A stretch of DNA of 64,000 nt from a virus. The notes under the pieces were generated by a model. It had not been told where the DNA came from. It did not search any database and saw nothing but the letters and a program-made list of their open reading frames with translations. Position 1 is the first letter of the stretch, and every line of letters begins with the position of its first letter. This document shows, in pieces, positions 1 to 64,000 of this stretch. Both the position numbers and the translations under genes were made by a program. The DNA lies in IMG/VR virus record IMGVR_UViG_3300033143_005712, positions 1 through 64,000 of that record; one strand, given 5' to 3'.

Positions 1-114
1 TAAGGCTATTATGTAAACCTTGGGATGTTTGGTGATTGGAATTGAGGGCTATAATGGTCTCTATTTTGGTGTACAACCAGATTGTACTATCAGAGTGACC
101 TTCAATGCGTTATA

Positions 115-138
115 AAACGAAGTTACTGAATATTGTAG
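115..138 (-). promoter_or_regulatory. Early element copy 1
   Basis: This copy has the conserved core AGTTACT, preceded by AAACGA and followed by an AT-rich half. It lies in the same orientation as the other six copies. The right end is degenerate (ATTGTAG instead of TGGTTG). No ORF start is visible on the minus strand between it and the window edge. Promoter function is inferred from the other copies. Confidence 0.5.
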
Positions 139-174
139 GCAATTAACAACCTAAATCAGGGGTAACAAGCTGGT

Positions 175-198
175 AAACGGGATTACTTGATGTGGTTG
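175..198 (-). promoter_or_regulatory. Early element copy 2 (degenerate core)
   Basis: The sequence has AAACG, TTACTT and TGTGGTTG at the same spacing as the other copies, but GGATT replaces AAGTT in the core. It lies only 37 bp from copy 1, so the two form a tandem pair. A function as a tandem promoter is inference. Confidence 0.45.
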
Positions 199-303
199 GT
201 TGTAGTTTTATAGAGTATCATTTGGTTAAATGACGGTGTCGGCAGGAAGCCAACACAGAATGGTGAAGGTAGTCTATTTTTATCACTAAATCAAGGGAAA
301 TAC

Positions 304-373
304 ACTAAAAGACTAAAAAACTAATAAACTAAAGGACTAATGGCCTACAATCTAAGGGACTAAAGGCTAAAAA
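304..373. repeat. 8-bp-period ACTAAARR tandem repeat
   Basis: Units begin with ACT at 304, 312, 320, 328, 336 and 359. Degenerate units start at 344, 351 and 366. The spacing is therefore 8 bp with two 7-bp steps. The array abuts the terminator of the minus-strand gene that ends at 497. It could be a protein-binding iteron array or a simple slippage repeat; the sequence does not decide. Confidence 0.7.
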
Positions 374-397
374 AAAAGTACACCCTTTAGGATGTAC
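369..397 (-). terminator. Intrinsic terminator of the 497-841 gene
   Basis: On the minus strand, arms GTACATCC and GGGTGTAC (378-397, one G-T pair) flank a TAAA loop and are followed by nine T residues (369-377). This is the standard rho-independent layout. It lies about 100 nt beyond the stop codon of the secreted-protein gene. Confidence 0.8.
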
Positions 398-496
398 TCT
401 GTTACTGTGGGGATTTCAACCCATCAGCCTTTAAGAAGATTGTAGAGTTAGTGTAAGGCTATTAATAACGCCTCATAGAAGCCTCCTTTCCAATGG

Positions 497-841
497 TTAT
501 AGACTATCAAACAGAGTTTTTAGTTCATCAGTCATAAATGTCCTGACATCTGCAACCCTTGTAGATTCAAAGATAACATCAGTCTGTAAAGGGTCATCAT
601 CGTCTAACATATCACGAAGATAGACTTTGTACACTGCATTTTCATACGCAATGGTGTATTGAAATGTACCCACATCAATAGTACTCGTAGTACGAGCCTT
701 AATCTGAGCAATAGCAACCTTGATGACTTTAACATCAGTATCAGTGATGGTTACTGATGGAGGGTCAACAGTCATAACAGTTTGTGCTTGCATAGTAATC
801 ATGCTAAGCAATAGGACGAAAGAAATAATGAATGTTTTCAT
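497..841 (-). CDS. Small predicted secreted protein
   Basis: This 114-aa protein has an N-terminal signal peptide: a Lys near the start, a hydrophobic core over residues 4-16 and a probable cleavage site near residues 19-21 (QAQ/T). The remainder is a single small domain, rich in Val, Ile and Thr at first and acidic near residues 77-85 (DDDD). There is no lipobox cysteine. I do not recognise the family. Early element copy 3 lies 29 bp upstream, and a strong terminator follows. It therefore looks like a one-gene early transcript. A phage-encoded exported early protein could act at the host envelope, for example in superinfection exclusion, but that is inference only. Confidence 0.7.
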   Translation of the reverse strand: MKTFIISFVLLLSMITMQAQTVMTVDPPSVTITDTDVKVIKVAIAQIKARTTSTIDVGTFQYTIAYENAVYKVYLRDMLDDDDPLQTDVIFESTRVADVRTFMTDELKTLFDSL

Positions 842-869
842 TGTACATAGTTTAGTTTATACTGCAATC

Positions 870-893
870 AAACGAAGTTACTCAATGTGGTTG
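870..893 (-). promoter_or_regulatory. Early element copy 3, upstream of the secreted-protein gene
   Basis: This is a full-length copy with AAACGAAGTTACT on the left and ATGTGGTTG on the right. On the minus strand it is followed by a second conserved block, CAGTATAAA, and the ATG at 841 lies 29 nt away. The same two-block layout occurs ahead of the genes starting at 1858 and 2117. Confidence 0.7.
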
Positions 894-905
894 ACGATAG
901 TAATA

Positions 906-989
906 AAGCAAGAATGCTGTGACGAGCTACATTTAGTACTCACTACGCTCTAAAGCCGTTCAGCTTATCATTGAGTTGCATTCTTGCTT
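906..989. ncRNA. Candidate structured RNA closed by a 12-bp stem
   Basis: Perfect 12-bp inverted arms (906-917 and 978-989, AAGCAAGAATGC and its complement) enclose a 60-nt interior. The interior has its own short pairings on the minus strand (AAGC/GCTT and GAGC/GCTC). This gives a multibranched fold on either strand. The closing stem is too long and the loops do not fit a tRNA. No early element lies directly upstream on the minus strand, so the promoter and direction are unknown. It may be a regulatory RNA, a processing site or a cruciform. Confidence 0.4.
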
Positions 990-1011
990 AGTATGACACT
1001 AAATCTAAGAC

Positions 1012-1037
1012 CCACGCATAGTATCACAACTACGTGG
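1012..1037. other. Hairpin CCACG/CGTGG
   Basis: The arms CCACG (1012-1016) and CGTGG (1033-1037) are extended by TAGT/ACTA with a CA bulge. A second short inverted repeat, ATGTTG/CAACAT, follows at 1041-1076. No T-run follows either hairpin, so these are not classic terminators. Confidence 0.4.
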
Positions 1038-1084
1038 CGAATGTTGATGCTTGGTGGTGCAGCTCTATGGCAACATCTTCAAAT

Positions 1085-1113
1085 AACCCCTCAACTTCGT
1101 TGGTTGAGGGGTT
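1085..1113 (-). terminator. Terminator of the 1126-1419 gene
   Basis: A perfect 11-bp stem (AACCCCTCAAC / GTTGAGGGGTT) with a 7-nt loop starts 13 nt beyond the stop codon on the minus strand. It is followed by TTATTTG. The stem is strong and the T-tract is modest. Confidence 0.75.
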
Positions 1114-1125
1114 CAGCATCAATGT

Positions 1126-1419
1126 CTATTTGACATAGAGCCACTTGAGTTTCATAGGGGCATCACCTTCTTCGGCATCATCAGGTGTATAATCACGCTC
1201 TTTGATATCAAACATATCAAGGTCAAGCTCGATAACTGCGTCAACAGTCTGCTCTTCCAGCGTTTTGATATAATAAGTGCGAATGCCTGTTTTAGGGACA
1301 TTACCAAGACCTGCAATGTGTACCGTAGCACCGTCTTCTGTCTCGGTCTTCAGAGTGACGATGAAACCACCATTAGATGATTCGGTACAACTTGTAACAT
1401 TAAGCTGAACTTTGTTCAT
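1126..1419 (-). CDS. Small acidic early protein, unknown function
   Basis: I chose the ATG at 1419, giving 97 aa (starting MNKVQLNV). An in-frame start at 1461 would add a hydrophobic 14-residue leader that abuts the promoter-like element. The protein alternates Val/Ile/Thr-rich strand-like segments with acidic stretches (ELDLDMFD; DDAEEGDAP near the C-terminus) and ends in KLKWLYVK. The composition would fit a small beta-barrel, but no family is recognised. Early element copy 4 lies 43 nt upstream and a strong terminator follows, so it is probably a monocistronic early gene. Confidence 0.65.
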   Translation of the reverse strand: MNKVQLNVTSCTESSNGGFIVTLKTETEDGATVHIAGLGNVPKTGIRTYYIKTLEEQTVDAVIELDLDMFDIKERDYTPDDAEEGDAPMKLKWLYVK

Positions 1420-1461
1420 GGCTATAAAGTATAAGTGAATAAATAAATTAATATCGAGCAC

Positions 1462-1485
1462 ATACGGAGTTACTTTATGTAGTTG
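1462..1485 (-). promoter_or_regulatory. Early element copy 4, upstream of the 1126-1419 gene
   Basis: The copy has ATACGGAGTTACT on the left and ATGTAGTTG on the right. The second conserved block on the minus strand is present as GATATTAAT. The distance to the preferred start codon is 43 nt. Confidence 0.65.
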
Positions 1486-1491
1486 TAGCTA

Positions 1492-1600
1492 GATAAAAGA
1501 AGAGAAGCCCACTACTAAGCTCCTCAATACTTCCTACAAGGGTCTTATTCCTCATTGCTCCCCATTTTGTCTAATGAATAGTGTGATGAAGCTGTGAGAA
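1492..1600 (-). ncRNA. Candidate ~100-nt small RNA unit
   Basis: Early element copy 5 (1602-1625) would start a minus-strand transcript here. A terminator-like hairpin lies at 1502-1525 (GAGGAGC / GCTTCTC with one G-T pair and a 10-nt loop), followed by TTCTTTTATC. The only ATG-initiated frames between them are a 6-codon ORF and a 26-codon ORF that runs through the hairpin. Neither is convincing. A promoter, a terminator and no good ORF suggest a small RNA, but a microprotein is not excluded. Confidence 0.4.
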
Positions 1601-1601
1601 T

Positions 1602-1625
1602 AAACGAAGTTACTTAATATGGTTG
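1602..1625 (-). promoter_or_regulatory. Early element copy 5, upstream of the candidate sRNA
   Basis: This is a full-length match: AAACGAAGTTACT followed by ATATGGTTG. It sits directly beside the terminator of the 1646-1858 gene and points into the ORF-poor interval 1492-1600. The second block is weaker here (TCACAGC). Confidence 0.6.
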
Positions 1626-1630
1626 GGCTA

Positions 1631-1660
1631 AGAAAAATAGTGAGACTACAGCCCCACTAT
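1631..1660 (-). terminator. Terminator overlapping the end of the 1646-1858 gene
   Basis: On the minus strand, ATAGTG and CACTAT arms (1637-1660) with a 12-nt loop are followed by TTTTTCTT. The hairpin includes the stop codon of the upstream gene. Confidence 0.55.
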
Positions 1661-1858
1661 ACCTAACTCTTTCTGTACCTCGAAGTTGGTTGACTTGGCT
1701 CTTTTACAAGCCTCTCTTTGCAGTGCATCACGTACTTCACAGTACTGACGATGTTGAACATACTCGTTGGCTTTCCAATGCTTGTATTGTAATGCATCAG
1801 CTTCAACAATAGCTTCATTAAGCTCTTTAACTGTCATTTGATTGATATGTCGTTTCAT
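1646..1858 (-). CDS. Small helical early protein, unknown function
   Basis: This 70-aa protein is mostly charged and probably all helical, with Glu, Lys, Arg and Gln on a regular Ala/Leu background and no membrane segment. The start is ATG at 1858. Early element copy 6 (1889-1912) lies 31 nt upstream with its second block (CAGTATTAAT) well conserved, and a terminator overlaps the stop codon. The layout of one promoter, one gene and one terminator matches its neighbours. I do not recognise the family. A small helical early protein could bind a host enzyme or DNA, but nothing in the sequence says which. Confidence 0.65.
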   Translation of the reverse strand: MKRHINQMTVKELNEAIVEADALQYKHWKANEYVQHRQYCEVRDALQREACKRAKSTNFEVQKELGIVGL

Positions 1859-1888
1859 GATATCATAGTGTTAATTAATACTGAGAAC

Positions 1889-1912
1889 ATACGGAGTTAC
1901 TTCATGTGGTTA
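1889..1912 (-). promoter_or_regulatory. Early element copy 6, upstream of the 1646-1858 gene
   Basis: ATACGGAGTTACTTC is followed by ATGTGGTTA. On the minus strand the downstream block CAGTATTAAT is present, and the ATG at 1858 is 31 nt away. Confidence 0.7.
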
Positions 1913-1926
1913 TACTAAGAGGTAAA

Positions 1927-1951
1927 GTAAGAGGACATTACATCCTCTTAC
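1927..1951 (-). terminator. Terminator overlapping the end of the 1938-2117 gene
   Basis: A perfect 9-bp stem (GTAAGAGGA / TCCTCTTAC) with a 7-nt loop contains the stop codon of the small membrane-protein gene. A short TTT follows on the minus strand. The stem is strong and the T-tract weak. Confidence 0.6.
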
Positions 1952-2117
1952 TGTGGAGTACCCATCCTTGTATACAGATGGCAACAGGAAACATACCGGC
2001 TACACTAAACACAACCATCATACCACTAAAAGGCATGAGTGTGTATATTGCTATGTTACCTGATATGATGATGATAACAACAACGGTAAGGCTGATGAGG
2101 TCTTTATGATGTGTCAT
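1938..2117 (-). CDS. 59-aa two-helix membrane protein
   Basis: I translated this ORF by hand. It starts with ATG at 2117 and reads MTHHKDLISL, then a hydrophobic stretch at about residues 8-24 (rich in Val and Ile), a short turn, a second hydrophobic stretch at about 30-50, and a short basic tail ending HSKRM. It looks like a small inner-membrane hairpin protein. Early element copy 7 is 33 nt upstream with the second block (CAGTATTAAT) intact, and a terminator hairpin covers the stop codon. This regulatory framing is the main argument that such a short ORF is real. Function is unknown. Small phage membrane proteins of this kind can be antiholins or exclusion factors, but that is only a guess. 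Confidence 0.6.
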   Translation of the reverse strand: MTHHKDLISLTVVVIIIISGNIAIYTLMPFSGMMVVFSVAGMFPVAICIQGWVLHSKRM

Positions 2118-2149
2118 GATAGTAGAGTTTTAAGATTAATACTGTAATC

Positions 2150-2173
2150 ATACGGAGTTACTTCATGTTGTGT
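2150..2173 (-). promoter_or_regulatory. Early element copy 7, upstream of the 59-aa membrane-protein gene
   Basis: ATACGGAGTTACTTC is followed by ATGTTGTGT. The minus-strand second block, GATTACAGTATTAAT, is the best preserved of the set, and the ATG at 2117 is 33 nt away. Confidence 0.65.
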
Positions 2174-2461
2174 TGTTAGGTGTAGTGTGGTGTGGTAGAG
2201 TAGTAGTATGTATAGCAGTAGGTATTATATGTCGGGAGAGATTTACTGATGAGACTCTTTCTACAGATGGACTCGTAAAATGCCTTTCCTGCAGAGAGGA
2301 GGGGGGGGAGGTTCAAAAACTCGGAAACGGAAGGGGCCTCTTTTTTAGGGACACCCACACCTTCACACTCCTCACTTTCTGTAGTACACTCACTGTGACC
2401 CAATTCACTACAAAGTAAAAATAAATATGAACATTTATGTACATTTTCATCTTTACTACAC

Positions 2462-2469
2462 TATCTTTG
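2462..2469 (+). promoter_or_regulatory. Bacteroidales-type -7 element (TATCTTTG) ahead of the late operon
   Basis: TATCTTTG fits the TAnnTTTG -7 consensus of the Bacteroidales primary sigma factor. It lies 32 nt before the first plus-strand gene (2501). No clear TTTG -33 element is seen; TTTT occurs at about 2444-2447. A short palindrome, ATGTACAT (2437-2444), lies just upstream and could be an operator. Confidence 0.5.
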
Positions 2470-2500
2470 TAGTTACAAGTAACGAAAAAGAAGAGCAATT

Positions 2501-2839
2501 ATGACAATAACTAAAGTTTTAAAACTATCGGCTATTGAGTACTATAACACGCACCTGCAGCTTATCAATCCTCTATTACCTGTGCATCTTACGCCCAAGG
2601 AAATTGAGATTTTGGCTAACTTTATGTCTTTTACAGGAATCTTGGCCGAGGATAGATTTGGTGCAACAGCGAGAAAGAAAGTTAAAACTACTATGAAACT
2701 TTCAAATGCAGGATTATCTAACTATATGAGGACTCTCAAAGACAAAGGATTTATTACGACTAATAAAATACTCCCGATTCTATTTCCTGAGAATGGCTCA
2801 CAGTTATATCAATTTAAACTAACTAACTACGAATTTTAA
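2501..2839 (+). CDS. Winged-helix DNA-binding regulator
   Basis: This is a 112-aa protein. Residues ~25-95 fit a winged helix-turn-helix. A helix starts at LTPKEIEILANFM, and a basic recognition region (ARKKVKTTMKLSNAGLSNYM) leads to an ALKDKGFI-like helix, here TLKDKGFITTN, which is typical of the start of the wing in MarR/replication-regulator folds. It is the first gene of the plus-strand operon and sits directly behind a host-type -7 element, so it could control the switch between leftward early and rightward late transcription. The fold is called from sequence pattern; the regulatory role is inferred from position. Confidence 0.65.
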   Translation: MTITKVLKLSAIEYYNTHLQLINPLLPVHLTPKEIEILANFMSFTGILAEDRFGATARKKVKTTMKLSNAGLSNYMRTLKDKGFITTNKILPILFPENGSQLYQFKLTNYEF

Positions 2840-2849
2840 ACTTAAAATC

Positions 2850-3035
2850 ATGGCAAATCCAGATAAGAAACCAAAAAAAACCAAAGTAGTATATAAGAAA
2901 GCAAAAAAATCTCCTCCTGCAAAGAAAGTACCGGGAAAAGCAACGAAAGGAGTGAGGTCTGTAAAAGGAAAAACACTTGCTGAACTTAAAGCTGAACGCT
3001 TGGAAGCAAAAAGAAAACAAATGAGGAAAAAATAA
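2850..3035 (+). CDS. Lysine-rich histone-tail-like small protein 1
   Basis: This 61-aa protein is very basic, with Lys dominating throughout, interspersed with Pro, Ala and Val (for example KKPKKTKVVYKK and KKSPPAKKVPGKATKG). It ends in a likely short helix (AELKAERLEAKRKQMRKK). The composition resembles histone H1 or bacterial HctA/AlgP-type tails and predicts a disordered nucleic-acid-binding protein. Two more genes of the same type (5260-5607 and 5607-5840) lie just before the terminase. A role in condensing or packaging phage DNA, or as an internal virion protein, is inference. Confidence 0.7.
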   Translation: MANPDKKPKKTKVVYKKAKKSPPAKKVPGKATKGVRSVKGKTLAELKAERLEAKRKQMRKK

Positions 3036-3036
3036 T

Positions 3037-3198
3037 ATGAGTCCTAGCGAATTACATTATCTCAGCACTGAAGGAATACAAACTAGACGACCTTATCCTA
3101 CTAAAGAAGAATTGGACAAAGTAAGAGATGAATATGGAGATGGATATATAATATATGGTGGATATGGCTGCATAAATATTTATGAAATACCAACTTAA
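3037..3198 (+). CDS. 53-aa conserved-looking small protein
   Basis: I translated this ORF by hand: ATG at 3037, TAA at 3196-3198. It is a soluble protein with a Tyr/Gly-rich C-terminal half (GDGYIIYGGYG, then INIYEIPT). It sits directly after the basic protein gene (1-nt gap) and overlaps the next gene by 17 nt, which fits the tight packing of the cluster. The family is not recognised. Confidence 0.55.
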   Translation: MSPSELHYLSTEGIQTRRPYPTKEELDKVRDEYGDGYIIYGGYGCINIYEIPT

Positions 3199-3385
3199 CA
3201 TGATAAAATTCATAACCCGTTATTCGATAGTACTAATTATATGTACAGCTTTGGGATTCTTCATTCCGGTCTTGATAAGAGATTATTACAAATCAACTGA
3301 CATTGCTTATGCCGGAGCAGGTTTTATCTTAGGATTACTCATTTCATGGTATATGGAAGATGAACGATTAATTAAACACAAATGA
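3182..3385 (+). CDS. Small two-helix membrane protein
   Basis: This 67-aa protein has hydrophobic segments at about residues 14-31 and 40-57 separated by a short polar loop (RDYYKSTD), with a charged C-terminal tail. An alternative ATG at 3200, right after the previous stop, would remove six residues without touching the membrane segments. It overlaps the next gene by 4 nt. Function is unknown. It lies far from the lysis cassette, so I do not call it a holin. Confidence 0.55.
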   Translation: MKYQLNMIKFITRYSIVLIICTALGFFIPVLIRDYYKSTDIAYAGAGFILGLLISWYMEDERLIKHK

Positions 3386-3567
3386 ATGAAGCTAAAAGAC
3401 CTCCTCTTGGTGTAATGCCAAGACAAATATGGCTACAGAAAAGATTTGATGACTTGATTGAAGCTGTAGATAGATTCAAGAAAGCAAATACTGAAATACC
3501 GAGAGAATGGTATAAAGAAATTGGAGACCTTGCACTAAAACTAACTGAAAATGAAACGACTCACTGA
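3382..3567 (+). CDS. Small phage protein with MPRQIW motif
   Basis: This is a 61-aa soluble protein. The pattern MPRQIWLQKRFDDLIEAVDR, followed by IPREWYKEI, resembles a small protein common in tailed phages upstream of or near the packaging genes (MPR-x-IW..., then IP-x-EW). The family has no known function. It overlaps both neighbours (4 nt upstream, 17 nt downstream), so translation is probably coupled. Confidence 0.6.
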   Translation: MNEAKRPPLGVMPRQIWLQKRFDDLIEAVDRFKKANTEIPREWYKEIGDLALKLTENETTH

Positions 3568-3748
3568 CAAGTACAAAATTGACCTTACATTAAGAATGTA
3601 CAGGTCGAACAATCTTACGTTGGAAAAAGCCACAACTGACATACTAAAATTTTATTCCAATAGTATGAGATTCAATACTACCAATTTTATCAGGGGTATT
3701 ATAATAGGAGCAGCAATAGCATCAATGGTTATAAAATATGTATTATGA
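3551..3748 (+). CDS. Small tail-anchored membrane protein
   Basis: This 65-aa protein has a soluble N-terminal helix-rich part and a single hydrophobic segment at the C-terminus (about residues 47-64, with GxxxG-like glycines), which predicts a tail anchor. It overlaps the neighbouring genes by 17 and 4 nt. The family is not recognised. Confidence 0.5.
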   Translation: MKRLTDKYKIDLTLRMYRSNNLTLEKATTDILKFYSNSMRFNTTNFIRGIIIGAAIASMVIKYVL

Positions 3749-3957
3749 ATCAGGACGAAGAAGCAATTCTGCAACTAGAAAAACTTATCCATCTGTCAAA
3801 GGCATTGATGGGAAATCCAAAGTTGGCAATAATAATTACAATAGGTAATGAACCTCCAATCGGTATCAGTAATAATGAGAATATGAAGATTGTTCTCAAG
3901 AGGGAGATAGTGGAGGTGGTAAATTTTATGAACAACAAGCCAAATACTTATGAATGA
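3745..3957 (+). CDS. Small soluble protein, unknown
   Basis: This 70-aa protein starts at ATG 3745, which overlaps the previous stop by 4 nt (ATGA). An N-terminal helix (EEAILQLEKLIHLSKALM) is followed by a beta-strand-like segment (LAIIITIGNE) and a C-terminal helix. No motif is recognised. Overlaps on both sides support it as part of the cluster. Confidence 0.5.
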   Translation: MNQDEEAILQLEKLIHLSKALMGNPKLAIIITIGNEPPIGISNNENMKIVLKREIVEVVNFMNNKPNTYE

Positions 3958-4303
3958 AAAGCGTAATCTGCTTATTGAAGAATACTGGAACTCTCTCGTT
4001 GATAAACCAGACCTTACATTCAAAGAGTTCGAGAGTATTTGTAAGACACCGTTCTGGCATATTCGTAAGAGATTGGCAGAAGAAGTTCTTTATGATATTC
4101 GCTTAAAAGGATTAGGAATATTTACTCCTTCTTCATCTTCACTGTTTCACATGTTGAAGCTGATGGAAAATAAGCATATAAATGGAAATATGAGTGATAA
4201 GATGTATATTGAAAGAGTCATAACGATTACAAATTACATACGTGCAAGGCCCGACAGATTCGAACACTTAAAAGAAAGACTGACAACATGGATATCTTTA
4301 TGA
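3950..4303 (+). CDS. 117-aa helical protein of the pre-terminase cluster
   Basis: This protein is predominantly helical, with many aromatic and basic residues (EYWNSL, TPFWHIRKRLAEEVLYDIR) and no membrane segment. It overlaps the previous gene by 8 nt and the next by 16 nt. Its position two genes before a candidate small-terminase position makes a role in packaging possible, but I see no diagnostic helix-turn-helix. Confidence 0.5.
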   Translation: MNEKRNLLIEEYWNSLVDKPDLTFKEFESICKTPFWHIRKRLAEEVLYDIRLKGLGIFTPSSSSLFHMLKLMENKHINGNMSDKMYIERVITITNYIRARPDRFEHLKERLTTWISL

Positions 4304-4866
4304 TACAGAATAATATAGTAGTTCCAACACCAGAGGCATTATTGATTTATCCATTCTCTTCAATATGGGAACAAAACGATAAATCTGTTGCGATGCTTAA
4401 ACTCTCTTATATAGAGTTTATGTGTTCACGAAAGAGGAGTAATCCGTTTATTGATTATCATGAAAATGACCGGCAAGAGAAGGTGCTCACATCTCTTTTT
4501 CCTAATGACGAGGAGAAGAATTATGAAATCATTACTGAGGATAATTTGGTTAAAATTGCAATGGCAACATATAATAGAATGCAAGATGAGGCATCTCCTA
4601 GTTTGAAGTTTTATGAGGCATCATTGATTGCTGCAGAACAGATGGTAGATTTTTTTACTACCTTTGACTTGTCTGAATTGAACATGAAGACTGGAAATCC
4701 TTTATATAAGCCGGCAGATATTACAAGAGCTTTGAAAGATGTGGATGTTGTACTCAAGACAATGAATGCACTCAAAAGCAAAGTAATCCAAGAGCTTTAT
4801 GATGATAGTAAAGCAAAAGGAGGAAGAGAAATTAATTATTTTGAAAGAGCACCTAACGAAAAATAA
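4288..4866 (+). CDS. Conserved crAss-like protein upstream of the terminase (possible small terminase)
   Basis: This is a 192-aa protein. The N-terminal half has aromatic/hydrophobic helices (SSIWEQNDKSVAMLKLSYIEFM). The central and C-terminal part is a helical bundle with the pattern LKFYEASLIAAEQMVDFF, then YKPADITRALKDVDVVLKTM. From memory, proteins of this pattern occur at the same place in other crAss-like phages. The position (close upstream of the large terminase), size and all-helical content would suit a small terminase subunit. That assignment is inference. Structure prediction showing a ring-forming helix-turn-helix would support it. Confidence 0.5.
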   Translation: MDIFMIQNNIVVPTPEALLIYPFSSIWEQNDKSVAMLKLSYIEFMCSRKRSNPFIDYHENDRQEKVLTSLFPNDEEKNYEIITEDNLVKIAMATYNRMQDEASPSLKFYEASLIAAEQMVDFFTTFDLSELNMKTGNPLYKPADITRALKDVDVVLKTMNALKSKVIQELYDDSKAKGGREINYFERAPNEK

Positions 4867-4867
4867 T

Positions 4868-5119
4868 ATGGCAACGCTAAAATCATTCAAACAAGTAATT
4901 ATCGAAACAGTAGACAGAAAAATGTTGGCTGAAATATTGGATACAATTATGATTGATACGCAAAAAACGTATGTAGTTGGCAAGACAGCAACAATATTAC
5001 CATCAGACCGTATTGATAACCAAATGGCGATAGAATTTAGCGAACCTGTAAAACAAAAACATGATGAAAAACCTGACATGCATAATCCAATGGGAAGTGC
5101 AGCTCAGGGAAAGACTTAA
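4868..5119 (+). CDS. Small acidic/basic mixed protein, unknown
   Basis: I chose ATG 4868, giving 83 aa (starting MATLKSFKQ). A longer reading from 4799 would overlap the previous gene by 68 nt. The N-terminal ~55 residues look like a compact alpha/beta domain. The C-terminal 25 residues are charged and probably disordered. The family is not recognised. Confidence 0.5.
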   Translation: MATLKSFKQVIIETVDRKMLAEILDTIMIDTQKTYVVGKTATILPSDRIDNQMAIEFSEPVKQKHDEKPDMHNPMGSAAQGKT

Positions 5120-5252
5120 CAAGGAACTCCCTGAAGGCACTTACCCTGTAGGTACACGTTATGGACTACCTATCTACGCTGGTAAAGAAGGGAGAATTAA
5201 CCTCGAAGTTGAAATGGAAAAGGAAGTTCGTAGACTAATGATGTGTAACTAA
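5061..5252 (+). CDS. Small protein overlapping its upstream neighbour, unknown
   Basis: This is 63 aa from ATG 5061, which overlaps the previous gene by 59 nt. A GTG at 5097 would give about 51 aa and a smaller overlap; I cannot decide. The part after the overlap (LPEGTYPVGTRYGLPIYAGK) looks like genuine folded sequence, whereas the first 12 residues look like out-of-frame translation. That favours the internal start. Confidence 0.4.
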   Translation: MMKNLTCIIQWEVQLRERLNKELPEGTYPVGTRYGLPIYAGKEGRINLEVEMEKEVRRLMMCN

Positions 5253-5259
5253 TATTACT

Positions 5260-5607
5260 ATGGCTACTGGAAAGAAACGTAAAATACGTAAGATGAGGAA
5301 AACAGCTTACACTGAACCTAGTGGAAAGACTGCTTCTCATAAAATGGTGTGGACTGGTGACACCAAAAAGAAACGTAAAGGTGACCACGGAGTATTTCCT
5401 TCAGTAAGACCAAAGAAAGGAAAAGAAACTTCTACTAAAGCAGAAGATTGGGAAAGTCAATCTTGGCAAGAAGCTGTAGCCGGAGGTGAATATATACCTA
5501 CAAAGAGTAGAAAAAGAGCTGAAAAGCTGGCTGCTGGTGCTTGGAAGAAAGGTAAAGACAGGAAAGAAGCTATGAAAGCCTATAAAAAATCTAAGAAGAA
5601 AAAATAA
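5260..5607 (+). CDS. Lysine-rich histone-tail-like protein 2
   Basis: This 115-aa protein is very rich in Lys and Arg, with short blocks such as KKRKIRKMRK near the N-terminus and KKSKKKK at the C-terminus. A middle segment at residues ~65-90 (EDWESQSWQEAVAGGEYIP) is the only acidic, foldable part. It ends 1 nt into the start of the third basic protein. A nucleic-acid-binding, possibly packaged protein is inferred from composition and from its position just before the terminase. Confidence 0.65.
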   Translation: MATGKKRKIRKMRKTAYTEPSGKTASHKMVWTGDTKKKRKGDHGVFPSVRPKKGKETSTKAEDWESQSWQEAVAGGEYIPTKSRKRAEKLAAGAWKKGKDRKEAMKAYKKSKKKK

Positions 5608-5840
5608 TGGCAACACAAAAGAAACCTAAAAAGACTGCTGCGGCCAAAGCTGTAACTCAAACAGGATATGGTCATAAAAAAAAGAAAAAGAAAAAAGTAA
5701 GTGCTGACCAAGTTATAGCAGAAGGTAGACAATTCATATTGAGAAGACAACAAGCAATAAAGAAAGCAGGTATAAAGAAAAGAAAGAAATTAGCTGCACC
5801 ATCTGCTTCAGTGAAAAAGGCAACTAAAAAGAAAAAATGA
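5607..5840 (+). CDS. Lysine-rich histone-tail-like protein 3
   Basis: This 77-aa protein has poly-Lys runs (seven Lys at about residues 25-31), Ala-rich stretches and a C-terminal KKATKKKK. A central helix of about 25 residues (VSADQVIAEGRQFILRRQQA) may be the only ordered part. The start overlaps the last base of the previous stop (TAATG), and the stop overlaps the next gene (ATGA), indicating translational coupling. The role is inferred as for the other two basic proteins. Confidence 0.65.
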   Translation: MATQKKPKKTAAAKAVTQTGYGHKKKKKKKVSADQVIAEGRQFILRRQQAIKKAGIKKRKKLAAPSASVKKATKKKK

Positions 5841-6061
5841 ATGGATTTATAAAAATATCAGTTGAATATGTACCAAAAGATATGTCAGCAGAACTTGCTA
5901 ACGACCTTGATATGTATGAAGAAGGATTTTTATACATACGTCCTGAATACATTATGGCCTTTAATGAGAATTCAAAAGGTAAGATAACATTCAGAACAAA
6001 TGATGGAGATGCTTGGATAGCAGACATGTCGATTGATGAATTTGTGAAACAACTACCATGA
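5837..6061 (+). CDS. Small protein directly upstream of the terminase
   Basis: This is a 74-aa acidic protein, a mix of beta strands and one helix (SIDEFVKQLP at the end). It overlaps both the basic protein gene and the large terminase by 4 nt. The family is not recognised. Position suggests co-translation with the packaging machinery. Confidence 0.55.
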   Translation: MNGFIKISVEYVPKDMSAELANDLDMYEEGFLYIRPEYIMAFNENSKGKITFRTNDGDAWIADMSIDEFVKQLP

Positions 6062-8211
6062 GCCAAATACATGCAATACAGAACCCGGATGGAATGTTCG
6101 TTAATACGAATTGTTTCAAAGAAGAGGCTTTGCATTTTCTTAAATATGGATATTACTGTGCAGACCCTTGGGGTTCACCTGCATGGAAAGAGTATTGGGA
6201 TGAACAGCTAAGCAGGTGTATTGGTGGATACACTTCAGGAGGAGTATTTATTACAGGCAATCATTATGGCTACTTGAACTTCGGACAAATCAAGGTTACG
6301 CAAGAATTTGCGGAGGCCGAAGAGCAGGTAGCTATTGATTTGAATAACCCACGTAACAGGCGAAGACAAGGTGCAGGTGCAGCTAAGATTGTTACCTTTC
6401 CTAATTTTTGGAGTATGGACTACAATTATTTTCATGCTGTAGATATTGCACGTTGGGGAGCAGAAGGTCAAACGCAAGAAGAGAAACAAGCCTACGTTGA
6501 TGGCCTTGGATTAGAAATTCGAATACTACCTGATGCCTTGGATGGTGGTTATCACATGATTGTTGGTAAGTCAAGGCGTAAAGGTTTTTCATATAAGAAT
6601 GGATGGGTTGCAGCAAATAACTACAATACCATTCCAAACAGCATTACTATCCTTGGTGCTTTTGATAAAAAGTATTTGTACCCGGAAGGTACAATGAATA
6701 TGACTAATAACTATATCAACTTCTTTAATGAACACACAGGATGGGCGAAAGGAAGAGATTTTGTAAGTAAGATTGACCACAAGAAAGCATCCTATGAAGA
6801 GAAGGATGACAATGACATTTCTGTGGAGAAAGGATATAAAAGTACCGTAATGGCTTTGACATTCAAAGACAATCCTGAAGCAGCGATTGGTAAAGATGGT
6901 ACTCTTGTTGAATTTGAAGAAGCAGGTAAGTTTCCTAACCTGAAAGAGGCTTATATGAAAACTAAGCCTGCAATGGAAGATGGGATTTATACAACAGGTC
7001 AAATGTTTATATTTGGTACAGGTGGTGATATGGAAAGTGGAACAACAGACTTTGCTGAAATGTTCTTCAAACCAACAGCATTTAAGCTTCTACCATTCAG
7101 GAACATTTGGGATAAAAATATAAGTGATACGGCTAAGTGCGGGTTCTTTGTTCCCGATTACTGGAACAAACCGGGGTTTATTGATGAAGATGGAAACTCA
7201 GATAACCAAGCTGCCCTTGAATATGAGCAAGTGAAAAGAGAGCAAATTATTCGAGATACATCTGGAACATCAACATTAAACGAGTACATTCAACAATATC
7301 CCCAAGAACCCTCCGAAGCCTTCCTAACCGTTTCCCATAATGAATTTCCTGTTGTAGAATTGCGTAATCACTTGAATAAGATTATTGCAGAAGACCTTTA
7401 TATCAAGACAACTCAACCTGTATGGATGTTTAGAGACAATGAAACAGGTAAAGCCAGAATGAGACCTGATATGAAAAATGAACTTAATCCTGTAGTTAAC
7501 TTTCCAACCAAAGGTGGAGACAAAACAGGATGTTGGGTGATTGTAGAAGCTCCCGTTCCAAATGCTCCTAGAGGATTATATAAAGGAGGTTATGACCCTT
7601 ATCGCCAAGACCAGAGTGAAGGTGAATCTTTAGGTGCATTCTACATCTATAAATCAGCAAATGATTTTTCATACACTAGAGATAAAATAGTTGCTTGGTA
7701 CGTAGGACGGCCTATAACAACTGATGTCTGTAACCGTAATGTAGAACTCGGTGCAGAGCTATATAATCTTGAGTTAATGCATGAAAATGAAGTAGTTGAA
7801 GTAAAGAGCTATTTTAATAAGCGAAAAAAATTACATCTGTTAGCAGCACAACCTGATGCTGTTATTTCAAAAAATATTAAGAATTCTCGTGTTGCGAGAG
7901 TTTATGGGATACACATGAATGATAAGTTGAAAGATGCCGGTGAAAAATACATCAAACGCTGGCTGCTGGAAGAAAGAGACGTTGATGAACATGGAGAGAA
8001 GATTCTGAATCTTGAAACTATTGATGACATTGGATTGTTAGAAGAGTTGATTTCCTACCATAGGAAAGGAAACTTTGATAGAGTTATGGCGTTTATGATG
8101 GTTATGTTTCAGATTGAAGAGGAAGCAGAAGGAAAAGTCTACGGAGATAATAAAGTAACTCAGGTAGCACAACAAATTCACGATTTAAAGTTATTTGCAC
8201 GTAAAAACTAA
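6058..8211 (+). CDS. terL: Terminase large subunit (packaging ATPase/nuclease)
   Basis: This 717-aa protein is the motor that packages DNA at the portal. A Walker A-like loop (GKSRRKGF, residues 170-177) and a Walker B/catalytic pair (LVEFEEAG, with E287/E288) identify the ATPase half. The C-terminal nuclease half contains the RNase H-like acidic position in GGYDPYRQDQ (D513), with further acidic residues later. The length is within the crAss-like TerL range, which exceeds that of most terminases. It overlaps the upstream gene by 4 nt and is followed 5 nt later by the portal gene, the standard crAss-like order. The nuclease metal ligands beyond D513 are not assigned with certainty. Confidence 0.9.
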   Translation: MSQIHAIQNPDGMFVNTNCFKEEALHFLKYGYYCADPWGSPAWKEYWDEQLSRCIGGYTSGGVFITGNHYGYLNFGQIKVTQEFAEAEEQVAIDLNNPRNRRRQGAGAAKIVTFPNFWSMDYNYFHAVDIARWGAEGQTQEEKQAYVDGLGLEIRILPDALDGGYHMIVGKSRRKGFSYKNGWVAANNYNTIPNSITILGAFDKKYLYPEGTMNMTNNYINFFNEHTGWAKGRDFVSKIDHKKASYEEKDDNDISVEKGYKSTVMALTFKDNPEAAIGKDGTLVEFEEAGKFPNLKEAYMKTKPAMEDGIYTTGQMFIFGTGGDMESGTTDFAEMFFKPTAFKLLPFRNIWDKNISDTAKCGFFVPDYWNKPGFIDEDGNSDNQAALEYEQVKREQIIRDTSGTSTLNEYIQQYPQEPSEAFLTVSHNEFPVVELRNHLNKIIAEDLYIKTTQPVWMFRDNETGKARMRPDMKNELNPVVNFPTKGGDKTGCWVIVEAPVPNAPRGLYKGGYDPYRQDQSEGESLGAFYIYKSANDFSYTRDKIVAWYVGRPITTDVCNRNVELGAELYNLELMHENEVVEVKSYFNKRKKLHLLAAQPDAVISKNIKNSRVARVYGIHMNDKLKDAGEKYIKRWLLEERDVDEHGEKILNLETIDDIGLLEELISYHRKGNFDRVMAFMMVMFQIEEEAEGKVYGDNKVTQVAQQIHDLKLFARKN

Positions 8212-8216
8212 TCATC

Positions 8217-10652
8217 ATGGAAACAGTAGACCAACTGACAAAAATGCGTAATTCATACGCAGCAAAAAATAAAAAGGATAAGGCGTGGTACAAGAGAATT
8301 ATGGATTACTTGGATTATCGTACTCCTTTCAATCAAGGATTAGATAGTGGTATCAATAGTGGTTACGGATACAACTTTTATGACTATGACCGGGTACGTT
8401 CAAAACGTATCAATTATAATTTATACAACGGAGTTATAGACAAAACTGATTTTGAATATGTCTATAAACCACTAGGAGAAGATGTAGGGGAACTGCCCGC
8501 AGACTTTACCAACAAAGATATTGTAAGTGGTAAGATTAAAGTCTTACTTGGAATGGAAATGGAGAGAACATTTCCTTGGCGTATCGTAGCTGTTAACCCA
8601 GAAGCTACTACTCGTAAAGAAGAAAAGAAATTTGGAATGATGAGGGAGTATGTTATCCAACAGATAATGCAACCAATTCAAGAGCAAATTGAAGCAAAAA
8701 TGGCTGAGCAAAGTCAGGGCCAGCCTCTGACTCAAGAACAACAGCAACAAGTACAACAACAAGTAGCTCAAGAACTTGAAGCTATGACACCACCTGAAGT
8801 TGAAAATTATATGAAACGCAAGCATCAAGACCCGGCTGAAATGTTAGCTACTCAAATCTTGAGTTTCATCGTAAAAGAAGAAAATGTTGAATACAAGTTT
8901 AACAAGGGATGGAGACATGCATGTATATCTGCAGAAGAGGTTTATTGGGTTGGCATCATAAATGACGAACCGGTAATCACGAACATCAATCCGTTATATT
9001 TCGAATATGATAAAGAAGCAGATGGAGACTTTTTTGAGGATGGAGAATGGGCAGGAGTAGAACTCTGGCTTACACCATCTCAAGTAGTTCAGTATTTTGG
9101 AGATGAACTAACAAATGATAATATTGATTCACTATATGAGGGATACAATACCAGCCCGGAAGATATGGAGTTTCGTTTTGATGGAACATCCACTGATTAT
9201 GGCAAGATACGTGTCTTGCATAGAGCTTGGAAAGCTTTACGTAAAATGGGATTTGTTCAATACATTGACCCCGAAACAGGAGCTATTGAAGAAAAGCTCG
9301 TAGGAGAAAACTATAAGATTTCTCCTGCATTGGGAGAACTTACCGTTACTTGGGAATGGATACCTGAAGTATATGAAGGATACAAAATCAACAGTGATAT
9401 TTATGTAAGATTACGTCCTATACCTTCACAACCAAAAAATCTTGAAAATCTTTATGAATGTAAACTGCCTTATTATGGTGGTGTATATGACAACATAAAC
9501 TCTCAACCAACATCTCTGATGGACAGAATGAAAGTCTATCAATACTACTATAATATAATAATGTATAGAATTGAGATGTTGATGGCATCTGACAAAGGCA
9601 AGATTCTTTTGTTAAATATGAATATGATTCCTAATTCTCAAGACATCGACATGGAGAAGTGGATATATTATACAGAGTCTGCCAAAATTGGATTTATGAA
9701 TCCAAATGAAGAAGGTAATCAAGGTATGGATATATCTACTGCAGCTAAAGAAATTGATATGTCTTTAGTATCTGACATTCAAAAGTACATTGAATTGGCA
9801 GAATATATTGAACAAAGATGTGGTGCTACTATTGGTGTAACAAAAGAGATGGAAGGACGGATTGGACAATATCAAGCTGTACGAACTACAGAACAGGCAA
9901 TCTCTCAAGGTAACTATATTGTAGAACCTTATTTTGATTTTCACAATATTATTAAGAAGAACGCTATGACTGCACTTATGAATGTGTCAGTTATTGCTTA
10001 CAGTCAAAATGGTAAAGAGAAGCTTAATTATATCATGGATGATTTCTCAAGAGAGATTATCAACATAGATAAAAACTTACTTGCCTTATCTCATTATGGA
10101 TTGTTTGTTGCTAACTCAATGGACACCATCAAAGTAAAAGAGGCAATCAATAACTTATCAATGGCTGCAATGCAAAATCAAGCACTTGACATGAGTGATG
10201 TTATTAGTGTAATTGAAAGTGACAGTATCACAGATGCTAAAGAAAAGCTTAAAGTTGGAGAAGACCGTAAACGTAAAGAACTTCAACAAGATAATGAAGC
10301 AAAAATGGCTCATGAAAAAGAGATGGCCGCTAAAGCTGATGAAGTACGTGAAGAAGAACGTAAACATGAAGGTGATATGATTGTATTGAAAGAAGAAGAA
10401 CGCAGAGAAACTGAACTGCAGAAACAAGCTATCTTAGCATTAGGCTTTGCAGAAGACAAAGATGTAAACCAGAATCAGATACCTGATGTTATTGAAGTAA
10501 TGCGTGAAGGAATAGATGCAAATATCAAACTTCGTAAACAAAATCTTGATGAGAAAAAGTTTGACCATCAGAAAGGTGTAGATAAAAAGAAACTACAAAT
10601 CGAAGATAAGAAGGCCAATCAAAAGGCTAATAAACCAGCTAAAGCAAGTTAA
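8217..10652 (+). CDS. Portal protein
   Basis: This 811-aa protein would form the dodecameric DNA channel at the capsid vertex. It follows the terminase and precedes the scaffold and capsid genes. The size fits crAss-like portals (around 800 aa). An N-terminal alpha/beta region is interrupted by a Gln-rich helix (about residues 150-190). A central region (KGWRHACISAEEVYWVG, then WLTPSQVV) fits the wing, a long stem/clip region follows, and the last ~150 residues are a highly charged coiled coil with repeated EEERK-type blocks. The long charged tail may be the barrel or a scaffold contact. The assignment rests on order, size and architecture rather than on a catalytic motif. Confidence 0.85.
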   Translation: METVDQLTKMRNSYAAKNKKDKAWYKRIMDYLDYRTPFNQGLDSGINSGYGYNFYDYDRVRSKRINYNLYNGVIDKTDFEYVYKPLGEDVGELPADFTNKDIVSGKIKVLLGMEMERTFPWRIVAVNPEATTRKEEKKFGMMREYVIQQIMQPIQEQIEAKMAEQSQGQPLTQEQQQQVQQQVAQELEAMTPPEVENYMKRKHQDPAEMLATQILSFIVKEENVEYKFNKGWRHACISAEEVYWVGIINDEPVITNINPLYFEYDKEADGDFFEDGEWAGVELWLTPSQVVQYFGDELTNDNIDSLYEGYNTSPEDMEFRFDGTSTDYGKIRVLHRAWKALRKMGFVQYIDPETGAIEEKLVGENYKISPALGELTVTWEWIPEVYEGYKINSDIYVRLRPIPSQPKNLENLYECKLPYYGGVYDNINSQPTSLMDRMKVYQYYYNIIMYRIEMLMASDKGKILLLNMNMIPNSQDIDMEKWIYYTESAKIGFMNPNEEGNQGMDISTAAKEIDMSLVSDIQKYIELAEYIEQRCGATIGVTKEMEGRIGQYQAVRTTEQAISQGNYIVEPYFDFHNIIKKNAMTALMNVSVIAYSQNGKEKLNYIMDDFSREIINIDKNLLALSHYGLFVANSMDTIKVKEAINNLSMAAMQNQALDMSDVISVIESDSITDAKEKLKVGEDRKRKELQQDNEAKMAHEKEMAAKADEVREEERKHEGDMIVLKEEERRETELQKQAILALGFAEDKDVNQNQIPDVIEVMREGIDANIKLRKQNLDEKKFDHQKGVDKKKLQIEDKKANQKANKPAKAS

Positions 10653-10676
10653 TGCTATTAGCACATAATATGAAAT

Positions 10677-10722
10677 GTTAAGATTAAAACTTAACAAATA
10701 TTAATTTTTAAACTTAAATTTG
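10677..10722 (+). promoter_or_regulatory. Putative promoter ahead of the scaffold/capsid genes
   Basis: TAAATTTG (10715-10722) matches the TAnnTTTG -7 consensus of Bacteroidales and is 7 nt from the start at 10729. An inverted repeat (GTTAAG at 10677-10682, CTTAAC at 10690-10695) lies about 20 nt upstream, where the -33 region would be. The closeness to the ATG would make the transcript nearly leaderless, so this is tentative. Confidence 0.4.
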
Positions 10723-10728
10723 TAAGAG

Positions 10729-11967
10729 ATGAGTGAAGAAAGAGAAGTAAAAGAAGAAAGTCAGGAAGAACTGGCTACTTTTGAATGGGACACAGCCGAC
10801 AACTTAGAACTGTTTGGCGAACCTATTGATGAAACAAAACTAACTGATGAAGAAAAAGAAAAAATCGACAAAAAAGAAGAGTCTAGCAGTAAAGGCGATA
10901 ACCCAGAAGACTCCTCCAACAAAGAAACTGGTAAGGAAGAAGACAGTAAGAGCAATGTCGAAAAAGATGATAAAGTCATCGGCAGTGGTGAAGGCAGCGA
11001 AGAGGACTCTAAAAGCGACAAAGACCGTGATAAAGAAGTAGAATTCTTCACTGGAAAAGAAGAAGAACCGGAAGAACAACCGGCTGGTGTAGGAGAAAAA
11101 GTGTTATCAATACTTGCCTCCGAACTAAAAAAACAAGGAATTTTCTCATCAGTTGAGATACCTGAAGGAGACCTGACAGAAGAAGAGTTTGTAGGTCTTC
11201 AGGAACAAGAGATTGAAAACCGCATCCAAGAAACATTCGAAGGATTCTTCGAAGAGATGGATGAAGATGGAAAAGCCTTTTTGAAGTTTAAGAAAGAAGG
11301 TGGAAAAACATCAGAGTTCTTTGACGTAGTGAAAAATACTTCAGGTTATCCTACAGGCGATATTGAAACAGAAGTGTATCAAAGACGAATCGCCAGATTC
11401 CATGCTGAGAAAATTGAAGGACTTGATGTTGATGAAGCACAAGAGAAAGTTGATTGGCTTGAACAAAATGGAAAACTTGATAAATATGCCAGACGTTACG
11501 ATGAAAAGGTAAGGAAACTTGAAGCAAGTGAGAAACAGCGTCTTGAAGATACAGCAGTAAAACTTGCTAAAGGCAGAGAAAATGAAGAAAAAGAATTTGC
11601 TAAAACGATTAAAAGTACACTGGATGAAACGGATGAGATTAAGAAGTTTACCATTTCAAAGAAAGAAAAGATTGAACTCTTGGGATACATCACAAAGCCT
11701 AGTGTAAAAGTTGGTAAAAACAGATTTCTTACAGGTCTACAAAGTGACTTGAATAAACTCTCACAGAATCCTGAAAGTCTGGTATTACTTGCAAAACTAC
11801 TCAGAACAGATTTTGATACATCAAACTTGAGTACTAAGATTGAAACAGAAACAACAAAAGACTTGAAGAAGAATATTCAGAGAGCACAACAAAACATAAA
11901 ACCGAGTACATCAGGAAGCACGAAAGGAAGGTCATTATCGGACTTTTTCTCTGACGCTCCTGATTAA
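10729..11967 (+). CDS. Probable capsid scaffolding / head assembly protein
   Basis: This is a 412-aa protein. Residues 1-115 are almost entirely acidic and Ser/Lys-rich, with low complexity (long runs of E, D, K and S). The rest is helical and charged, with coiled-coil character (RKLEASEKQRLEDTAVKLAK). A short tail ends in RSLSDFFSDAPD, resembling the C-terminal capsid-binding tails of scaffold proteins. The location between portal and major capsid genes is where scaffolds are encoded. No protease domain is visible, so removal of the scaffold would need another activity. Confidence 0.65.
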   Translation: MSEEREVKEESQEELATFEWDTADNLELFGEPIDETKLTDEEKEKIDKKEESSSKGDNPEDSSNKETGKEEDSKSNVEKDDKVIGSGEGSEEDSKSDKDRDKEVEFFTGKEEEPEEQPAGVGEKVLSILASELKKQGIFSSVEIPEGDLTEEEFVGLQEQEIENRIQETFEGFFEEMDEDGKAFLKFKKEGGKTSEFFDVVKNTSGYPTGDIETEVYQRRIARFHAEKIEGLDVDEAQEKVDWLEQNGKLDKYARRYDEKVRKLEASEKQRLEDTAVKLAKGRENEEKEFAKTIKSTLDETDEIKKFTISKKEKIELLGYITKPSVKVGKNRFLTGLQSDLNKLSQNPESLVLLAKLLRTDFDTSNLSTKIETETTKDLKKNIQRAQQNIKPSTSGSTKGRSLSDFFSDAPD

Positions 11968-11991
11968 TTTTAACCTTTAATATAAACAGTT

Positions 11992-13440
11992 ATGAGTGCA
12001 TTACACAATAAACTCGTTACGAAACAGATGCCTTGGCACGCAAACATGACCGAGCTTAATCACCTCGGAGCTGCTTTGATTGCCAAGCCAGCTATTTTCG
12101 AATCGAAAATGAACCAGCTCTTTACTGCCCACCGTTATTCTGATAATCCACTTACGACTAACCTTGTAGGACTTGGAAAGGAAGAAACTATCGGTAGCTC
12201 ACAATGGGAATGGCAGTTAAAAGGAGCGACAACAAGGCCGTTAGTCTCTGTTGAGAACATTTCGGGAACATCCTATCCCGGTAAAGGTCTTACCAACTAT
12301 AAAATCAAACTTGATGAAAACTGGTATCAACCCGGTGACATCATCTTTCCCGGAACTTCTAATAAGAAGTACCAATCAAGGATTCAAGAAGAAGTTCAAA
12401 AAAGTGGTACAGGAACAATCTATCATGCCCGTCTGATGACAGATGATAGGAATGCTTTTGTTCCGCCTACACTTCTTGCTCCCGGTCAGCAATGGGGAAA
12501 ACTGTACTCACAGTATGAAGAAGCTGCCGAGCAGTCTGGCTCAACTCAGTACAGTATGCCTTTAGACCTGACAAATAAAATGGGTCGCTACAGGAAAAAA
12601 TATCAGGTGACAGGTGATGCTGCTGATGAAGTTCTTGCAGTTAAGATTCAAGACAACAAGGGTAGCTGGCATGACTCTTGGGTTAAATATGCCGAAGTTG
12701 AATACTGGCAACAGTGGTATCGTGAACTTGAAAGAGGTTTCTGGTATTCTCGTTCAACTGATTCAGTACTCGGTGCAAATGGTCGTCCTATTTATACAGG
12801 GCCGGGTCTCCAAGAACAATTGGAAGACAGCCATATCTACCGGTATTCTCACCTCACAGCTAAACTCATCGAAGAATACTTGATGGACATTTTCTACTCA
12901 AGGGTAAAACCGGGTAGCCAAAGGAAAATCAAAGGATTTACAGGTGAATATGGAATGCTGTTATTCCATCGTGCAATCCAAGATTGGTCGCAGAAAACAG
13001 GATTCATCCAAATCGTACAGGACTTAACAATGTCAAAAACATCTAGTCCTTATAACGAAAACGCTCTGCAAGCTGGTTACCAGTTTACAAAGTATATTAT
13101 GGCAAATGGTGCTGAACTTGAATTGGTTCACAATCCATTATATGATGACAGAGAAATCAACTTCGAAATTGACCCTGTATCTGGATTCCCTATTGAATCA
13201 CAGAGGATTACTTTCCTTGACTTTACAGGAACAGGAAGCCAGTCCAATATCAGGATTATCAACAAGAAAAATGGTTACAAACTTGGTTACGTTGCCGGCC
13301 TGAGCAATCCTTATGGCCCGAACAACGGGAAACTGATGAGTCACTCTGGAAACTATTATGAAATGCATGTCGAAAAACAAGTTGGCCTGCATATCGAAGA
13401 TGTTACTCGCTGCGGGGAACTTATCCTCAGCCGTAACTAA
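11992..13440 (+). CDS. Major capsid protein (HK97-like fold expected)
   Basis: This is a 482-aa protein. Position after portal and scaffold, length near 490 aa and the general sequence character fit the crAss-like major capsid protein, which is known to adopt the HK97 fold. The N-terminal arm (residues 1-45) leads into a compact alpha/beta body. There is a long stretch of strands and glycines (residues 60-150) compatible with the E-loop/insertion domain, and the end (GLHIEDVTRCGELILSRN) fits a terminal strand. A strong hairpin terminator follows and a host-type promoter precedes the scaffold gene, consistent with separate high-level expression. Confidence 0.85.
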   Translation: MSALHNKLVTKQMPWHANMTELNHLGAALIAKPAIFESKMNQLFTAHRYSDNPLTTNLVGLGKEETIGSSQWEWQLKGATTRPLVSVENISGTSYPGKGLTNYKIKLDENWYQPGDIIFPGTSNKKYQSRIQEEVQKSGTGTIYHARLMTDDRNAFVPPTLLAPGQQWGKLYSQYEEAAEQSGSTQYSMPLDLTNKMGRYRKKYQVTGDAADEVLAVKIQDNKGSWHDSWVKYAEVEYWQQWYRELERGFWYSRSTDSVLGANGRPIYTGPGLQEQLEDSHIYRYSHLTAKLIEEYLMDIFYSRVKPGSQRKIKGFTGEYGMLLFHRAIQDWSQKTGFIQIVQDLTMSKTSSPYNENALQAGYQFTKYIMANGAELELVHNPLYDDREINFEIDPVSGFPIESQRITFLDFTGTGSQSNIRIINKKNGYKLGYVAGLSNPYGPNNGKLMSHSGNYYEMHVEKQVGLHIEDVTRCGELILSRN

Positions 13441-13456
13441 TGTGTTTTTCATAAGA

Positions 13457-13484
13457 AAGTTGCGGAGTTTGACCTCCGCAGCTT
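13457..13484 (+). terminator. Terminator after the major capsid gene
   Basis: The arms AAGTTGCGGAG and CTCCGCAGCTT pair with one G-T wobble, around a short loop, and are followed by TTTATTAT. It lies 17 nt after the capsid stop codon. The T-tract is weak, so partial read-through into the next virion gene is likely. Confidence 0.7.
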
Positions 13485-13534
13485 TATTATGAAGTTTTGA
13501 AAAAAGAGATATATTAACCTAAAAGTTCATTGAA

Positions 13535-14527
13535 ATGTTAGTAGAAGTAAGAGCGATTGAAAGAGACAAGTGGCATGGTAAAAAAGGAAGTGAAAATTTT
13601 ACTCAACCCATGAAACTTGAATGCCTGTTTGATAAGTCAACAGGTAAGTATGCTACAGGTTTATCAGAAGAAGAACGGATTAAGCTTGAAGCAGATACAG
13701 GATACGATTTGTCAGATGCTTATTCAGAGACACCGCATCCTTTCTGGAGTTCAGCAACCGCAGTTATAAAACTGCCTGTAACAACAACAATATTTGACAC
13801 CGAGAAGCCACTAGACCTTATAAAGGTAAAAGTCCTAAAGGCAAGTAAATATGTGGCGAACTCAATGAAGGAGTATGAAGAAGGAATGTTTCCAGAAGCT
13901 ACTCATGTAATCTTTGATGAGAAAGAAGAAATGGAGATTAAAGCCTCCAAGATTCAGAAGAAACGCAAAGCAACACAATTAGCAATCATTATGACTGCTG
14001 ATGAGAAAGCCAATGTAATTCAGATTCTCTCTCATAAATCCATGCGAAATCAAAGTCAAGATTTCCTTGACGTTGAAATCGACAGGATTATCGAAGAAGA
14101 TGTTACGATGTTCATTCAAACAGCAAAAGCTGATAAGAGTGAAACTTACATCAAAGCAGCTATTCTTGAGGGCATTCACAGAAATATCCTGACAAAAGAA
14201 GGAAACATTATTCTGTATATGGGAGACCGTATCGGACATAATCTTGAAGAGGCTGTAAAATATTTTGCAGACCCTGATAATCAAATGATTAAAGCAAGTA
14301 TGCTTGAGAAGATGACCTTTACAAAACCAAAAGAAAAGGTAGAAATACCTAAATTTGAACCAGAACCAGATGCTCCTTATGGTAAAGAACATATAACAGA
14401 ACCTGAGTCAGAACCGATACTTGGGCCAGAAGAGTTTATTAAAACTGAGCCGGAAGAGGTTAAAGTTGAGGAGAAACCCAAAGTTGTAAAAAAACCTCGA
14501 AGGCCAGTAAAAAAAGATAAAGAATGA
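13535..14527 (+). CDS. Capsid-associated structural protein, crAss-like
   Basis: This is a 330-aa protein. The N-terminal ~130 residues are mixed alpha/beta with aromatic positions (PHPFWSSATAVIKL). The middle is helical. The last ~65 residues are a Pro/Glu/Lys-rich tail (EPEPDAPYG, EEKPKVVKKPRRP), which is likely flexible. The gene follows the capsid gene and overlaps the next one by 4 nt. I infer a head protein from position. The basic end of the tail could contact DNA or the acidic scaffold. Confidence 0.55.
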   Translation: MLVEVRAIERDKWHGKKGSENFTQPMKLECLFDKSTGKYATGLSEEERIKLEADTGYDLSDAYSETPHPFWSSATAVIKLPVTTTIFDTEKPLDLIKVKVLKASKYVANSMKEYEEGMFPEATHVIFDEKEEMEIKASKIQKKRKATQLAIIMTADEKANVIQILSHKSMRNQSQDFLDVEIDRIIEEDVTMFIQTAKADKSETYIKAAILEGIHRNILTKEGNIILYMGDRIGHNLEEAVKYFADPDNQMIKASMLEKMTFTKPKEKVEIPKFEPEPDAPYGKEHITEPESEPILGPEEFIKTEPEEVKVEEKPKVVKKPRRPVKKDKE

Positions 14528-15249
14528 GTATAAAGAACATGCATTATGATTTTAAGCAGAAGCTGGATAAGATTGACAGCAATGCTTATGTGAATCTTCA
14601 GATTCCTGAAATTGACAGGAAACTGAATGAGGGAATGCTGTTATTTATTTTACTTATTGCAGAACCAAGATATAAGAATCAATTTGGGTTTGAAACCTCT
14701 CAAAGAACAATTGATGATTTGAGAATCCTTGTAAGGGATGACATAGATTTAGCACTAAGAGAAGATATTGATGGAAATTTCGTTGCAACTCTTCCTGATA
14801 ATTATATGTATTATTTATCTACAGGTAAATTATTGATAGGTAAAGACAATTGTGAATCACGAAGATTTACAACTAACATTATCCGTCATAATGACCAAAA
14901 TGAAAGGAGGGATTTTTATAAATCTGACTTTGATTGGCGAGAATGTAATATAAGATTTTTCTCAACAGGGATAAAAATATTTACACCTGAAGAAGCTACA
15001 GTAGAAAGTTTTTCTATTGATTATATTTTACAGCCTGATTATATACATAATGCTGAAGACTTTGCTTCTGGTAGTTACAAACTTCCCGGTAGTACAACAC
15101 CATTTACAGGATTTCGAGATTCTATATTACCAGAACACACACATAAAGAAATCGTTGACTTAGCAGTAATGCTAACAACCGGTGACTTAGAAATGCCCTT
15201 AGCAGCTCAATTCAAACAAGGAGTGTTAAGGACGAAACAATTACTATAA
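14524..15249 (+). CDS. Probable head-completion/adaptor-type protein
   Basis: This 241-aa protein begins with a helical region (YDFKQKLDKIDSNAYVNLQI) and has a beta-rich middle (FVATLPDNYMYYLSTGKLLI) with paired strands. It ends with a helix (HKEIVDLAVMLTTGDLEM) followed by a basic tail. A helical start, an inserted beta domain and a helical end resemble connector/ring proteins that dock under the portal. No family is firmly recognised. Its position directly after the head genes supports a head or neck role. Confidence 0.5.
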   Translation: MSIKNMHYDFKQKLDKIDSNAYVNLQIPEIDRKLNEGMLLFILLIAEPRYKNQFGFETSQRTIDDLRILVRDDIDLALREDIDGNFVATLPDNYMYYLSTGKLLIGKDNCESRRFTTNIIRHNDQNERRDFYKSDFDWRECNIRFFSTGIKIFTPEEATVESFSIDYILQPDYIHNAEDFASGSYKLPGSTTPFTGFRDSILPEHTHKEIVDLAVMLTTGDLEMPLAAQFKQGVLRTKQLL

Positions 15250-15274
15250 TTATTAACAATTAAATTTTACAATT

Positions 15275-16477
15275 ATGAGTAGAAACAATGATGTCTCAAA
15301 AGTACTGTTCCTTCCTGATGAAGCAGCAGTAGCAGCAGATGCTGCATTATCAGCTCTTGCAAATGGTAATTGGGGACTGTATGATTATAATACAGGACTC
15401 TCAGTATCAGCACTTGATGCTGATATTGCTTCAGGACTGCCAAGAGAATTTTTCATTGCCTATGTAGGTGATGGAACACTAGGAACTGCAGGAGAAATTT
15501 ATACCACTACAGGTACTCACATCCGAGCAGGACTTATTCACTATCTAACTATAAACAATGATGCTGCTCCCGTAGCTCAGGCTATTGCAGTTCAAACCTT
15601 TACAGGTGTTCAGTCTGGTGCTGACGCAACTAACTACGATTACGGTGTTAAATTTGATTTTCGTGGAAACACTGAAATTTATCAACGTTACGGTTATAAC
15701 CAAGCTACCAAAACTTTCATGGGAACTACCAAATGTGTTGGTAATACAGGTGCTGCTGAAGATGCTGGTGCTGAGATTTGTGCTCAATGGGCGGAAGCCG
15801 TAGGAAATGACCATGACCAATTTATTGGATTCGTTTGCGATGGAACAGGTATGACTGGTACAGGTGCTTCTTATACTCCAACAGGAGTAGCAGGAACTGC
15901 TGGTGTATGGGCAATTGATGGTACACCAACCACCGAAGCTCTTACTCTCGCTGAAATCAGAAGTTATACCACTGGTTCCGGTGACCTTATCATAACCTTC
16001 ACTTTAGGTGCAGGTGATGAAAATGGATTCTCAAACATGTACACCTTTTGTGGTGTAAATGCTAAATATTTCAAACAACGTCAAATTGTAGCTGTACCAT
16101 CACTTGTTGGTGGAGAGTGCCTCTGGGCAACTGCTGCCGAAACCGTAGCAATGATTTACGGTGAAGGATACGGTTACGATATTAACGAACTGGAATACCA
16201 ATGTGAAGGATTTACCGGAAAACCCGGCCCTTATCGTCAATCAAGATTGAATGGTCTTCCTTTCCACAATACAGAATTTATTGCTATACCAACTACAAAG
16301 TATACTGTAGAAGTTCTGGCTTATGACCAATACTCCGTTGGAGGTTGGTTAGAGTACTTCAACAACCAGAGTACTTACTTTATCCTTGTAGCCACACCAA
16401 CTGATACCGATGCTTTTCCACAAAGGGCATTAGCTGCAATAGCAGCCGTAGTAGGTTGTACTGTGACTACCACATAA
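15275..16477 (+). CDS. Abundant-type virion protein, unknown family
   Basis: This 400-aa protein is rich in Ala, Gly and Thr and low in charge, with a beta-rich body, as in decoration, tube or appendage proteins. The end is Ala/Val-rich (RALAAIAAVVGCTVTT). It stands between short gaps and is followed by a strong terminator, so it may be expressed as a discrete abundant product. I cannot name the family. A capsid decoration or tail-tube-like role is possible. Confidence 0.5.
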   Translation: MSRNNDVSKVLFLPDEAAVAADAALSALANGNWGLYDYNTGLSVSALDADIASGLPREFFIAYVGDGTLGTAGEIYTTTGTHIRAGLIHYLTINNDAAPVAQAIAVQTFTGVQSGADATNYDYGVKFDFRGNTEIYQRYGYNQATKTFMGTTKCVGNTGAAEDAGAEICAQWAEAVGNDHDQFIGFVCDGTGMTGTGASYTPTGVAGTAGVWAIDGTPTTEALTLAEIRSYTTGSGDLIITFTLGAGDENGFSNMYTFCGVNAKYFKQRQIVAVPSLVGGECLWATAAETVAMIYGEGYGYDINELEYQCEGFTGKPGPYRQSRLNGLPFHNTEFIAIPTTKYTVEVLAYDQYSVGGWLEYFNNQSTYFILVATPTDTDAFPQRALAAIAAVVGCTVTTT

Positions 16478-16503
16478 TACTCTTTTTTCGCTTACTTATC
16501 TTC

Positions 16504-16539
16504 GAGGGGGGTTGGGACTATTCCCTACTCCCCTTTTTT
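16504..16539 (+). terminator. Strong intrinsic terminator after the 400-aa protein gene
   Basis: A G-rich arm (GGGGG...GGGA) pairs with a C-rich arm (TCCC...CTCCCC) around CTAT, with a small internal loop, and is followed by T6 (16534-16539). It lies 27 nt after the stop codon. Confidence 0.8.
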
Positions 16540-16551
16540 AAAATTTGATGT

Positions 16552-18069
16552 ATGAAAATAGAAAAGACATACTATGACTTTTGGGGTAAAGACTACATAT
16601 ATTATATAGAGAGCAAAGCAAGTATTATCGCTTATTCTCTTAGTTCAGTTGTTGATGATGTGACTACATCAATTGAATACGACTTTATAAGCCCTCTGAC
16701 TTTACTAACTATTACATTGCCTGCAGAAGGTCAATATGAACTTGTAATACGTTATCCTGATGGTAATGGTACAGCAACTGCTGTATACGACTTAAGATGT
16801 TATCCTGACTTAAAGGCTGACATCATTAGAACTTTCAAAGATGCTATTTGTAACTGTCCCGGTATTGGAAACAATCCTACAGTTTGTTCAACTACATCTA
16901 TGAATGCAGTACAACAAGATGTAAATTTCCTTGAGATGGTTTACAACTCTGCAAATCTCTATCGTGACTTACTTATGTCGCCAAGTTTCTTGAGAAAATA
17001 TTCGTGTTGCTTTGTAACAACACTAGGAGAAAACTACTACAAGTTGGAAGCTCTCCTCAAATCACTATATGAAAGTGTAACAGTTGGTGGATATACCCCT
17101 GATTCTATGTATCTGTTAAGACTTTATACAGCATACTACTATGTAATGATTTACGTAATGGAACTAGATATGGCAAGTTGTCTTGCTGGTTCTGGTGGTA
17201 CTCCGGGAGGAGGAGGTGATGGTTCAGGAGTTGATGGGCCGGATGAAAGTGGAAGTACATGTGAAGATGAAGTTGCTGCAGTAGTAGAATTATTCAACCC
17301 TTCAGAACTAAAAGAATGCTTTATTAAGCTTGGACTGAATTTTAACGAAATATATAACAGCTTCAGACTTTGCTATCTTCAAAATCCTATTGGACTTTGT
17401 ATAACTGCGGAAGAAGTAACACCTCCGCCACCTCCACCCGGAGTGGCAACAATAGATAATTTAACATATCTTGACTATGTAGAATTTGTAGAAATAGGAA
17501 CAGACGTATTACCTTCTATCTTTCAATGGGAAATAACTGGTACTCCTGAAAATCTTATTCTTACAGATAATGTTAGTCAGATTGTTGATGTCTCCGTAAC
17601 AGGAACATCATATAATTGTGGTGCTGAAACATATAATCTTGCCAATAAAGGTTCTGTAAGTTGGCGTTTAAGAGGAGACAATGTAAATACAATTGACATA
17701 ACTACTCAATGGATATATCCTGCTTATTGGGGTAAAAATATTACTGGAACATTACCAAATGAAACAGAAATTAAAAATGGTACAAAAATTATCAGTGGTA
17801 ATCTGAAGAATGAAGTTCTCTTTACTCCTAATACAGCAATTACAGAATATGGTTGGGTAGCAGTACCAACACCAGAAGCAATTCAGTATATATCTTGGGA
17901 AGTTGGTGGTTCTGCTTTGAATGCAGGTGACATTGGAATGATGATTGGAAGTACGGAATTTATATTGACAGATATAAATTGGACAGTTGTGGATGGTACT
18001 TGGTACGCAGTATATATATACAGTTATCCATCCGAAGTAAGTGAAGAAATTAGATTATCTAACCCTTAA
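16552..18069 (+). CDS. Large appendage/baseplate-like structural protein
   Basis: This is a 505-aa protein. Residues 1-85 look like an Ig-like beta domain (a small module ending in YDLRCYPDL). Residues ~85-215 are helical with several cysteines (CNCPGIG, STTSM). A Gly-rich linker (GSGGTPGGGGDGSG, about 221-234) leads to a short helical part, then a Pro-rich hinge (PPPPPPG). The last ~200 residues are beta-rich. Modular domains joined by Gly and Pro linkers suit a surface-exposed virion protein. It follows a terminator and heads the appendage gene group. Confidence 0.55.
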   Translation: MKIEKTYYDFWGKDYIYYIESKASIIAYSLSSVVDDVTTSIEYDFISPLTLLTITLPAEGQYELVIRYPDGNGTATAVYDLRCYPDLKADIIRTFKDAICNCPGIGNNPTVCSTTSMNAVQQDVNFLEMVYNSANLYRDLLMSPSFLRKYSCCFVTTLGENYYKLEALLKSLYESVTVGGYTPDSMYLLRLYTAYYYVMIYVMELDMASCLAGSGGTPGGGGDGSGVDGPDESGSTCEDEVAAVVELFNPSELKECFIKLGLNFNEIYNSFRLCYLQNPIGLCITAEEVTPPPPPPGVATIDNLTYLDYVEFVEIGTDVLPSIFQWEITGTPENLILTDNVSQIVDVSVTGTSYNCGAETYNLANKGSVSWRLRGDNVNTIDITTQWIYPAYWGKNITGTLPNETEIKNGTKIISGNLKNEVLFTPNTAITEYGWVAVPTPEAIQYISWEVGGSALNAGDIGMMIGSTEFILTDINWTVVDGTWYAVYIYSYPSEVSEEIRLSNP

Positions 18070-18080
18070 AACTTGAAACA

Positions 18081-18545
18081 ATGTCTATTGAATTACAAGA
18101 TAATATTTACACAGAAGCTCCGAAGGCTACAGACGAAAAAATGTTTTTTGGAACCGGAGTAGACCTTCTGTTCAAAGATAAAGATGATATTCCTGAACAA
18201 TATAGATTTGAAGGAATGATTGCCCATGATACTGATTCACCATATACCATCTGGCAGTTGCAAGGTGGTATTCATGATGGTGATTGGACTGATATTACAA
18301 GTTCAGCAGCCGCAGTGCCGGATATAGTTCTAGATGGTGGTGGACAATCAAATGCAGTTGAAGGACAAACAGTATTTACACTTCCCGGTGGACTTACTCA
18401 AACAAACTGTATGATATTTGTTAATGGTATACACATGACTGCATATACATTAGTGGATAACGGTGGAACTTCAACACTGACATTCTTGTATGGTCTTGAA
18501 CCTTGGGACGGAATAACTTATGTAAAATTCGAAAATATAGTATAA
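18081..18545 (+). CDS. Small fibre/appendage protein with beta domain
   Basis: This is a 154-aa protein. The N-terminal ~80 residues resemble a short virion-attachment region. Residues ~88-154 form a beta domain with the pattern VEGQTVFTLPGGL, then MIFVNGIHM and a terminal strand YVKFENI. Phage tail fibres often carry this 'fVNG' type of domain. The protein at 27081-27641 ends in a domain of similar style (ADTQFVVTHDL). An appendage component is inferred. Confidence 0.5.
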   Translation: MSIELQDNIYTEAPKATDEKMFFGTGVDLLFKDKDDIPEQYRFEGMIAHDTDSPYTIWQLQGGIHDGDWTDITSSAAAVPDIVLDGGGQSNAVEGQTVFTLPGGLTQTNCMIFVNGIHMTAYTLVDNGGTSTLTFLYGLEPWDGITYVKFENIV

Positions 18546-18563
18546 ACTACAAAAATTACAATT

Positions 18564-18755
18564 ATGTCTATTACAAAACCGAAAGTGAACAAACTCCAGA
18601 GTATTTCAGTAAAAACTGCTACTACTCCTATGGGAAAACTGCGTAAAGCAGGAACATTTGTCTTTGACGAAGACAATGAGAAAATGTATTTTCTAACTGC
18701 TGATACTGCAGCCAATAAATCATTGGCTACAATTTCAGCTAAAACTGAAGTATAA
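18564..18755 (+). CDS. Stand-alone copy of the shared appendage N-terminal module
   Basis: This 63-aa protein is essentially only the module found at the N-termini of the next three gene products (pattern: I-S/A-V-K/R ... REAGT-like ... F/Y-D-x-x-N-E/K-K-x-Y, then a Leu/Thr-rich strand). Here the key positions read ISVKTA, RKAGTFVFDEDNEKMYFL and SLATIS. It has no C-terminal effector domain. The stop codon overlaps the next ATG region (TAATG). It may be an adaptor or cap for the appendage, or a remnant of a longer gene. Confidence 0.55.
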   Translation: MSITKPKVNKLQSISVKTATTPMGKLRKAGTFVFDEDNEKMYFLTADTAANKSLATISAKTEV

Positions 18756-19810
18756 TGAAGAAGCCAGTTAATTATGTAGACCATATTGCTGTCAGAGATG
18801 AAAATGCTGTTTTTGGTGTAGAACGAGAAGCTGGCACTATCATTTATGACAAAGCAAATGAGAAGGCTTATACGCTTTTGAAACCTGCTAACAAGTGGGA
18901 ATGTTTAGCATCATTCTCTGACAAAAGAGGATTCTTTATAAGAGTTCCTGCCGAAATGCAAATAGAAATAAAAGCAGGAGAAACAGAATTTGGAATAGAA
19001 TCCAATCAACCTTTCACGGTAGATGATGTTGAATATGCTGCTGGTGAACATGTTATTAGTGGAACAGCAGAGACAGAAATAGCTATTGTTATTAAACACA
19101 CAAATGCTTCCACGATAGTAAAATTAAACTATAATGAACTTAGTACTGTTGATACTGTAACAATAAGCAATTTGGGAAATATGACAATATTAGACCAGAT
19201 TTGTGGTTTTATGCCATCACTTACTTCTCTTACTATCAGTGCTGATACATCAGGTATTACAAGTATGATACAAGGATTTTTTGGTTGTACAGGATTAACA
19301 ACATTTCCACTAATTGATGTTTCTGCTGTTACAGAGTTCTATGCTACTTGGCAGGGTTGTACTGGAATGATAACATTTCCCGAATTAGATTATTCAGCAG
19401 CATTATCACTTGAAAGTACTTTTACTGAGTGTTCAGTTCTCACAAGTATTTCCTTAACTAATGTAGACAATGTTGTTAATATGCTAAATACATTCAGAGA
19501 TTGTGCATTATTAACAGACATTACTATGGATACTATACCACCTTTGACTTCAGCAACTGCTATATTCAGAGGTTGTTCTGTATTAACTTCTGCACCTGCT
19601 TTAGACTTTTCAGCTTGTGATACTCTATATTCTATATACAGAGATTGTGTGCTTCTTACATGCATTGATGGAACAATAGATGCAACAGCTACAGGAGGAG
19701 ACACAGGAAGTATGTTTGATGCAACTACTGTTCTTGCTATACCTGATGCAGGAGAACAAGCTACTATTCTTGCAGGTGGAACTTGGACTAATTCTGGAAC
19801 TTGTCCGTAA
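18755..19810 (+). CDS. Appendage protein with leucine-rich repeats
   Basis: This is a 351-aa protein. Residues 1-60 are the shared N-terminal module (HIAVRDENAVFG, REAGTIIYDKANEKAY). Residues ~65-130 form a beta domain. From about residue 140 to 335 there are repeats of ~23 residues containing GC/DC-Leu-Leu/Thr patterns (GFFGCTGLTTFPLID, TFRDCALLTDITM, IFRGCSVLTSAPALD). This matches BspA-type leucine-rich repeats of the kind seen in Bacteroidetes surface proteins. The repeats could form a curved binding surface for a host ligand. An adhesin-like role is inferred, and acquisition of the repeat domain from a host is plausible. Confidence 0.65.
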   Translation: MKKPVNYVDHIAVRDENAVFGVEREAGTIIYDKANEKAYTLLKPANKWECLASFSDKRGFFIRVPAEMQIEIKAGETEFGIESNQPFTVDDVEYAAGEHVISGTAETEIAIVIKHTNASTIVKLNYNELSTVDTVTISNLGNMTILDQICGFMPSLTSLTISADTSGITSMIQGFFGCTGLTTFPLIDVSAVTEFYATWQGCTGMITFPELDYSAALSLESTFTECSVLTSISLTNVDNVVNMLNTFRDCALLTDITMDTIPPLTSATAIFRGCSVLTSAPALDFSACDTLYSIYRDCVLLTCIDGTIDATATGGDTGSMFDATTVLAIPDAGEQATILAGGTWTNSGTCP

Positions 19811-19821
19811 AAACTGAAACT

Positions 19822-20337
19822 ATGCAACCAAAGAAGTTAGACCATATATCGGTAAAAGATGACCATGAAATTTTTGGTACTCCCAGAGATGCAGGAACTA
19901 CTGTATATGATAAAAATGATAAAAAGACTTATTTACTATTGAGTGTAACATTAAGTTGGGAATGTTTAGCTTCTTTTGATAGCAAAAAAGAACTTGTAAA
20001 AATAACTGGTATAATAATAGAATTAACAGTAGGACAAGAGTTAGGTAGTTCATGGGGATTTAAGGATGGAGATTATGGAAGTATAGACCCAGATAATATT
20101 GAAGGTCTTGTAATTATACAGTTAGCTTCAGCCAGTGAAATATTCAGATTAATTTTTTTTGGTAATGTAAAATATGATAATAATGACACATTAAATTTAG
20201 AATTTGAAGGATATTCTAATAATCCTGTTCTTGTAACTTGGGAAGAAGAGTATTATACAAAAAGTGATGAAGATTTAGATAATTGGCTTTCATCAAATAA
20301 TGGAAATATAATAGATATAATAATATCAATACCATAA
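19822..20337 (+). CDS. Appendage paralogue A (shared module plus beta domain)
   Basis: This is 171 aa from ATG 19822. An upstream TTG at 19801 is less likely because it overlaps the previous gene. Residues 1-58 are the shared module (LDHISVKDDHEIFG, RDAGTTVYDKNDKKTYLLL, WECLASFDSKKEL). Residues ~65-171 form a beta domain with the sequence VGQELGSSWGF followed by YGSIDPDNIEGL, resembling a C-terminal domain common in phage fibre and head proteins (GY/GF ... GSL-P ... GxxI). The next gene has the same two-part structure, so the two are tandem duplicates. Confidence 0.6.
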   Translation: MQPKKLDHISVKDDHEIFGTPRDAGTTVYDKNDKKTYLLLSVTLSWECLASFDSKKELVKITGIIIELTVGQELGSSWGFKDGDYGSIDPDNIEGLVIIQLASASEIFRLIFFGNVKYDNNDTLNLEFEGYSNNPVLVTWEEEYYTKSDEDLDNWLSSNNGNIIDIIISIP

Positions 20338-20340
20338 ATT

Positions 20341-20853
20341 ATGCAACCAAAAATCCTAAATCACATATCAGTCAAAGATGAGAATGCAGTCTTCGGAATC
20401 ATGCGTGAAGCAGGAACTACTATTTATGATAAGAAGAATAAAAAAACTTATCTTCTGTTGAAAACAGCATTAAGCCTTGAATCACTGACTTCTTTCGATA
20501 ATAAAAAAGAATTAAGAAAACCAGTAATTGCAACTACAACAATGGAAGTTGGTAGTGATTCTGGTAATTTTGGTTATCAGCGTGCTGGATTTGGAACGCT
20601 TAATCCTACAACTATTGATGGTATTGTTGTTGATAGAATTGATACATTATCAGTAGGCATTATTACAATTATAGAGTTCTCAGCAATGTCTAAAATAAAT
20701 GAACTTGATATTATAACAGTAGATTTTGGTGCTATTCATACTGGAAAAGTTTTTACTTGGCAAGGAGCAAATTATGTACTTAGTGATGCAGCTTTATCTG
20801 CATTCATTGAATCTGAAGATAGAAATGATATTATATTAACATTTACAGTATAG
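20341..20853 (+). CDS. Appendage paralogue B (shared module plus beta domain)
   Basis: This 170-aa protein is a paralogue of the preceding one along its whole length. The module (LNHISVKDENAVFG, REAGTTIYDKKNKKTYLLL) is followed by a C-terminal domain (VGSDSGNFGYQ, FGTLNPTTIDGI). The module is more similar to those of the adjacent genes than the C-terminal domains are to each other. That fits a conserved virion anchor with diverging exposed parts. It starts 3 nt after the previous stop and ends in TAG, showing that TAG is a normal stop here. Confidence 0.6.
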   Translation: MQPKILNHISVKDENAVFGIMREAGTTIYDKKNKKTYLLLKTALSLESLTSFDNKKELRKPVIATTTMEVGSDSGNFGYQRAGFGTLNPTTIDGIVVDRIDTLSVGIITIIEFSAMSKINELDIITVDFGAIHTGKVFTWQGANYVLSDAALSAFIESEDRNDIILTFTV

Positions 20854-20865
20854 AATCAACAAATT

Positions 20866-22437
20866 ATGGCCGTTTCTGTAACAGCAAATCTTACAACAGT
20901 AGCTCAGGGAGAATCCACTGATGCTGGTACTTGGAGTGGAAACTCAGGAGGCTATGATACAGAGGTATTTTATCAGAACACAGCCTCTTATACTTGGCAA
21001 GCATCTAAAAATGCTCGTACTAATTGTACTTATACTCCAACTACTAATATTGATATGTCAGGAACTGACAATCATTTGTATTGGTGGGCACAAAATGCTG
21101 TTGCTTCATTTATGGAGAATAAAACGACAGGAACTGTCAATACGTCAGGTTATATGATTCGTCTGACAGATGGCACAGGTAATTATAAAGAATGGCATAT
21201 AGCAGGTAAGGATACTTGGGGAGGGGAGTGGAAATGTTTTGTATTGGATGTATCTTCATCAACAGATGTATATACAAGTAGTGGAGCATTAGACCTTTCA
21301 GACATAGATGTTATTACTTGGTATGTTGATATTTCAAATTCAGGCAATATTCGCATTATTGATAATCAATGGAATGATGTAGTAAGATTTGGAACTGGAT
21401 TGACAGCAACAGGAACAGACTTTAATATCGAAGATATATGGACTGATGATTATCTTCTTGCAAATAAGTATGGGATTCTTGAAAGAGTAGGAAATACGTT
21501 CTTTTCAAAAGGTAAGATTATTATTGGAGATGGTGCAACTACAACTGTACTTGATTCAGAGGATGAAAAACTGGAGTTTCTTGCAAGAGAAGCTACCGGT
21601 GAAGGTCAAGTATCAGATACCCTTTATGAGTTCAAAACTACTGGTTCAGGATGTATAGCAGTTATAAATAACTTGATTATTTCAGGTGGTAGTATAAATT
21701 CTGCAGGAAGATTCTATCTTGATTTATCAGATATCAATGCTGATACTACATTTGATGGATGTATTGTTACTTTAGCTGGATTGACAGAAGGCTGTTCTGC
21801 TACAGATAGTGATGGATGTGTATTTAACAACTGTCTGCAAATATCACCAAAAACAGGAATTTTTACAAATCATACTATAAAGAATTATGTAGGAACAGAT
21901 GGAGCAATATTGTTTCCAACTGATGATACAAACATATCAAATCTAACATTTATCAATTGTGACAATGGAGTTGAATATGATGCTACATCTGATTCAACAA
22001 CTCCTACATTTTATAATTTTACCTTTGATGATGAAGCAGGAAATTATGATGTAAATAATACCAGTGGAGCAGTAGAAACAATTACAATCTCAGGTGGTGG
22101 AAATGCAAATTCATACAATCCTGCTGGAGATATTATAACATTCAGTAATCCAAAATCATTCAAATTTACAGTTAGTCCATCAATAATAGATTATGAATGG
22201 AGAATTTACTCAGTAACAGCATTAGGAAGCTTAGATGGTTCAGTAGAACTTGATGGAGAGGAAAATGCAACTGCAGACAACCAAACATATAATTATACTT
22301 ATTCTTCAGATATTCCTATTGCAGTACAAATAATTTCTCAACCTGACCACGATTATGAAGAAGAAATACAGTACTTTACATTAGTATCAACCAATCAGGA
22401 TGTAGGCATTGTTTTAACACCAGATAATAATAACTAA
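20866..22437 (+). CDS. Large beta-helix-like fibre/spike protein
   Basis: This is a 523-aa protein. The N-terminal ~190 residues include a carbohydrate-binding-like beta-sandwich pattern with many aromatics (HLYWWAQN, WHIAGKDTWGGEW). Residues ~200-430 contain repeated short strands with Asn/Asp/Gly turns and 'F..C' or 'N..I' positions (FDGCIVTLAG, VFNNCLQIS, LTFINCDNGVEY), typical of a right-handed beta helix. The last ~90 residues are a small beta domain. No catalytic residues can be assigned. A tail or head spike that binds a polysaccharide is the most likely role. Confidence 0.6.
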   Translation: MAVSVTANLTTVAQGESTDAGTWSGNSGGYDTEVFYQNTASYTWQASKNARTNCTYTPTTNIDMSGTDNHLYWWAQNAVASFMENKTTGTVNTSGYMIRLTDGTGNYKEWHIAGKDTWGGEWKCFVLDVSSSTDVYTSSGALDLSDIDVITWYVDISNSGNIRIIDNQWNDVVRFGTGLTATGTDFNIEDIWTDDYLLANKYGILERVGNTFFSKGKIIIGDGATTTVLDSEDEKLEFLAREATGEGQVSDTLYEFKTTGSGCIAVINNLIISGGSINSAGRFYLDLSDINADTTFDGCIVTLAGLTEGCSATDSDGCVFNNCLQISPKTGIFTNHTIKNYVGTDGAILFPTDDTNISNLTFINCDNGVEYDATSDSTTPTFYNFTFDDEAGNYDVNNTSGAVETITISGGGNANSYNPAGDIITFSNPKSFKFTVSPSIIDYEWRIYSVTALGSLDGSVELDGEENATADNQTYNYTYSSDIPIAVQIISQPDHDYEEEIQYFTLVSTNQDVGIVLTPDNNN

Positions 22438-22790
22438 TGAAAAAAATAGAACTTGCAACAGCATATGCAAATCAACAATCTCCAAACGGAGATAGACAGG
22501 ATTGGAAGATATTCAATACTGACAATGAAGAATTACATTCCTTTCCAAAGGAATATACAGAAAAGCAGATTATGGCTGCAGTTCATTTTGCAAGAAAATT
22601 TGAATTGATTGCGTTTAATAAAGGTATTGAATTTCAAAAGGAGAAAGCTCCAAAAGAATTAGTAGCTTTACAAAAGATAGTAAAAACTTTTCAAAACGAC
22701 AGGAAAAAAATGATAGAACGTAATTTGGAACTTGCAAATGAACTTGACAATTTGAATAATCAATTGGATGAATTAACAATTAAAAATTAA
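22437..22790 (+). CDS. Small coiled-coil protein between spike and fibre genes
   Basis: This is a 117-aa protein. Residues 1-55 are mixed (QDWKIFNTDNEELHSF). Residues ~70-117 form a strong coiled coil (ELVALQKIVKTF, then NLELANELDNLNNQLDEL). The start overlaps the previous stop by 1 nt (TAATG). It could be a trimerisation or assembly chaperone for the adjacent appendage proteins. This is inferred from the neighbours and the coil only. Confidence 0.5.
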   Translation: MKKIELATAYANQQSPNGDRQDWKIFNTDNEELHSFPKEYTEKQIMAAVHFARKFELIAFNKGIEFQKEKAPKELVALQKIVKTFQNDRKKMIERNLELANELDNLNNQLDELTIKN

Positions 22791-22795
22791 ATATT

Positions 22796-24826
22796 ATGAT
22801 ACCAGAACTGATAGACCTAACAAATTATTTCACCCATCTTGTTCAAAGTACTGCCAGCAGAAGTGGGTCTCCTGATGGAAACATTTTCTTTGACACAACG
22901 AATGGACGCATTGAACTGATAACTGCCGAAGAATTAGCTACTGTAGACCTATCAGGAGGTATAGGAACTGGAGCAATTCAAATTGATGTAGTGGCCACAG
23001 CAGGTACTTTCACAAGACTCTCTGGAAGCTTTTTAGATGATGGATTTATAGCTGACAGGTCATTTATTTCAAGTGTTTTTACTGAAGGAGGTAATAATAA
23101 TACTTTTATAATTGAATCAGTAACAGCTCTTGTTATTACTGTAACTGATAATACTGGCTTAGTAGATGAAACTGGCGGTGGAGATGAAGAAATTGACAGT
23201 GTTGCTGAAGATAATCCACTTACTCAACAGCTTGGAATTAAAAAAGAGGGATTGTATGCTTTTGAAAATCAGGAACGTAGAGTAGACGAAGAATTACGTA
23301 AGTTTGACAGATACTTTAAAGGTAGTTTCAAATTTGCTGGTGCTTATGAGCTTATCAGTGGGATGAAATATGATGATGCAGATGGTACTGATAGTGGACT
23401 TGCACTTAATTCAGCAGGAGATTCTGATGACAGAGTAAAAATCAGAGCATCAGGATGGATTGAAAGAGATACTGCAGGAGCTATTGGAAGAATTTACTAT
23501 GGTGTAAAATCACTTGGTAATATTGAATTACTTTCTCAACCTTATTACCAATTAGAAGATGGAGCAGTACCTGTTGATTTTGCAAAAGATGGAGACATTG
23601 ACGAAGCTATCCAAGTATACGGAGATAATGACATAGATGTAAATGCTTATGATACAACTGTAACTACTGGTGCTGCTCAGACAATTGATGTAGATAAAGA
23701 AACAGGAACATTTACAAGGTCAGCAGGAGATTATGAATCAGATGGATTTATAGTTGGACATCGTTTTGAAGCTGCGGGATTAACCCTTAACACTGAAACT
23801 TATACAGTTGCTTCTGTTACAACAACAGTAATTACTATTATAGCTGAAGAGTGGACACTCCTTACTGATGAAACAGGAGATGCTGATGAAGCCCTTACTG
23901 TAACAGGAATTGATGTAAGAACATATCTTTCAAATAAGATTCGCACATTTGCTTACAACTATGATGAAAAAGTTCTTGCAGATTCAGGAGTATCACAAAT
24001 GGATGGATACTATTCAGGATTTGCTCTTGGTGAATCTTCTCATCTTACAACAGGAAATTATACTCTTGCTGATGTTTATGGTGGTGCTCAAGTATCACCT
24101 TGGACAGGAATGGGACTTGAAGAACTCGATGTTGCACAAGAAGAAGGAGGATTTACAACTGCTAATGGATTTTTTACATGGGTAGTTAACAATACTGTTC
24201 CCGGTAATCTTGACCAAGTTGTTGCATTCCTTGATGCTCTTGCTCAGACAGATGATGATATCAATGACCATCTTAGTAATGTTACAAATGGAAAAAGAGT
24301 TGGTACTTGGTACACATATTCTGCCGAAGGTAAAATTCAACCGAGAGTTGGTACAGGAGCAGCAGGAGAAGGACTGTTTATTGAACAACTTGTAGGTACA
24401 GATAAAAACAGGGTTATCTTTACAGATGATGCTGGAAATACTAAAATATATCCTTCATATTCCAATGTTAGTGTAGCTGTCGGAGCTGATGCTGTAGGTG
24501 ATACATTATCTTGGTTTCATGCTTTCTTCCTTGATGGCCCTGCAGGAGCTGATTATAATACATCATTAGCACTTACTGTTGAAGATGCAAGTTCAGTGGA
24601 AATAAAAGGTAATGTGAATGGTTCAGGATTCAGAACAGGAAATAACATTCTCTTTGAATTTGACTGGTATCTTGACATTATAGGAGGCCCAATTGAAACA
24701 GATAAAGATTGTGTGTTTTTATGTGAAGGAGATGGTGGAGTTACTCAAGCTAAAACAATTTTCACATTAACGAATGCTGCATCAATTACAGCATCTTGTA
24801 CACCATTAGTTGAAAACAATGTATAA
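22796..24826 (+). CDS. Large structural protein with an internal domain duplication
   Basis: This 676-aa protein contains a domain of about 75 residues that occurs twice, at about residues 62-137 and 296-371. Both copies share 'GTFTR', a Gly-Asp-Gly-Phe-Ile segment, 'FI/RF', 'VTA/VTT', 'ITV/ITI' and a 'DETG' end. Between and after the copies are beta-rich segments with few charged clusters. It is probably an elongated virion fibre or baseplate protein. The repeat resembles concatenated beta domains seen in phage appendages, but I do not recognise a named family. Confidence 0.55.
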   Translation: MIPELIDLTNYFTHLVQSTASRSGSPDGNIFFDTTNGRIELITAEELATVDLSGGIGTGAIQIDVVATAGTFTRLSGSFLDDGFIADRSFISSVFTEGGNNNTFIIESVTALVITVTDNTGLVDETGGGDEEIDSVAEDNPLTQQLGIKKEGLYAFENQERRVDEELRKFDRYFKGSFKFAGAYELISGMKYDDADGTDSGLALNSAGDSDDRVKIRASGWIERDTAGAIGRIYYGVKSLGNIELLSQPYYQLEDGAVPVDFAKDGDIDEAIQVYGDNDIDVNAYDTTVTTGAAQTIDVDKETGTFTRSAGDYESDGFIVGHRFEAAGLTLNTETYTVASVTTTVITIIAEEWTLLTDETGDADEALTVTGIDVRTYLSNKIRTFAYNYDEKVLADSGVSQMDGYYSGFALGESSHLTTGNYTLADVYGGAQVSPWTGMGLEELDVAQEEGGFTTANGFFTWVVNNTVPGNLDQVVAFLDALAQTDDDINDHLSNVTNGKRVGTWYTYSAEGKIQPRVGTGAAGEGLFIEQLVGTDKNRVIFTDDAGNTKIYPSYSNVSVAVGADAVGDTLSWFHAFFLDGPAGADYNTSLALTVEDASSVEIKGNVNGSGFRTGNNILFEFDWYLDIIGGPIETDKDCVFLCEGDGGVTQAKTIFTLTNAASITASCTPLVENNV

Positions 24827-24828
24827 GA

Positions 24829-25371
24829 ATGGCTATAATCGGTTATATAGATGGCCTAAACAGGAGAATATATCTTGATGTAAGTACCATTAATACAGAA
24901 ATTGACCCGATGGATATTTACAAAGAGATGAGAACTCTGCGTAGAACTGACGAATCATTAAGAAATTTTGACCTCTTTCTCAGTGCTTCAGGTTACGAAT
25001 CTAAAGGTGGGGGTAAGTTTACTGCAAAACTTGTAAAGTGTTTGCTTGGAACAAGAATAGTACCCTATGATTATGCAACGTATCATGAAATTACGATTAC
25101 AGGTGAAATTATCACTGATGATGGTCAATCTGGAATTGCTTGTTTTGATAGGACACCATTGACTCCGGGCAACACTGTTGACATAAATTATGTACCACCT
25201 CAAGTTGAAGTAATAGAAGTGGATGTACCAACAGCTACTGAACCATTAACAGAAGAACAAATAAGAAGTGCTGTTTGGAATGCAGAAACTAGTAAATATA
25301 ATGTATTTGGTACTTTTGGAAAGAAAATAGCAACCATAGCTAGATATATAGCAGTAAGAAAAGTAAAATGA
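24829..25371 (+). CDS. Conserved phage structural protein before the lysis genes
   Basis: This is a 180-aa protein. The N-terminal part (IGYIDGLNRRIYLDVST, then DIYKEMRTLRR) and the C-terminal EEQIRSAVWNAETSKYN pattern are familiar from tailed-phage structural clusters of no assigned function. A Pro/Val-rich linker lies at residues ~125-145. The stop overlaps the next gene by 4 nt. It probably belongs to the appendage group. Confidence 0.5.
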   Translation: MAIIGYIDGLNRRIYLDVSTINTEIDPMDIYKEMRTLRRTDESLRNFDLFLSASGYESKGGGKFTAKLVKCLLGTRIVPYDYATYHEITITGEIITDDGQSGIACFDRTPLTPGNTVDINYVPPQVEVIEVDVPTATEPLTEEQIRSAVWNAETSKYNVFGTFGKKIATIARYIAVRKVK

Positions 25372-25688
25372 TGAATATAAAAAAAACGGGAAGCTGGTTT
25401 AAAGACAACCTTGTTGGTATTATTATAGGATGTCTACTTGCCTTTATTGCATGGAGTCAAAAATCTTACATTGAAGGCCAGCAAAAACTAAATATTATAC
25501 AACAAGAATTGAATCTTGAATTCATAAGTTCTACTGTTTTTAACAAAGGAAAATGTGAAATACTTGATGGTAAAGTAGCCTTAAATTCTGATGTTAATCT
25601 ATCGCAGGGAGTAACATTATTGTTCTATGGTCAAGAACTTGTTAAACATGATGTAGAAATTAAACATTTACAAGAAGATAAAAAATAG
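25368..25688 (+). CDS. Small membrane-anchored protein of the lysis cassette
   Basis: This 106-aa protein has a single N-terminal membrane segment at about residues 14-29, followed by a soluble domain with charged C-terminus. It opens a group of four membrane/lysis genes. It may be a holin partner, an antiholin or an envelope-fusion component; the sequence does not say which. It ends in TAG. Confidence 0.5.
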   Translation: MMNIKKTGSWFKDNLVGIIIGCLLAFIAWSQKSYIEGQQKLNIIQQELNLEFISSTVFNKGKCEILDGKVALNSDVNLSQGVTLLFYGQELVKHDVEIKHLQEDKK

Positions 25689-25698
25689 GAGGTTAAAA

Positions 25699-25944
25699 AT
25701 GAAAGAAGGAATAACAGGATTTTTGTATGAAACTCCAACAAAAAAATCAAGTAAAAGACTGATAGCATTGCTTTTCGCAATTTACTCAATGATAATGAGT
25801 GCAGTAGTATATTGGATATCAGGAGAATATGTTGCATTTATTGCAGTATGGGGTGCAACAACAGCAACTGTACTTATTCTTATAGGTGTCGGTAAAGCAC
25901 AAGAGAATGAAAGAAAGCAAATTGAAAATGGAAATAAAGAATAA
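25699..25944 (+). CDS. Holin-like membrane protein
   Basis: This 81-aa protein has two hydrophobic helices (about residues 20-38 and 42-62), a short positively charged N-terminus (KKSSKR) and a charged tail with Lys, Glu and Asn (KAQENERKQIENGNK). This is the class II holin layout, with both ends in the cytoplasm. The gene directly precedes and touches the endolysin gene (TAATGG). It is preceded by AGGAGGT-like bases (about 25687-25694), one of the few Shine-Dalgarno-like sequences in the window. It would permeabilise the inner membrane to release the peptidase. Confidence 0.7.
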   Translation: MKEGITGFLYETPTKKSSKRLIALLFAIYSMIMSAVVYWISGEYVAFIAVWGATTATVLILIGVGKAQENERKQIENGNKE

Positions 25945-26381
25945 TGGAACTACATGGAACATCATTTGTAATTGAAGAATTTGTACCTCCTATAACTTAT
26001 GGAAAATGGGGTAACCGGTCAACATGGTTTATAAACATGAAGGTTGTCCTTTTCTCCCAATGGTTAAAAGACAGATGTGGAGATGCTTCAGTTACAATCA
26101 ATGATTGGAAATGGGGTGGCCCATATCAATATTCAGGCTATAGACCACCTGACTGTGACATAGGAGCAAAAGAATCTTCTCACAAAAGAGGTCTTGCTAT
26201 TGATGTCAAAGTTAAAGGTTGGCATCCTGATAGAATTCGCAAGCTTATAAAGGATAACTTCAAGTTTCTTAATGAAAAGTTTGAAGTTTCTGGTTATGAG
26301 CTTGATACACCTACTTGGACTCATATTGATTTCAGGTGGACTAACAGTACTGTAATTTACGAAATACGAATACCAAAATGA
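25944..26381 (+). CDS. Endolysin, peptidase M15-type
   Basis: This is a 145-aa zinc peptidase-type endolysin. The M15 signature is complete: SGYRPPD, then H80 and D87 in SSHKRGLAIDV, and H127 and D129 in WTHIDFRW. H80, D87 and H127 are the expected zinc ligands. The family (D-Ala-D-Ala carboxypeptidase/endopeptidase type) cleaves peptide bonds in peptidoglycan. There is no signal peptide, so export depends on the holin encoded just upstream. It overlaps the next gene by 4 nt. Confidence 0.85.
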   Translation: MELHGTSFVIEEFVPPITYGKWGNRSTWFINMKVVLFSQWLKDRCGDASVTINDWKWGGPYQYSGYRPPDCDIGAKESSHKRGLAIDVKVKGWHPDRIRKLIKDNFKFLNEKFEVSGYELDTPTWTHIDFRWTNSTVIYEIRIPK

Positions 26382-27073
26382 AAACAAAAATATCTTATAT
26401 AGTAATAGCAATACTTGCTATAGTTATCATATTAATGATATTCTTTCGTGGTAATATAATGGACAAAATTGGAGAATCTCAAGTAGTTGTAACTACCCTA
26501 GAGATTCAGGATGAAGCTCTTCTGAAAGAAGTTATTGAGTATCGAAAATCTGTACCAATAATACTAGCAAAGGTTGATAGTCTTGAAGAGGTAATTGAGG
26601 ATGGAAAGAAGGAAATCATTGAAATCCATACTATCTATAAACAGCAGATTCAAATTATAAAAGAGAATGATGTTTGTGAAGATATGGAGTTCTTTAATGA
26701 ATATCTTGGTATTCGTGATACTCTACCTAAACTGGCAAAAATAGAGGGAAAGAAGGTAGTAATTATTAGTAAAGAACAACTCAAGAAGAGCAACTTAACA
26801 TTTGTAAGTCACGATGCTTATACTCAAGAAAGAGTAGTATTACTTGAGAATGCTGAAAACTATGAACTTGCTATTGATGAACTACAAGCAGCAAATGATA
26901 CCTTAAGTGTGGTAGTAATAAAACAAGATGTAAGAATTGAATTGAATAAAGATATCATTGTGGAAAAAGATAAGCAAATAGGTTTCTTCAAGAAAAGAGG
27001 CACAAAAAGAACAATAGGTGCTATCTTTGTTGGTATAGTGATTGGTGGAACTGCAGTATTAATTTTAAAATAA
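26378..27073 (+). CDS. Spanin-like protein with two membrane segments
   Basis: This is a 231-aa protein. The N-terminal membrane segment lies at about residues 6-24 and a second hydrophobic segment at about 211-230. The central ~180 residues are charged and coiled-coil-like (VDSLEEVIEDGKKEIIEI; VIKQDVRIELNKDIIVEKDK). Position right after holin and endolysin suggests a role in outer-membrane disruption. A protein anchored at both ends with a long periplasmic coil would be an unusual spanin, since i-spanins have one membrane segment and u-spanins a lipid anchor. The location supports lysis; the mechanism is inferred. Confidence 0.55.
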   Translation: MKTKISYIVIAILAIVIILMIFFRGNIMDKIGESQVVVTTLEIQDEALLKEVIEYRKSVPIILAKVDSLEEVIEDGKKEIIEIHTIYKQQIQIIKENDVCEDMEFFNEYLGIRDTLPKLAKIEGKKVVIISKEQLKKSNLTFVSHDAYTQERVVLLENAENYELAIDELQAANDTLSVVVIKQDVRIELNKDIIVEKDKQIGFFKKRGTKRTIGAIFVGIVIGGTAVLILK

Positions 27074-27080
27074 TAAAGTT

Positions 27081-27641
27081 ATGTCAATTTTTTCAGAAAG
27101 AATAAAAAGACTCGGTAACAGATTTGGTGTAAGAAATGTTAGTGACCTGAAGGATATTACAGGCAAGGAAACTTACTATGATTATGCAGTCTTGTTAGGT
27201 AGTTGGGCTGCAAATGATGGTGATGCTAGAGAATACTATTATGATGTAGATTCTCATGCAACAAGTGATGATGATTATGTCGTAAGACCTAACAGTATTG
27301 ATAATGATACACTACCCGGAAGATGGTTGAAAGTAAGAAAAAGAGGTACTATCATGTATAATGATGAACATTATATTGCTAGTGTAGCTGATACTCAATT
27401 TGTAGTTACTCATGATTTAGATACTAGAGAAGTAGGAGTTCAGGTTTGGATACTAAATCAAACCAATGGTGATTTTACAAGTGCTGATATACTATTAACA
27501 CCGGGAGTTGCCAATTATGTTGGTAATTTAAACATAGGAATCGAGAGTGCTTCAACAGTTAGGATTGTTATTGAGACTCCTATTGTTGCTAGTTACAGAA
27601 CTGTAATATTTGCTTCTAGTGCTCTTATGACTCCTCCGTAA
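27081..27641 (+). CDS. Small fibre-like structural protein
   Basis: This is a 186-aa protein. The N-terminal 40 residues are basic (SERIKRLGNRFGVRN). Residues ~40-95 have Asp/Tyr-rich beta hairpins (YYYDVDSHATSDDDYVV, RPNSIDNDT). The last ~80 residues are a beta domain (TQFVVTHDLDT, VGVQVWILNQ, TVRIVIETP), similar in style to that of the 18081-18545 product. It is probably a fibre or tail component. It sits between the lysis cassette and a nuclease gene that has its own promoter-like sequence. Confidence 0.5.
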   Translation: MSIFSERIKRLGNRFGVRNVSDLKDITGKETYYDYAVLLGSWAANDGDAREYYYDVDSHATSDDDYVVRPNSIDNDTLPGRWLKVRKRGTIMYNDEHYIASVADTQFVVTHDLDTREVGVQVWILNQTNGDFTSADILLTPGVANYVGNLNIGIESASTVRIVIETPIVASYRTVIFASSALMTPP

Positions 27642-27650
27642 AAAAGAAAA

Positions 27651-27693
27651 TTAATAATTATTAAGGATTTTCTTTGCTTTGTGAGTATATTTG
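27651..27693 (+). promoter_or_regulatory. Putative promoter ahead of the nuclease gene
   Basis: TATATTTG (27686-27693) fits the Bacteroidales TAnnTTTG -7 consensus and ends 5 nt before the ATG at 27698, so the transcript would be nearly leaderless. TTTG occurs at 27673-27676, but its spacing is shorter than the usual -33. A perfect 14-bp palindrome, TTAATAATTATTAA (27651-27664), lies upstream and could be an operator. Confidence 0.4.
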
Positions 27694-27697
27694 TAAG

Positions 27698-28462
27698 ATG
27701 ATGACATCTAAAGAAATAAAAAATAAATACACTGACCTAAAATTTGATGAACCTACGCATGAATATACTGTAAATGGAAAACGACTAATCGCAGCATCAA
27801 ATGTAGTTCACGGATTCGTGGATGAATTTGATACTCAAGGAATTGCACAAGCAGTGGCAAACAGAGATGGAAAGACAAAAGAAGAAGTAATTCAAGGATG
27901 GGATGACATCAACAAGAAGGCAATCAACTTAGGGAACGAGACACACCTCTTCGCTGAGAAATATGCTTATGCAAGATTCGTAGAAGGTTCAGATTTATCT
28001 GAACATATTGCAGATACTCCACAAAAAATAGCTGTAATTAAATATTGGAATGATATGCCAAATCATATCACACCCGCAGGCTTTGAACTTCAAATGTATT
28101 CAAAAAACTATGGGTTCGCAGGAACTTGTGACATACTGTTGTATAACTCTATTACTCAGAAGTATATACTTGCAGATTATAAAACAAATAAGAACATTTT
28201 CAAGAATTATAAAGAAAAGATGATGTTACCACCTTTCCATTATATGCTTGATATGTACTACAACCATTATCAAATACAACTATCACTATATCATATGTTG
28301 CTGGAAGAGGCTGGATTTGAAGTTGAATCGAGGCAAATTGTATGGTTACAGTCTGATAGTAGCTATGTTATTTATGGAACAAAAGATTTCGGAAAAATGC
28401 TAAAAACTTATTTTAATGAAGATTGGAGACGTAATACAGCGTGTATCGAGTTTGTACTCTAA
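27698..28462 (+). CDS. PD-(D/E)XK nuclease (RecB/Cas4-like)
   Basis: This is 254 aa from ATG 27698. A TTG 24 nt upstream is unlikely. The RecB-type motifs are visible: an N-terminal GNETHLFAEKY helix, D145 in GTCDILL, D160-x-K162 in LADYKTNK, and a later Gln in YQIQLSLYHML. There is no Cys cluster, so it is not a full Cas4 with an Fe-S domain. It may process DNA ends during recombination or packaging, or degrade host DNA. It is embedded among virion genes and preceded by a promoter-like element and a palindrome, which suggests timing independent of its neighbours. Confidence 0.8.
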   Translation: MMTSKEIKNKYTDLKFDEPTHEYTVNGKRLIAASNVVHGFVDEFDTQGIAQAVANRDGKTKEEVIQGWDDINKKAINLGNETHLFAEKYAYARFVEGSDLSEHIADTPQKIAVIKYWNDMPNHITPAGFELQMYSKNYGFAGTCDILLYNSITQKYILADYKTNKNIFKNYKEKMMLPPFHYMLDMYYNHYQIQLSLYHMLLEEAGFEVESRQIVWLQSDSSYVIYGTKDFGKMLKTYFNEDWRRNTACIEFVL

Positions 28463-29096
28463 AGGTGCAGACACAGATGAGACAAGACTCAGCCGAAGGC
28501 ATATTTATAATAAATTGCTTACGGTCAGAGCTACACATACAATACAGAGATTGAATCAAGGAAGACCTTTCAGTGAATGGGATTTACAACCTTTACATTG
28601 TATTTCTATGATTGAGCAGAAAGCTATTCCTTGTGGAGCAAGTTACAAATGTCCATTTATGAAGAGTGCAAGTCCTATTCCTTCAGCCCTCACTAATAAC
28701 GATACTGAAAATGTAGCAGTTATGAGCTTTGATGGACTAGTTACTTTCAGCAGAACAAGTTTTGAGACTTACAAGTATCTGACGGGAAACAAGTATGGAT
28801 ATAAAAAACCATTCTATTTTATTCACGACAACTATCTTTATCTTATAAATAGTAGAATGGGAAAGGCTCACATGCACGCAATTTGGCGTGACCCAATTGA
28901 AGTTTGGAGAATGCATTTGGCTAATCAAGAAAAGAGTACTTGTTTTGATAATAATGATGTAGAGTTTTTTACACCGGAAGAAATGATTGAAGGTATTGTA
29001 AGAGTAGCTCATGATGAGCTTGTGAAAGACTTTATTCAAATGACAGAAGATATTACAAATGATAGTAAAGATAGCCTATTACAAGGAACACGATAA
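28416..29096 (+). CDS. crAss-like neck/ring protein
   Basis: This 226-aa protein begins MKIGDVIQRVSSLYSKG followed by ETRLSRRHIYNKLLTVRATH. I recognise this N-terminal pattern from crAss-like virion clusters, where it precedes the IHF-like and tail-stabilisation genes. It overlaps the nuclease gene by 47 nt, more than is usual here; there is no later ATG before the conserved N-terminal pattern, so the overlap is probably real. It would form part of the head-tail connector. The connector assignment rests on gene order and on pattern memory, not on a motif with known chemistry. Confidence 0.6.
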   Translation: MKIGDVIQRVSSLYSKGADTDETRLSRRHIYNKLLTVRATHTIQRLNQGRPFSEWDLQPLHCISMIEQKAIPCGASYKCPFMKSASPIPSALTNNDTENVAVMSFDGLVTFSRTSFETYKYLTGNKYGYKKPFYFIHDNYLYLINSRMGKAHMHAIWRDPIEVWRMHLANQEKSTCFDNNDVEFFTPEEMIEGIVRVAHDELVKDFIQMTEDITNDSKDSLLQGTR

Positions 29097-29575
29097 TGCC
29101 GGGATACTACAAAAGAAGAAAAGAACTGCTATCGTTGATAACGAGTTACGAGGATTGCCTCATAGACGTTACAAAAAAGGAATATCTCGCCATAACGGAA
29201 GGTTTTATGAATTTCATAGGCCAAAAGCTATTAAACGGAGAGGAGATAATATTACCTGTCGCAATGGGTAGGCTCGAAGTACAAGGACGTAAACAGAATA
29301 TAAGAGTTGAAGGTAATAAGATTAAAGGATTAGCACCAGATTGGAAGAGTACAATAGAATTGTGGAACAGAAATCCTGAAGCGAAGAAAGAAAAGAAAAT
29401 AATTTACTTTTTTAACGAACATTCTAAAGGAGTACGATACAAAATCAAATGGACAAAAACCAAGATTCCATTGATATTCAAGAGTGTTCTGACATTCAAA
29501 GCTATAAGACCTGTTAAAAGAGGTGTTTCAAAGAATGTCAATGAAGGAAAAGAATACATAATACTAAACGATTAA
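29096..29575 (+). CDS. IHF/HU-like structural protein
   Basis: This is a 159-aa protein. An N-terminal helix (TKKEYLAITEGFMNFIGQKLL) is followed by NGEEIILPVAMGRLEVQGRK. This is the helix plus beta-arm start of the IHF/HU fold, as found in the IHF-like subunits of crAss-like phages. The rest is basic, with strands (KKIIYFFNEHSKG, RYKIKWTKTK). In other crAss-like phages IHF-like genes lie next to the tail-stabilisation gene, as here. It could bind DNA at the portal/neck or be purely structural. Confidence 0.65.
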   Translation: MPGYYKRRKELLSLITSYEDCLIDVTKKEYLAITEGFMNFIGQKLLNGEEIILPVAMGRLEVQGRKQNIRVEGNKIKGLAPDWKSTIELWNRNPEAKKEKKIIYFFNEHSKGVRYKIKWTKTKIPLIFKSVLTFKAIRPVKRGVSKNVNEGKEYIILND

Positions 29576-29578
29576 ATT

Positions 29579-29785
29579 ATGGACAAGATAGAAACAGTAT
29601 CCGGCAATATAAGAAAATCTGTTACCGTAAGGAAGATTGAAAATGGATATCTTATTACTAGGTATAAGTCTTGGGAAGACAAAGACGGAGATTATCATAG
29701 TGAAGATAAAGAATTTTTTTCAAAAACCAATCCTCTCGAAGATGTAGAAATACCTTTGGCTGAGAGTTTTGATATGGAGGACTAA
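29579..29785 (+). CDS. Small acidic protein between neck genes
   Basis: This 68-aa protein starts 3 nt after the previous stop and ends 2 nt before the next start, so it fits the operon tightly. The N-terminal half is strand-like (SVTVRKIENGYLITRYK). The C-terminal half is acidic (YHSEDKEFFS, then VEIPLAESFDMED). The family is not recognised. Confidence 0.5.
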   Translation: MDKIETVSGNIRKSVTVRKIENGYLITRYKSWEDKDGDYHSEDKEFFSKTNPLEDVEIPLAESFDMED

Positions 29786-29787
29786 CT

Positions 29788-30786
29788 ATGCAATTTACAA
29801 CTATGGATAGAATCTTTACTAAGGTTCTAAGGGATTTGCCCGGTAGTGAAGTTGATGAAGTTGATATTATTGAGTGGACAGGTGAAGCACTTGAATTTAT
29901 CAATGCTATCAGGGCCAAAGAGGAAGCTGTTGCTTTTCTCAAAGTAAAGAATTATCAGACAGAGATTCCAACAAACCTCCACAATATAATTCAAATTGCT
30001 TTGAATACAATGGTAGAAGACCCTGAAACAGAAGCAGTTGTTGATGAAGAAGAAGACGAAGTTCTTGAACCAGAAATAGATTATCCTGTTTGTATTGATT
30101 CTTGCGGAATGCCATATGATGATTATGATGTAGCATACTACAGACCTTACTTTGACCTACAGTATGAATATTATGGTTGGAGAGGTACAACAGCATATCA
30201 AAGATGTTACATACCGGTCAGGTTAAGTAATCATGTTTTTTTCAATTCGCTGGTTTGTTCTCAGGATGGTACTGATTGTGGGGCTACTGATATAAGTGGA
30301 GATGTAACTGGTATATATCATACAAAGACACCTGAATATACTGTAATTGCAGGTAAGGTACTAAGGTTTAATTTTGAAAAAGGACTTATAGCTCTTGCTT
30401 ATAACAGAAATATGCAGGATGAGAATGGTCTTCCAATGATACCTGATAACATTTCTTTTACTACTGCAATTGTATCTTATATCATAATGCGTCAGATGAA
30501 AAGAGAATTATATACAGGACGAGATGGTGCAAGAGGTAAACTCAATGAGGCAAACAAAGATTGGAATTGGTATGTAAAACAAGCTAGTAACAAATCTCTT
30601 ATTCCTCAAGGAGTTGATGAGTTGGAAAATATCAAGAATCAGAGAAATTATATTATACCACGCAGGAATGTTTATCAGAATTACTTTGGCAATCTGAATA
30701 ACAAAGAAATTAAGAATATCTTGCATACTGAACGCAGAAACAACGCTTATTATGGCTCAAGACAACATACATCAGACACCACATAA
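29788..30786 (+). CDS. Tail-stabilisation/ring-type neck protein
   Basis: This is a 332-aa protein. The N-terminal helix pattern MDRIFTKVLRDLPGSEVDEVDIIEWTGE is typical of the crAss-like protein compared with the P22 gp4 tail-stabilisation protein. An acidic insert (EEEDEVLEPE, about residues 87-97) precedes a Cys/Tyr-rich segment (CIDSCGMPYDDYDVAYY). The C-terminal part is beta-rich followed by helices. It lies immediately before the muzzle gene and overlaps it by 35 nt, the expected neck-tail order. Confidence 0.65.
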   Translation: MQFTTMDRIFTKVLRDLPGSEVDEVDIIEWTGEALEFINAIRAKEEAVAFLKVKNYQTEIPTNLHNIIQIALNTMVEDPETEAVVDEEEDEVLEPEIDYPVCIDSCGMPYDDYDVAYYRPYFDLQYEYYGWRGTTAYQRCYIPVRLSNHVFFNSLVCSQDGTDCGATDISGDVTGIYHTKTPEYTVIAGKVLRFNFEKGLIALAYNRNMQDENGLPMIPDNISFTTAIVSYIIMRQMKRELYTGRDGARGKLNEANKDWNWYVKQASNKSLIPQGVDELENIKNQRNYIIPRRNVYQNYFGNLNNKEIKNILHTERRNNAYYGSRQHTSDTT

Positions 30787-33700
30787 GTTATATAAAGGAT
30801 TGTTCTTGGATGTAAGTCCACTTGAGCAACCTGAAGGAACTTACCGTTTTGCTCTGAATGCAATGAATCAGACAAGGGAAGGAAACAAGTATCAGCTTAG
30901 CACTGAAGAGTCTACTCAGATATTTGCAGAACTTACTTCATATACTGGAAGTAATGTTGTTCAAGTAGGTTCAATCTATATTGGTGATAATGAGCATATA
31001 ATATTTGTATATGTAGAAGACCAAACTTCTGGTGTAAGAACAAGTGCCCTCTATTTCCTTAATGGTTATGGTGAACTTCAACAACTTTTAGTTGATGTTC
31101 TTAATACCCGGTTAAACTTCAATGCCGATTATTCTATCACAGGAGAATACCGAGTACGTAACGGTTGTGAGAAAACTATCTATTGGGTAGACGGACTTAA
31201 TAGTGTGAAGACTTACAACTTTGCTGAAGGATTACAAGGAGAATATACACTAGGGCCGGGAGACCATAATCTTACTGATGCAGGACTGACAAAGTTAAAA
31301 CTCATAAAAACAGTTGAAGAATATCCCATATTTGTATCAGCAGAAGTTAAAACAGGTGGTACACTTGCTTCAGGTACTTACAACTTTGCCATACAGTATA
31401 TGGATGAGAATCTGAATGAGACTGCTTGGCTTACAACATCAATGGTTATTCCTATTTATGTAGGATTAACAAGTGGAAACTATGATACAGTATTTGGTTC
31501 AAGTAATGGTATTAATGACCCTACTACTGTTACAGATGCAGCTTTTGGTAGTTCACCTTCAAATAAAAAAATTGAAATTGTATTTGGCAATCTATCAACA
31601 GCTTATGATTTCTATCGTATTGCAGTAATAGAAGCTACATCAGGTACAGGATTGCCTATAAGAGCATTGGTATCAGAAAGAATGCCTACAAATCAAACGC
31701 TATTTATTGCTGACGGTAATGAATCCAAATTCTTTGAAGTACCAGTAGAAACAATTTTGTTGACATCTCCTGAAATTGGAACTGCAGACCATCTTGAACA
31801 ATCAGAAGAAAGATTACTGTTAGCTAATACTCAAGGTATACAAAGAGATTATTGTTCTTATCAAAAATTTGCATCATTAATTACAACAGAATATATTACT
31901 AATACTGTTGCTAAATATGACTATAAATCTCTTGGTGATTCAAAGAATCCAGCAAGTTACTTTGAAAGAATAGGTTATATGGGTGGTGAAGTCTATGCTT
32001 TTGGTATAATCTATATTTTTGAAGATGGAACAGAATCGCCAGTTTATCATATTCCCGGCAGGCCAGCAGGAACTACTGGTGAAACACTAAATGGAAGAGC
32101 AGAAGATGACACAGAAGTATTTACAAACTATATTGATGACTTAAAACCATTTGTACAAAATGTTTATACTGTTGGTGACCCATTAACTGTCCCTGATACT
32201 GATATTCAATATTGGAGAGTATATGATACTTCTACTACACAAAGTTTTCCTATCATTAGTACTGTTGTAGGATGGATGGCATTTTGGGAAATGCAAGCAG
32301 GAAACTATCTATATAGAAGCAATTGTGCAGCAGGAGGAGAAGACTATTGGGGAGTTGATGGATATAGTTGGTCAGGAGAACCATTCATTGATATTGTAAC
32401 AAAAGTAGGTGTACCTATCAGACATCATAAGTTTCCTAACAGAAATACTATACCTCATGCATATGATGATATATCATCGTATCCCGGAAGTCCAACATAT
32501 ACAAGTACTATTACTTTAACTGTAAGTAGAAATGGTATTGCTCCTCCTTGTGCTGGCTCACCACCTGACCCTTATGACCAACTTGTTACATACCAAATAA
32601 TATATGATATAGAACTTGATGATAGTCTTGTTATCCCTTTATATGGTACTACTGGAACTCCTATTACAGGACAATTTCTTTGTGGTGAGTCAGGAACATT
32701 AGGATATTCAATTACACTGAATGGAAGAGTAGATTTATCAAGCGTAAAACTTTTAAACGATTTAAGTGCAATAGATATTATAAGTACTGTTTCTGCTGCT
32801 GAAGATGGTGCATCTATTACTATAAAATATAATGGTATAAGACAAAATAATCTTCCTGTGGACAATGGTTGGGAAACTCCGGCAGGTTACTTGGATACCA
32901 CTTTAAATTCTTTCATTCAGACAGCATATCCGTTTGCAACTAACGTAGAATACAACTATCTAACACAACTTGGAATAAATTTTAAGAATATTACATTTCC
33001 AGATGGAGTTAAAGATTTCAGAATTGTAAGAGCCGAAAGAGATGATTTTAACAGAACAGTACTTGCAAAGGCATTCAGTGGCAATACAAGAATGAATGAG
33101 CATTATTTAACATTTCATAGTTTTGGCGACTTCAGTACACTACCATCAGCAGGTACTGGTACATCTACTGTAGTAAATAACATAAATAACAAGTTTATTC
33201 TTGCACCTGAAAACTTGTTTCTTAATAAAAATGTAAATCCTCAATATTTAAAATGGGAGAATCGTTTTGAACCTGATTTTACACCTACACCTTTTGGTAC
33301 AGGCGTAATACAAAATGTAAATGATGATGATAGTGGTATTTTTGACAAAGATGGTTATGATTGGGAAGGCTTTTCAAGATGGGTAAGATATAGTTCTACA
33401 CTAAATCCTCTTGAAATAGAACAAAATCATAAGGTAGAAGATATGAACTACCTTATTATGGCAGACCATAAAGCATTAATAAATATTTCTCCTAATGAAG
33501 ATGCTGCTAGTGTGAGAACACTATGGAATGCATCTCAGGATAATCCTGTAGGAGTAGCAAAAATTTCTAAATCTCAAAGAGCAGGAGGAATTCAGTTTCC
33601 TGATGACCTCTTAGGAGGAAGTAGAGGAACTGGAGCAAGATTAAGTCTTCATTATGTAGCAATGATGATAGAAGTAGATATACATCCTATTCTTGATAAT

Positions 33701-35833
33701 ATCACTTATTATCAATGTCATAACAATACAGGATTACGTTCAGCTACTGAATATAGTCCGGATATTTATCTTCATGTAAACTTTGGTGGAGATACATTTA
33801 TTTCTCACTTTTATCTTACAAATACTTTACATCAAGGGTCATTTACAAAAGTAAGAATATGGGAATTTATTGTTAAAGCTCTACTTCTTGTGATTGTTAT
33901 AGCCGTAGCAGTAATTGTATCTATTCTTAGTTGGGGTACTGCAACTCCGTTAATGGCACTTGCTGTAACTCTTGCTATGGGTGCTTTAGCTTTAGGAGCT
34001 ACAACAGGAATTATTATAGCGGCAATAAATACATTTTCTAATGAAATGGCTAATCCTGAATTTTTAAATATCATTTATGATACAGCAACATCTACAGCAG
34101 TTTACAGAGATGATACTTTTCTCAATATGATGTATCATGGACATGGCATGTGGATTGAAAGTGATATTAATGTAGGATTAAGAGAACCTGCTACCTTTGG
34201 ATATAAAGGATTATTGGAAGTTCATACTCAAAGTGCTATTACTTCTTATTGTATAAATAAAGTTCTCAAATATGTAGAAAGTGAAGGAAGATATCTTTAT
34301 TCATTTGCTATCAGACCTGAAATATATAAAATAAACAAAGATTTTATGAGAATGAATAAGGAAAAAGTATTCTTTACATTACTATCAACTTATGATTGTT
34401 GTTCAAATTGTTTAGAATCTTTTCCTAACAAAACATTTTATTCAGAGAGAAGCTTTCTTGAAGAGAAATTTGACAGTTATGGAAAAATTCTTCCATTGAA
34501 TTATATTACCATACCGGGAGATACAGGTGAGATTACCAATATATTCACTATCTCTAATGCTCTTTATGTTCATACTAAAGATGGACTGTGGTATATACCT
34601 CAGAATGTGCAGGAACGTCTCACAGGTGATGTTATATCATTGATTGGAACAGGTGGTTTTTTCGATTCTACACCTCGTAGGATACATGATACTGAAATGG
34701 GAGCTGCCGGATGTACTCAGAAGCTTGCTACAATGAAGACTAAACACGGAGTCTTCTTTATAGATTCAGAAGAAGGTGAACCGTATCTTATGAACTTTTC
34801 TTCTCAGACAGGAACTCAGATAAAAAGTCTTACTGTAGATAATGGTATGCAAAAGTGGTTCAGAGAAAATGGAAGATTCTTTCTCTATGACCAAATGTAC
34901 AGACTGAAAGGAATAAAAATTCCTACTGCCAATCCTACAAATCCAACTAACGGTATAGGGTTTATTGCAGCTTACGATTATCAGAACAACCGGTTCTTAC
35001 TTACAAAGCGTGATTACAGGTTAATTGATGAAAGTGCTACACAACAAAAAGCTTTCGATATACTTGACCATGATTTTACCGACCCTGAAGTATTTGAGAA
35101 TAAATCATATACAATCAGTTACTCACTTGATACAGGTGCTTGGACTAGTTTCCACAGCTATTTACCATTAATGTATATCTATGACAGAAAGAACTTAATC
35201 AGTGTTGACCAGAAAGTAGCAAACAATCATTATTACTGGCAACATAATACAAAATATAAGTTCCTAAACTTTTACGGTGAATACAAACCTCATATTATTG
35301 ACTATGTATCCAAATATTCTCCTTTAAGTACTACTATAACAGATAATATTCTCATTCAGACAGAGGCTTTGAAAGCTATAGAAGCTGATGGAAATGACCC
35401 TGAATATGTAGAACAGCGTTATATAACATTCAATAAAGCAGTTATCTACAATACTCGTCAGTCAACAGGTGAGATTCTCCTGAATCCTACAAACCTTAAT
35501 CCCGATGTGGATTACATGATGCGTAGTGTGAGAAATGTTACTGGAGAAATAACTATTCGTAAGTTTGAGAAAAATTGGAGAATCAATGGTTTTAGGGATA
35601 TGAGAACAGATTATGATAGGCCATTGTTTCATACTACTTGGAGTGAAATCAAAGATGAGTACTTTATTGATAAGATACCTAATGGTATAGGTATCGACCA
35701 GAATAAGGAATGGGAACAGAGAGAGAAGTTCATGGATAAATACGTTCAGATAAGACTTATCTTTGAAAATCAAAATAATATTAAGTTACTTACAAACTAT
35801 ACCATCGAGACTGAGAAAGACACCGATGTATAA
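30752..35833 (+). CDS. Giant tail muzzle/nozzle protein with hydrophobic insert
   Basis: This is a 1693-aa protein. The N-terminus (KLYKGLFLDVSPLEQPEGTYRFALN) and the repeated beta-propeller-like pattern fit the crAss-like tubular tail/muzzle protein, related in role to T7 gp12 and P22 gp10, which forms the exit of the DNA channel. The body is beta-rich with few long helices. At about residues 1040-1093 there are two or three strongly hydrophobic helices (LLLVIVIAVAVIV; PLMALAVTLAMGALALG), which are unexpected in a soluble tail tube and may be buried until ejection. A short Cys-rich patch follows (DCCSNCLESF, about 1215-1225). Confidence 0.75.
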   Translation: MAQDNIHQTPHKLYKGLFLDVSPLEQPEGTYRFALNAMNQTREGNKYQLSTEESTQIFAELTSYTGSNVVQVGSIYIGDNEHIIFVYVEDQTSGVRTSALYFLNGYGELQQLLVDVLNTRLNFNADYSITGEYRVRNGCEKTIYWVDGLNSVKTYNFAEGLQGEYTLGPGDHNLTDAGLTKLKLIKTVEEYPIFVSAEVKTGGTLASGTYNFAIQYMDENLNETAWLTTSMVIPIYVGLTSGNYDTVFGSSNGINDPTTVTDAAFGSSPSNKKIEIVFGNLSTAYDFYRIAVIEATSGTGLPIRALVSERMPTNQTLFIADGNESKFFEVPVETILLTSPEIGTADHLEQSEERLLLANTQGIQRDYCSYQKFASLITTEYITNTVAKYDYKSLGDSKNPASYFERIGYMGGEVYAFGIIYIFEDGTESPVYHIPGRPAGTTGETLNGRAEDDTEVFTNYIDDLKPFVQNVYTVGDPLTVPDTDIQYWRVYDTSTTQSFPIISTVVGWMAFWEMQAGNYLYRSNCAAGGEDYWGVDGYSWSGEPFIDIVTKVGVPIRHHKFPNRNTIPHAYDDISSYPGSPTYTSTITLTVSRNGIAPPCAGSPPDPYDQLVTYQIIYDIELDDSLVIPLYGTTGTPITGQFLCGESGTLGYSITLNGRVDLSSVKLLNDLSAIDIISTVSAAEDGASITIKYNGIRQNNLPVDNGWETPAGYLDTTLNSFIQTAYPFATNVEYNYLTQLGINFKNITFPDGVKDFRIVRAERDDFNRTVLAKAFSGNTRMNEHYLTFHSFGDFSTLPSAGTGTSTVVNNINNKFILAPENLFLNKNVNPQYLKWENRFEPDFTPTPFGTGVIQNVNDDDSGIFDKDGYDWEGFSRWVRYSSTLNPLEIEQNHKVEDMNYLIMADHKALINISPNEDAASVRTLWNASQDNPVGVAKISKSQRAGGIQFPDDLLGGSRGTGARLSLHYVAMMIEVDIHPILDNITYYQCHNNTGLRSATEYSPDIYLHVNFGGDTFISHFYLTNTLHQGSFTKVRIWEFIVKALLLVIVIAVAVIVSILSWGTATPLMALAVTLAMGALALGATTGIIIAAINTFSNEMANPEFLNIIYDTATSTAVYRDDTFLNMMYHGHGMWIESDINVGLREPATFGYKGLLEVHTQSAITSYCINKVLKYVESEGRYLYSFAIRPEIYKINKDFMRMNKEKVFFTLLSTYDCCSNCLESFPNKTFYSERSFLEEKFDSYGKILPLNYITIPGDTGEITNIFTISNALYVHTKDGLWYIPQNVQERLTGDVISLIGTGGFFDSTPRRIHDTEMGAAGCTQKLATMKTKHGVFFIDSEEGEPYLMNFSSQTGTQIKSLTVDNGMQKWFRENGRFFLYDQMYRLKGIKIPTANPTNPTNGIGFIAAYDYQNNRFLLTKRDYRLIDESATQQKAFDILDHDFTDPEVFENKSYTISYSLDTGAWTSFHSYLPLMYIYDRKNLISVDQKVANNHYYWQHNTKYKFLNFYGEYKPHIIDYVSKYSPLSTTITDNILIQTEALKAIEADGNDPEYVEQRYITFNKAVIYNTRQSTGEILLNPTNLNPDVDYMMRSVRNVTGEITIRKFEKNWRINGFRDMRTDYDRPLFHTTWSEIKDEYFIDKIPNGIGIDQNKEWEQREKFMDKYVQIRLIFENQNNIKLLTNYTIETEKDTDV

Positions 35834-35844
35834 TATACACAGTT

Positions 35845-36774
35845 ATGGCACGCAAAGACAGAATTAATAAAGGTGATAAATCTCTTGGTACATACTTAGA
35901 TTCAATGTCTGCTGAAGAAAAGCGACAGATGTATATGGATATGTACGGTTCTTGGGAGAATGTTCCTGAAAGCAAAAGAACTGAAGTGGAACGGATGGAA
36001 GGAAGAGAAGACGACATAGAAACTTATGGAGCTTTGAAAATGGAATCCAAACCGGCAGGTAAAATAGTACCCACAAAAGGTACTATTCCTGAAAAAGGGA
36101 TTAAAGAAATATATGATACTGGAGATACTCTTGAAGATACAGGTGAATTTGGTCAAACGACAGGTTCAATGATATCATCTATAGGACAATCTGCAGCTAC
36201 TACCATAGATTTTATCTCCAATGTAGTTGATGGCCCTGATAAGGAAACAAACTATTTTGCAGATTATGCAAATAGGACTCTTGCAAAAATTAATGAAATA
36301 AAAACATTTGCAGGAGTTACTCGAAAAATGAAACTTGCAGATACTACAATGGCTGAACGAGGAGCAAGAGCTGCAAATCGTGGAACTGCAAGAGGTATTG
36401 GAAGTTTAAGAGCACTCGACCTTGGTGTTCATATTGCAGGAATGAAAGAACGTAGAGCTATTGAAGGTGAATTTGCAACAGATGTTACAAAGACTCTTGG
36501 AATGGAAGCTGATACTCTATTGAATCAAGATTCTGTAAGAATGGGTGCAGAAACGGACAGAGCTGAAAAAGAACAAATGAACAGAGATACTTGGAAAACT
36601 AACTTTAGTCAAAGTCTTATGAACATTGGTTCTACAGCACAAAACATTGGACGTAATATGAATACTGAAAAATCAGAAGAAATAGGATGGGGTATCGCAA
36701 AATCTTCAAGCAAATTTGCTAGTGAAGAAGAAATCGAAGAATTCTATAAATGGAAATACAGCAAACCACAATAA
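35845..36774 (+). CDS. Probable internal virion/cargo protein
   Basis: This is a 309-aa protein. The N-terminal 100 residues are charged and probably disordered (KGDKSLGTYLDSMS; RMEGREDDIETYG). The middle contains long amphipathic helices rich in Ala, Arg and Met (RGARAANRGTARGIGSLR; DLGVHIAGMKERRAIEGEFA), and the end is charged. There is no enzyme motif. Position after the muzzle gene and before the giant proteins matches cargo/internal proteins of crAss-like phages that leave the head with the DNA. The role is inferred from context. Confidence 0.5.
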   Translation: MARKDRINKGDKSLGTYLDSMSAEEKRQMYMDMYGSWENVPESKRTEVERMEGREDDIETYGALKMESKPAGKIVPTKGTIPEKGIKEIYDTGDTLEDTGEFGQTTGSMISSIGQSAATTIDFISNVVDGPDKETNYFADYANRTLAKINEIKTFAGVTRKMKLADTTMAERGARAANRGTARGIGSLRALDLGVHIAGMKERRAIEGEFATDVTKTLGMEADTLLNQDSVRMGAETDRAEKEQMNRDTWKTNFSQSLMNIGSTAQNIGRNMNTEKSEEIGWGIAKSSSKFASEEEIEEFYKWKYSKPQ

Positions 36775-36786
36775 ATACATACTACA

Positions 36787-38880
36787 ATGTCAGGAAGATT
36801 TTATAAAACAGCAAGAGCACAACACATGGATTATGCTATGAAGTATCCATCAGAGTTGTTATTTAAGGCTATTGCCAAAAAAGATGCTGAAATTGACCAA
36901 GAAATTCAGAGCACTGAGCAAATCAGGCAAGGTTTGATGGCACAGGAAGCTAAAGCTAAGGGTTCTTTGGGAAGAGGTATGTATCCTCAGCAAGATGAAG
37001 AAGACTATAAAGCTGAAGTTGGCGGTTTTGAAGCTGAGATTGGAGAAATTACTCAATCTATCTATGATGATGCATACGGAAAAAGTAGGATGAGAGAAAT
37101 TTCTGATGTCAGAAGTAGAGTTGCAGCCAGTATGACAACTGGAAATCTTGCAATGTTTAATAAGAATTTTAATGCTGGTAGAGATTTTCTTGAAACCAAT
37201 AAAGATATCGACCCGGCAATAGTAGCTGCAGCTTATAAAGAAGGCATTGATAATTGGGGTAAGACAATTGATGACAAAACAGGTGAATACAGGACTCTCA
37301 AATTCAGAGATAATCTTCAAGATGCAGACATTCCGAATGAGGCATATGATTGGGCAAGAGGAACGAGTAATACTTTGGGTACAGCAAATAGAACTGCTTT
37401 AACAGAAGCCAATCTGAAAAATGACAGAGACGTTATGAGAACATTGTGGCAGAATGCAGAACTTGGTCTATTACCTATTACAGAAGGTACAGGAAAAGAT
37501 ATGAAAGTAATAGCTCCACAAGATGCATCTGAAGAACAGATGAGAATTGCTATTGACAAAGAAATTAAAAGACAAGCAGACCTTGCTGTTGCAACTACAA
37601 TGAAGTATGAAAAAGTAAGTGGTAAAAAACCTAAAGAAGATAAAACTGTATATGCTCCTGACAGGGCTTATATCTCACCGGAGGGAACAGGTCTTACAAG
37701 ACAAAGTGTTGCAGGACGGGCAATTGAACTAGGAAGAGCTAACGGAGCAACTTCAAATGAAGAAGCAATACAACTTTACAAACAAGAAGTTGACAAACTG
37801 CTTGCTTCAGGAAATGTTACAAGTGGAGCACAGTATTTTGAACTAATGATGAAAAGTGCTGTATTGGAAGAATACATTACAATAGGAAAAACACTATTAT
37901 CAGCAGACAATATTCCAACAGACAATCCCAATATAATAAAGATAAGTAAAAGAGAACAATATTTCGATGCACTTACTGCTAATAATACAATTCCTGTTGT
38001 TGGTGGGTGGGGCGACAGATTTGAGAAAGAGATTTATACTCAAGCTGTTAAATCTGTAAATAATTTTATCAAAGATAAATCAAGATTTAATAATACACCT
38101 TTGGAAGATAATATGGGAAGATTCAATGGAAAAAGTCCTAATGATATGATTGACTCAGGTGTAATAAGACCTTTGATTGAAAACCCAAAGTATATTAAAG
38201 CTATAAAAGAAAAACTTTTTGATGACTATGCTGTAAATGTAGATAATATGAAGCTTTCAAAAAAGAATGGTAAACACATACTTATATTGTATGCTGATAA
38301 AGGTTATATCGACAGCGATGAAAAACTGGAAAATAAACTTAATTCTTCAGGATATGACGTAGAGGAAATGAGTTCTCCTTCTGATGTACCATCTTATAGA
38401 ATTGAAGTACCATTGCCAGAATTGGTAGTATCTGCAACAGAATATGAAAATTTTGAAATCTTGGATGCAGAACCTATTCCTACACTTACAGTTAATTCTA
38501 AAGGTGGAAACTATTTTCGCAAACCTGCAGTACTTGATGGTGAAATTATTGACTTGTATATAGATGCAGAAGCTGTTGGAGACAATGATTATCTTGAAGC
38601 TGAAAATGCTGAAAAAATGGATAATTATCTTTCTACATTACATTCTGAAATGCGTGCTGAACAGAAAGCAAAAGGATTACCAGAAAATTTCAGATTTACT
38701 TTGATTGAAAATGAGAACTCTATTACAGGTATAACAGTTACTTCACAAGGTTTTGTAGTATCCGAAGTAACAATAGATGAAACTACCGGAAAATCCACAG
38801 AGAAAGTAATGTCATTGGAAGATTCAAAAAGAATTTTAATGGGATTTATGTATTTGTTACCACAAAGCTATGAAGAATAA
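36787..38880 (+). CDS. Probable large internal virion/cargo protein
   Basis: This is a 697-aa protein, mostly helical in the first ~330 residues (EIDQEIQSTEQIRQGLM), then alpha/beta with a beta-rich C-terminal third (IEVPLPELVVSATEY; TLTVNSKGGNYFRKPAVLDG). The last 11 nt overlap the start of the RNA polymerase ORF, so the two are translationally coupled. No catalytic motif is recognised. By gene order it is a cargo or ejection protein. Confidence 0.5.
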   Translation: MSGRFYKTARAQHMDYAMKYPSELLFKAIAKKDAEIDQEIQSTEQIRQGLMAQEAKAKGSLGRGMYPQQDEEDYKAEVGGFEAEIGEITQSIYDDAYGKSRMREISDVRSRVAASMTTGNLAMFNKNFNAGRDFLETNKDIDPAIVAAAYKEGIDNWGKTIDDKTGEYRTLKFRDNLQDADIPNEAYDWARGTSNTLGTANRTALTEANLKNDRDVMRTLWQNAELGLLPITEGTGKDMKVIAPQDASEEQMRIAIDKEIKRQADLAVATTMKYEKVSGKKPKEDKTVYAPDRAYISPEGTGLTRQSVAGRAIELGRANGATSNEEAIQLYKQEVDKLLASGNVTSGAQYFELMMKSAVLEEYITIGKTLLSADNIPTDNPNIIKISKREQYFDALTANNTIPVVGGWGDRFEKEIYTQAVKSVNNFIKDKSRFNNTPLEDNMGRFNGKSPNDMIDSGVIRPLIENPKYIKAIKEKLFDDYAVNVDNMKLSKKNGKHILILYADKGYIDSDEKLENKLNSSGYDVEEMSSPSDVPSYRIEVPLPELVVSATEYENFEILDAEPIPTLTVNSKGGNYFRKPAVLDGEIIDLYIDAEAVGDNDYLEAENAEKMDNYLSTLHSEMRAEQKAKGLPENFRFTLIENENSITGITVTSQGFVVSEVTIDETTGKSTEKVMSLEDSKRILMGFMYLLPQSYEE

Positions 38881-41800
38881 GGACAAAGACCCAACACTTA
38901 AAAATACAGATGGAGCAATTCCTATGAACGAACAGGAAGTAAATGCTTTTATTGCTTCTAAAAAGCCTATGATTATGCGAGGTAAAAGAAGTGAAGAAAT
39001 ACCTCCTGCAGAAGTTTCTATGAAGCCTATGATTGACTCTCGTATAATGACTAATGATTATATGAGTATTCCTATGGATAAAAGAGTACCTAAGTTTGAC
39101 CCAAAGGTTCTTGAACAATTGAAAGGAAGTTTTGATGAATCAAAAAGTGCTTATAACGAACTTTTATGGAATAAGGCTGAAGCAGAAGCTAAAGCTAAAA
39201 CTAACGACTCAGGAAACTGGTATGATGCTTATTCTAAGGTAATCAAAGAAGGAGATGCCTTTGACTGGTTATCTGTTCCTCAATGGGCAATAGCTCATAT
39301 AGAAACATTGGATGTTATCGGTTCTAGAACTGCTGCAAAAGTGTTTGGTGGAGAGGAAGAAGACTATGGTATTCCTGAAAAAGTATTCAATGTAGCAAAA
39401 AAGTTTGCTAGTGCAGAAGCTAACATAAAAGCAATTATAACTGGTGACATTGCTCGTATACTGGATGTTGCTGATTGGAGAGTTACAAATATTATTCCTA
39501 CAAAACAGAGTGCTTATGCTTTTTACAGAGATGTAATAGGAACATTGAAAAGACATGGTGAGAATCTTGAAGCAACAGAATTCATGCAAAATCTCAATGA
39601 ATCTCTTTATGAGTATCTTGATGAAACACCTCAGAAAGTAATTCCTTGGTCAGATAAAAAATGGGAACAATATAATGCTGAAACACAAAGAATAAGAGAA
39701 AAAGGAGAAGCTACAGACTTCTATGGATATTTGAAGAAAATGGATAAAGCTTTTGAATGGCTTGATGACTGGATTGGAGATGAGGAAACAAGCAATTGGT
39801 TTACTGATTTAACAGATGCTAGTCAAAGTTCAAGGACTACGAGAACTGACTTAGTAACAGAATTTGCATTAGATAATGATGTTCCTTATTGGAGTATGGA
39901 TGGTGCTAATTGGACTATAAACAATGGTGTAAATACACAAACTTCATTGACTGCTTTTGCTATTGAAGGTATGATACCCGGAGGACTTTTTGCAAAAATG
40001 AAAACGATTCCTATGCTTGTTAGAGGTGCAAAAACAGCAAAGGAAGCTCAGAATATGATTAGAGTAGGAAATGTTATTTTAAACAACAAATTTACTAGAG
40101 GTTTATCTTCTTTTTCTAAAAATACTTTAGTACCAACCATGAAAACTGGAATATCAGGTGCTGTACCTGCAGGAAGTGAAGTAGGACAAATTGGAAGAGA
40201 TGTTGAGAGACAAGCTAAACTTATCTACGCTGAAAAATATGGTGGAGAACTTTGGAAACAACATTGGGAAAGGCAACAACAGATTTACTTTCGTCAAGCT
40301 CAAAGAGAAGGAAATGAAAAAGAAGTAATGTCTAGGATGCAACAATATGAAGTTGAAGAAGTTGAAAGATTTTTTGTTGAAGTTCTGAAAGATAAAGAAA
40401 CCTATAATAAAATTGTAAAACAATCAGCTCATGCAGCAAGAATTGCGATAAAAGGGAATTCTCCAATGTATTTTATGAATTTTCCATTTGGTATGGCCCT
40501 TAATAATATGAGTGCATTTGCTAAACGTATGAGAGTAGGTTATAAGAACCTTGCAGGTGGAAGTATAAGTACAAGAGCTGCATCAGTAAAAAACCTTTCT
40601 GTCGGGAAAACTATGAAAGTATTAGGACTTGAAATGGCTTCTGAGTCATTGATTGAAGAAGGATGGATAAATCCTTGGGGTGAATGGAGAGGAATAGCTT
40701 ATGCTAAAGGAGAAACTCTTACAGGAGATAAATTCTCTGACAGACTTTGGGAAGGTGAACTCTTAGAGTCTATGCTTTGGGGTGCAGCCGGAGCTTTAAT
40801 GATGGGTGCTCCTCAAGCAGTATCATATAGGTCTAACAAAAAGGCATACAAACATTACATGGAGAAGTATAATGAGTATGTAGAATCTCTTCCTGAAGAT
40901 GCAAAAAAAGCATTATTCAACATTATTACTTCAAATTCTTCAACTTTCAAACAAGCACAACTTGAACAAGAAATCAAAGAAGGTAATGCAGCAGGACAAG
41001 ATACAAGAGCATTAAATGCATTAATACTTCGTTCTCAAGCTCTTACAGCTTTCAAAACAGGTATGACAGAACAACTGTTAGATATATATCAACAAATAGC
41101 TAATACTTCAGAAAATGTTGACGAAAAACAAGCTGCACAAGATATTATTGCTGAGATTCTTGAACTTGAAAAAGTATACATTGATACTCAAAAATGGGAA
41201 GATAATTTAGCTGTCTTTGATATAGTAGCTGATATAAAAGCTAATAGTAAAGTAGCTCTTCAGAATGACATGATAATTGAAGCAGAATTGAAAGCTGCTG
41301 CAGTAGAACAACTTGAAGCTGGAAAAAAAGCTTTCGAAAATGCTGACTATTATTTTGAAGAAGATGGTACTTTAAAATTTACTGGTAAGGATGCTGATGC
41401 CTTCCGTGACAGAATGCTAGTAAAACCAAAAGTTAAGCATGTATCAAATTATAATAAAGCAATACTTAGCAATGCTGATATAACTCAAGAATTAATTGAT
41501 TCTGAAAACCAACTTAAAGATGTAACATCTGACCAGTATCAGCGTGATGTACGTGTTGCTAAAAAAGTAGAACAGAAAGTTGCCAAAAATTTTCCTGATT
41601 TATTCTCTTCTGAAACCGGTAACGAATTCCGTCAGAAGATGAGTGCAATATTCAAAGGAGAAAAACTCAGTAAGAAGCGTGAAGCTATATTATACAAGAA
41701 ATATAAGAATATGTATAATGGCTTTAAAAAGTCAAGACAACAAAATAGCATGGCCCCTAAAGGTTATGTTCCTATTGTAAGCAAAAACAAGTTGATTCAT

Positions 41801-44800
41801 CGTCAGACACAAAACATTGCCAAAAAATTTACCAGAAATAGAAAAGCTGACAAAAATGTTGATGAAGACGCTGCTCCTATCAAAGTTACACCAGACGATG
41901 AAAATTATGCCAAAGCAGAGGTAAATAAGTGGATTAATAATCGCAAATCTGCAGGAGATACTAATCTAACCTTTGATAGGATGATTAGGGATTATCTTGG
42001 CTTAGATGAAAAACAACTTACTGAAAATGAACTTGATTCAAGAAAAGAAGATACTGAAGCAATGTTTGACATGCTGGAATATGGCTGGAGTAAAGGTGGT
42101 CATGGAGAAACTAATGGAAAAGAAGTATATCAAGAACATTTTGTAGAGGAATTTTCTACAGAGAACTCTCTACAGCGTTTCAGAAACAGGATTAAAGGAA
42201 GGACTGTAAAAGCAGAACCTAAAGAAACTACTCCTGTAAAACAAGAGAAAGAAGATGAAATTACAGAAGAAGAGTCTGATATCATTGATGAAGAAACAAA
42301 ACAGGAAACAAAAGAAGCTATAGAAGCAGGTGAAATTGTTAATGAAGAAAAAGAAGAAGCTGAAGAAACAGTGAATAGTTTAGGTAGATATATTACACTG
42401 AAATTCAAAGCTTATAAATCCGCACCTATTTCACTAATGACTGGAATACGAAAAATAAAAATCTTTCGTGTCAAAGATTCTAACATTGATGGTGTAAGAC
42501 TTTTTAATGTTAAGAAATTCAAAAAAGGTGTAAGACTGGCTTTAAAAATTACTACTGAATCGGATTATAACATTCCAATTGTTTATAGAATAAATGGAGA
42601 AGAACAGAAATTTGAAAAGACATCTAAGAGTGATTACGGAGGTTTTTTTGAAAATAAATACGGAAGAATAACTCATTTCAGATACAAAAATATAACAGTC
42701 GAAATTGAAGGAGAAGGATTTAAGTTCAGTCAAGTTCCAACTGAAGTTGGCCCTGATGGTAGATTGCAAGATGCAGTAGAATATAAGTCTTATGACCATA
42801 GAGAACCGGGAACTGTACTTAATGATGAAAAAAATCCAAATACAAGACATCATCAGCATAAAGTCACTGATGACTTTTTTGTTGTGAATGATGGAGATTT
42901 CAGTGCTCTCAATAATCCTAATGTACATGAAGTCAGAGTAAAACGCATTATAAACAATCCTTCTAAAGAAGGAGGAAAGTCTTATATTGAACTTACTATT
43001 GTTGATAAAGATGGAAAAGAAGGAAAATTACGAAAAGTTGAAGTTGAAAATGACAGAGAACAGAATGTACCTATGGGTGCTGCAGATGAATCTGACGGAG
43101 CTATGGTTGCTTGGATTGATACTTATCAGACTCTATTGCTTGATGATACGCATGATGAAGCAGCCATCAGAGCTGCACAGAAGAACACTATTGCTTTTCG
43201 TAAAGATGTAGTTAATGGTAAGAAAAAAACAGCAGCTATTCATGCCAATGCTCCTATCGGTAATCCTCGCTTTGATGAGATGACAGAAAGTACCAGTATT
43301 GCTGAACAAGACCCCACAGCTATTCTCGGTCAAAGAATTAGGGGTGTTATAAGGATAGGCACTGAAGTTTTTGAGAATAAGAAAAGGAAAATTGTAAATA
43401 AAGATGAAATTCTTAATGAGAATGTAGATGCAAAAAGTCTTCCTATTGATATCAGATTTATAGGTATTAATGAAAATGGTGTGGAACTGTATGCTGCATT
43501 TTTTGCACATGGACTAGAGAAAGGAGCTAAGCAAGATTCTGTTGGTAGTGGTAATATATTGTGGGTACTGCGTGCTTATATTACAAAGTTTGATACTGAA
43601 GGTAAACTCAACCATATTATTTCACCTAAGACACGTAAAGCTATTACTGAAAAACTGCATACTATTACTAGTGGATATCCTATTTCCGATTTCAGGGGAG
43701 TAAAAGAATATCTGAATAACTTCACAATTATGGATGTTCCTTCTGATGTGAAGTTGGATAAGAAGATGAATAAGACAAAATTCATGACTTATGTAAACTC
43801 TTCGAAAATTGCACCCGGTCAACCTGTTCTGATGATGAATGGGCCAGTAATATTTTATGCTATAAAAGGAGAAGGAATTCCTACAGGTGGTGTAAACGAA
43901 GATGGTAGTCCTAAGACTACTAAGATGATAAGTATTTATCTGAGTGAAAGTAATTTTAATGCTAAAGAACTTGAAACATTATTGACAAGTATTGAGACTA
44001 AAGCTTCTTCGTTTAAGAAGAGTTTCAATTCAGAATATTCTCGTAAAGAAGGAAAGATTGCTACATTCGAAAAGAACGGTATAATAAATGAAATGGATTA
44101 TACTGAACATCAGAGAAATAATCTTACAACAAATATAAAAGCTTTTGAGGAAACATCAGGAGGAGAGACCTTTTATGTAACAGCAACAAATACATCAGTT
44201 TCTATTGATACCAATCAAGAAGGAACTGCTCAAGCTGTAGCTCAGACACCTAGTAAAAAAGAAGAAATTATAGGTTTACAGATGGAAACCTTATCTGAGG
44301 AACTACCTGAAAGTAAGACCACTGAAGAAGCTATCGAGGACAATAAAACTCCTGATGAAATAAAACTTCTCATCGAAATACGTAGAGCATTAGGACTTTT
44401 AGGTTCAAAGAAGATTAATAAGTTATTTGCAACGATTGACTTAAGTGAAGACTTCTCTTTAATCAAAGAGGCTTTGAATACACCTGCCTTTTTTCATACT
44501 GTACCGGGTGTAAATCCTTTACAGAAAGAACAAATTGTACTTACCGTAGTAAATGCCATTATCAATAGTGGGAAAAGTCTTACAAAAGAGAATATTCAAG
44601 AAATGATTAACAACGGTTTTGTTAATCAAATAGTTGAAGGTAAAAGTAAATTTCAGAGTTTGATTGACAAACTTGATGCTCTTATTGAAAGTGGCTCTGA
44701 AATTGAGAGTCTTGTAGAAATTTCTCAGGAACTAAAAGACAGTATGAAAATATTTGATACTGTAGAAAAGAACTGGAAGAAGTTTGAAGATGACATCAGA

Positions 44801-47800
44801 GTACAATTATACAAATATGCAGGACTTGATGAAAATCAAGCTATTAGTGAACTTGAAAATCATCATGAAGGCCAAGACAGGATTTTTGACAAAGAAAGTA
44901 CTGAACTTGTAAGTAAAAATACTCTTCCTGAAGAAATGAAGAAGTTCTTTGCTGGTATTGAAAACTGTTACACTGATGGTACTGTTATACAAGGATTTTT
45001 AGGTGTACCAACTTATGTACCTTTCGATGTAGCAATCAATATTGTTACACGCATCATTGGAAGCAATCCTAAAGCAGGAATGACCTTTGAAGATGTAATT
45101 AAAATTCTTGGAAGAGAGAAAGAAGCTGTTCCATTTTTAGGAAATGTTATTTCTAAGCTCAGTGACCCAAAAATTATGACTGAGCAGATAAAGAACAGAT
45201 TTATGACTCACATGGTTAAGCATAATATGACCATGCAATATGTTCAATATAAGTATGATAGAAAGAGTAAGCGTTATGAACTCAGAGTATTTGATACCAA
45301 CTCTTCACAGGTAGAAAAAGTAATATTCAGAGAATGGATGAATGGTGTAAAAGCTTCTAAACTTGTAAGAGTTGATGAAGATTCACGGGACTCTATGATT
45401 AATAAAGATGAAGCACAAACACTTCATACTGAATTTCGTGAAATGGTTGAAAGTATTAACAAAGACAATAAAACAAATCAATTTGTAAAATGGCTTACTA
45501 AAAATCTAGCTGGTAAGGATTATACAAAACAAGAAATACTTAAAATTCTTACACAAACTAAGAAAAGTGCTTTTACAGAACAAGTAAGTGAAGCTATTGA
45601 CAGAAATCTTGATGAAAACAAAACCTTCTCCAAAACAGAACTTATTGAATGGTTACCTACATCCGAGTTCTCAAATGAAAGACTTATTAACTGGTTAGCA
45701 AAATTCAATATTGTACTTTCAAACAGAACTATAGAAAGCCTAAAAGTCAACGGATATGTTGACCATAAGGGTCAAGAAGTAAACTTCACTTCAATGTTTG
45801 AGGAATCATCCAAATCAAGTGGTGTATTTGGTGGAATAGCTTACAAACTTTCAGAGTATATCAATACCAGTGAAGGCAGGAAAATTAATATCACAGAAGA
45901 CCCTCAAATGCATCCTTTCAGAAGCATTGAAACTTCATTAAAGTCATTAGCTAAAGAAGAGGGCCGTTTTAGTAGCAGGGCAGTTACTATCTCATTCAGA
46001 GATGCAGGAAAGAGTTATTCTGGATTTGTACCACCCAAATTTGCTACAGACCGGATTGACGAACTTAAAGAAGATACTGATACAAGAAAAAATCTTCAAA
46101 AAGACCCATATTCTTCAAATAGTATGCTACTGAAATTACTGACAGGAGATTATGGTACTGAAATTCAAGAATTACTTAGAGTAGTTCATATAGGTGGTTC
46201 TGCAATGCGTAAAGCAGGAGAAAGCAATCCTACTGGAAATAAAAATGCTATTATTAATCTTGCTGATGGTGACCAAGAAATTACAAGACAAGGCTTTTTT
46301 CAGGATACAAGGCAAGGTAAAATTTCAGTCAGCAATACATATAATGGTTTGAAATTACGTATTGCAAATATGTTCTTTCCTACAATGAGTGATAAGAAGC
46401 AGATATTAACAATGACAATGCCTGTTCTCGACCTTACCTCAAAAGAAATAGGATATAAGAATAATGAAGTACAAGCTAATGATGCAGTAAAAGAAGCCTT
46501 ATTCCAACAGCTTGTAGTTCCTGAACTTAAAAGAATTATAGCATTTCATAGAGGAGGTGGACAGGAAAATAATATTGAAGGAGTTGATTTAGCTTCTCAA
46601 GTATTTTTAATGATACCTCAACTTAATGAGTTAAAAATCGGTAACCGAAGACTTATAGAAGTTCTTGTTAGTTTGCAGGATAAAGAGATAGCAAAGACAA
46701 TGAAAGATGATGTTATTACAGATGACATTAAAGATGAGGCTATTAAAATTATTATGAAAGTTGTTACCAAAGAGGTAAATAACAAGATTCAGAACTGGAA
46801 AGACTCAGGAATTATTACCGAAAAAGGTAATCCAGAAATGCTTAATGATGAGTATTTCAATCCTGATGATGGTGAAAGAAGGTTTGTTGATAATAAATCA
46901 GAGCTTGCTGCAACAGACTTTGTAATCAATAGTCTTATATCATATTCCAACATGTTTCAGACTGTTGGAGGCGATATTGCATATTACTCTCAAGATAAAG
47001 CCTTTGATAAATTTCCAGTGGATGTAGAAACTATTAAGAGATTTAAAGAAATTGATGAAATTGAATACGGAGCTGTAATAGAGCAGATTGAAACTCTTTA
47101 TAATACCGGAATTATAAATAAAATAGCTTATAAACATCTGAAAGAGACTGTTAAGCCGCTTCCTTATATGGGAGATAACAAACAAGCTTACATAGACTTG
47201 ACTAAAAATATCGGTACAAATCTAGGAAAACGTCTCGCATTAATGCTTGCACCCGGTTTGAAACCTTATGGTTTGGATACCAATTACAGGCAACTGTTTT
47301 TAAAAGACTCTGTAGATATTGCTGACAATATGGAGTATATCGTTGAACTACATTATGGTGAAGATGGAGTAAAAAGGTTCAATGAGATAATGGCTATGGA
47401 TACTACCGAAGAAAATAAAGAGGGATTTATAAAAGAGGAATTTCCAACTATTAGTGCATTCTTTGCTGTAGATTCTACTGATGCTCAAGAATATACAACA
47501 GCAAAAGAGCATCTTGATATTTTATTTGCATTGGGAAGAATATCAGAACAAGAGCATAAAGACTTTACAGCTAAAGCTGAAGACCAGTATCGCAATGGTG
47601 TTACGAAAAGAAATAAACTTGAAGATAAAGAGCTTAGAGTTATTTTTCAACCAATGAAACCTGTATATACAGGTTCTCATTTTGATGGACAAAAAATGAG
47701 AATGATGTATATTAAAACATCAGCTTATCCATTACTTCCTCAAGTAACTGCCGGTACAGCATTGGAAGACCTCAGAAAAGTTATGGATGAGGTACAGTAT

Positions 47801-50491
47801 GGTAAAGAACTAGGTGGCATGAATGTAAGAGCTACTTATAAAACAGGTGCAAAAGTAGGAGCTACAGTAACAGAAATTGACCCATTTGCTGTTGATAACA
47901 AAGGCAACTTAACTGTAGGAAAACTTACTGTAGATGAACTTGAGAAATCATCAGTAACTCTTGATAGAAGGAATTTCAGAATTCAGCAGGATGTACCTTT
48001 TCATGCTCTTGGAAGTGAAGAGAAAACAAGTGTGGTATCAATTGGTACTCAGTTGATGAAACTGCTCTTTGGTGACGGAGTAACAGATATTCAAGGTTTT
48101 CAATATGGAAAAGGGAAACCTAAGTCTGGAAAGGAACTTCTTAAAACATATAATGAAACTTTTGGAGAACTTACTGACCACCTCAAACAGGAACTTTATG
48201 ATGAACTTGGATTAAACTCAAATGGACAACCTTTGAATCCTGAGTACTTTATGTCACAACTTTCTCTTATGTTACAAAGGGAAGCCAAGAAGAGGAATTA
48301 TCCTCAACAAGATATTGATGCTCTTGAGATTATAGATGTAGGTGATAGAAAAGGTGGAATTTCAGGATTTATATTCAGGAATCCTCTTTGGATGTCTTCC
48401 AATGCAATGCGTTATGAGTCTTTACTCAATTCATTGATTACCAATAAGTTAATAAAACTTAAGATGCCCGGTTATGCTTATGTTGCCGGGTCACAGAAAG
48501 GATTTGAGACTGCACATAAGGTAAAAGATGAAGAGACTGCTTCAAGAATAATTTATACGAAGCATTACAATTCTAAAACAGGACTTATTGCAGCTCGTAA
48601 AGGAAAGAAAGCTCAAATACTCATTCCTTCAAGGTTTAGAAACAGCAGAGGTGAGCTGATTGACTTATTTGAAGGAACTATAGATGCTAATAATAATGAA
48701 AGAAATCAAGGTAAGTACGTCAGAAAAGTAAATGGTGTATGGCAACTTAAAGAAAAAATGATTGATGGTGAACTTCTGGATGTTACATCATTCAGAATTC
48801 CAACTTCTTCTCATGTATCTGCATCTCAAGTAGAAATTGCAGGATTCCTTCCACCTGAAGCGGGTGACCTTATGATTGTACCTAAAGAATTTGCTGTACA
48901 AAAAGGACTTGATTATGACATTGATAAGGAATTTTCTTACAATTTATGGCACGCAACTGATGAAAATGGAAGAATTGTTGCACTAAATGAACACATTGAC
49001 ATTGATAAAATAAGTTTTAAGCTTGATGAAGCCAGAGAAGAACTCAGACAAATTAGAATTGGTGATGCAAATTTCTACGAAAAATTAAAAGAAATTGAAA
49101 ATCTTCCTGAAGATGAAGTAAATAACAAACTTGAAAAAGCTCTTGCTGCTATACTTAACAGTACAAAATATAAAACTACTACAGTAGAAGATGTAGTAAT
49201 TCGAATAAAAGCATTACAAAAAATAAGGAAAAAATATCTTGAGAATGAGATTGTAAGAATACACTCTGCAGTAATGGGTAGTGATAATCCTGAAGTACAA
49301 CGTAGGATTAACAAGGTGCTTTCAATGGATTATGCTTCACAACAGGCTGAAAAGCTTCAAGATGAAGATGCTGAATTCAATACACTTTTATCTGATGAAT
49401 ATCAGACAAAGAAGATGAACTTAGGTGCTGTTGGTCAGATGGCTATTGGGGTCTATTCTAACTTTGTAGTATTCAATTCACTTCTCCAACAGTCTTCATC
49501 TAACATTTCAATCAATGTTGGTGATGCCGGACTTACAATAGGAAATTATAAGTCTGATGGTAAACTAGGAAGATATACCAATATCTTGTCTTCAAATACT
49601 AGCAAAATAATTGTAGATATTATCAATTCCAAAAAAGGTCTGCAAGAAACCAAAACTGCTCAAATTGAAAAACTCAAAGAAGGTTCTCTTACTTATTATG
49701 AAATTAGTGAAATAGTAAAAGACACTAAGATATTCATAGATGAGGAGGGAAATCGTACAAGTGAAAAAGAAGGTGGTATTGAAATAAATATTATGGATGA
49801 CATAAGAACTACCTCTGAAGCATTTGCAGAACGTCAGAATACAGCTACTGACAATGAGAAAGAACAAATCTTGGGCCGGGTAGGTGTGAACTCTGGAACT
49901 ATCAATGTAGATAGCATTCTTACTTTACTTGGATTTGATAAGGGTGAATATGTAAAAGATGCTAATGGAGAGTTAGTTTTAGATAAAGCTCGCAAACCTA
50001 TAAGGATGTCCATATCATATCTGTTAATTTCTCAACCTATTGTAAAAGAGTATATTAAGCGTAAACAGAATAGAACTGCGAAAATCAATAAAATTTTTCC
50101 GACAAATGAAGAAATGCTTGCTGAACTTATTGATGAATTTGGCGGAATGGATTCTTTGAAGACAGATGATATATTGACTACTCAAAATATGTATGATGCT
50201 GCTAAAAACGGTGTTGATAATGGTATTCAACTTAATGCTTTATTTATGTTCTTAAGAATTCAGGAATATAGTATGAGTTTAAGTGCTACGCAACAACTAG
50301 TAGGTATTATGAAGAATGGTCTTGATAAATCTCTGTTTAATACAACATATTTGTATGAACTATTAAGTAATATAGCCTTCGATGAGAATTTTGAGAACAT
50401 TACAGATATTATTGGAGATTTTAAATTTGGTGACCAAAGTAGGAGATGTATTTATAAGACCTACAACTATGATGGGCCATCTTATTGTTAA
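38870..50491 (+). CDS. Giant virion RNA polymerase polyprotein (3873 aa as read)
   Basis: The C-terminal part carries the crAss-like virion RNA polymerase signature. A Gly-Ser-Gln-Lys-Gly loop lies at residues 3207-3211, SFRIP at 3307-3311, and the metal-binding DYDID motif at 3348-3352 (D3348, D3350, D3352). These are the expected elements of a double-psi beta-barrel active site related to QDE-1-type polymerases. The long N-terminal part (about 3000 aa) has helical regions, weak hydrophobic stretches (about 625-645) and an acidic Glu/Lys linker at about 1115-1170. Upstream regions may be separate cargo modules released by proteolysis. The ORF ends 139 residues after Ser3734-region sequence of good quality. 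The last ~17 residues look like out-of-frame sequence because reading should shift +1 at about 50438 into the next ORF. Confidence 0.85.
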   Translation: MKNKDKDPTLKNTDGAIPMNEQEVNAFIASKKPMIMRGKRSEEIPPAEVSMKPMIDSRIMTNDYMSIPMDKRVPKFDPKVLEQLKGSFDESKSAYNELLWNKAEAEAKAKTNDSGNWYDAYSKVIKEGDAFDWLSVPQWAIAHIETLDVIGSRTAAKVFGGEEEDYGIPEKVFNVAKKFASAEANIKAIITGDIARILDVADWRVTNIIPTKQSAYAFYRDVIGTLKRHGENLEATEFMQNLNESLYEYLDETPQKVIPWSDKKWEQYNAETQRIREKGEATDFYGYLKKMDKAFEWLDDWIGDEETSNWFTDLTDASQSSRTTRTDLVTEFALDNDVPYWSMDGANWTINNGVNTQTSLTAFAIEGMIPGGLFAKMKTIPMLVRGAKTAKEAQNMIRVGNVILNNKFTRGLSSFSKNTLVPTMKTGISGAVPAGSEVGQIGRDVERQAKLIYAEKYGGELWKQHWERQQQIYFRQAQREGNEKEVMSRMQQYEVEEVERFFVEVLKDKETYNKIVKQSAHAARIAIKGNSPMYFMNFPFGMALNNMSAFAKRMRVGYKNLAGGSISTRAASVKNLSVGKTMKVLGLEMASESLIEEGWINPWGEWRGIAYAKGETLTGDKFSDRLWEGELLESMLWGAAGALMMGAPQAVSYRSNKKAYKHYMEKYNEYVESLPEDAKKALFNIITSNSSTFKQAQLEQEIKEGNAAGQDTRALNALILRSQALTAFKTGMTEQLLDIYQQIANTSENVDEKQAAQDIIAEILELEKVYIDTQKWEDNLAVFDIVADIKANSKVALQNDMIIEAELKAAAVEQLEAGKKAFENADYYFEEDGTLKFTGKDADAFRDRMLVKPKVKHVSNYNKAILSNADITQELIDSENQLKDVTSDQYQRDVRVAKKVEQKVAKNFPDLFSSETGNEFRQKMSAIFKGEKLSKKREAILYKKYKNMYNGFKKSRQQNSMAPKGYVPIVSKNKLIHRQTQNIAKKFTRNRKADKNVDEDAAPIKVTPDDENYAKAEVNKWINNRKSAGDTNLTFDRMIRDYLGLDEKQLTENELDSRKEDTEAMFDMLEYGWSKGGHGETNGKEVYQEHFVEEFSTENSLQRFRNRIKGRTVKAEPKETTPVKQEKEDEITEEESDIIDEETKQETKEAIEAGEIVNEEKEEAEETVNSLGRYITLKFKAYKSAPISLMTGIRKIKIFRVKDSNIDGVRLFNVKKFKKGVRLALKITTESDYNIPIVYRINGEEQKFEKTSKSDYGGFFENKYGRITHFRYKNITVEIEGEGFKFSQVPTEVGPDGRLQDAVEYKSYDHREPGTVLNDEKNPNTRHHQHKVTDDFFVVNDGDFSALNNPNVHEVRVKRIINNPSKEGGKSYIELTIVDKDGKEGKLRKVEVENDREQNVPMGAADESDGAMVAWIDTYQTLLLDDTHDEAAIRAAQKNTIAFRKDVVNGKKKTAAIHANAPIGNPRFDEMTESTSIAEQDPTAILGQRIRGVIRIGTEVFENKKRKIVNKDEILNENVDAKSLPIDIRFIGINENGVELYAAFFAHGLEKGAKQDSVGSGNILWVLRAYITKFDTEGKLNHIISPKTRKAITEKLHTITSGYPISDFRGVKEYLNNFTIMDVPSDVKLDKKMNKTKFMTYVNSSKIAPGQPVLMMNGPVIFYAIKGEGIPTGGVNEDGSPKTTKMISIYLSESNFNAKELETLLTSIETKASSFKKSFNSEYSRKEGKIATFEKNGIINEMDYTEHQRNNLTTNIKAFEETSGGETFYVTATNTSVSIDTNQEGTAQAVAQTPSKKEEIIGLQMETLSEELPESKTTEEAIEDNKTPDEIKLLIEIRRALGLLGSKKINKLFATIDLSEDFSLIKEALNTPAFFHTVPGVNPLQKEQIVLTVVNAIINSGKSLTKENIQEMINNGFVNQIVEGKSKFQSLIDKLDALIESGSEIESLVEISQELKDSMKIFDTVEKNWKKFEDDIRVQLYKYAGLDENQAISELENHHEGQDRIFDKESTELVSKNTLPEEMKKFFAGIENCYTDGTVIQGFLGVPTYVPFDVAINIVTRIIGSNPKAGMTFEDVIKILGREKEAVPFLGNVISKLSDPKIMTEQIKNRFMTHMVKHNMTMQYVQYKYDRKSKRYELRVFDTNSSQVEKVIFREWMNGVKASKLVRVDEDSRDSMINKDEAQTLHTEFREMVESINKDNKTNQFVKWLTKNLAGKDYTKQEILKILTQTKKSAFTEQVSEAIDRNLDENKTFSKTELIEWLPTSEFSNERLINWLAKFNIVLSNRTIESLKVNGYVDHKGQEVNFTSMFEESSKSSGVFGGIAYKLSEYINTSEGRKINITEDPQMHPFRSIETSLKSLAKEEGRFSSRAVTISFRDAGKSYSGFVPPKFATDRIDELKEDTDTRKNLQKDPYSSNSMLLKLLTGDYGTEIQELLRVVHIGGSAMRKAGESNPTGNKNAIINLADGDQEITRQGFFQDTRQGKISVSNTYNGLKLRIANMFFPTMSDKKQILTMTMPVLDLTSKEIGYKNNEVQANDAVKEALFQQLVVPELKRIIAFHRGGGQENNIEGVDLASQVFLMIPQLNELKIGNRRLIEVLVSLQDKEIAKTMKDDVITDDIKDEAIKIIMKVVTKEVNNKIQNWKDSGIITEKGNPEMLNDEYFNPDDGERRFVDNKSELAATDFVINSLISYSNMFQTVGGDIAYYSQDKAFDKFPVDVETIKRFKEIDEIEYGAVIEQIETLYNTGIINKIAYKHLKETVKPLPYMGDNKQAYIDLTKNIGTNLGKRLALMLAPGLKPYGLDTNYRQLFLKDSVDIADNMEYIVELHYGEDGVKRFNEIMAMDTTEENKEGFIKEEFPTISAFFAVDSTDAQEYTTAKEHLDILFALGRISEQEHKDFTAKAEDQYRNGVTKRNKLEDKELRVIFQPMKPVYTGSHFDGQKMRMMYIKTSAYPLLPQVTAGTALEDLRKVMDEVQYGKELGGMNVRATYKTGAKVGATVTEIDPFAVDNKGNLTVGKLTVDELEKSSVTLDRRNFRIQQDVPFHALGSEEKTSVVSIGTQLMKLLFGDGVTDIQGFQYGKGKPKSGKELLKTYNETFGELTDHLKQELYDELGLNSNGQPLNPEYFMSQLSLMLQREAKKRNYPQQDIDALEIIDVGDRKGGISGFIFRNPLWMSSNAMRYESLLNSLITNKLIKLKMPGYAYVAGSQKGFETAHKVKDEETASRIIYTKHYNSKTGLIAARKGKKAQILIPSRFRNSRGELIDLFEGTIDANNNERNQGKYVRKVNGVWQLKEKMIDGELLDVTSFRIPTSSHVSASQVEIAGFLPPEAGDLMIVPKEFAVQKGLDYDIDKEFSYNLWHATDENGRIVALNEHIDIDKISFKLDEAREELRQIRIGDANFYEKLKEIENLPEDEVNNKLEKALAAILNSTKYKTTTVEDVVIRIKALQKIRKKYLENEIVRIHSAVMGSDNPEVQRRINKVLSMDYASQQAEKLQDEDAEFNTLLSDEYQTKKMNLGAVGQMAIGVYSNFVVFNSLLQQSSSNISINVGDAGLTIGNYKSDGKLGRYTNILSSNTSKIIVDIINSKKGLQETKTAQIEKLKEGSLTYYEISEIVKDTKIFIDEEGNRTSEKEGGIEINIMDDIRTTSEAFAERQNTATDNEKEQILGRVGVNSGTINVDSILTLLGFDKGEYVKDANGELVLDKARKPIRMSISYLLISQPIVKEYIKRKQNRTAKINKIFPTNEEMLAELIDEFGGMDSLKTDDILTTQNMYDAAKNGVDNGIQLNALFMFLRIQEYSMSLSATQQLVGIMKNGLDKSLFNTTYLYELLSNIAFDENFENITDIIGDFKFGDQSRRCIYKTYNYDGPSYC

Positions 50492-53400
50492 AGGTATTAC
50501 AACAGGACATGCTCTTTCTCTTGAAACAAACAATATAGGACAACCATTATTTCCTTATACTAATGATAGTGTAGAGCATGTAATGAATGAAATAATGAGA
50601 ATGACCAAAGCAACTCAATATGGTAAGAATGAAGCTGTTGAGTTCAAAAATACTATGATGAAAGGTATTCGCAAGTTTATCAATAGTGGTCAGGAAAGTA
50701 CTATTATAAATGGAAATACTGAAGGACAACGTAAAAGACTGTTTTTGGAACATGATGATGCTCCTTCACTAGCATCTTACCTGTTGGGTCTGAAGACAGC
50801 AAAAAACAATGTGATAACAACTAATTATTTATTGAATGATATGCTTCAATATATACCATCAAATAATGATGGTATATCAACCATATTCTTTGATAACAGT
50901 GCTGATAATGCTTTTAACGAAAAGAATGTTTATGTAGCATTCGAAAATTTGATAGCAGACCCTCAAGCTCTTCCTGATAATAAAGCAATATCGGATGAAT
51001 CTATTCTTCCTAATGAACAGGGTGACTTGTATATGGAACAACAATTTGCTTTAACTTCTCATGAGATTCAATCAATGGAAAGCTTTGACAAACAAGTTAT
51101 TGTCACAGCTAATAACATGGGGATGAATAAAGGTGAAACAAAGCTTTTCAAGACAAAAGATAATAATTCAAGAGGTGACCGGTATAAAGTTACTTATTTG
51201 GGCAAGATGACCAAGAATAACTATGAAGGAAACTTTGTATTGGATAGTGGACAACCAAGAACCAAATGGACTCAACAGACTGAAGAGTTTGATGCAGGAC
51301 AAGAAAAATCTATATTCAGAATTGAACCTATTTATACAACTGTAGATTTAGCTGAAGACCTCACATCTTATTCATTTCTTTCAGGAGGTGTACAAGGGCC
51401 AATTGAATTTGGAAAATATATTCCTTTAAGAATGCTTGAAGAGATGGGATACACAGATAATATGAAGAATATTGACATTACAGATGGAGTAGTAATGGCA
51501 AAACTATTAGGAATGACTGCAGGTATAAGTAATTTTGCTATTCAGTTTTTTCAACATAATCCTGATACTCTTCCTTCTTTTACAAGAAAAAAGCTTAATC
51601 TTGAACAATATAAAGTAGGCAAACTCAACAATATACCTGAAGAATTAGTACCTAAGATTGAAAATGCAGATGGAACTAAGACTCCTCATGCTATGTTTAC
51701 TATAAAGAATACAGTAGAAAACAATTTTAATGTATATATTTATGGTGAGTATTCAGATAACAAAAATGTTATCAGAAAAGGTTATATCAGATTACCACAA
51801 GTAGGTGTTCACGGAATGAGTGAGTATGACATTAAGAAAGTTAATGTAAACAGTATCTTGAACAGTAAAGTAAAGCCAGCTCAAGTAACTTCTATTCAGC
51901 CAGAATCAACTGAATCTACAGATGCTTATGGTATATTATCAAATAGTCCCAAAACTACACTTCAGTCTATTGCTACCAGAGATGATTCATTAGGTGAACT
52001 TGCTAAAGTTCTGATTCCTATTAATGATAAAGGATTGACAATAGGTGTTGATAAACTTATAGGTGAAGATGGTAAATACAATCCTACACAACATCATGCT
52101 ACAATCTCTACAAATGTTGTACTCGGAGAAGATAGAAACAGACAAGCAGAAGTATTTTTGCATGAGTATATTCATGGTCTTACATCAAAGGAGTTTAACG
52201 AATATTTTGACCATGAAGGAAACTTCAAATCGGGTATAACCATTAATGATGTTCCTCAGCATATCAAAGATGTTTACAATATGTTTTTAGATGCCAAAGA
52301 TGTCTTTGGAATTACTGATGAGAAACTAGCTCAGGTGAGAACAAAGAAGGCAGAAGAAGGAGTTTTGAATCCAGAAGAAATCTTTATTTATGGTTTCTCA
52401 AATGTTAAAGAATTTGTTACAGCTACTATGACTGAACCAACTTTCAGAGAAAGGCTGCAACAGCAGAAATATAAAGACTCAAACTTCTTTGATAAGTTTA
52501 CCAAGATAATCAAAGATATGCTTAAAGCTCTCAATCCTAATGCTGAGAATACAATGTTAGATGCTGTAAGCGGAGTTATCCTGAATATGGTTATAGCAGA
52601 TGTTGTTCAGGTTGAGCCAAAACAGGAAGAAACATCAGTAAACACAATGCTTAATAATATTTTTGATTATGTGGATGAGGATACTGGAGAGGTATATAGT
52701 GTAGAAGGAGAACAAGCAACTATCAGGATGCAACCTGATAATGTTACTAAGATAAAGGCTGGCACAAAGACCACTACTATAAGGAGTAAAAAAGAAGCTG
52801 ATAAAATTGGTATTCCAGTAGGAGAAACTAAAGTTGTTGTATTCGAAGATGTACCATTTACTGTAACCAATAGAGGAGAACTCACAATTGAAGAAGCAGG
52901 AGGTGTTGAAGCAATGATTGCATCTGAAGATGTAGGCTCTGTTGAGAATTTCAAATTTGCTCAAACTAAAAATTGGATAAATGGAAAAGGAAAACTCTTT
53001 GTATATGATATCAGTCCTATAGCGGAAACTGAAAGTGAAAAAGAAGTTGTACGATATGTTAATACTGATACGGGGGAAATCACCTCAACTCCACCAACTA
53101 AGCCAGAACCAACTCCTGTGCCCAAAATAGTAGAACCGCCTACAGGTAAAAAAGAATTTACTTACAAAGGAGATACTATTGAAACAGAATTTCCATTGGG
53201 AAAAGAGCAAAAAGATGCTTTGATAACATTACTTTCTTTTGTAGAAGGTAATGCTACAGATAATAAAGTTGTTAAACAAGCTCTTGCTCAAAATGTAATT
53301 ACTCTCCAAGGTAGTGCCGGTACAGGAAAAACTACTATTATTGGATATTTGCAGAAAATGTTGGAAAAAAGAGGCACATCTCATCTTATACCAACTTATG

Positions 53401-54980
53401 TTGCACCTACTCACTTTGCTACAGTACAACTTGGAATGGCAACTTTAAAACTTGGAAATAAACACCTTCCTTCTACAGTTAAAAGTACAGTATTTGCAAT
53501 TGATAAAAGAGACGCTCAAGGAAGAAGAATTGGTGATGAAAAAGAATGGTTGTTTAGTGCTAAAATAAATAAGAGAATAGGAAAATATGGAGCACCTTTA
53601 ATGATTGTTGATGAAGCCTCAATGTTAAGCAAAGAGGAAATTGATGGATTACAAGCAGCAGTTGAAAATAGAGGTGGAAAACTAATTCTTATGGGTGATA
53701 TTGCACAAATTCCTGTTGTAGATACAAGAAAAGGTATTACGGAAAAAAATGTTTCTCCTGCTTTTGAGTTATCTAAATTTGTTCTTGATAAAGTATATCG
53801 TCAATCAGAAGGGCCACTTTTAGATTTACTTACAAAAATCAGAACCAACATTGATTATAAAAGTTACAAGACACCAAAACATGAATCTATTCGAATAGTT
53901 CCAACAAAAGAATTTGTATCATCCTTAATGAAAGACCTAAAAGAAAATGCTGAAGAAACAGTTATTATTGACTACACTAACAAAGGTGTAAAAGCATCTA
54001 ATGCTTCAGCAAGACAATTGCTTGGATTTTCAGGCGAACCGAAAGTTGGAGAACAAGTAATTGGTTATGGTGGAAACAATACTAAACAAATTGAAGATGG
54101 TGACATTGCAAACAGCGTTAAATATGAAATAACAGAAATAAAAAAAGATGACAGTGGAATAATTCATATTAAGGGAAAATCTAGTGTTCTTGGTAAAATG
54201 GCTGAAAAATATGAAGGTGTATCTGAAGAGGCTGAAGGAAAATATATGCAACTGTCTTTAGATGATTCACTTGGATTTGACCTGACTGAAAAACAAATGG
54301 AAAACAATAACAGACTTCTTTCTGATATTTTTAAAGATATTGTAAATACTGTAAATGAAATTAGTGTAGCAACAGCAGCAAGAGATTGGGGACTAAAAAA
54401 ACAATTAACAAATGTACTTGAAGGACATGAAAGAAGTCTTGGTTCATATGACGTTGGTGACAATTATATGTATGACATACAGAATGACAGAGTTGTAAAA
54501 AAAGATAAGAATATAATAGCACGTACACCAAAGAACTTACATGGAAAAGTGGTATTGAATAAAGGAATTGATTATGGATATGCTATTACAATTCATAAAA
54601 GTCAAGGGTTGACTGTAGAAAATGTATATTTTAATATGGAAAGTTTGAATAGAGTACCAGATTTGAAAATAATGCTTGATGGTAAACAAATAAATTCAGA
54701 GAAGAATACACTATATTATGTTGCAATGTCAAGAGCTTCAAAAAAAGTTGTAATTAATGAAAATGAAGCTTCATTTACAGATACATTTATCAGTGAAAAG
54801 AAGCCTGCATCATTTACCCCAATGCACCCTTCAGAAGGTGATTTAACAGGAACTAATCCGCCTGATTTATCTCCTGCTAAAAGACAAGAAATACTCAACA
54901 ACGAATATCAGTATCTTGTTGATGATATTAATGATACCTTTGGTAATACAAATATTAACAATCTTAAATGTAGAAAATGA
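50382..54980 (+). CDS. Metallopeptidase + ASCH-like + SF1 helicase giant protein
   Basis: This is 1532 aa as an isolated ORF, but residues 1-19 look out-of-frame and real sequence begins at about V20 (VGDVFIRPTT), in continuation of the polymerase ORF. Residues ~545-700 form a metallopeptidase: HEYIH at 594-598 with a downstream NVKEFVTATMTEP segment supplying a probable third ligand, as in the peptidases of phage polyvalent proteins. Residues ~770-880 resemble an ASCH/PUA-like domain (IKAGTKTTTIRSKKE). Residues ~940-1490 form an SF1 helicase: Walker A GSAGTGKT 977-984, DEAS at 1077-1080, and the IHKSQG motif around H1405. If fused, the peptidase could mature the polyprotein and the helicase could open DNA for the ssDNA-preferring type of polymerase. 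Those roles are inferred. Confidence 0.8.
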   Translation: MRILRTLQILLEILNLVTKVGDVFIRPTTMMGHLIVKGITTGHALSLETNNIGQPLFPYTNDSVEHVMNEIMRMTKATQYGKNEAVEFKNTMMKGIRKFINSGQESTIINGNTEGQRKRLFLEHDDAPSLASYLLGLKTAKNNVITTNYLLNDMLQYIPSNNDGISTIFFDNSADNAFNEKNVYVAFENLIADPQALPDNKAISDESILPNEQGDLYMEQQFALTSHEIQSMESFDKQVIVTANNMGMNKGETKLFKTKDNNSRGDRYKVTYLGKMTKNNYEGNFVLDSGQPRTKWTQQTEEFDAGQEKSIFRIEPIYTTVDLAEDLTSYSFLSGGVQGPIEFGKYIPLRMLEEMGYTDNMKNIDITDGVVMAKLLGMTAGISNFAIQFFQHNPDTLPSFTRKKLNLEQYKVGKLNNIPEELVPKIENADGTKTPHAMFTIKNTVENNFNVYIYGEYSDNKNVIRKGYIRLPQVGVHGMSEYDIKKVNVNSILNSKVKPAQVTSIQPESTESTDAYGILSNSPKTTLQSIATRDDSLGELAKVLIPINDKGLTIGVDKLIGEDGKYNPTQHHATISTNVVLGEDRNRQAEVFLHEYIHGLTSKEFNEYFDHEGNFKSGITINDVPQHIKDVYNMFLDAKDVFGITDEKLAQVRTKKAEEGVLNPEEIFIYGFSNVKEFVTATMTEPTFRERLQQQKYKDSNFFDKFTKIIKDMLKALNPNAENTMLDAVSGVILNMVIADVVQVEPKQEETSVNTMLNNIFDYVDEDTGEVYSVEGEQATIRMQPDNVTKIKAGTKTTTIRSKKEADKIGIPVGETKVVVFEDVPFTVTNRGELTIEEAGGVEAMIASEDVGSVENFKFAQTKNWINGKGKLFVYDISPIAETESEKEVVRYVNTDTGEITSTPPTKPEPTPVPKIVEPPTGKKEFTYKGDTIETEFPLGKEQKDALITLLSFVEGNATDNKVVKQALAQNVITLQGSAGTGKTTIIGYLQKMLEKRGTSHLIPTYVAPTHFATVQLGMATLKLGNKHLPSTVKSTVFAIDKRDAQGRRIGDEKEWLFSAKINKRIGKYGAPLMIVDEASMLSKEEIDGLQAAVENRGGKLILMGDIAQIPVVDTRKGITEKNVSPAFELSKFVLDKVYRQSEGPLLDLLTKIRTNIDYKSYKTPKHESIRIVPTKEFVSSLMKDLKENAEETVIIDYTNKGVKASNASARQLLGFSGEPKVGEQVIGYGGNNTKQIEDGDIANSVKYEITEIKKDDSGIIHIKGKSSVLGKMAEKYEGVSEEAEGKYMQLSLDDSLGFDLTEKQMENNNRLLSDIFKDIVNTVNEISVATAARDWGLKKQLTNVLEGHERSLGSYDVGDNYMYDIQNDRVVKKDKNIIARTPKNLHGKVVLNKGIDYGYAITIHKSQGLTVENVYFNMESLNRVPDLKIMLDGKQINSEKNTLYYVAMSRASKKVVINENEASFTDTFISEKKPASFTPMHPSEGDLTGTNPPDLSPAKRQEILNNEYQYLVDDINDTFGNTNINNLKCRK

Positions 54981-57900
54981 GTTGTTTTAAGAATAAAATA
55001 GCGAAAGAGAACTTCAAGAAGTTAACAGAAGTATTTGGAAGTAAGGACACTGCTTTAACTTTGATAAGTGCAAATAATGGATACTCATTGGAATTTGATA
55101 AAGATGGAAATCCAAGTGTTCTATTCAAGCAAATACTGGACATTGTAGGAAATAAGGAACAGGCGTTTATACTTAAATCTACAATTTATAAAAGAGCATT
55201 TTTAGATGAACCTTTTTTAAGCGACATATCAGAGTCATTTGCAGAAGACGATGCTCCTAGAAAAAAAATAACTATGGGTGTTATGAAATCTATTGTATAT
55301 GAAGAAGCTATTTCAATAGGTACTACAGTCAAACCTAAAGGAGGTCATAATGATAATGTAAAAAAAGCCGGCACGAATACTCTTTATAGTGACAATCCAG
55401 CAAGAACTGCTGGTATTATTAACTCAAGATATGAACAAGATATTGCATCTGTTCAAAATGGACATGTACTTATTAATCCTAGTGATTCGTATATTGACCA
55501 TATGATAAAAGTTGAAAACCAAAAACGAGCTGATGCTGAAAACTTGAGAATGATAAATGAGTTTATTCAAAATGAAGAAGAAGCTAATTATCACATACTC
55601 AAACCTTTTGATGATTATGGTAATCCACTTTTTGAAACTCAGGAAGAGATGGAAGATTCTGCTTTACCTAGAGAACTTACCCGAAGTGATAAACAAGGTG
55701 ATTTCATGAAGTATAAAGAATATGTTGCTAATGATATTAGCAAACTTCAACAAAGGCTTAATGCACTTATAGGCAAGAACAAAACAACTTATGATAGAGC
55801 TGAATCTCATGCTTTAACTGAAAAAATAGCAAGAATACAACTTAGAATCAAAGAACTCAAGGAACGTAAAAAAGAATTAACTTCTACAGCAGCTGTACTT
55901 GAAAATATTGAAGGTATGGCTGCTACTGATTTGACAAGAGTACAAAATTTACTTAGTTCTAAATCAACCAGTAGAGACCTTATTGAAGCTCGTGACATTA
56001 TTACATGGTATATGTCTTTGGGAGAATTTGTTGTAAAAGCAAACCATCCTTTCTTCAAGGATAGTCTGGAATATGATAATGAAAAAATGAAAAAGGCTTT
56101 TATGAAAATTTATGACAATTTCAAAGAAATGCAAGGAAAGCTTGATGATATGAATATGAAACATATCGAGGCTGCATTTATTGCTCATAGAAATATAAAA
56201 GAAGTAAAGGATGAAAAAGGAAAAATAGAAGCTTATACATTCGGAGATACCAAAATTGAAAAAGGAAATGTAATGGATTATCTTTTCGGAGATGTTCATG
56301 ATATTGATAAATTATCTGCATTATTCTTAGACCCCACTCTTACTTATGATTTTAAAAGAGGAGAAGGCTTTTCAGAAAGTGTTATTCCTCAAATTATGAG
56401 TAGTTTGTTTGTTGACAGGATTTCAGAAAAAATGGCTTATGGTCAGGAAAAGATGGCTATTATAGATACCTTATTTCATAAACTCAGAGGTATAATCAAA
56501 GGTGACTACTCTATATTTTATCAGAAGGATTCCAGAGAATTTCAAACAGAATTTCTTATAAATCCTTTCAAATCGGAATGGTTCAGTTTGAAAACCTCAA
56601 TTGAATTGGATGAAGAAAAAAGATTTGAAAGAATAAGAAAAGATGGTGAATTTATTGATATACGCAGACTTCCTGAAGTTAAAGAAGCATTCAAAAATGC
56701 AGGATTTGGTTTTAGATTTACTAGTGATGTTGATGCAAAAAGGTATTCTGAAAGACTGAAAGCAAAAATAGGTGCAGGTACTGGTAAAGAGAATTATGAA
56801 TACAAAAGGATTGTTGACTCTCAAATAAAACTTATTGACCAGTTTACATTTGAAAGAGCAGCATTTGTTAAAGAAAGATTTCCAGAAAAAACTGTTGATG
56901 ATTTATCTCCAAAAGAAAGAGAAATTCTTGAACAATATGATTTGGAAAATAGTCCTTTTCATGTATTTAATGTACCAGAAACAAATCAACATTCTCATAT
57001 AGTTGATGGAGAAGTTGTACAAATAACTCCAAATGCAAAATTCAACGAATTTATTCCTAATAATGAAAACATAGAAAAATATAAAGACCCAAGATTTGAG
57101 ACAATTAGCGATAATTCTGAAATGTACAGATTATGGAATGAAGTAAGTGAAGTATTATTATATGTAAACAATGTTTTAGCCAGTGTAGGTCAAGACAGAG
57201 TTACATTCAACTCTTTACTTGCTATGGAGAAACAATTTCGGAAACAAATAGGTAGAACTGATTTACCTCTAGGTTCTATGGTTAAAAATGCTCATAGTAA
57301 AATAGTTGGAAAAATTATAAAAGGATTAGGTGTAAAAGAATACGAGTTTACCGGAAAAGAAAATGATGAAGAATCTATCAATTATGGTAATATGAAAAGT
57401 ACTAAAGTACTTGTTGATAGAAAAAACGGTAATTATCAGAGTATGCTCAAGACTTTTGAAATGACTATTACAGATGGTATAAAAATAAAGACTTTAACAT
57501 CGAAAAAAGATATTCCTAACAATGCAAAGGTGACCATAACAGATGAACTTGTTGATTTTCTGAAAAAAGTTATGATAGAAGAAGACTTCAATGAGTTTAT
57601 AAAACTTAAAAATAACAGTTATGATTTCTTAAAAAAAGCAATTCGTACTGGTGCAAGACGAGAAATTATTGACCAGCATCGTATGGATTTACCCAAGGTA
57701 TTACGTCATTTTATTTCTCATGCTATAAGAGTTGATGCCGCTAATGAAGTTGCACCTACTATCTTACTTATGCAGAACTATTATAATCAATTAACAACAC
57801 CAAATATTAAAGACAAAAGAGGCAAAGTTGTAAAAGAAGGAGGAGAACAAAGAATTCGTGGAGAAAAAAGAGTCGACCAATGGATTGAAACTGCCGTAAA

Positions 57901-60070
57901 AGGTAATTTTGCTGAAAAAGGAGCACCAATAGGAAAGAAAATGCTGACTCCTGAAGAAAAAAAAGAAAGAAAATTCCTCAAAGAACTTGCACAAAGACTC
58001 AAAGATGAAAGAGAAGCTAAACACAGAGGAGAAACACTATCAATACCTTCAACTTACGAAGAATCTATTCAAGAAAGAATGGAAAATTTGGGAAGAAAAT
58101 TCGATATGATGTTACCATTCAAAGTAGCTCATCCTATTATTATGTTCATGGGTATGGCTTTTAACTTTGTGTCAGGTAGTCGTAATGTAGCTTATGGTAT
58201 AATTTCCAATGTATTCCACGATGCTGTTGGTGATTTATGGACAAGAGGTAACTCATTAAGAGTTGTAAACTTTGTAATGGGTAAAGGTAGAAAACAATTC
58301 TATTTACGACAACCTCTTAGAGGAAAAGCAGATATTATGCATCACAAACGTCATGGAAAAAATCTTGTACTTGCTGAAATGTTTATAGATAGGTCTAAGA
58401 TTATTCAGGACATGCGTAATGAAAAGCAAAGAGCTAGTAACCGTTTAGGTAAAACTACAGGTAAGCAAAAGTTTAATCCTTATTACCTCTCTATTACAGC
58501 TCCTGAATGGCGTAATCAAACTATTACAATATTATCAACTTTAATGGATGAAGAAATCATTGATTCTCATGGAAATAAATCCAAAATATTTAATGGTAAT
58601 GAATTTCTGATTTATAATGAAGTTGACGAAGAAGGAAGAATAAAAGGTACTTCTTATACTAAGATTGTAGATGGAAAAAAAGTTAAGAAAAAAAGTAAAG
58701 GTGGAATATTACAACTTAAACCTGAATTCAGATATCAAGCTGATGGTATTACAGAGAATACAGAAAACATCAACAATTGGGAAAAAATGTCAGGTGGTGA
58801 TTACAGAGCTTTCAGAGAGAATGCTGTAAGTAATGTAAAGATAGTACATGGTGACTATTCCAATGTAGCAGGTATCCCGATAAAGAATACCCAATTTGGA
58901 ACATATTGGATGATATTTTTAGGATGGTTGCCTGCTATGATATGGTCTTATTGGGGACATGGCCCTAATCTTGCTGCAGGCAAAATAAGACATAGAAGTG
59001 TTATGAGGAGTGCCAAACCAATAACAGCAACTTTATTTACAGCTTCTCTTACAATGGGGGCTTTTGGTTTAACAACTTTTGGTTGGCCTCTAGCAATAGG
59101 TGCAGGAGCAGCATTGGTTGCAGGAATAGTAGCAGAAGCAACACGAAAAGAAAAATCTCAAGTTCCTATATTAAGAGAACTTTGGGTTACATTGGCAGAA
59201 CTCTCATTAACTACACTCAATATACCTATTGCACTTGCTACAAGAAGAACAATCAAAGGTATGGATGTAGAAAAAAAATTAGGACTTACACGAGAAGAAG
59301 CAGGTGCTATGAGAGGATTGCTTGTAAATATTGGTATGAGAATAAATCTTATTCTTATGAGCAATTTACTTTACAAATTTGCTGACTGTGAAGAAGATAC
59401 TTGGAGATGTAAGAAGCAAATTATGGCAAGAAATTTTGTTATTAATAATGCTGGAATGTTACTGGATGATTTAGGAGTAATTGCTAATCCTATGTCGCTT
59501 CTTCAAACAATGAGTACCGATGGAACTTTTCTTAGATTCGTACTCAAACTTGGTGATTGGATTGGTGCTGCAGAAAAACTAGACAGATTTGAAGATATTA
59601 TAACTACCGGAGAATTTCAAGGTGGTTCTAAAACACAAGGTAAACTTGGAAAAACTTTTATGCCTTCTATTTTCAAATACATTGGAGTTAATGTAAATGC
59701 TGATTGGGGCGATATGGGTCAAGGAGAAATGCCTCTTCCATTAACTACTCCGGTCTCTATGGATAGAATATTCGATAAGAGATTCTTGTTTATTGAACGC
59801 TCTACTGATTATAACAAGTATGACAGATATGAAACAATTCGTGAAGTTAAAAGAGATGAAGAAGAAGCTAGACTTAACAAGCTAAACAAAAAAAGACCTG
59901 CTAATGCTAAGTGGAGTGATAATGAGATAGATGCAAAGGCAGGAAAAGCATTTCCAACACTTACATCACGTAAAAACAGACTAAATACTGAATACGGTAA
60001 AGGAACATCATTAGCTGAAAGTAGATATGAACAAGAAGTTGATGAATTCTTAGAAGAGCACGATAACTAA
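54977..60070 (+). CDS. Third giant cargo protein with membrane segments
   Basis: This 1697-aa protein starts with ATGA overlapping the helicase ORF. The N-terminal two-thirds are charged and helical, with coiled coils (about residues 245-300: KLQQRLNALIGKN, RIQLRIKELKERKKELT). A hydrophobic stretch at about 1047-1085 is followed by a cluster at about 1305-1395 (YWMIFLGWLPAMIWSYW; then a long Ala/Gly-rich helix pair) and a weaker one near 1455. The C-terminal ~150 residues are charged. I recognise no enzyme motif. Adjacent to the virion polymerase, it is probably ejected with it and could insert in the host membrane to form a DNA conduit. That function is inferred. Confidence 0.65.
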   Translation: MSCFKNKIAKENFKKLTEVFGSKDTALTLISANNGYSLEFDKDGNPSVLFKQILDIVGNKEQAFILKSTIYKRAFLDEPFLSDISESFAEDDAPRKKITMGVMKSIVYEEAISIGTTVKPKGGHNDNVKKAGTNTLYSDNPARTAGIINSRYEQDIASVQNGHVLINPSDSYIDHMIKVENQKRADAENLRMINEFIQNEEEANYHILKPFDDYGNPLFETQEEMEDSALPRELTRSDKQGDFMKYKEYVANDISKLQQRLNALIGKNKTTYDRAESHALTEKIARIQLRIKELKERKKELTSTAAVLENIEGMAATDLTRVQNLLSSKSTSRDLIEARDIITWYMSLGEFVVKANHPFFKDSLEYDNEKMKKAFMKIYDNFKEMQGKLDDMNMKHIEAAFIAHRNIKEVKDEKGKIEAYTFGDTKIEKGNVMDYLFGDVHDIDKLSALFLDPTLTYDFKRGEGFSESVIPQIMSSLFVDRISEKMAYGQEKMAIIDTLFHKLRGIIKGDYSIFYQKDSREFQTEFLINPFKSEWFSLKTSIELDEEKRFERIRKDGEFIDIRRLPEVKEAFKNAGFGFRFTSDVDAKRYSERLKAKIGAGTGKENYEYKRIVDSQIKLIDQFTFERAAFVKERFPEKTVDDLSPKEREILEQYDLENSPFHVFNVPETNQHSHIVDGEVVQITPNAKFNEFIPNNENIEKYKDPRFETISDNSEMYRLWNEVSEVLLYVNNVLASVGQDRVTFNSLLAMEKQFRKQIGRTDLPLGSMVKNAHSKIVGKIIKGLGVKEYEFTGKENDEESINYGNMKSTKVLVDRKNGNYQSMLKTFEMTITDGIKIKTLTSKKDIPNNAKVTITDELVDFLKKVMIEEDFNEFIKLKNNSYDFLKKAIRTGARREIIDQHRMDLPKVLRHFISHAIRVDAANEVAPTILLMQNYYNQLTTPNIKDKRGKVVKEGGEQRIRGEKRVDQWIETAVKGNFAEKGAPIGKKMLTPEEKKERKFLKELAQRLKDEREAKHRGETLSIPSTYEESIQERMENLGRKFDMMLPFKVAHPIIMFMGMAFNFVSGSRNVAYGIISNVFHDAVGDLWTRGNSLRVVNFVMGKGRKQFYLRQPLRGKADIMHHKRHGKNLVLAEMFIDRSKIIQDMRNEKQRASNRLGKTTGKQKFNPYYLSITAPEWRNQTITILSTLMDEEIIDSHGNKSKIFNGNEFLIYNEVDEEGRIKGTSYTKIVDGKKVKKKSKGGILQLKPEFRYQADGITENTENINNWEKMSGGDYRAFRENAVSNVKIVHGDYSNVAGIPIKNTQFGTYWMIFLGWLPAMIWSYWGHGPNLAAGKIRHRSVMRSAKPITATLFTASLTMGAFGLTTFGWPLAIGAGAALVAGIVAEATRKEKSQVPILRELWVTLAELSLTTLNIPIALATRRTIKGMDVEKKLGLTREEAGAMRGLLVNIGMRINLILMSNLLYKFADCEEDTWRCKKQIMARNFVINNAGMLLDDLGVIANPMSLLQTMSTDGTFLRFVLKLGDWIGAAEKLDRFEDIITTGEFQGGSKTQGKLGKTFMPSIFKYIGVNVNADWGDMGQGEMPLPLTTPVSMDRIFDKRFLFIERSTDYNKYDRYETIREVKRDEEEARLNKLNKKRPANAKWSDNEIDAKAGKAFPTLTSRKNRLNTEYGKGTSLAESRYEQEVDEFLEEHDN

Positions 60071-60104
60071 AAAAAAAAGGAGAACATTATTGCTCTCCTT
60101 TTTT
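60071..60104. terminator. Bidirectional terminator between convergent operons
   Basis: Arms AAAAAAGGAGA (60073-60083) and TCTCCTTTTTT (60094-60104) enclose a 10-nt loop, so both strands have a stem followed by a T-run. It separates the plus-strand late operon from the minus-strand operon and contains the stop codon region of the first minus-strand gene (stop at 60087-60089). Confidence 0.85.
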
Positions 60105-60278
60105 ATCACTTTTATCCATCGCTATAAGTAGTTCAATTTTTCTTGTATTGACGCATTTACGACAATAGGGATACGATGGTATGTCAGGGTCAAATACAGG
60201 AAAGAATACTACAGCAGATTTACCACAGTCAGAACATTTCTCATCTTTTGCTTGTCTGAGTTTCTTCGTAAGTTTCAT
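60087..60278 (-). CDS. Small zinc-ribbon protein 1
   Basis: This is a 63-aa protein with a CxxC-x20-CxxC arrangement: C15, C18, C39 and C42 (EKCSDCGK and YCRKCVNTRK). It is basic at the start and charged at the end. The pattern fits a zinc ribbon. It is the last gene of the minus-strand operon, overlaps the upstream gene by 4 nt, and its stop lies within the terminator hairpin. It may be a transcription or replication accessory factor. The specific function is unknown. Confidence 0.65.
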   Translation of the reverse strand: MKLTKKLRQAKDEKCSDCGKSAVVFFPVFDPDIPSYPYCRKCVNTRKIELLIAMDKSDKKGEQ

Positions 60279-60460
60279 GGAAGATATTCTAATACCTTAA
60301 TTACCTTGATAAAATGGTCAATATCCATCATTTCAGTATCTACTGTGTATATGCCATCCTCAACTTTTTTAATGATAAGTTCACCAAATCCGATACTATT
60401 GTCACTCCAAGCAATTACCATTATATCTTGTTCTTTTTGATGTCCAATTTTAGCTATCAT
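60275..60460 (-). CDS. Small protein, unknown
   Basis: This is a 61-aa protein with an N-terminal strand-rich part (QDIMVIAWSDNSIGFGELIIKK) and a C-terminal helix (DIDHFIKVIKVLEYL). It has a compact alpha/beta appearance and is soluble. It overlaps its downstream gene by 4 nt and is separated from the upstream gene by 2 nt, so it is clearly in the operon. The family is not recognised. Confidence 0.5.
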   Translation of the reverse strand: MIAKIGHQKEQDIMVIAWSDNSIGFGELIIKKVEDGIYTVDTEMMDIDHFIKVIKVLEYLP

Positions 60461-60462
60461 AA

Positions 60463-60882
60463 TTATTCTCCTCTTAATTTATCTAGTATTCTATCACACA
60501 AATTGTAGGCATAAGCTTCATCTTTTGTAGGTTCTATATCTACTTGTTGAATAAATGTATCTCTAAGCCATATAATATCAGTAATCATATCTTCTGTATG
60601 AGAATCTTCAATTGTTTCGCATTCATCAAACCAACTAGGTTGTGGAAATGCATCAGTGAATATTATCTCTTCTTCTAATGTATACTCAATCTTAAAAGCA
60701 TCATTCCAATACATCAATAAATTTTCATCTGCAGGTAAATATGCAACCATAATAGCTTTATCAATTTTGTCAGAACCTTCTCCACTAAGGCCAACACATG
60801 CCCAAGGGAATCTTGGATTGAATATTAATGGTCTGGAGTCTTTAGTCAAGTGTGTGTAGAAGCTGTATCTTTTCCAAATCAT
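60463..60882 (-). CDS. 139-aa acidic protein, unknown
   Basis: The protein has aromatic-rich strands in the first half (RYSFYTHLTKDSRPLIFNP, WACVGLSGEGSD) and an acidic helical second half (YTLEEEIIFTDAF; ECETIEDSHTEDM). It overlaps the upstream gene by 41 nt. A later start would lose strand-like sequence, so the overlap is accepted with reserve. No family is recognised. Confidence 0.5.
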   Translation of the reverse strand: MIWKRYSFYTHLTKDSRPLIFNPRFPWACVGLSGEGSDKIDKAIMVAYLPADENLLMYWNDAFKIEYTLEEEIIFTDAFPQPSWFDECETIEDSHTEDMITDIIWLRDTFIQQVDIEPTKDEAYAYNLCDRILDKLRGE

Positions 60883-61231
60883 TGTTCTTATCTTTAATCG
60901 TTTGTAAATAGTGACCTACTTGACGTACACTAAGATATACATTTCTGTATTTGATTACTTTATCATTTTTTCCTATAGCACGATAGTATTCAGCCATCAA
61001 ATCAGTATACTCGCCTATTGTAATATTCAAATGGCGAATATCCATAATATTTTTTCTGGCTTTGATGTCAGTTTTCCATTTATGTATAACTTCTTTGAAG
61101 ACATTCGGATTATCCAAACTAAGTTGTACCAATACTTCAAATTCATGCATACATTTTGGACAGGCTGAAAAATCCCCTACTATTAAATAAGGGATTTTTT
61201 CAATTTCTGTATCACATCGACAGCATTCCAT
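60842..61231 (-). CDS. Zinc-ribbon protein 2
   Basis: This is a 129-aa protein. The N-terminal zinc site is C3/C6 (CCRCDTEIE, with C4 as a spare) and C24/C27 (ACPKCMHEFE). The rest is helical (SLDNPNVFKEVIHKWKTDIKARKN, then LMAEYYRAIGKNDKVI). It ends with charged helices. It abuts the next gene (1-nt overlap). A DNA- or RNA-binding role is suggested by the ribbon only. Confidence 0.6.
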   Translation of the reverse strand: MECCRCDTEIEKIPYLIVGDFSACPKCMHEFEVLVQLSLDNPNVFKEVIHKWKTDIKARKNIMDIRHLNITIGEYTDLMAEYYRAIGKNDKVIKYRNVYLSVRQVGHYLQTIKDKNNDLEKIQLLHTLD

Positions 61232-61605
61232 TATGCATCAGCAATTGGTGGAACAAAAAGTCTGTCTTGTTCATTCTTTTCTTCAACTTTTTTTGTAATT
61301 TCACTACTTATTTTTTTAGCAGTTTCAGCAACATCAGCATTGAACTGATATTCCATACAAGCCTGCTTTGTAGAAAGAAAAAAGTTTGGTATACTGTCGA
61401 AAGCTTGTTTCATCATCTCATTAAGTACGACAGGATGACCTCCGCCTGTAATGAGTGATTGCTTACCATCATTTAACAATATAACAGCAGCCGGAATATA
61501 GTCGCTGTCTTCTACGAGCTTTTTCAAATCTTCAATTGTCTTTAACAACTGTTCCTTCTGCTCTTTCGCAACTTTCTTTTGTGCGTCTTCTGTTTTTTTG
61601 TTCAT
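61231..61605 (-). CDS. 124-aa charged helical protein
   Basis: The first 35 residues are a Lys/Glu-rich coiled coil (NKKTEDAQKKVAKEQKEQLL). A hydrophobic core segment (IPAAVILLNDGKQSLITGGG) and further helices with a charged end follow. The start at 61605 overlaps the upstream ORF by 74 nt, and no internal Met is available to shorten it before the core. Either the overlap is real or one of the ends is altered. The family is not recognised. Confidence 0.5.
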   Translation of the reverse strand: MNKKTEDAQKKVAKEQKEQLLKTIEDLKKLVEDSDYIPAAVILLNDGKQSLITGGGHPVVLNEMMKQAFDSIPNFFLSTKQACMEYQFNADVAETAKKISSEITKKVEEKNEQDRLFVPPIADA

Positions 61606-62215
61606 CAGAATTTTGTATTAAATTGTAGTTAAATATTTCTTCTTTCATCATTATGGGAAAATCCGCTTCATTATCAAGTTCTTCCCACAATTTATACGAA
61701 TAGTTAGAATCGAATTCCTCATTCATTACATCAACAAAGTTTATTATTGCGATTTCATTCTTCAATAAGACATTTCTTTTTTCATCACCTTTCTTGAAAA
61801 ATATATTCAATTCAAGTTCTGAATACATCTTACTGAATTCTGAATTTAAAAAATGTTCATAAGCATTTATGTAGTTTTTAGGTGTTTCTATCACAATCAT
61901 GTGCTTATTACCGTCAATAATATCATCGTAACTATAGTCAAATATAAAAAAGTCCTGTTCTCTGAACCATTCCATAACGTTCAAAAAACGAGTTCTCCTC
62001 ATATTTATATCAATTAACATAAAAAGAGGATTATTCAATTCTACATTATCAGGTAATACTGCATCACCTATACCTACTCCCAATTTGAATACAGAAGCAA
62101 CACGTTTAATAATGCTTATTCCATAATCAGATATTATCGGAAGTAGATATTGATTCGTCTTATTTATATAAAATTGTCCATCCTGTATTTCCATAACTAG
62201 GAGACTTTGTTCCAT
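61532..62215 (-). CDS. 227-aa protein, unknown
   Basis: This is an alpha/beta protein with strand patterns (FYINKTNQYLLPIISDYG; FFIFDYSYDDIIDG; KHMIVIETPKNYINAYE) and a long helical C-terminal third. An internal Met 7 codons in (start at 62194) would remove the overlap with the upstream nuclease gene. The last ~25 residues (EQKNRRRTKESCERAEG) are polar and coincide with the 74-nt overlap with the next gene, so the true C-terminus could be shorter. The family is not recognised. Confidence 0.5.
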   Translation of the reverse strand: MEQSLLVMEIQDGQFYINKTNQYLLPIISDYGISIIKRVASVFKLGVGIGDAVLPDNVELNNPLFMLIDINMRRTRFLNVMEWFREQDFFIFDYSYDDIIDGNKHMIVIETPKNYINAYEHFLNSEFSKMYSELELNIFFKKGDEKRNVLLKNEIAIINFVDVMNEEFDSNYSYKLWEELDNEADFPIMMKEEIFNYNLIQNSDEQKNRRRTKESCERAEGTVVKDN

Positions 62216-63303
62216 TCAAGATATAAATATCCACTATGTTCTTTTACAAGTTTATCTTGTTCAAATCCATTTTCAAGATACCACTTATAAAGTTTAATGC
62301 CTTCCATGAAACCATGAATAGGTTTATGATATATTTCTTGAAAATATTCATCAGTATCTTTATCATCATAAAGTCTACTGTATCCTTCAGCTCTTCCATA
62401 TCTTCCTATACTTATAAAATCACCAGAAGTTTCAAACAATAATGGATTTCCTTGTTGGATAGTACTTTCTACTACAAAGATAAAAGGATTAATTGTATAT
62501 CCTTCAAAATGTACTGTTAAAGCTTCAGTATAAAATGCAGCCTGAATATCATATCTCATTCTGCGTGCCTGAATATCAAAGTTTATAGTGTAATCTCCCA
62601 TAGTTTTTAAGTCGTAGGGAATGACTATTTTTTCCGTATGATTGACAATAACAATGTCTAACAATGCCTTACATAATATTTCTCCAATGAAGAAATATAC
62701 TGGAAATTGATAAAGAATATCAATATCTTTATTTATAGACTCTTTGAACAAAAACTTTGTTCTTATATTTGTGGAAAGTGATTCCACTATTTCGTTTATT
62801 GTATGCATTTCATCGGGTGATACCAATTGTTTACCATAATTCATACAAAGTGAGTCAAAATAATCTTGACCATTTTTAATTACATTAGCTATCATTGTTT
62901 TACTAACCCATGCAGATTGGAATCCTTCGGCAGCAGCACTGTCAAGGATAATCTGGCTTTCAACACTCATTCCGAGTGTAGAGTGTCTGATTTGCTCAGT
63001 ATCTTTCTCTATAATATACGTATCGAAAATACGATGAATTACAGACATGAGCTTTGGGCCGGGTTTGTCAACGGTAAGTACCGCAAATTGTTCATCAAAT
63101 TCTTTTCTTGTTTGAGTCAATAAAATATCAACTCCGTTTCCTATAATAAAATGTCCTTTTTCTTCATAATATAAATCCTTTTCATCCTTTTCTTTATTGA
63201 AGACATCCATCCCTTTCAGGATAAGCTTGATTTTACTCTGTGACAAATGTTGTGTGTCTTCGAAATAATCATCTATCAAAGCTTGTGGTGTTCTCTTAAT
63301 CAT
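62197..63303 (-). CDS. PD-(D/E)XK exonuclease-type protein
   Basis: This is 368 aa from ATG 63303, chosen because it lies 13 nt after the previous stop; a longer reading from 63384 would run into the zinc-ribbon gene. The nuclease motif reads D216 (LLDIVIV), D231-L-K233 (PYDLKTMG), followed by Gln in a helix (RRMRYDIQAAFYTEAL). The N-terminal half has HLSQSKIKLILKG and GNGVDILL patterns like the RecE/Cas4-type exonucleases. A role in recombination or DNA end processing during replication is likely from family and operon. Confidence 0.75.
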   Translation of the reverse strand: MIKRTPQALIDDYFEDTQHLSQSKIKLILKGMDVFNKEKDEKDLYYEEKGHFIIGNGVDILLTQTRKEFDEQFAVLTVDKPGPKLMSVIHRIFDTYIIEKDTEQIRHSTLGMSVESQIILDSAAAEGFQSAWVSKTMIANVIKNGQDYFDSLCMNYGKQLVSPDEMHTINEIVESLSTNIRTKFLFKESINKDIDILYQFPVYFFIGEILCKALLDIVIVNHTEKIVIPYDLKTMGDYTINFDIQARRMRYDIQAAFYTEALTVHFEGYTINPFIFVVESTIQQGNPLLFETSGDFISIGRYGRAEGYSRLYDDKDTDEYFQEIYHKPIHGFMEGIKLYKWYLENGFEQDKLVKEHSGYLYLEWNKVS

Positions 63304-63316
63304 AGGATTAGTGTTT

Positions 63317-63526
63317 TTAAATATAGAAATTCTGTTCAGGTAATTCTGAAAGAACATGACAGCCAATACTAAATCGCTCTTCATTCAATTCCTCCAGTGT
63401 ACGATAGTTGCTAATAATAATCATTGTAGAATAAAATCCACATTCAAGGCAATCTACAGTACCATCTGTTGATTCTTGGCAAGATTGTCCACAATTGGGA
63501 CAAGTGCCAGTTGTAATTCTACTCAT
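63317..63526 (-). CDS. Zinc-ribbon protein 3
   Basis: This 69-aa protein has a classic ribbon: C9/C12 (TCPNCGQ) and C26/C29 (DCLECGFYS), followed by a short helical tail (YRTLEELNEERF). It overlaps the resolvase-like gene by 8 nt. The ribbon resembles those of transcription factors or primase accessory proteins. The specific role is unknown. Confidence 0.65.
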   Translation of the reverse strand: MSRITTGTCPNCGQSCQESTDGTVDCLECGFYSTMIIISNYRTLEELNEERFSIGCHVLSELPEQNFYI

Positions 63527-63935
63527 CTTTCTTTATTAAACGTTTAAAGTCTTCCCAAGGTATGATAACTACTTCATCATACTTGGTGCGTTTTATACCA
63601 TGCCCTGTGGCTTTCTTTAAGATAACCATGTTAGGCTTAGAGTGTACTTCATTTTCTTCAGGAAATAGTTCAATAATTCTATTATTCATTTCCTTCAAAA
63701 CGAGTATTGGATTTAATCCTCTTTGTTTTCCTGCTTTCACTTGGACATTAAAAGGAATAAATACAAGGTCGATTCCTGCATCATCATGCAAACGAGATGC
63801 TTGTCTTGAGGTCTTACAAAAACTATAACCTAGGTCACGAAATTCAGATGCATAATAGCGTTCTGTTGAGTGACCTAGATTACGGTTGGTTTTACCATAA
63901 GACTTTTTCTGTTTATTCGTTGTCTGGTCTGGCAT
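63519..63935 (-). CDS. Holliday-junction-resolvase-like nuclease
   Basis: This is 138 aa from ATG 63935; an alternative start at 63959 adds eight residues. The PD-(D/E)XK pattern is complete. With the short start these are E25 (STERYY), D56 (AGIDLVFI) and Q65-V-K67 (NVQVKAGK). The size, basic N-terminus and GIDL...QVK spacing match archaeal Hjc-type and phage resolvases. It could resolve branched DNA before packaging. It overlaps the upstream partial gene by 23 nt. Confidence 0.7.
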   Translation of the reverse strand: MPDQTTNKQKKSYGKTNRNLGHSTERYYASEFRDLGYSFCKTSRQASRLHDDAGIDLVFIPFNVQVKAGKQRGLNPILVLKEMNNRIIELFPEENEVHSKPNMVILKKATGHGIKRTKYDEVVIIPWEDFKRLIKKDE

Positions 63936-64000
63936 AAGGTAAAATTTGTGATTCGTCATCTACGAAACCATAAGTGGCTGCGTTTTCTTCTACTGATACA
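63913..64000 (-). CDS. Partial CDS, C-terminal end only
   Basis: On the minus strand a frame open to the window edge ends at TAA (63913-63915). The visible 28 residues are acidic and polar (starting VSVEENAATYGFVDDE, ending PYARPDNE). The start and most of the gene lie outside the window, so no function can be given. The tight overlap with the nuclease gene shows it belongs to the same operon. Confidence 0.55.
   Translation of the reverse strand, partial: VSVEENAATYGFVDDESQILPYARPDNE

Follow-up and report, generated by a model that had tools for sequence, protein, structure and literature searches.

What are the short repeated elements at one end of this viral DNA, and which RNA polymerase would read them? 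The window, the whole stretch of DNA analysed here, comprises bases 1–64,000 of a 67,859-bp linear record of a virus akin to crAss-like phages, and its early array is built on a 24-bp element. Seven co-oriented copies of the 24-mer CAACCACATNAAGTAACTYCGTWT occupy the minus strand between positions 115 and 2173. Four of them precede small genes: ACACAACATGAAGTAACTCCGTAT (2150–2173) lies 32 nt 5′ of the ATG of gene 1938–2117, TAACCACATGAAGTAACTCCGTAT (1889–1912) 30 nt 5′ of the ATG of gene 1646–1858, CAACTACATAAAGTAACTCCGTAT (1462–1485) 42 nt 5′ of the ATG at 1419, and CAACCACATTGAGTAACTTCGTTT (870–893) 28 nt 5′ of the ATG at 841. From the copy CAACCATATTAAGTAACTTCGTTT (1602–1625) the next terminator is reached without an ORF of at least 30 aa, and directly downstream of CAACCACATCAAGTAATCCCGTTT (175–198) and of the weakest copy, CTACAATATTCAGTAACTTCGTTT (115–138), there is no ORF. 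The seven positions, their common strand and the proximity of four copies to genes bear out the preliminary description, which had put the four gaps at 29–43 nt.

The pattern CAACCACATNAAGTAACTNCGTNT, allowing up to three mismatches, has six matches in the window versus none in 100 dinucleotide shuffles. A count over the full linear record (67,859 bp) returns exactly seven copies, all within 115–2173, and both the opposite strand of that record and a reversed control pattern return none. Contig L009, which is identical to the window across their overlap and runs 2,746 bp further left, adds two co-oriented copies (L009:1617–1640 and L009:1546–1569), so the array holds at least nine. Copy spacing is irregular, from 60 to about 690 nt. 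Across 2.9 million viral contigs, a 24-mer of the window type recurs in multiple copies only in the identical contig; single matches in other viral contigs look like chance and were set aside.

Following transcription, one meets first a terminator, then the element, a leader and finally a small gene. A second block, reported previously as common to four copies, begins 5 nt past the 24-mer in exactly the four gene-proximal copies; it reads CAGTATTAAT in two of them (2135–2144 for copy 2150 and 1874–1883 for copy 1889) and occurs as the variants CGATATTAAT in copy 1462 (1447–1456) and CAGTATAAAC in copy 870 (855–864), all on the minus strand. The leftward ORFs that follow encode 59 aa (1938–2117, without a Pfam match), 70 aa (1646–1858), 97 aa from the ATG (1126–1419) and 114 aa with a signal-peptide-like start (497–841). 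Upstream of copy 1889, a candidate terminator on the same strand (1927–1951, −8.4 kcal/mol) consists of the hairpin GTAAGAGGA..TCCTCTTAC and a T-rich tail, and intrinsic terminators precede copies 1602 (1637–1660, minus strand, called at L009:4406–4383) and 1462 (1502–1525, minus strand, called at L009:4271–4248). Five of the nine copies, namely 1602, 175, 115 and both in L009, do not stand directly before an ORF.

A unit of about 100 nt (1502–1625, minus strand), delimited by copy 1602 and the terminator that follows it, has no ORF beyond one of six codons and is a candidate early small RNA. At about 2297–2338 (minus strand) the window carries a further C-rich block together with sequence that looks structured (GGCCCCTTCCGTTTCCGAGTTTTTGAACCTCCCCCCCCTCC), an arrangement often found behind the element nearest the point of divergence and present likewise in L044, L061, L160, L100, L118, L079, phi14:2 and crAss001; it is possibly a conserved first early RNA. 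No Rfam family was found in the early region. Further left, L009 contains a tRNA-like sequence at about 120–235 (minus strand) with the T-arm GGTTCGACTCCTGC and a GGGG..CCCC acceptor, for which ARAGORN makes no call and which is perhaps a tRNA carrying an insertion.

Among the products of the window are a terminase, a portal protein and a major head protein of known type, and by terminase its nearest cultured phages are the Flavobacterium psychrophilum phages Fpv1 and FpV4 (about 47% identity, Fipvunavirus). Relatives were gathered by terminase searches (21 loci, then 80), and a simple motif finder was applied to the DNA upstream of their terminase genes. Eighteen related phages carry 2–8 co-oriented element copies (8–9 in L100) in the early leftward region, counts that are descriptive because the patterns were picked from the same sequences. 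The same layout recurs in all 18, each with its own sequences: the element is near-constant inside one phage and differs between lineages. Fpv1 has five copies of CAAAACCCTCACTTATT, and two exact copies of the Fpv1 type are present in FpV4. In the early-transcription sense the L011 element reads TTCAAACCCTTACTTATATCCAGTACTAACC, and the pattern AAACCCTNNCTTA gives six of six matches in reverse orientation across 92.7 kb of that contig, with none for the control. The remaining elements are CAAAACCCTCACTTATnnnnAGTATTAAT (L045/L044), CAATACCCTCACTAATTTA (L100), CAAAACCCCCACTAATTCTTGG (L118), CAATACCCTAACTTAGTACTG (L103), TAACTAAACACCCCCCTTTATGTTTGG (L079), CATCTTCCCCTTTATTTGGGACATTTAT (L071), TTTTTAACTnnnnCTTAGTTTTGACATTATTTT (L076), CCACTCCCACTTAGTTTTGACA (L012), ACACACTCTCTCATTTTCAGCA (L107) and ACAAACACCTTCTAACA (L137). 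Whole-contig scans of L100 (83 kb) and L076 (85 kb) return seven of seven and six of six matches in reverse orientation, each set in one region.

A theme, CCC(T/C)CACTTA, is common to many of these relatives, with the window, L137 and L107 as outliers. Similarity is higher within a phage than between lineages; for the window it reaches 30.3 bits within versus −2.6 for the best other phage. Local alignments of the window elements with those of other phages score 8.0–9.7, no excess over random 60-mers (8.7). What is visibly common to the window and its relatives is the AGTATTAAT block only, the 24-mer being private to the window's lineage. The two contigs closest by terminase, L065 and L066, do not reach the early region, and relatives of the early 211-aa protein and of the first rightward protein are few and distant. 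A de novo array finder returned no array in the FpV4 slice, phi14:2 or crAss001. The top motifs of L117, L120, L124–L128 and L027 were rejected as promoters, having proved to be protein repeats or coding bias. In L029, a more distant relative, start codons at about 65–2940 (minus strand) are directly preceded by six hairpins with a T-run, GC-rich and nearly identical to one another (GGGCGGGGTAACACCCGCTCTC and variants), which are candidate attenuators or hairpin promoters.

Placement relative to genes and terminators was compared with random positions for 93 sites in 19 phages, counting as an ORF start an ATG opening at least 30 aa and as a terminator a hairpin with a T-run at most 75 nt upstream. 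Of the sites, 51% have an ORF start 15–65 nt downstream and 40% a terminator upstream, where the corresponding values for random positions are 19% (p 9e-8) and 6.6% (p 4e-12); these distance tests are independent of how the patterns were chosen, and their p values assume independent sites, whereas sites of related phages are only partly independent. The median distance from hairpin to element is 20 nt, and loose patterns gave one match on the opposite strand. Layout and comparison together argue strongly that the 24-bp elements function as promoters. The early-promoter part of the preliminary description is strongly supported on these grounds, since position, co-orientation, the terminator–element–gene order and restriction to the early region recur in the 18 phages.

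The opposite arm of the window's divergent promoter region is of another kind. Bacteroidota housekeeping promoters carry a −7 box, TAnnTTTG, and a −33 TTG. An exact host-type −7 box, TATCTTTG (2462–2469, plus strand), lies ahead of the first rightward gene (ATG at 2501), and in 18 of the 19 phages an exact TAnnTTTG lies in the divergent gap shortly before that gene, mostly as TATCTTTG, TAACTTTG or TACCTTTG (the window and 17 other phages). The early elements rarely have one: TAnnTTTG falls within 60 nt of 9 of 93 elements, mostly in L076, L073, L079 and L012, compared with 3.4% of random 60-nt spans, and it occurs in one of nine such spans around the window's elements. Host-type promoters thus appear to serve one direction and something else the other. 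A sigma-70 scan stayed at background level (20 vs 17.3).

The window encodes a plausible reader. The plus-strand ORF 38870–50491 (3,873 aa) is a homologue of the phi14:2 virion RNA polymerase gp66 (E 2e-16); it is of the two-barrel type (DxDxD), with DYDID at aa 3348 (nt 48911–48925) where gp66 has DFDID. The premise on which the elements had originally been assigned to a virion polymerase is thereby confirmed, and of 17 large contigs of relatives searched with the polymerase core, 16 carry a homologue. The adjoining plus-strand ORF 50382–54980 matches the end of Fpv1 gp33 and, at aa ~970–1167 inside this large ORF, shows RecD/Dda-like helicase similarity (E 3e-5). ORF 38870–50491 is a candidate for the enzyme that reads the elements, and on balance the elements are probably early promoters used by the phage's own virion RNA polymerase, the second step being the less secure. 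The division between early and late enzymes in phi14:2 (PMC10136315) fits this arrangement, with host-type boxes rightward and other elements leftward. Against it count the five of nine copies that do not stand directly before an ORF, the overlap of some elements in four relatives with a host-like box, and the lack of an array from the de novo search of phi14:2 and crAss001, both of which have transcription data. More similar elements also do not go with more similar polymerases (rho −0.12, p 0.43), in a weak test on a small set of 45 non-independent pairs with a coarse identity measure. Reading by the virion polymerase, as opposed to host RNA polymerase aided by a phage factor, is a reasonable proposal to which this covariation test lends no support.

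We infer that the elements are where transcription starts and that the virion polymerase carries it out. On infection, the product of ORF 38870–50491 would enter together with the DNA and initiate at every co-oriented element of the leftward early region, yielding short units of element, 28–42 nt leader, small gene and terminator; the first genes would thereby be expressed without the host enzyme. CAACCACATNAAGTAACTYCGTWT would act as the recognition block, and AGTATTAAT, 5 nt downstream, would probably be the start-site or initially transcribed region, while the gene that opens the rightward side of the divergent gap would rely on an ordinary host-type promoter.

The alternative that survives best, unlikely as we judge it, keeps the promoters and changes the reader: host RNA polymerase would be redirected by a phage factor, such as a packaged or early activator or a sigma-like protein. 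Copies 115, 870 and 1602 include TAACTTCG, which departs from TAnnTTTG at a single position, so the previous statement that the elements do not resemble the host box holds for exact matches and fails for these three. An exact box lies inside several elements of L076, L073, L079 and L012, phages in which part of the elements coincide with a TAnnTTTG-like box (9 of 18–19 hits are there), and Bacteroidota sigma promoter features are partly present in L076 and L073. The lack of correlation with polymerase identity also leaves room for another reader. However, 18 of 19 phages have the exact box on their rightward side, so a host-type box could easily be used, yet it is absent from most early elements, and those of the window have neither an exact TAnnTTTG nor a −33 TTG.

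The repeats could instead be operators, at which a phage regulator would bind beside promoters that went unrecognised. Their near-palindromic core, AGTNACT, and their multiple copies 28–42 nt before genes would suit such a role, but the elements of the relatives are not palindromic, the leaders show no other shared promoter-like sequence, and the median of 20 nt between hairpin and element leaves little space for a separate upstream promoter; we consider it improbable. Still less probable is an RNA-level signal in the 5′ leader, acting in translation or stability. Elements that follow terminators and closely precede start codons, with AGTATTAAT shared near the ATG, would be expected of it, but transcription would then need to begin within the terminator upstream, five of the nine window copies have no nearby ORF downstream, and as single strands the elements do not fold stably (DNA parameters). 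Replication iterons or packaging sites would also form co-oriented repeats clustered at one genome place, but the irregular spacing (60 to ~690 nt) and the arrangement of one element per transcription unit, with terminators between and start codons nearby, make them hardly credible; like operators and RNA leaders, they rank below promoters.

Returning to promoters read by the virion polymerase, we see roughly even chances that the virion polymerases of this group use linear, lineage-specific promoters with fast turnover, while the layout, the polymerase and the host-type late promoter stay fixed. The window would then be the most diverged case, its recognition block wholly new and its AGTATTAAT start region kept. 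In the literature searched, the main phi14:2 report aside, how crAss-like virion polymerases find promoters is not described. The present set spells out candidate promoters for about 19 phages, among them the cultured Flavobacterium psychrophilum phages (Fpv1: CAAAACCCTCACTTATT), and the exact TAnnTTTG before the first rightward gene is a usable late-promoter marker. If the proposal is true, it would provide orthogonal polymerase–promoter pairs for Bacteroidota, and the early genes of unculturable crAss-like phages could be called from sequence alone.

Among known systems, the Bacteroidota housekeeping promoter is matched by the box in the divergent gap ahead of the first rightward gene but not exactly by the window's early elements. 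The promoters of the coliphage N4 virion RNA polymerase are DNA hairpins recognised on single strands (review: PMC4496689). Like N4 and the Schitoviridae, the window combines several co-oriented early promoters, here putative, at the start of the early region with a virion-packaged RNA polymerase; unlike in N4, no stable hairpin arises in its elements, and the two polymerases are of unrelated kinds. An N4-like hairpin with a 5–7 bp stem and small loop was rejected for the elements, with minimum energies of 0 to −2.2 kcal/mol, not consistently better than shuffles. For the virion polymerase of Thermus phage P23-45, a pre-early AT-rich motif is tied to mapped transcription start sites and ChIP-seq (PMC10770324). 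That phage belongs to another group and its motif differs, and the window motif is known from sequence and layout; both systems nevertheless place a linear conserved motif before early or pre-early genes and encode a two-barrel virion polymerase, and P23-45 relatives that have the polymerase share the motif. In phi14:2, the virion polymerase is tied to rifampicin-resistant early transcription, and late genes are transcribed by the host enzyme (PMC10136315). Unlike the window, phi14:2 has yielded no repeated array, and the literature searched gives no promoter sequence for it; single C-rich candidates ahead of the first early genes, CATCCCCCACTCTTTTTTGG before 98111 in phi14:2 and CCCCCATCACTTAGCCAGTGGGG before Gp1 in crAss001, and CTTAGCCAGT, which recurs before 99527 of phi14:2 behind a terminator, are leads rather than evidence. 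With its homologous polymerase, gp66, and an early/late split that matches the window, phi14:2 is nonetheless similar to the system proposed here.
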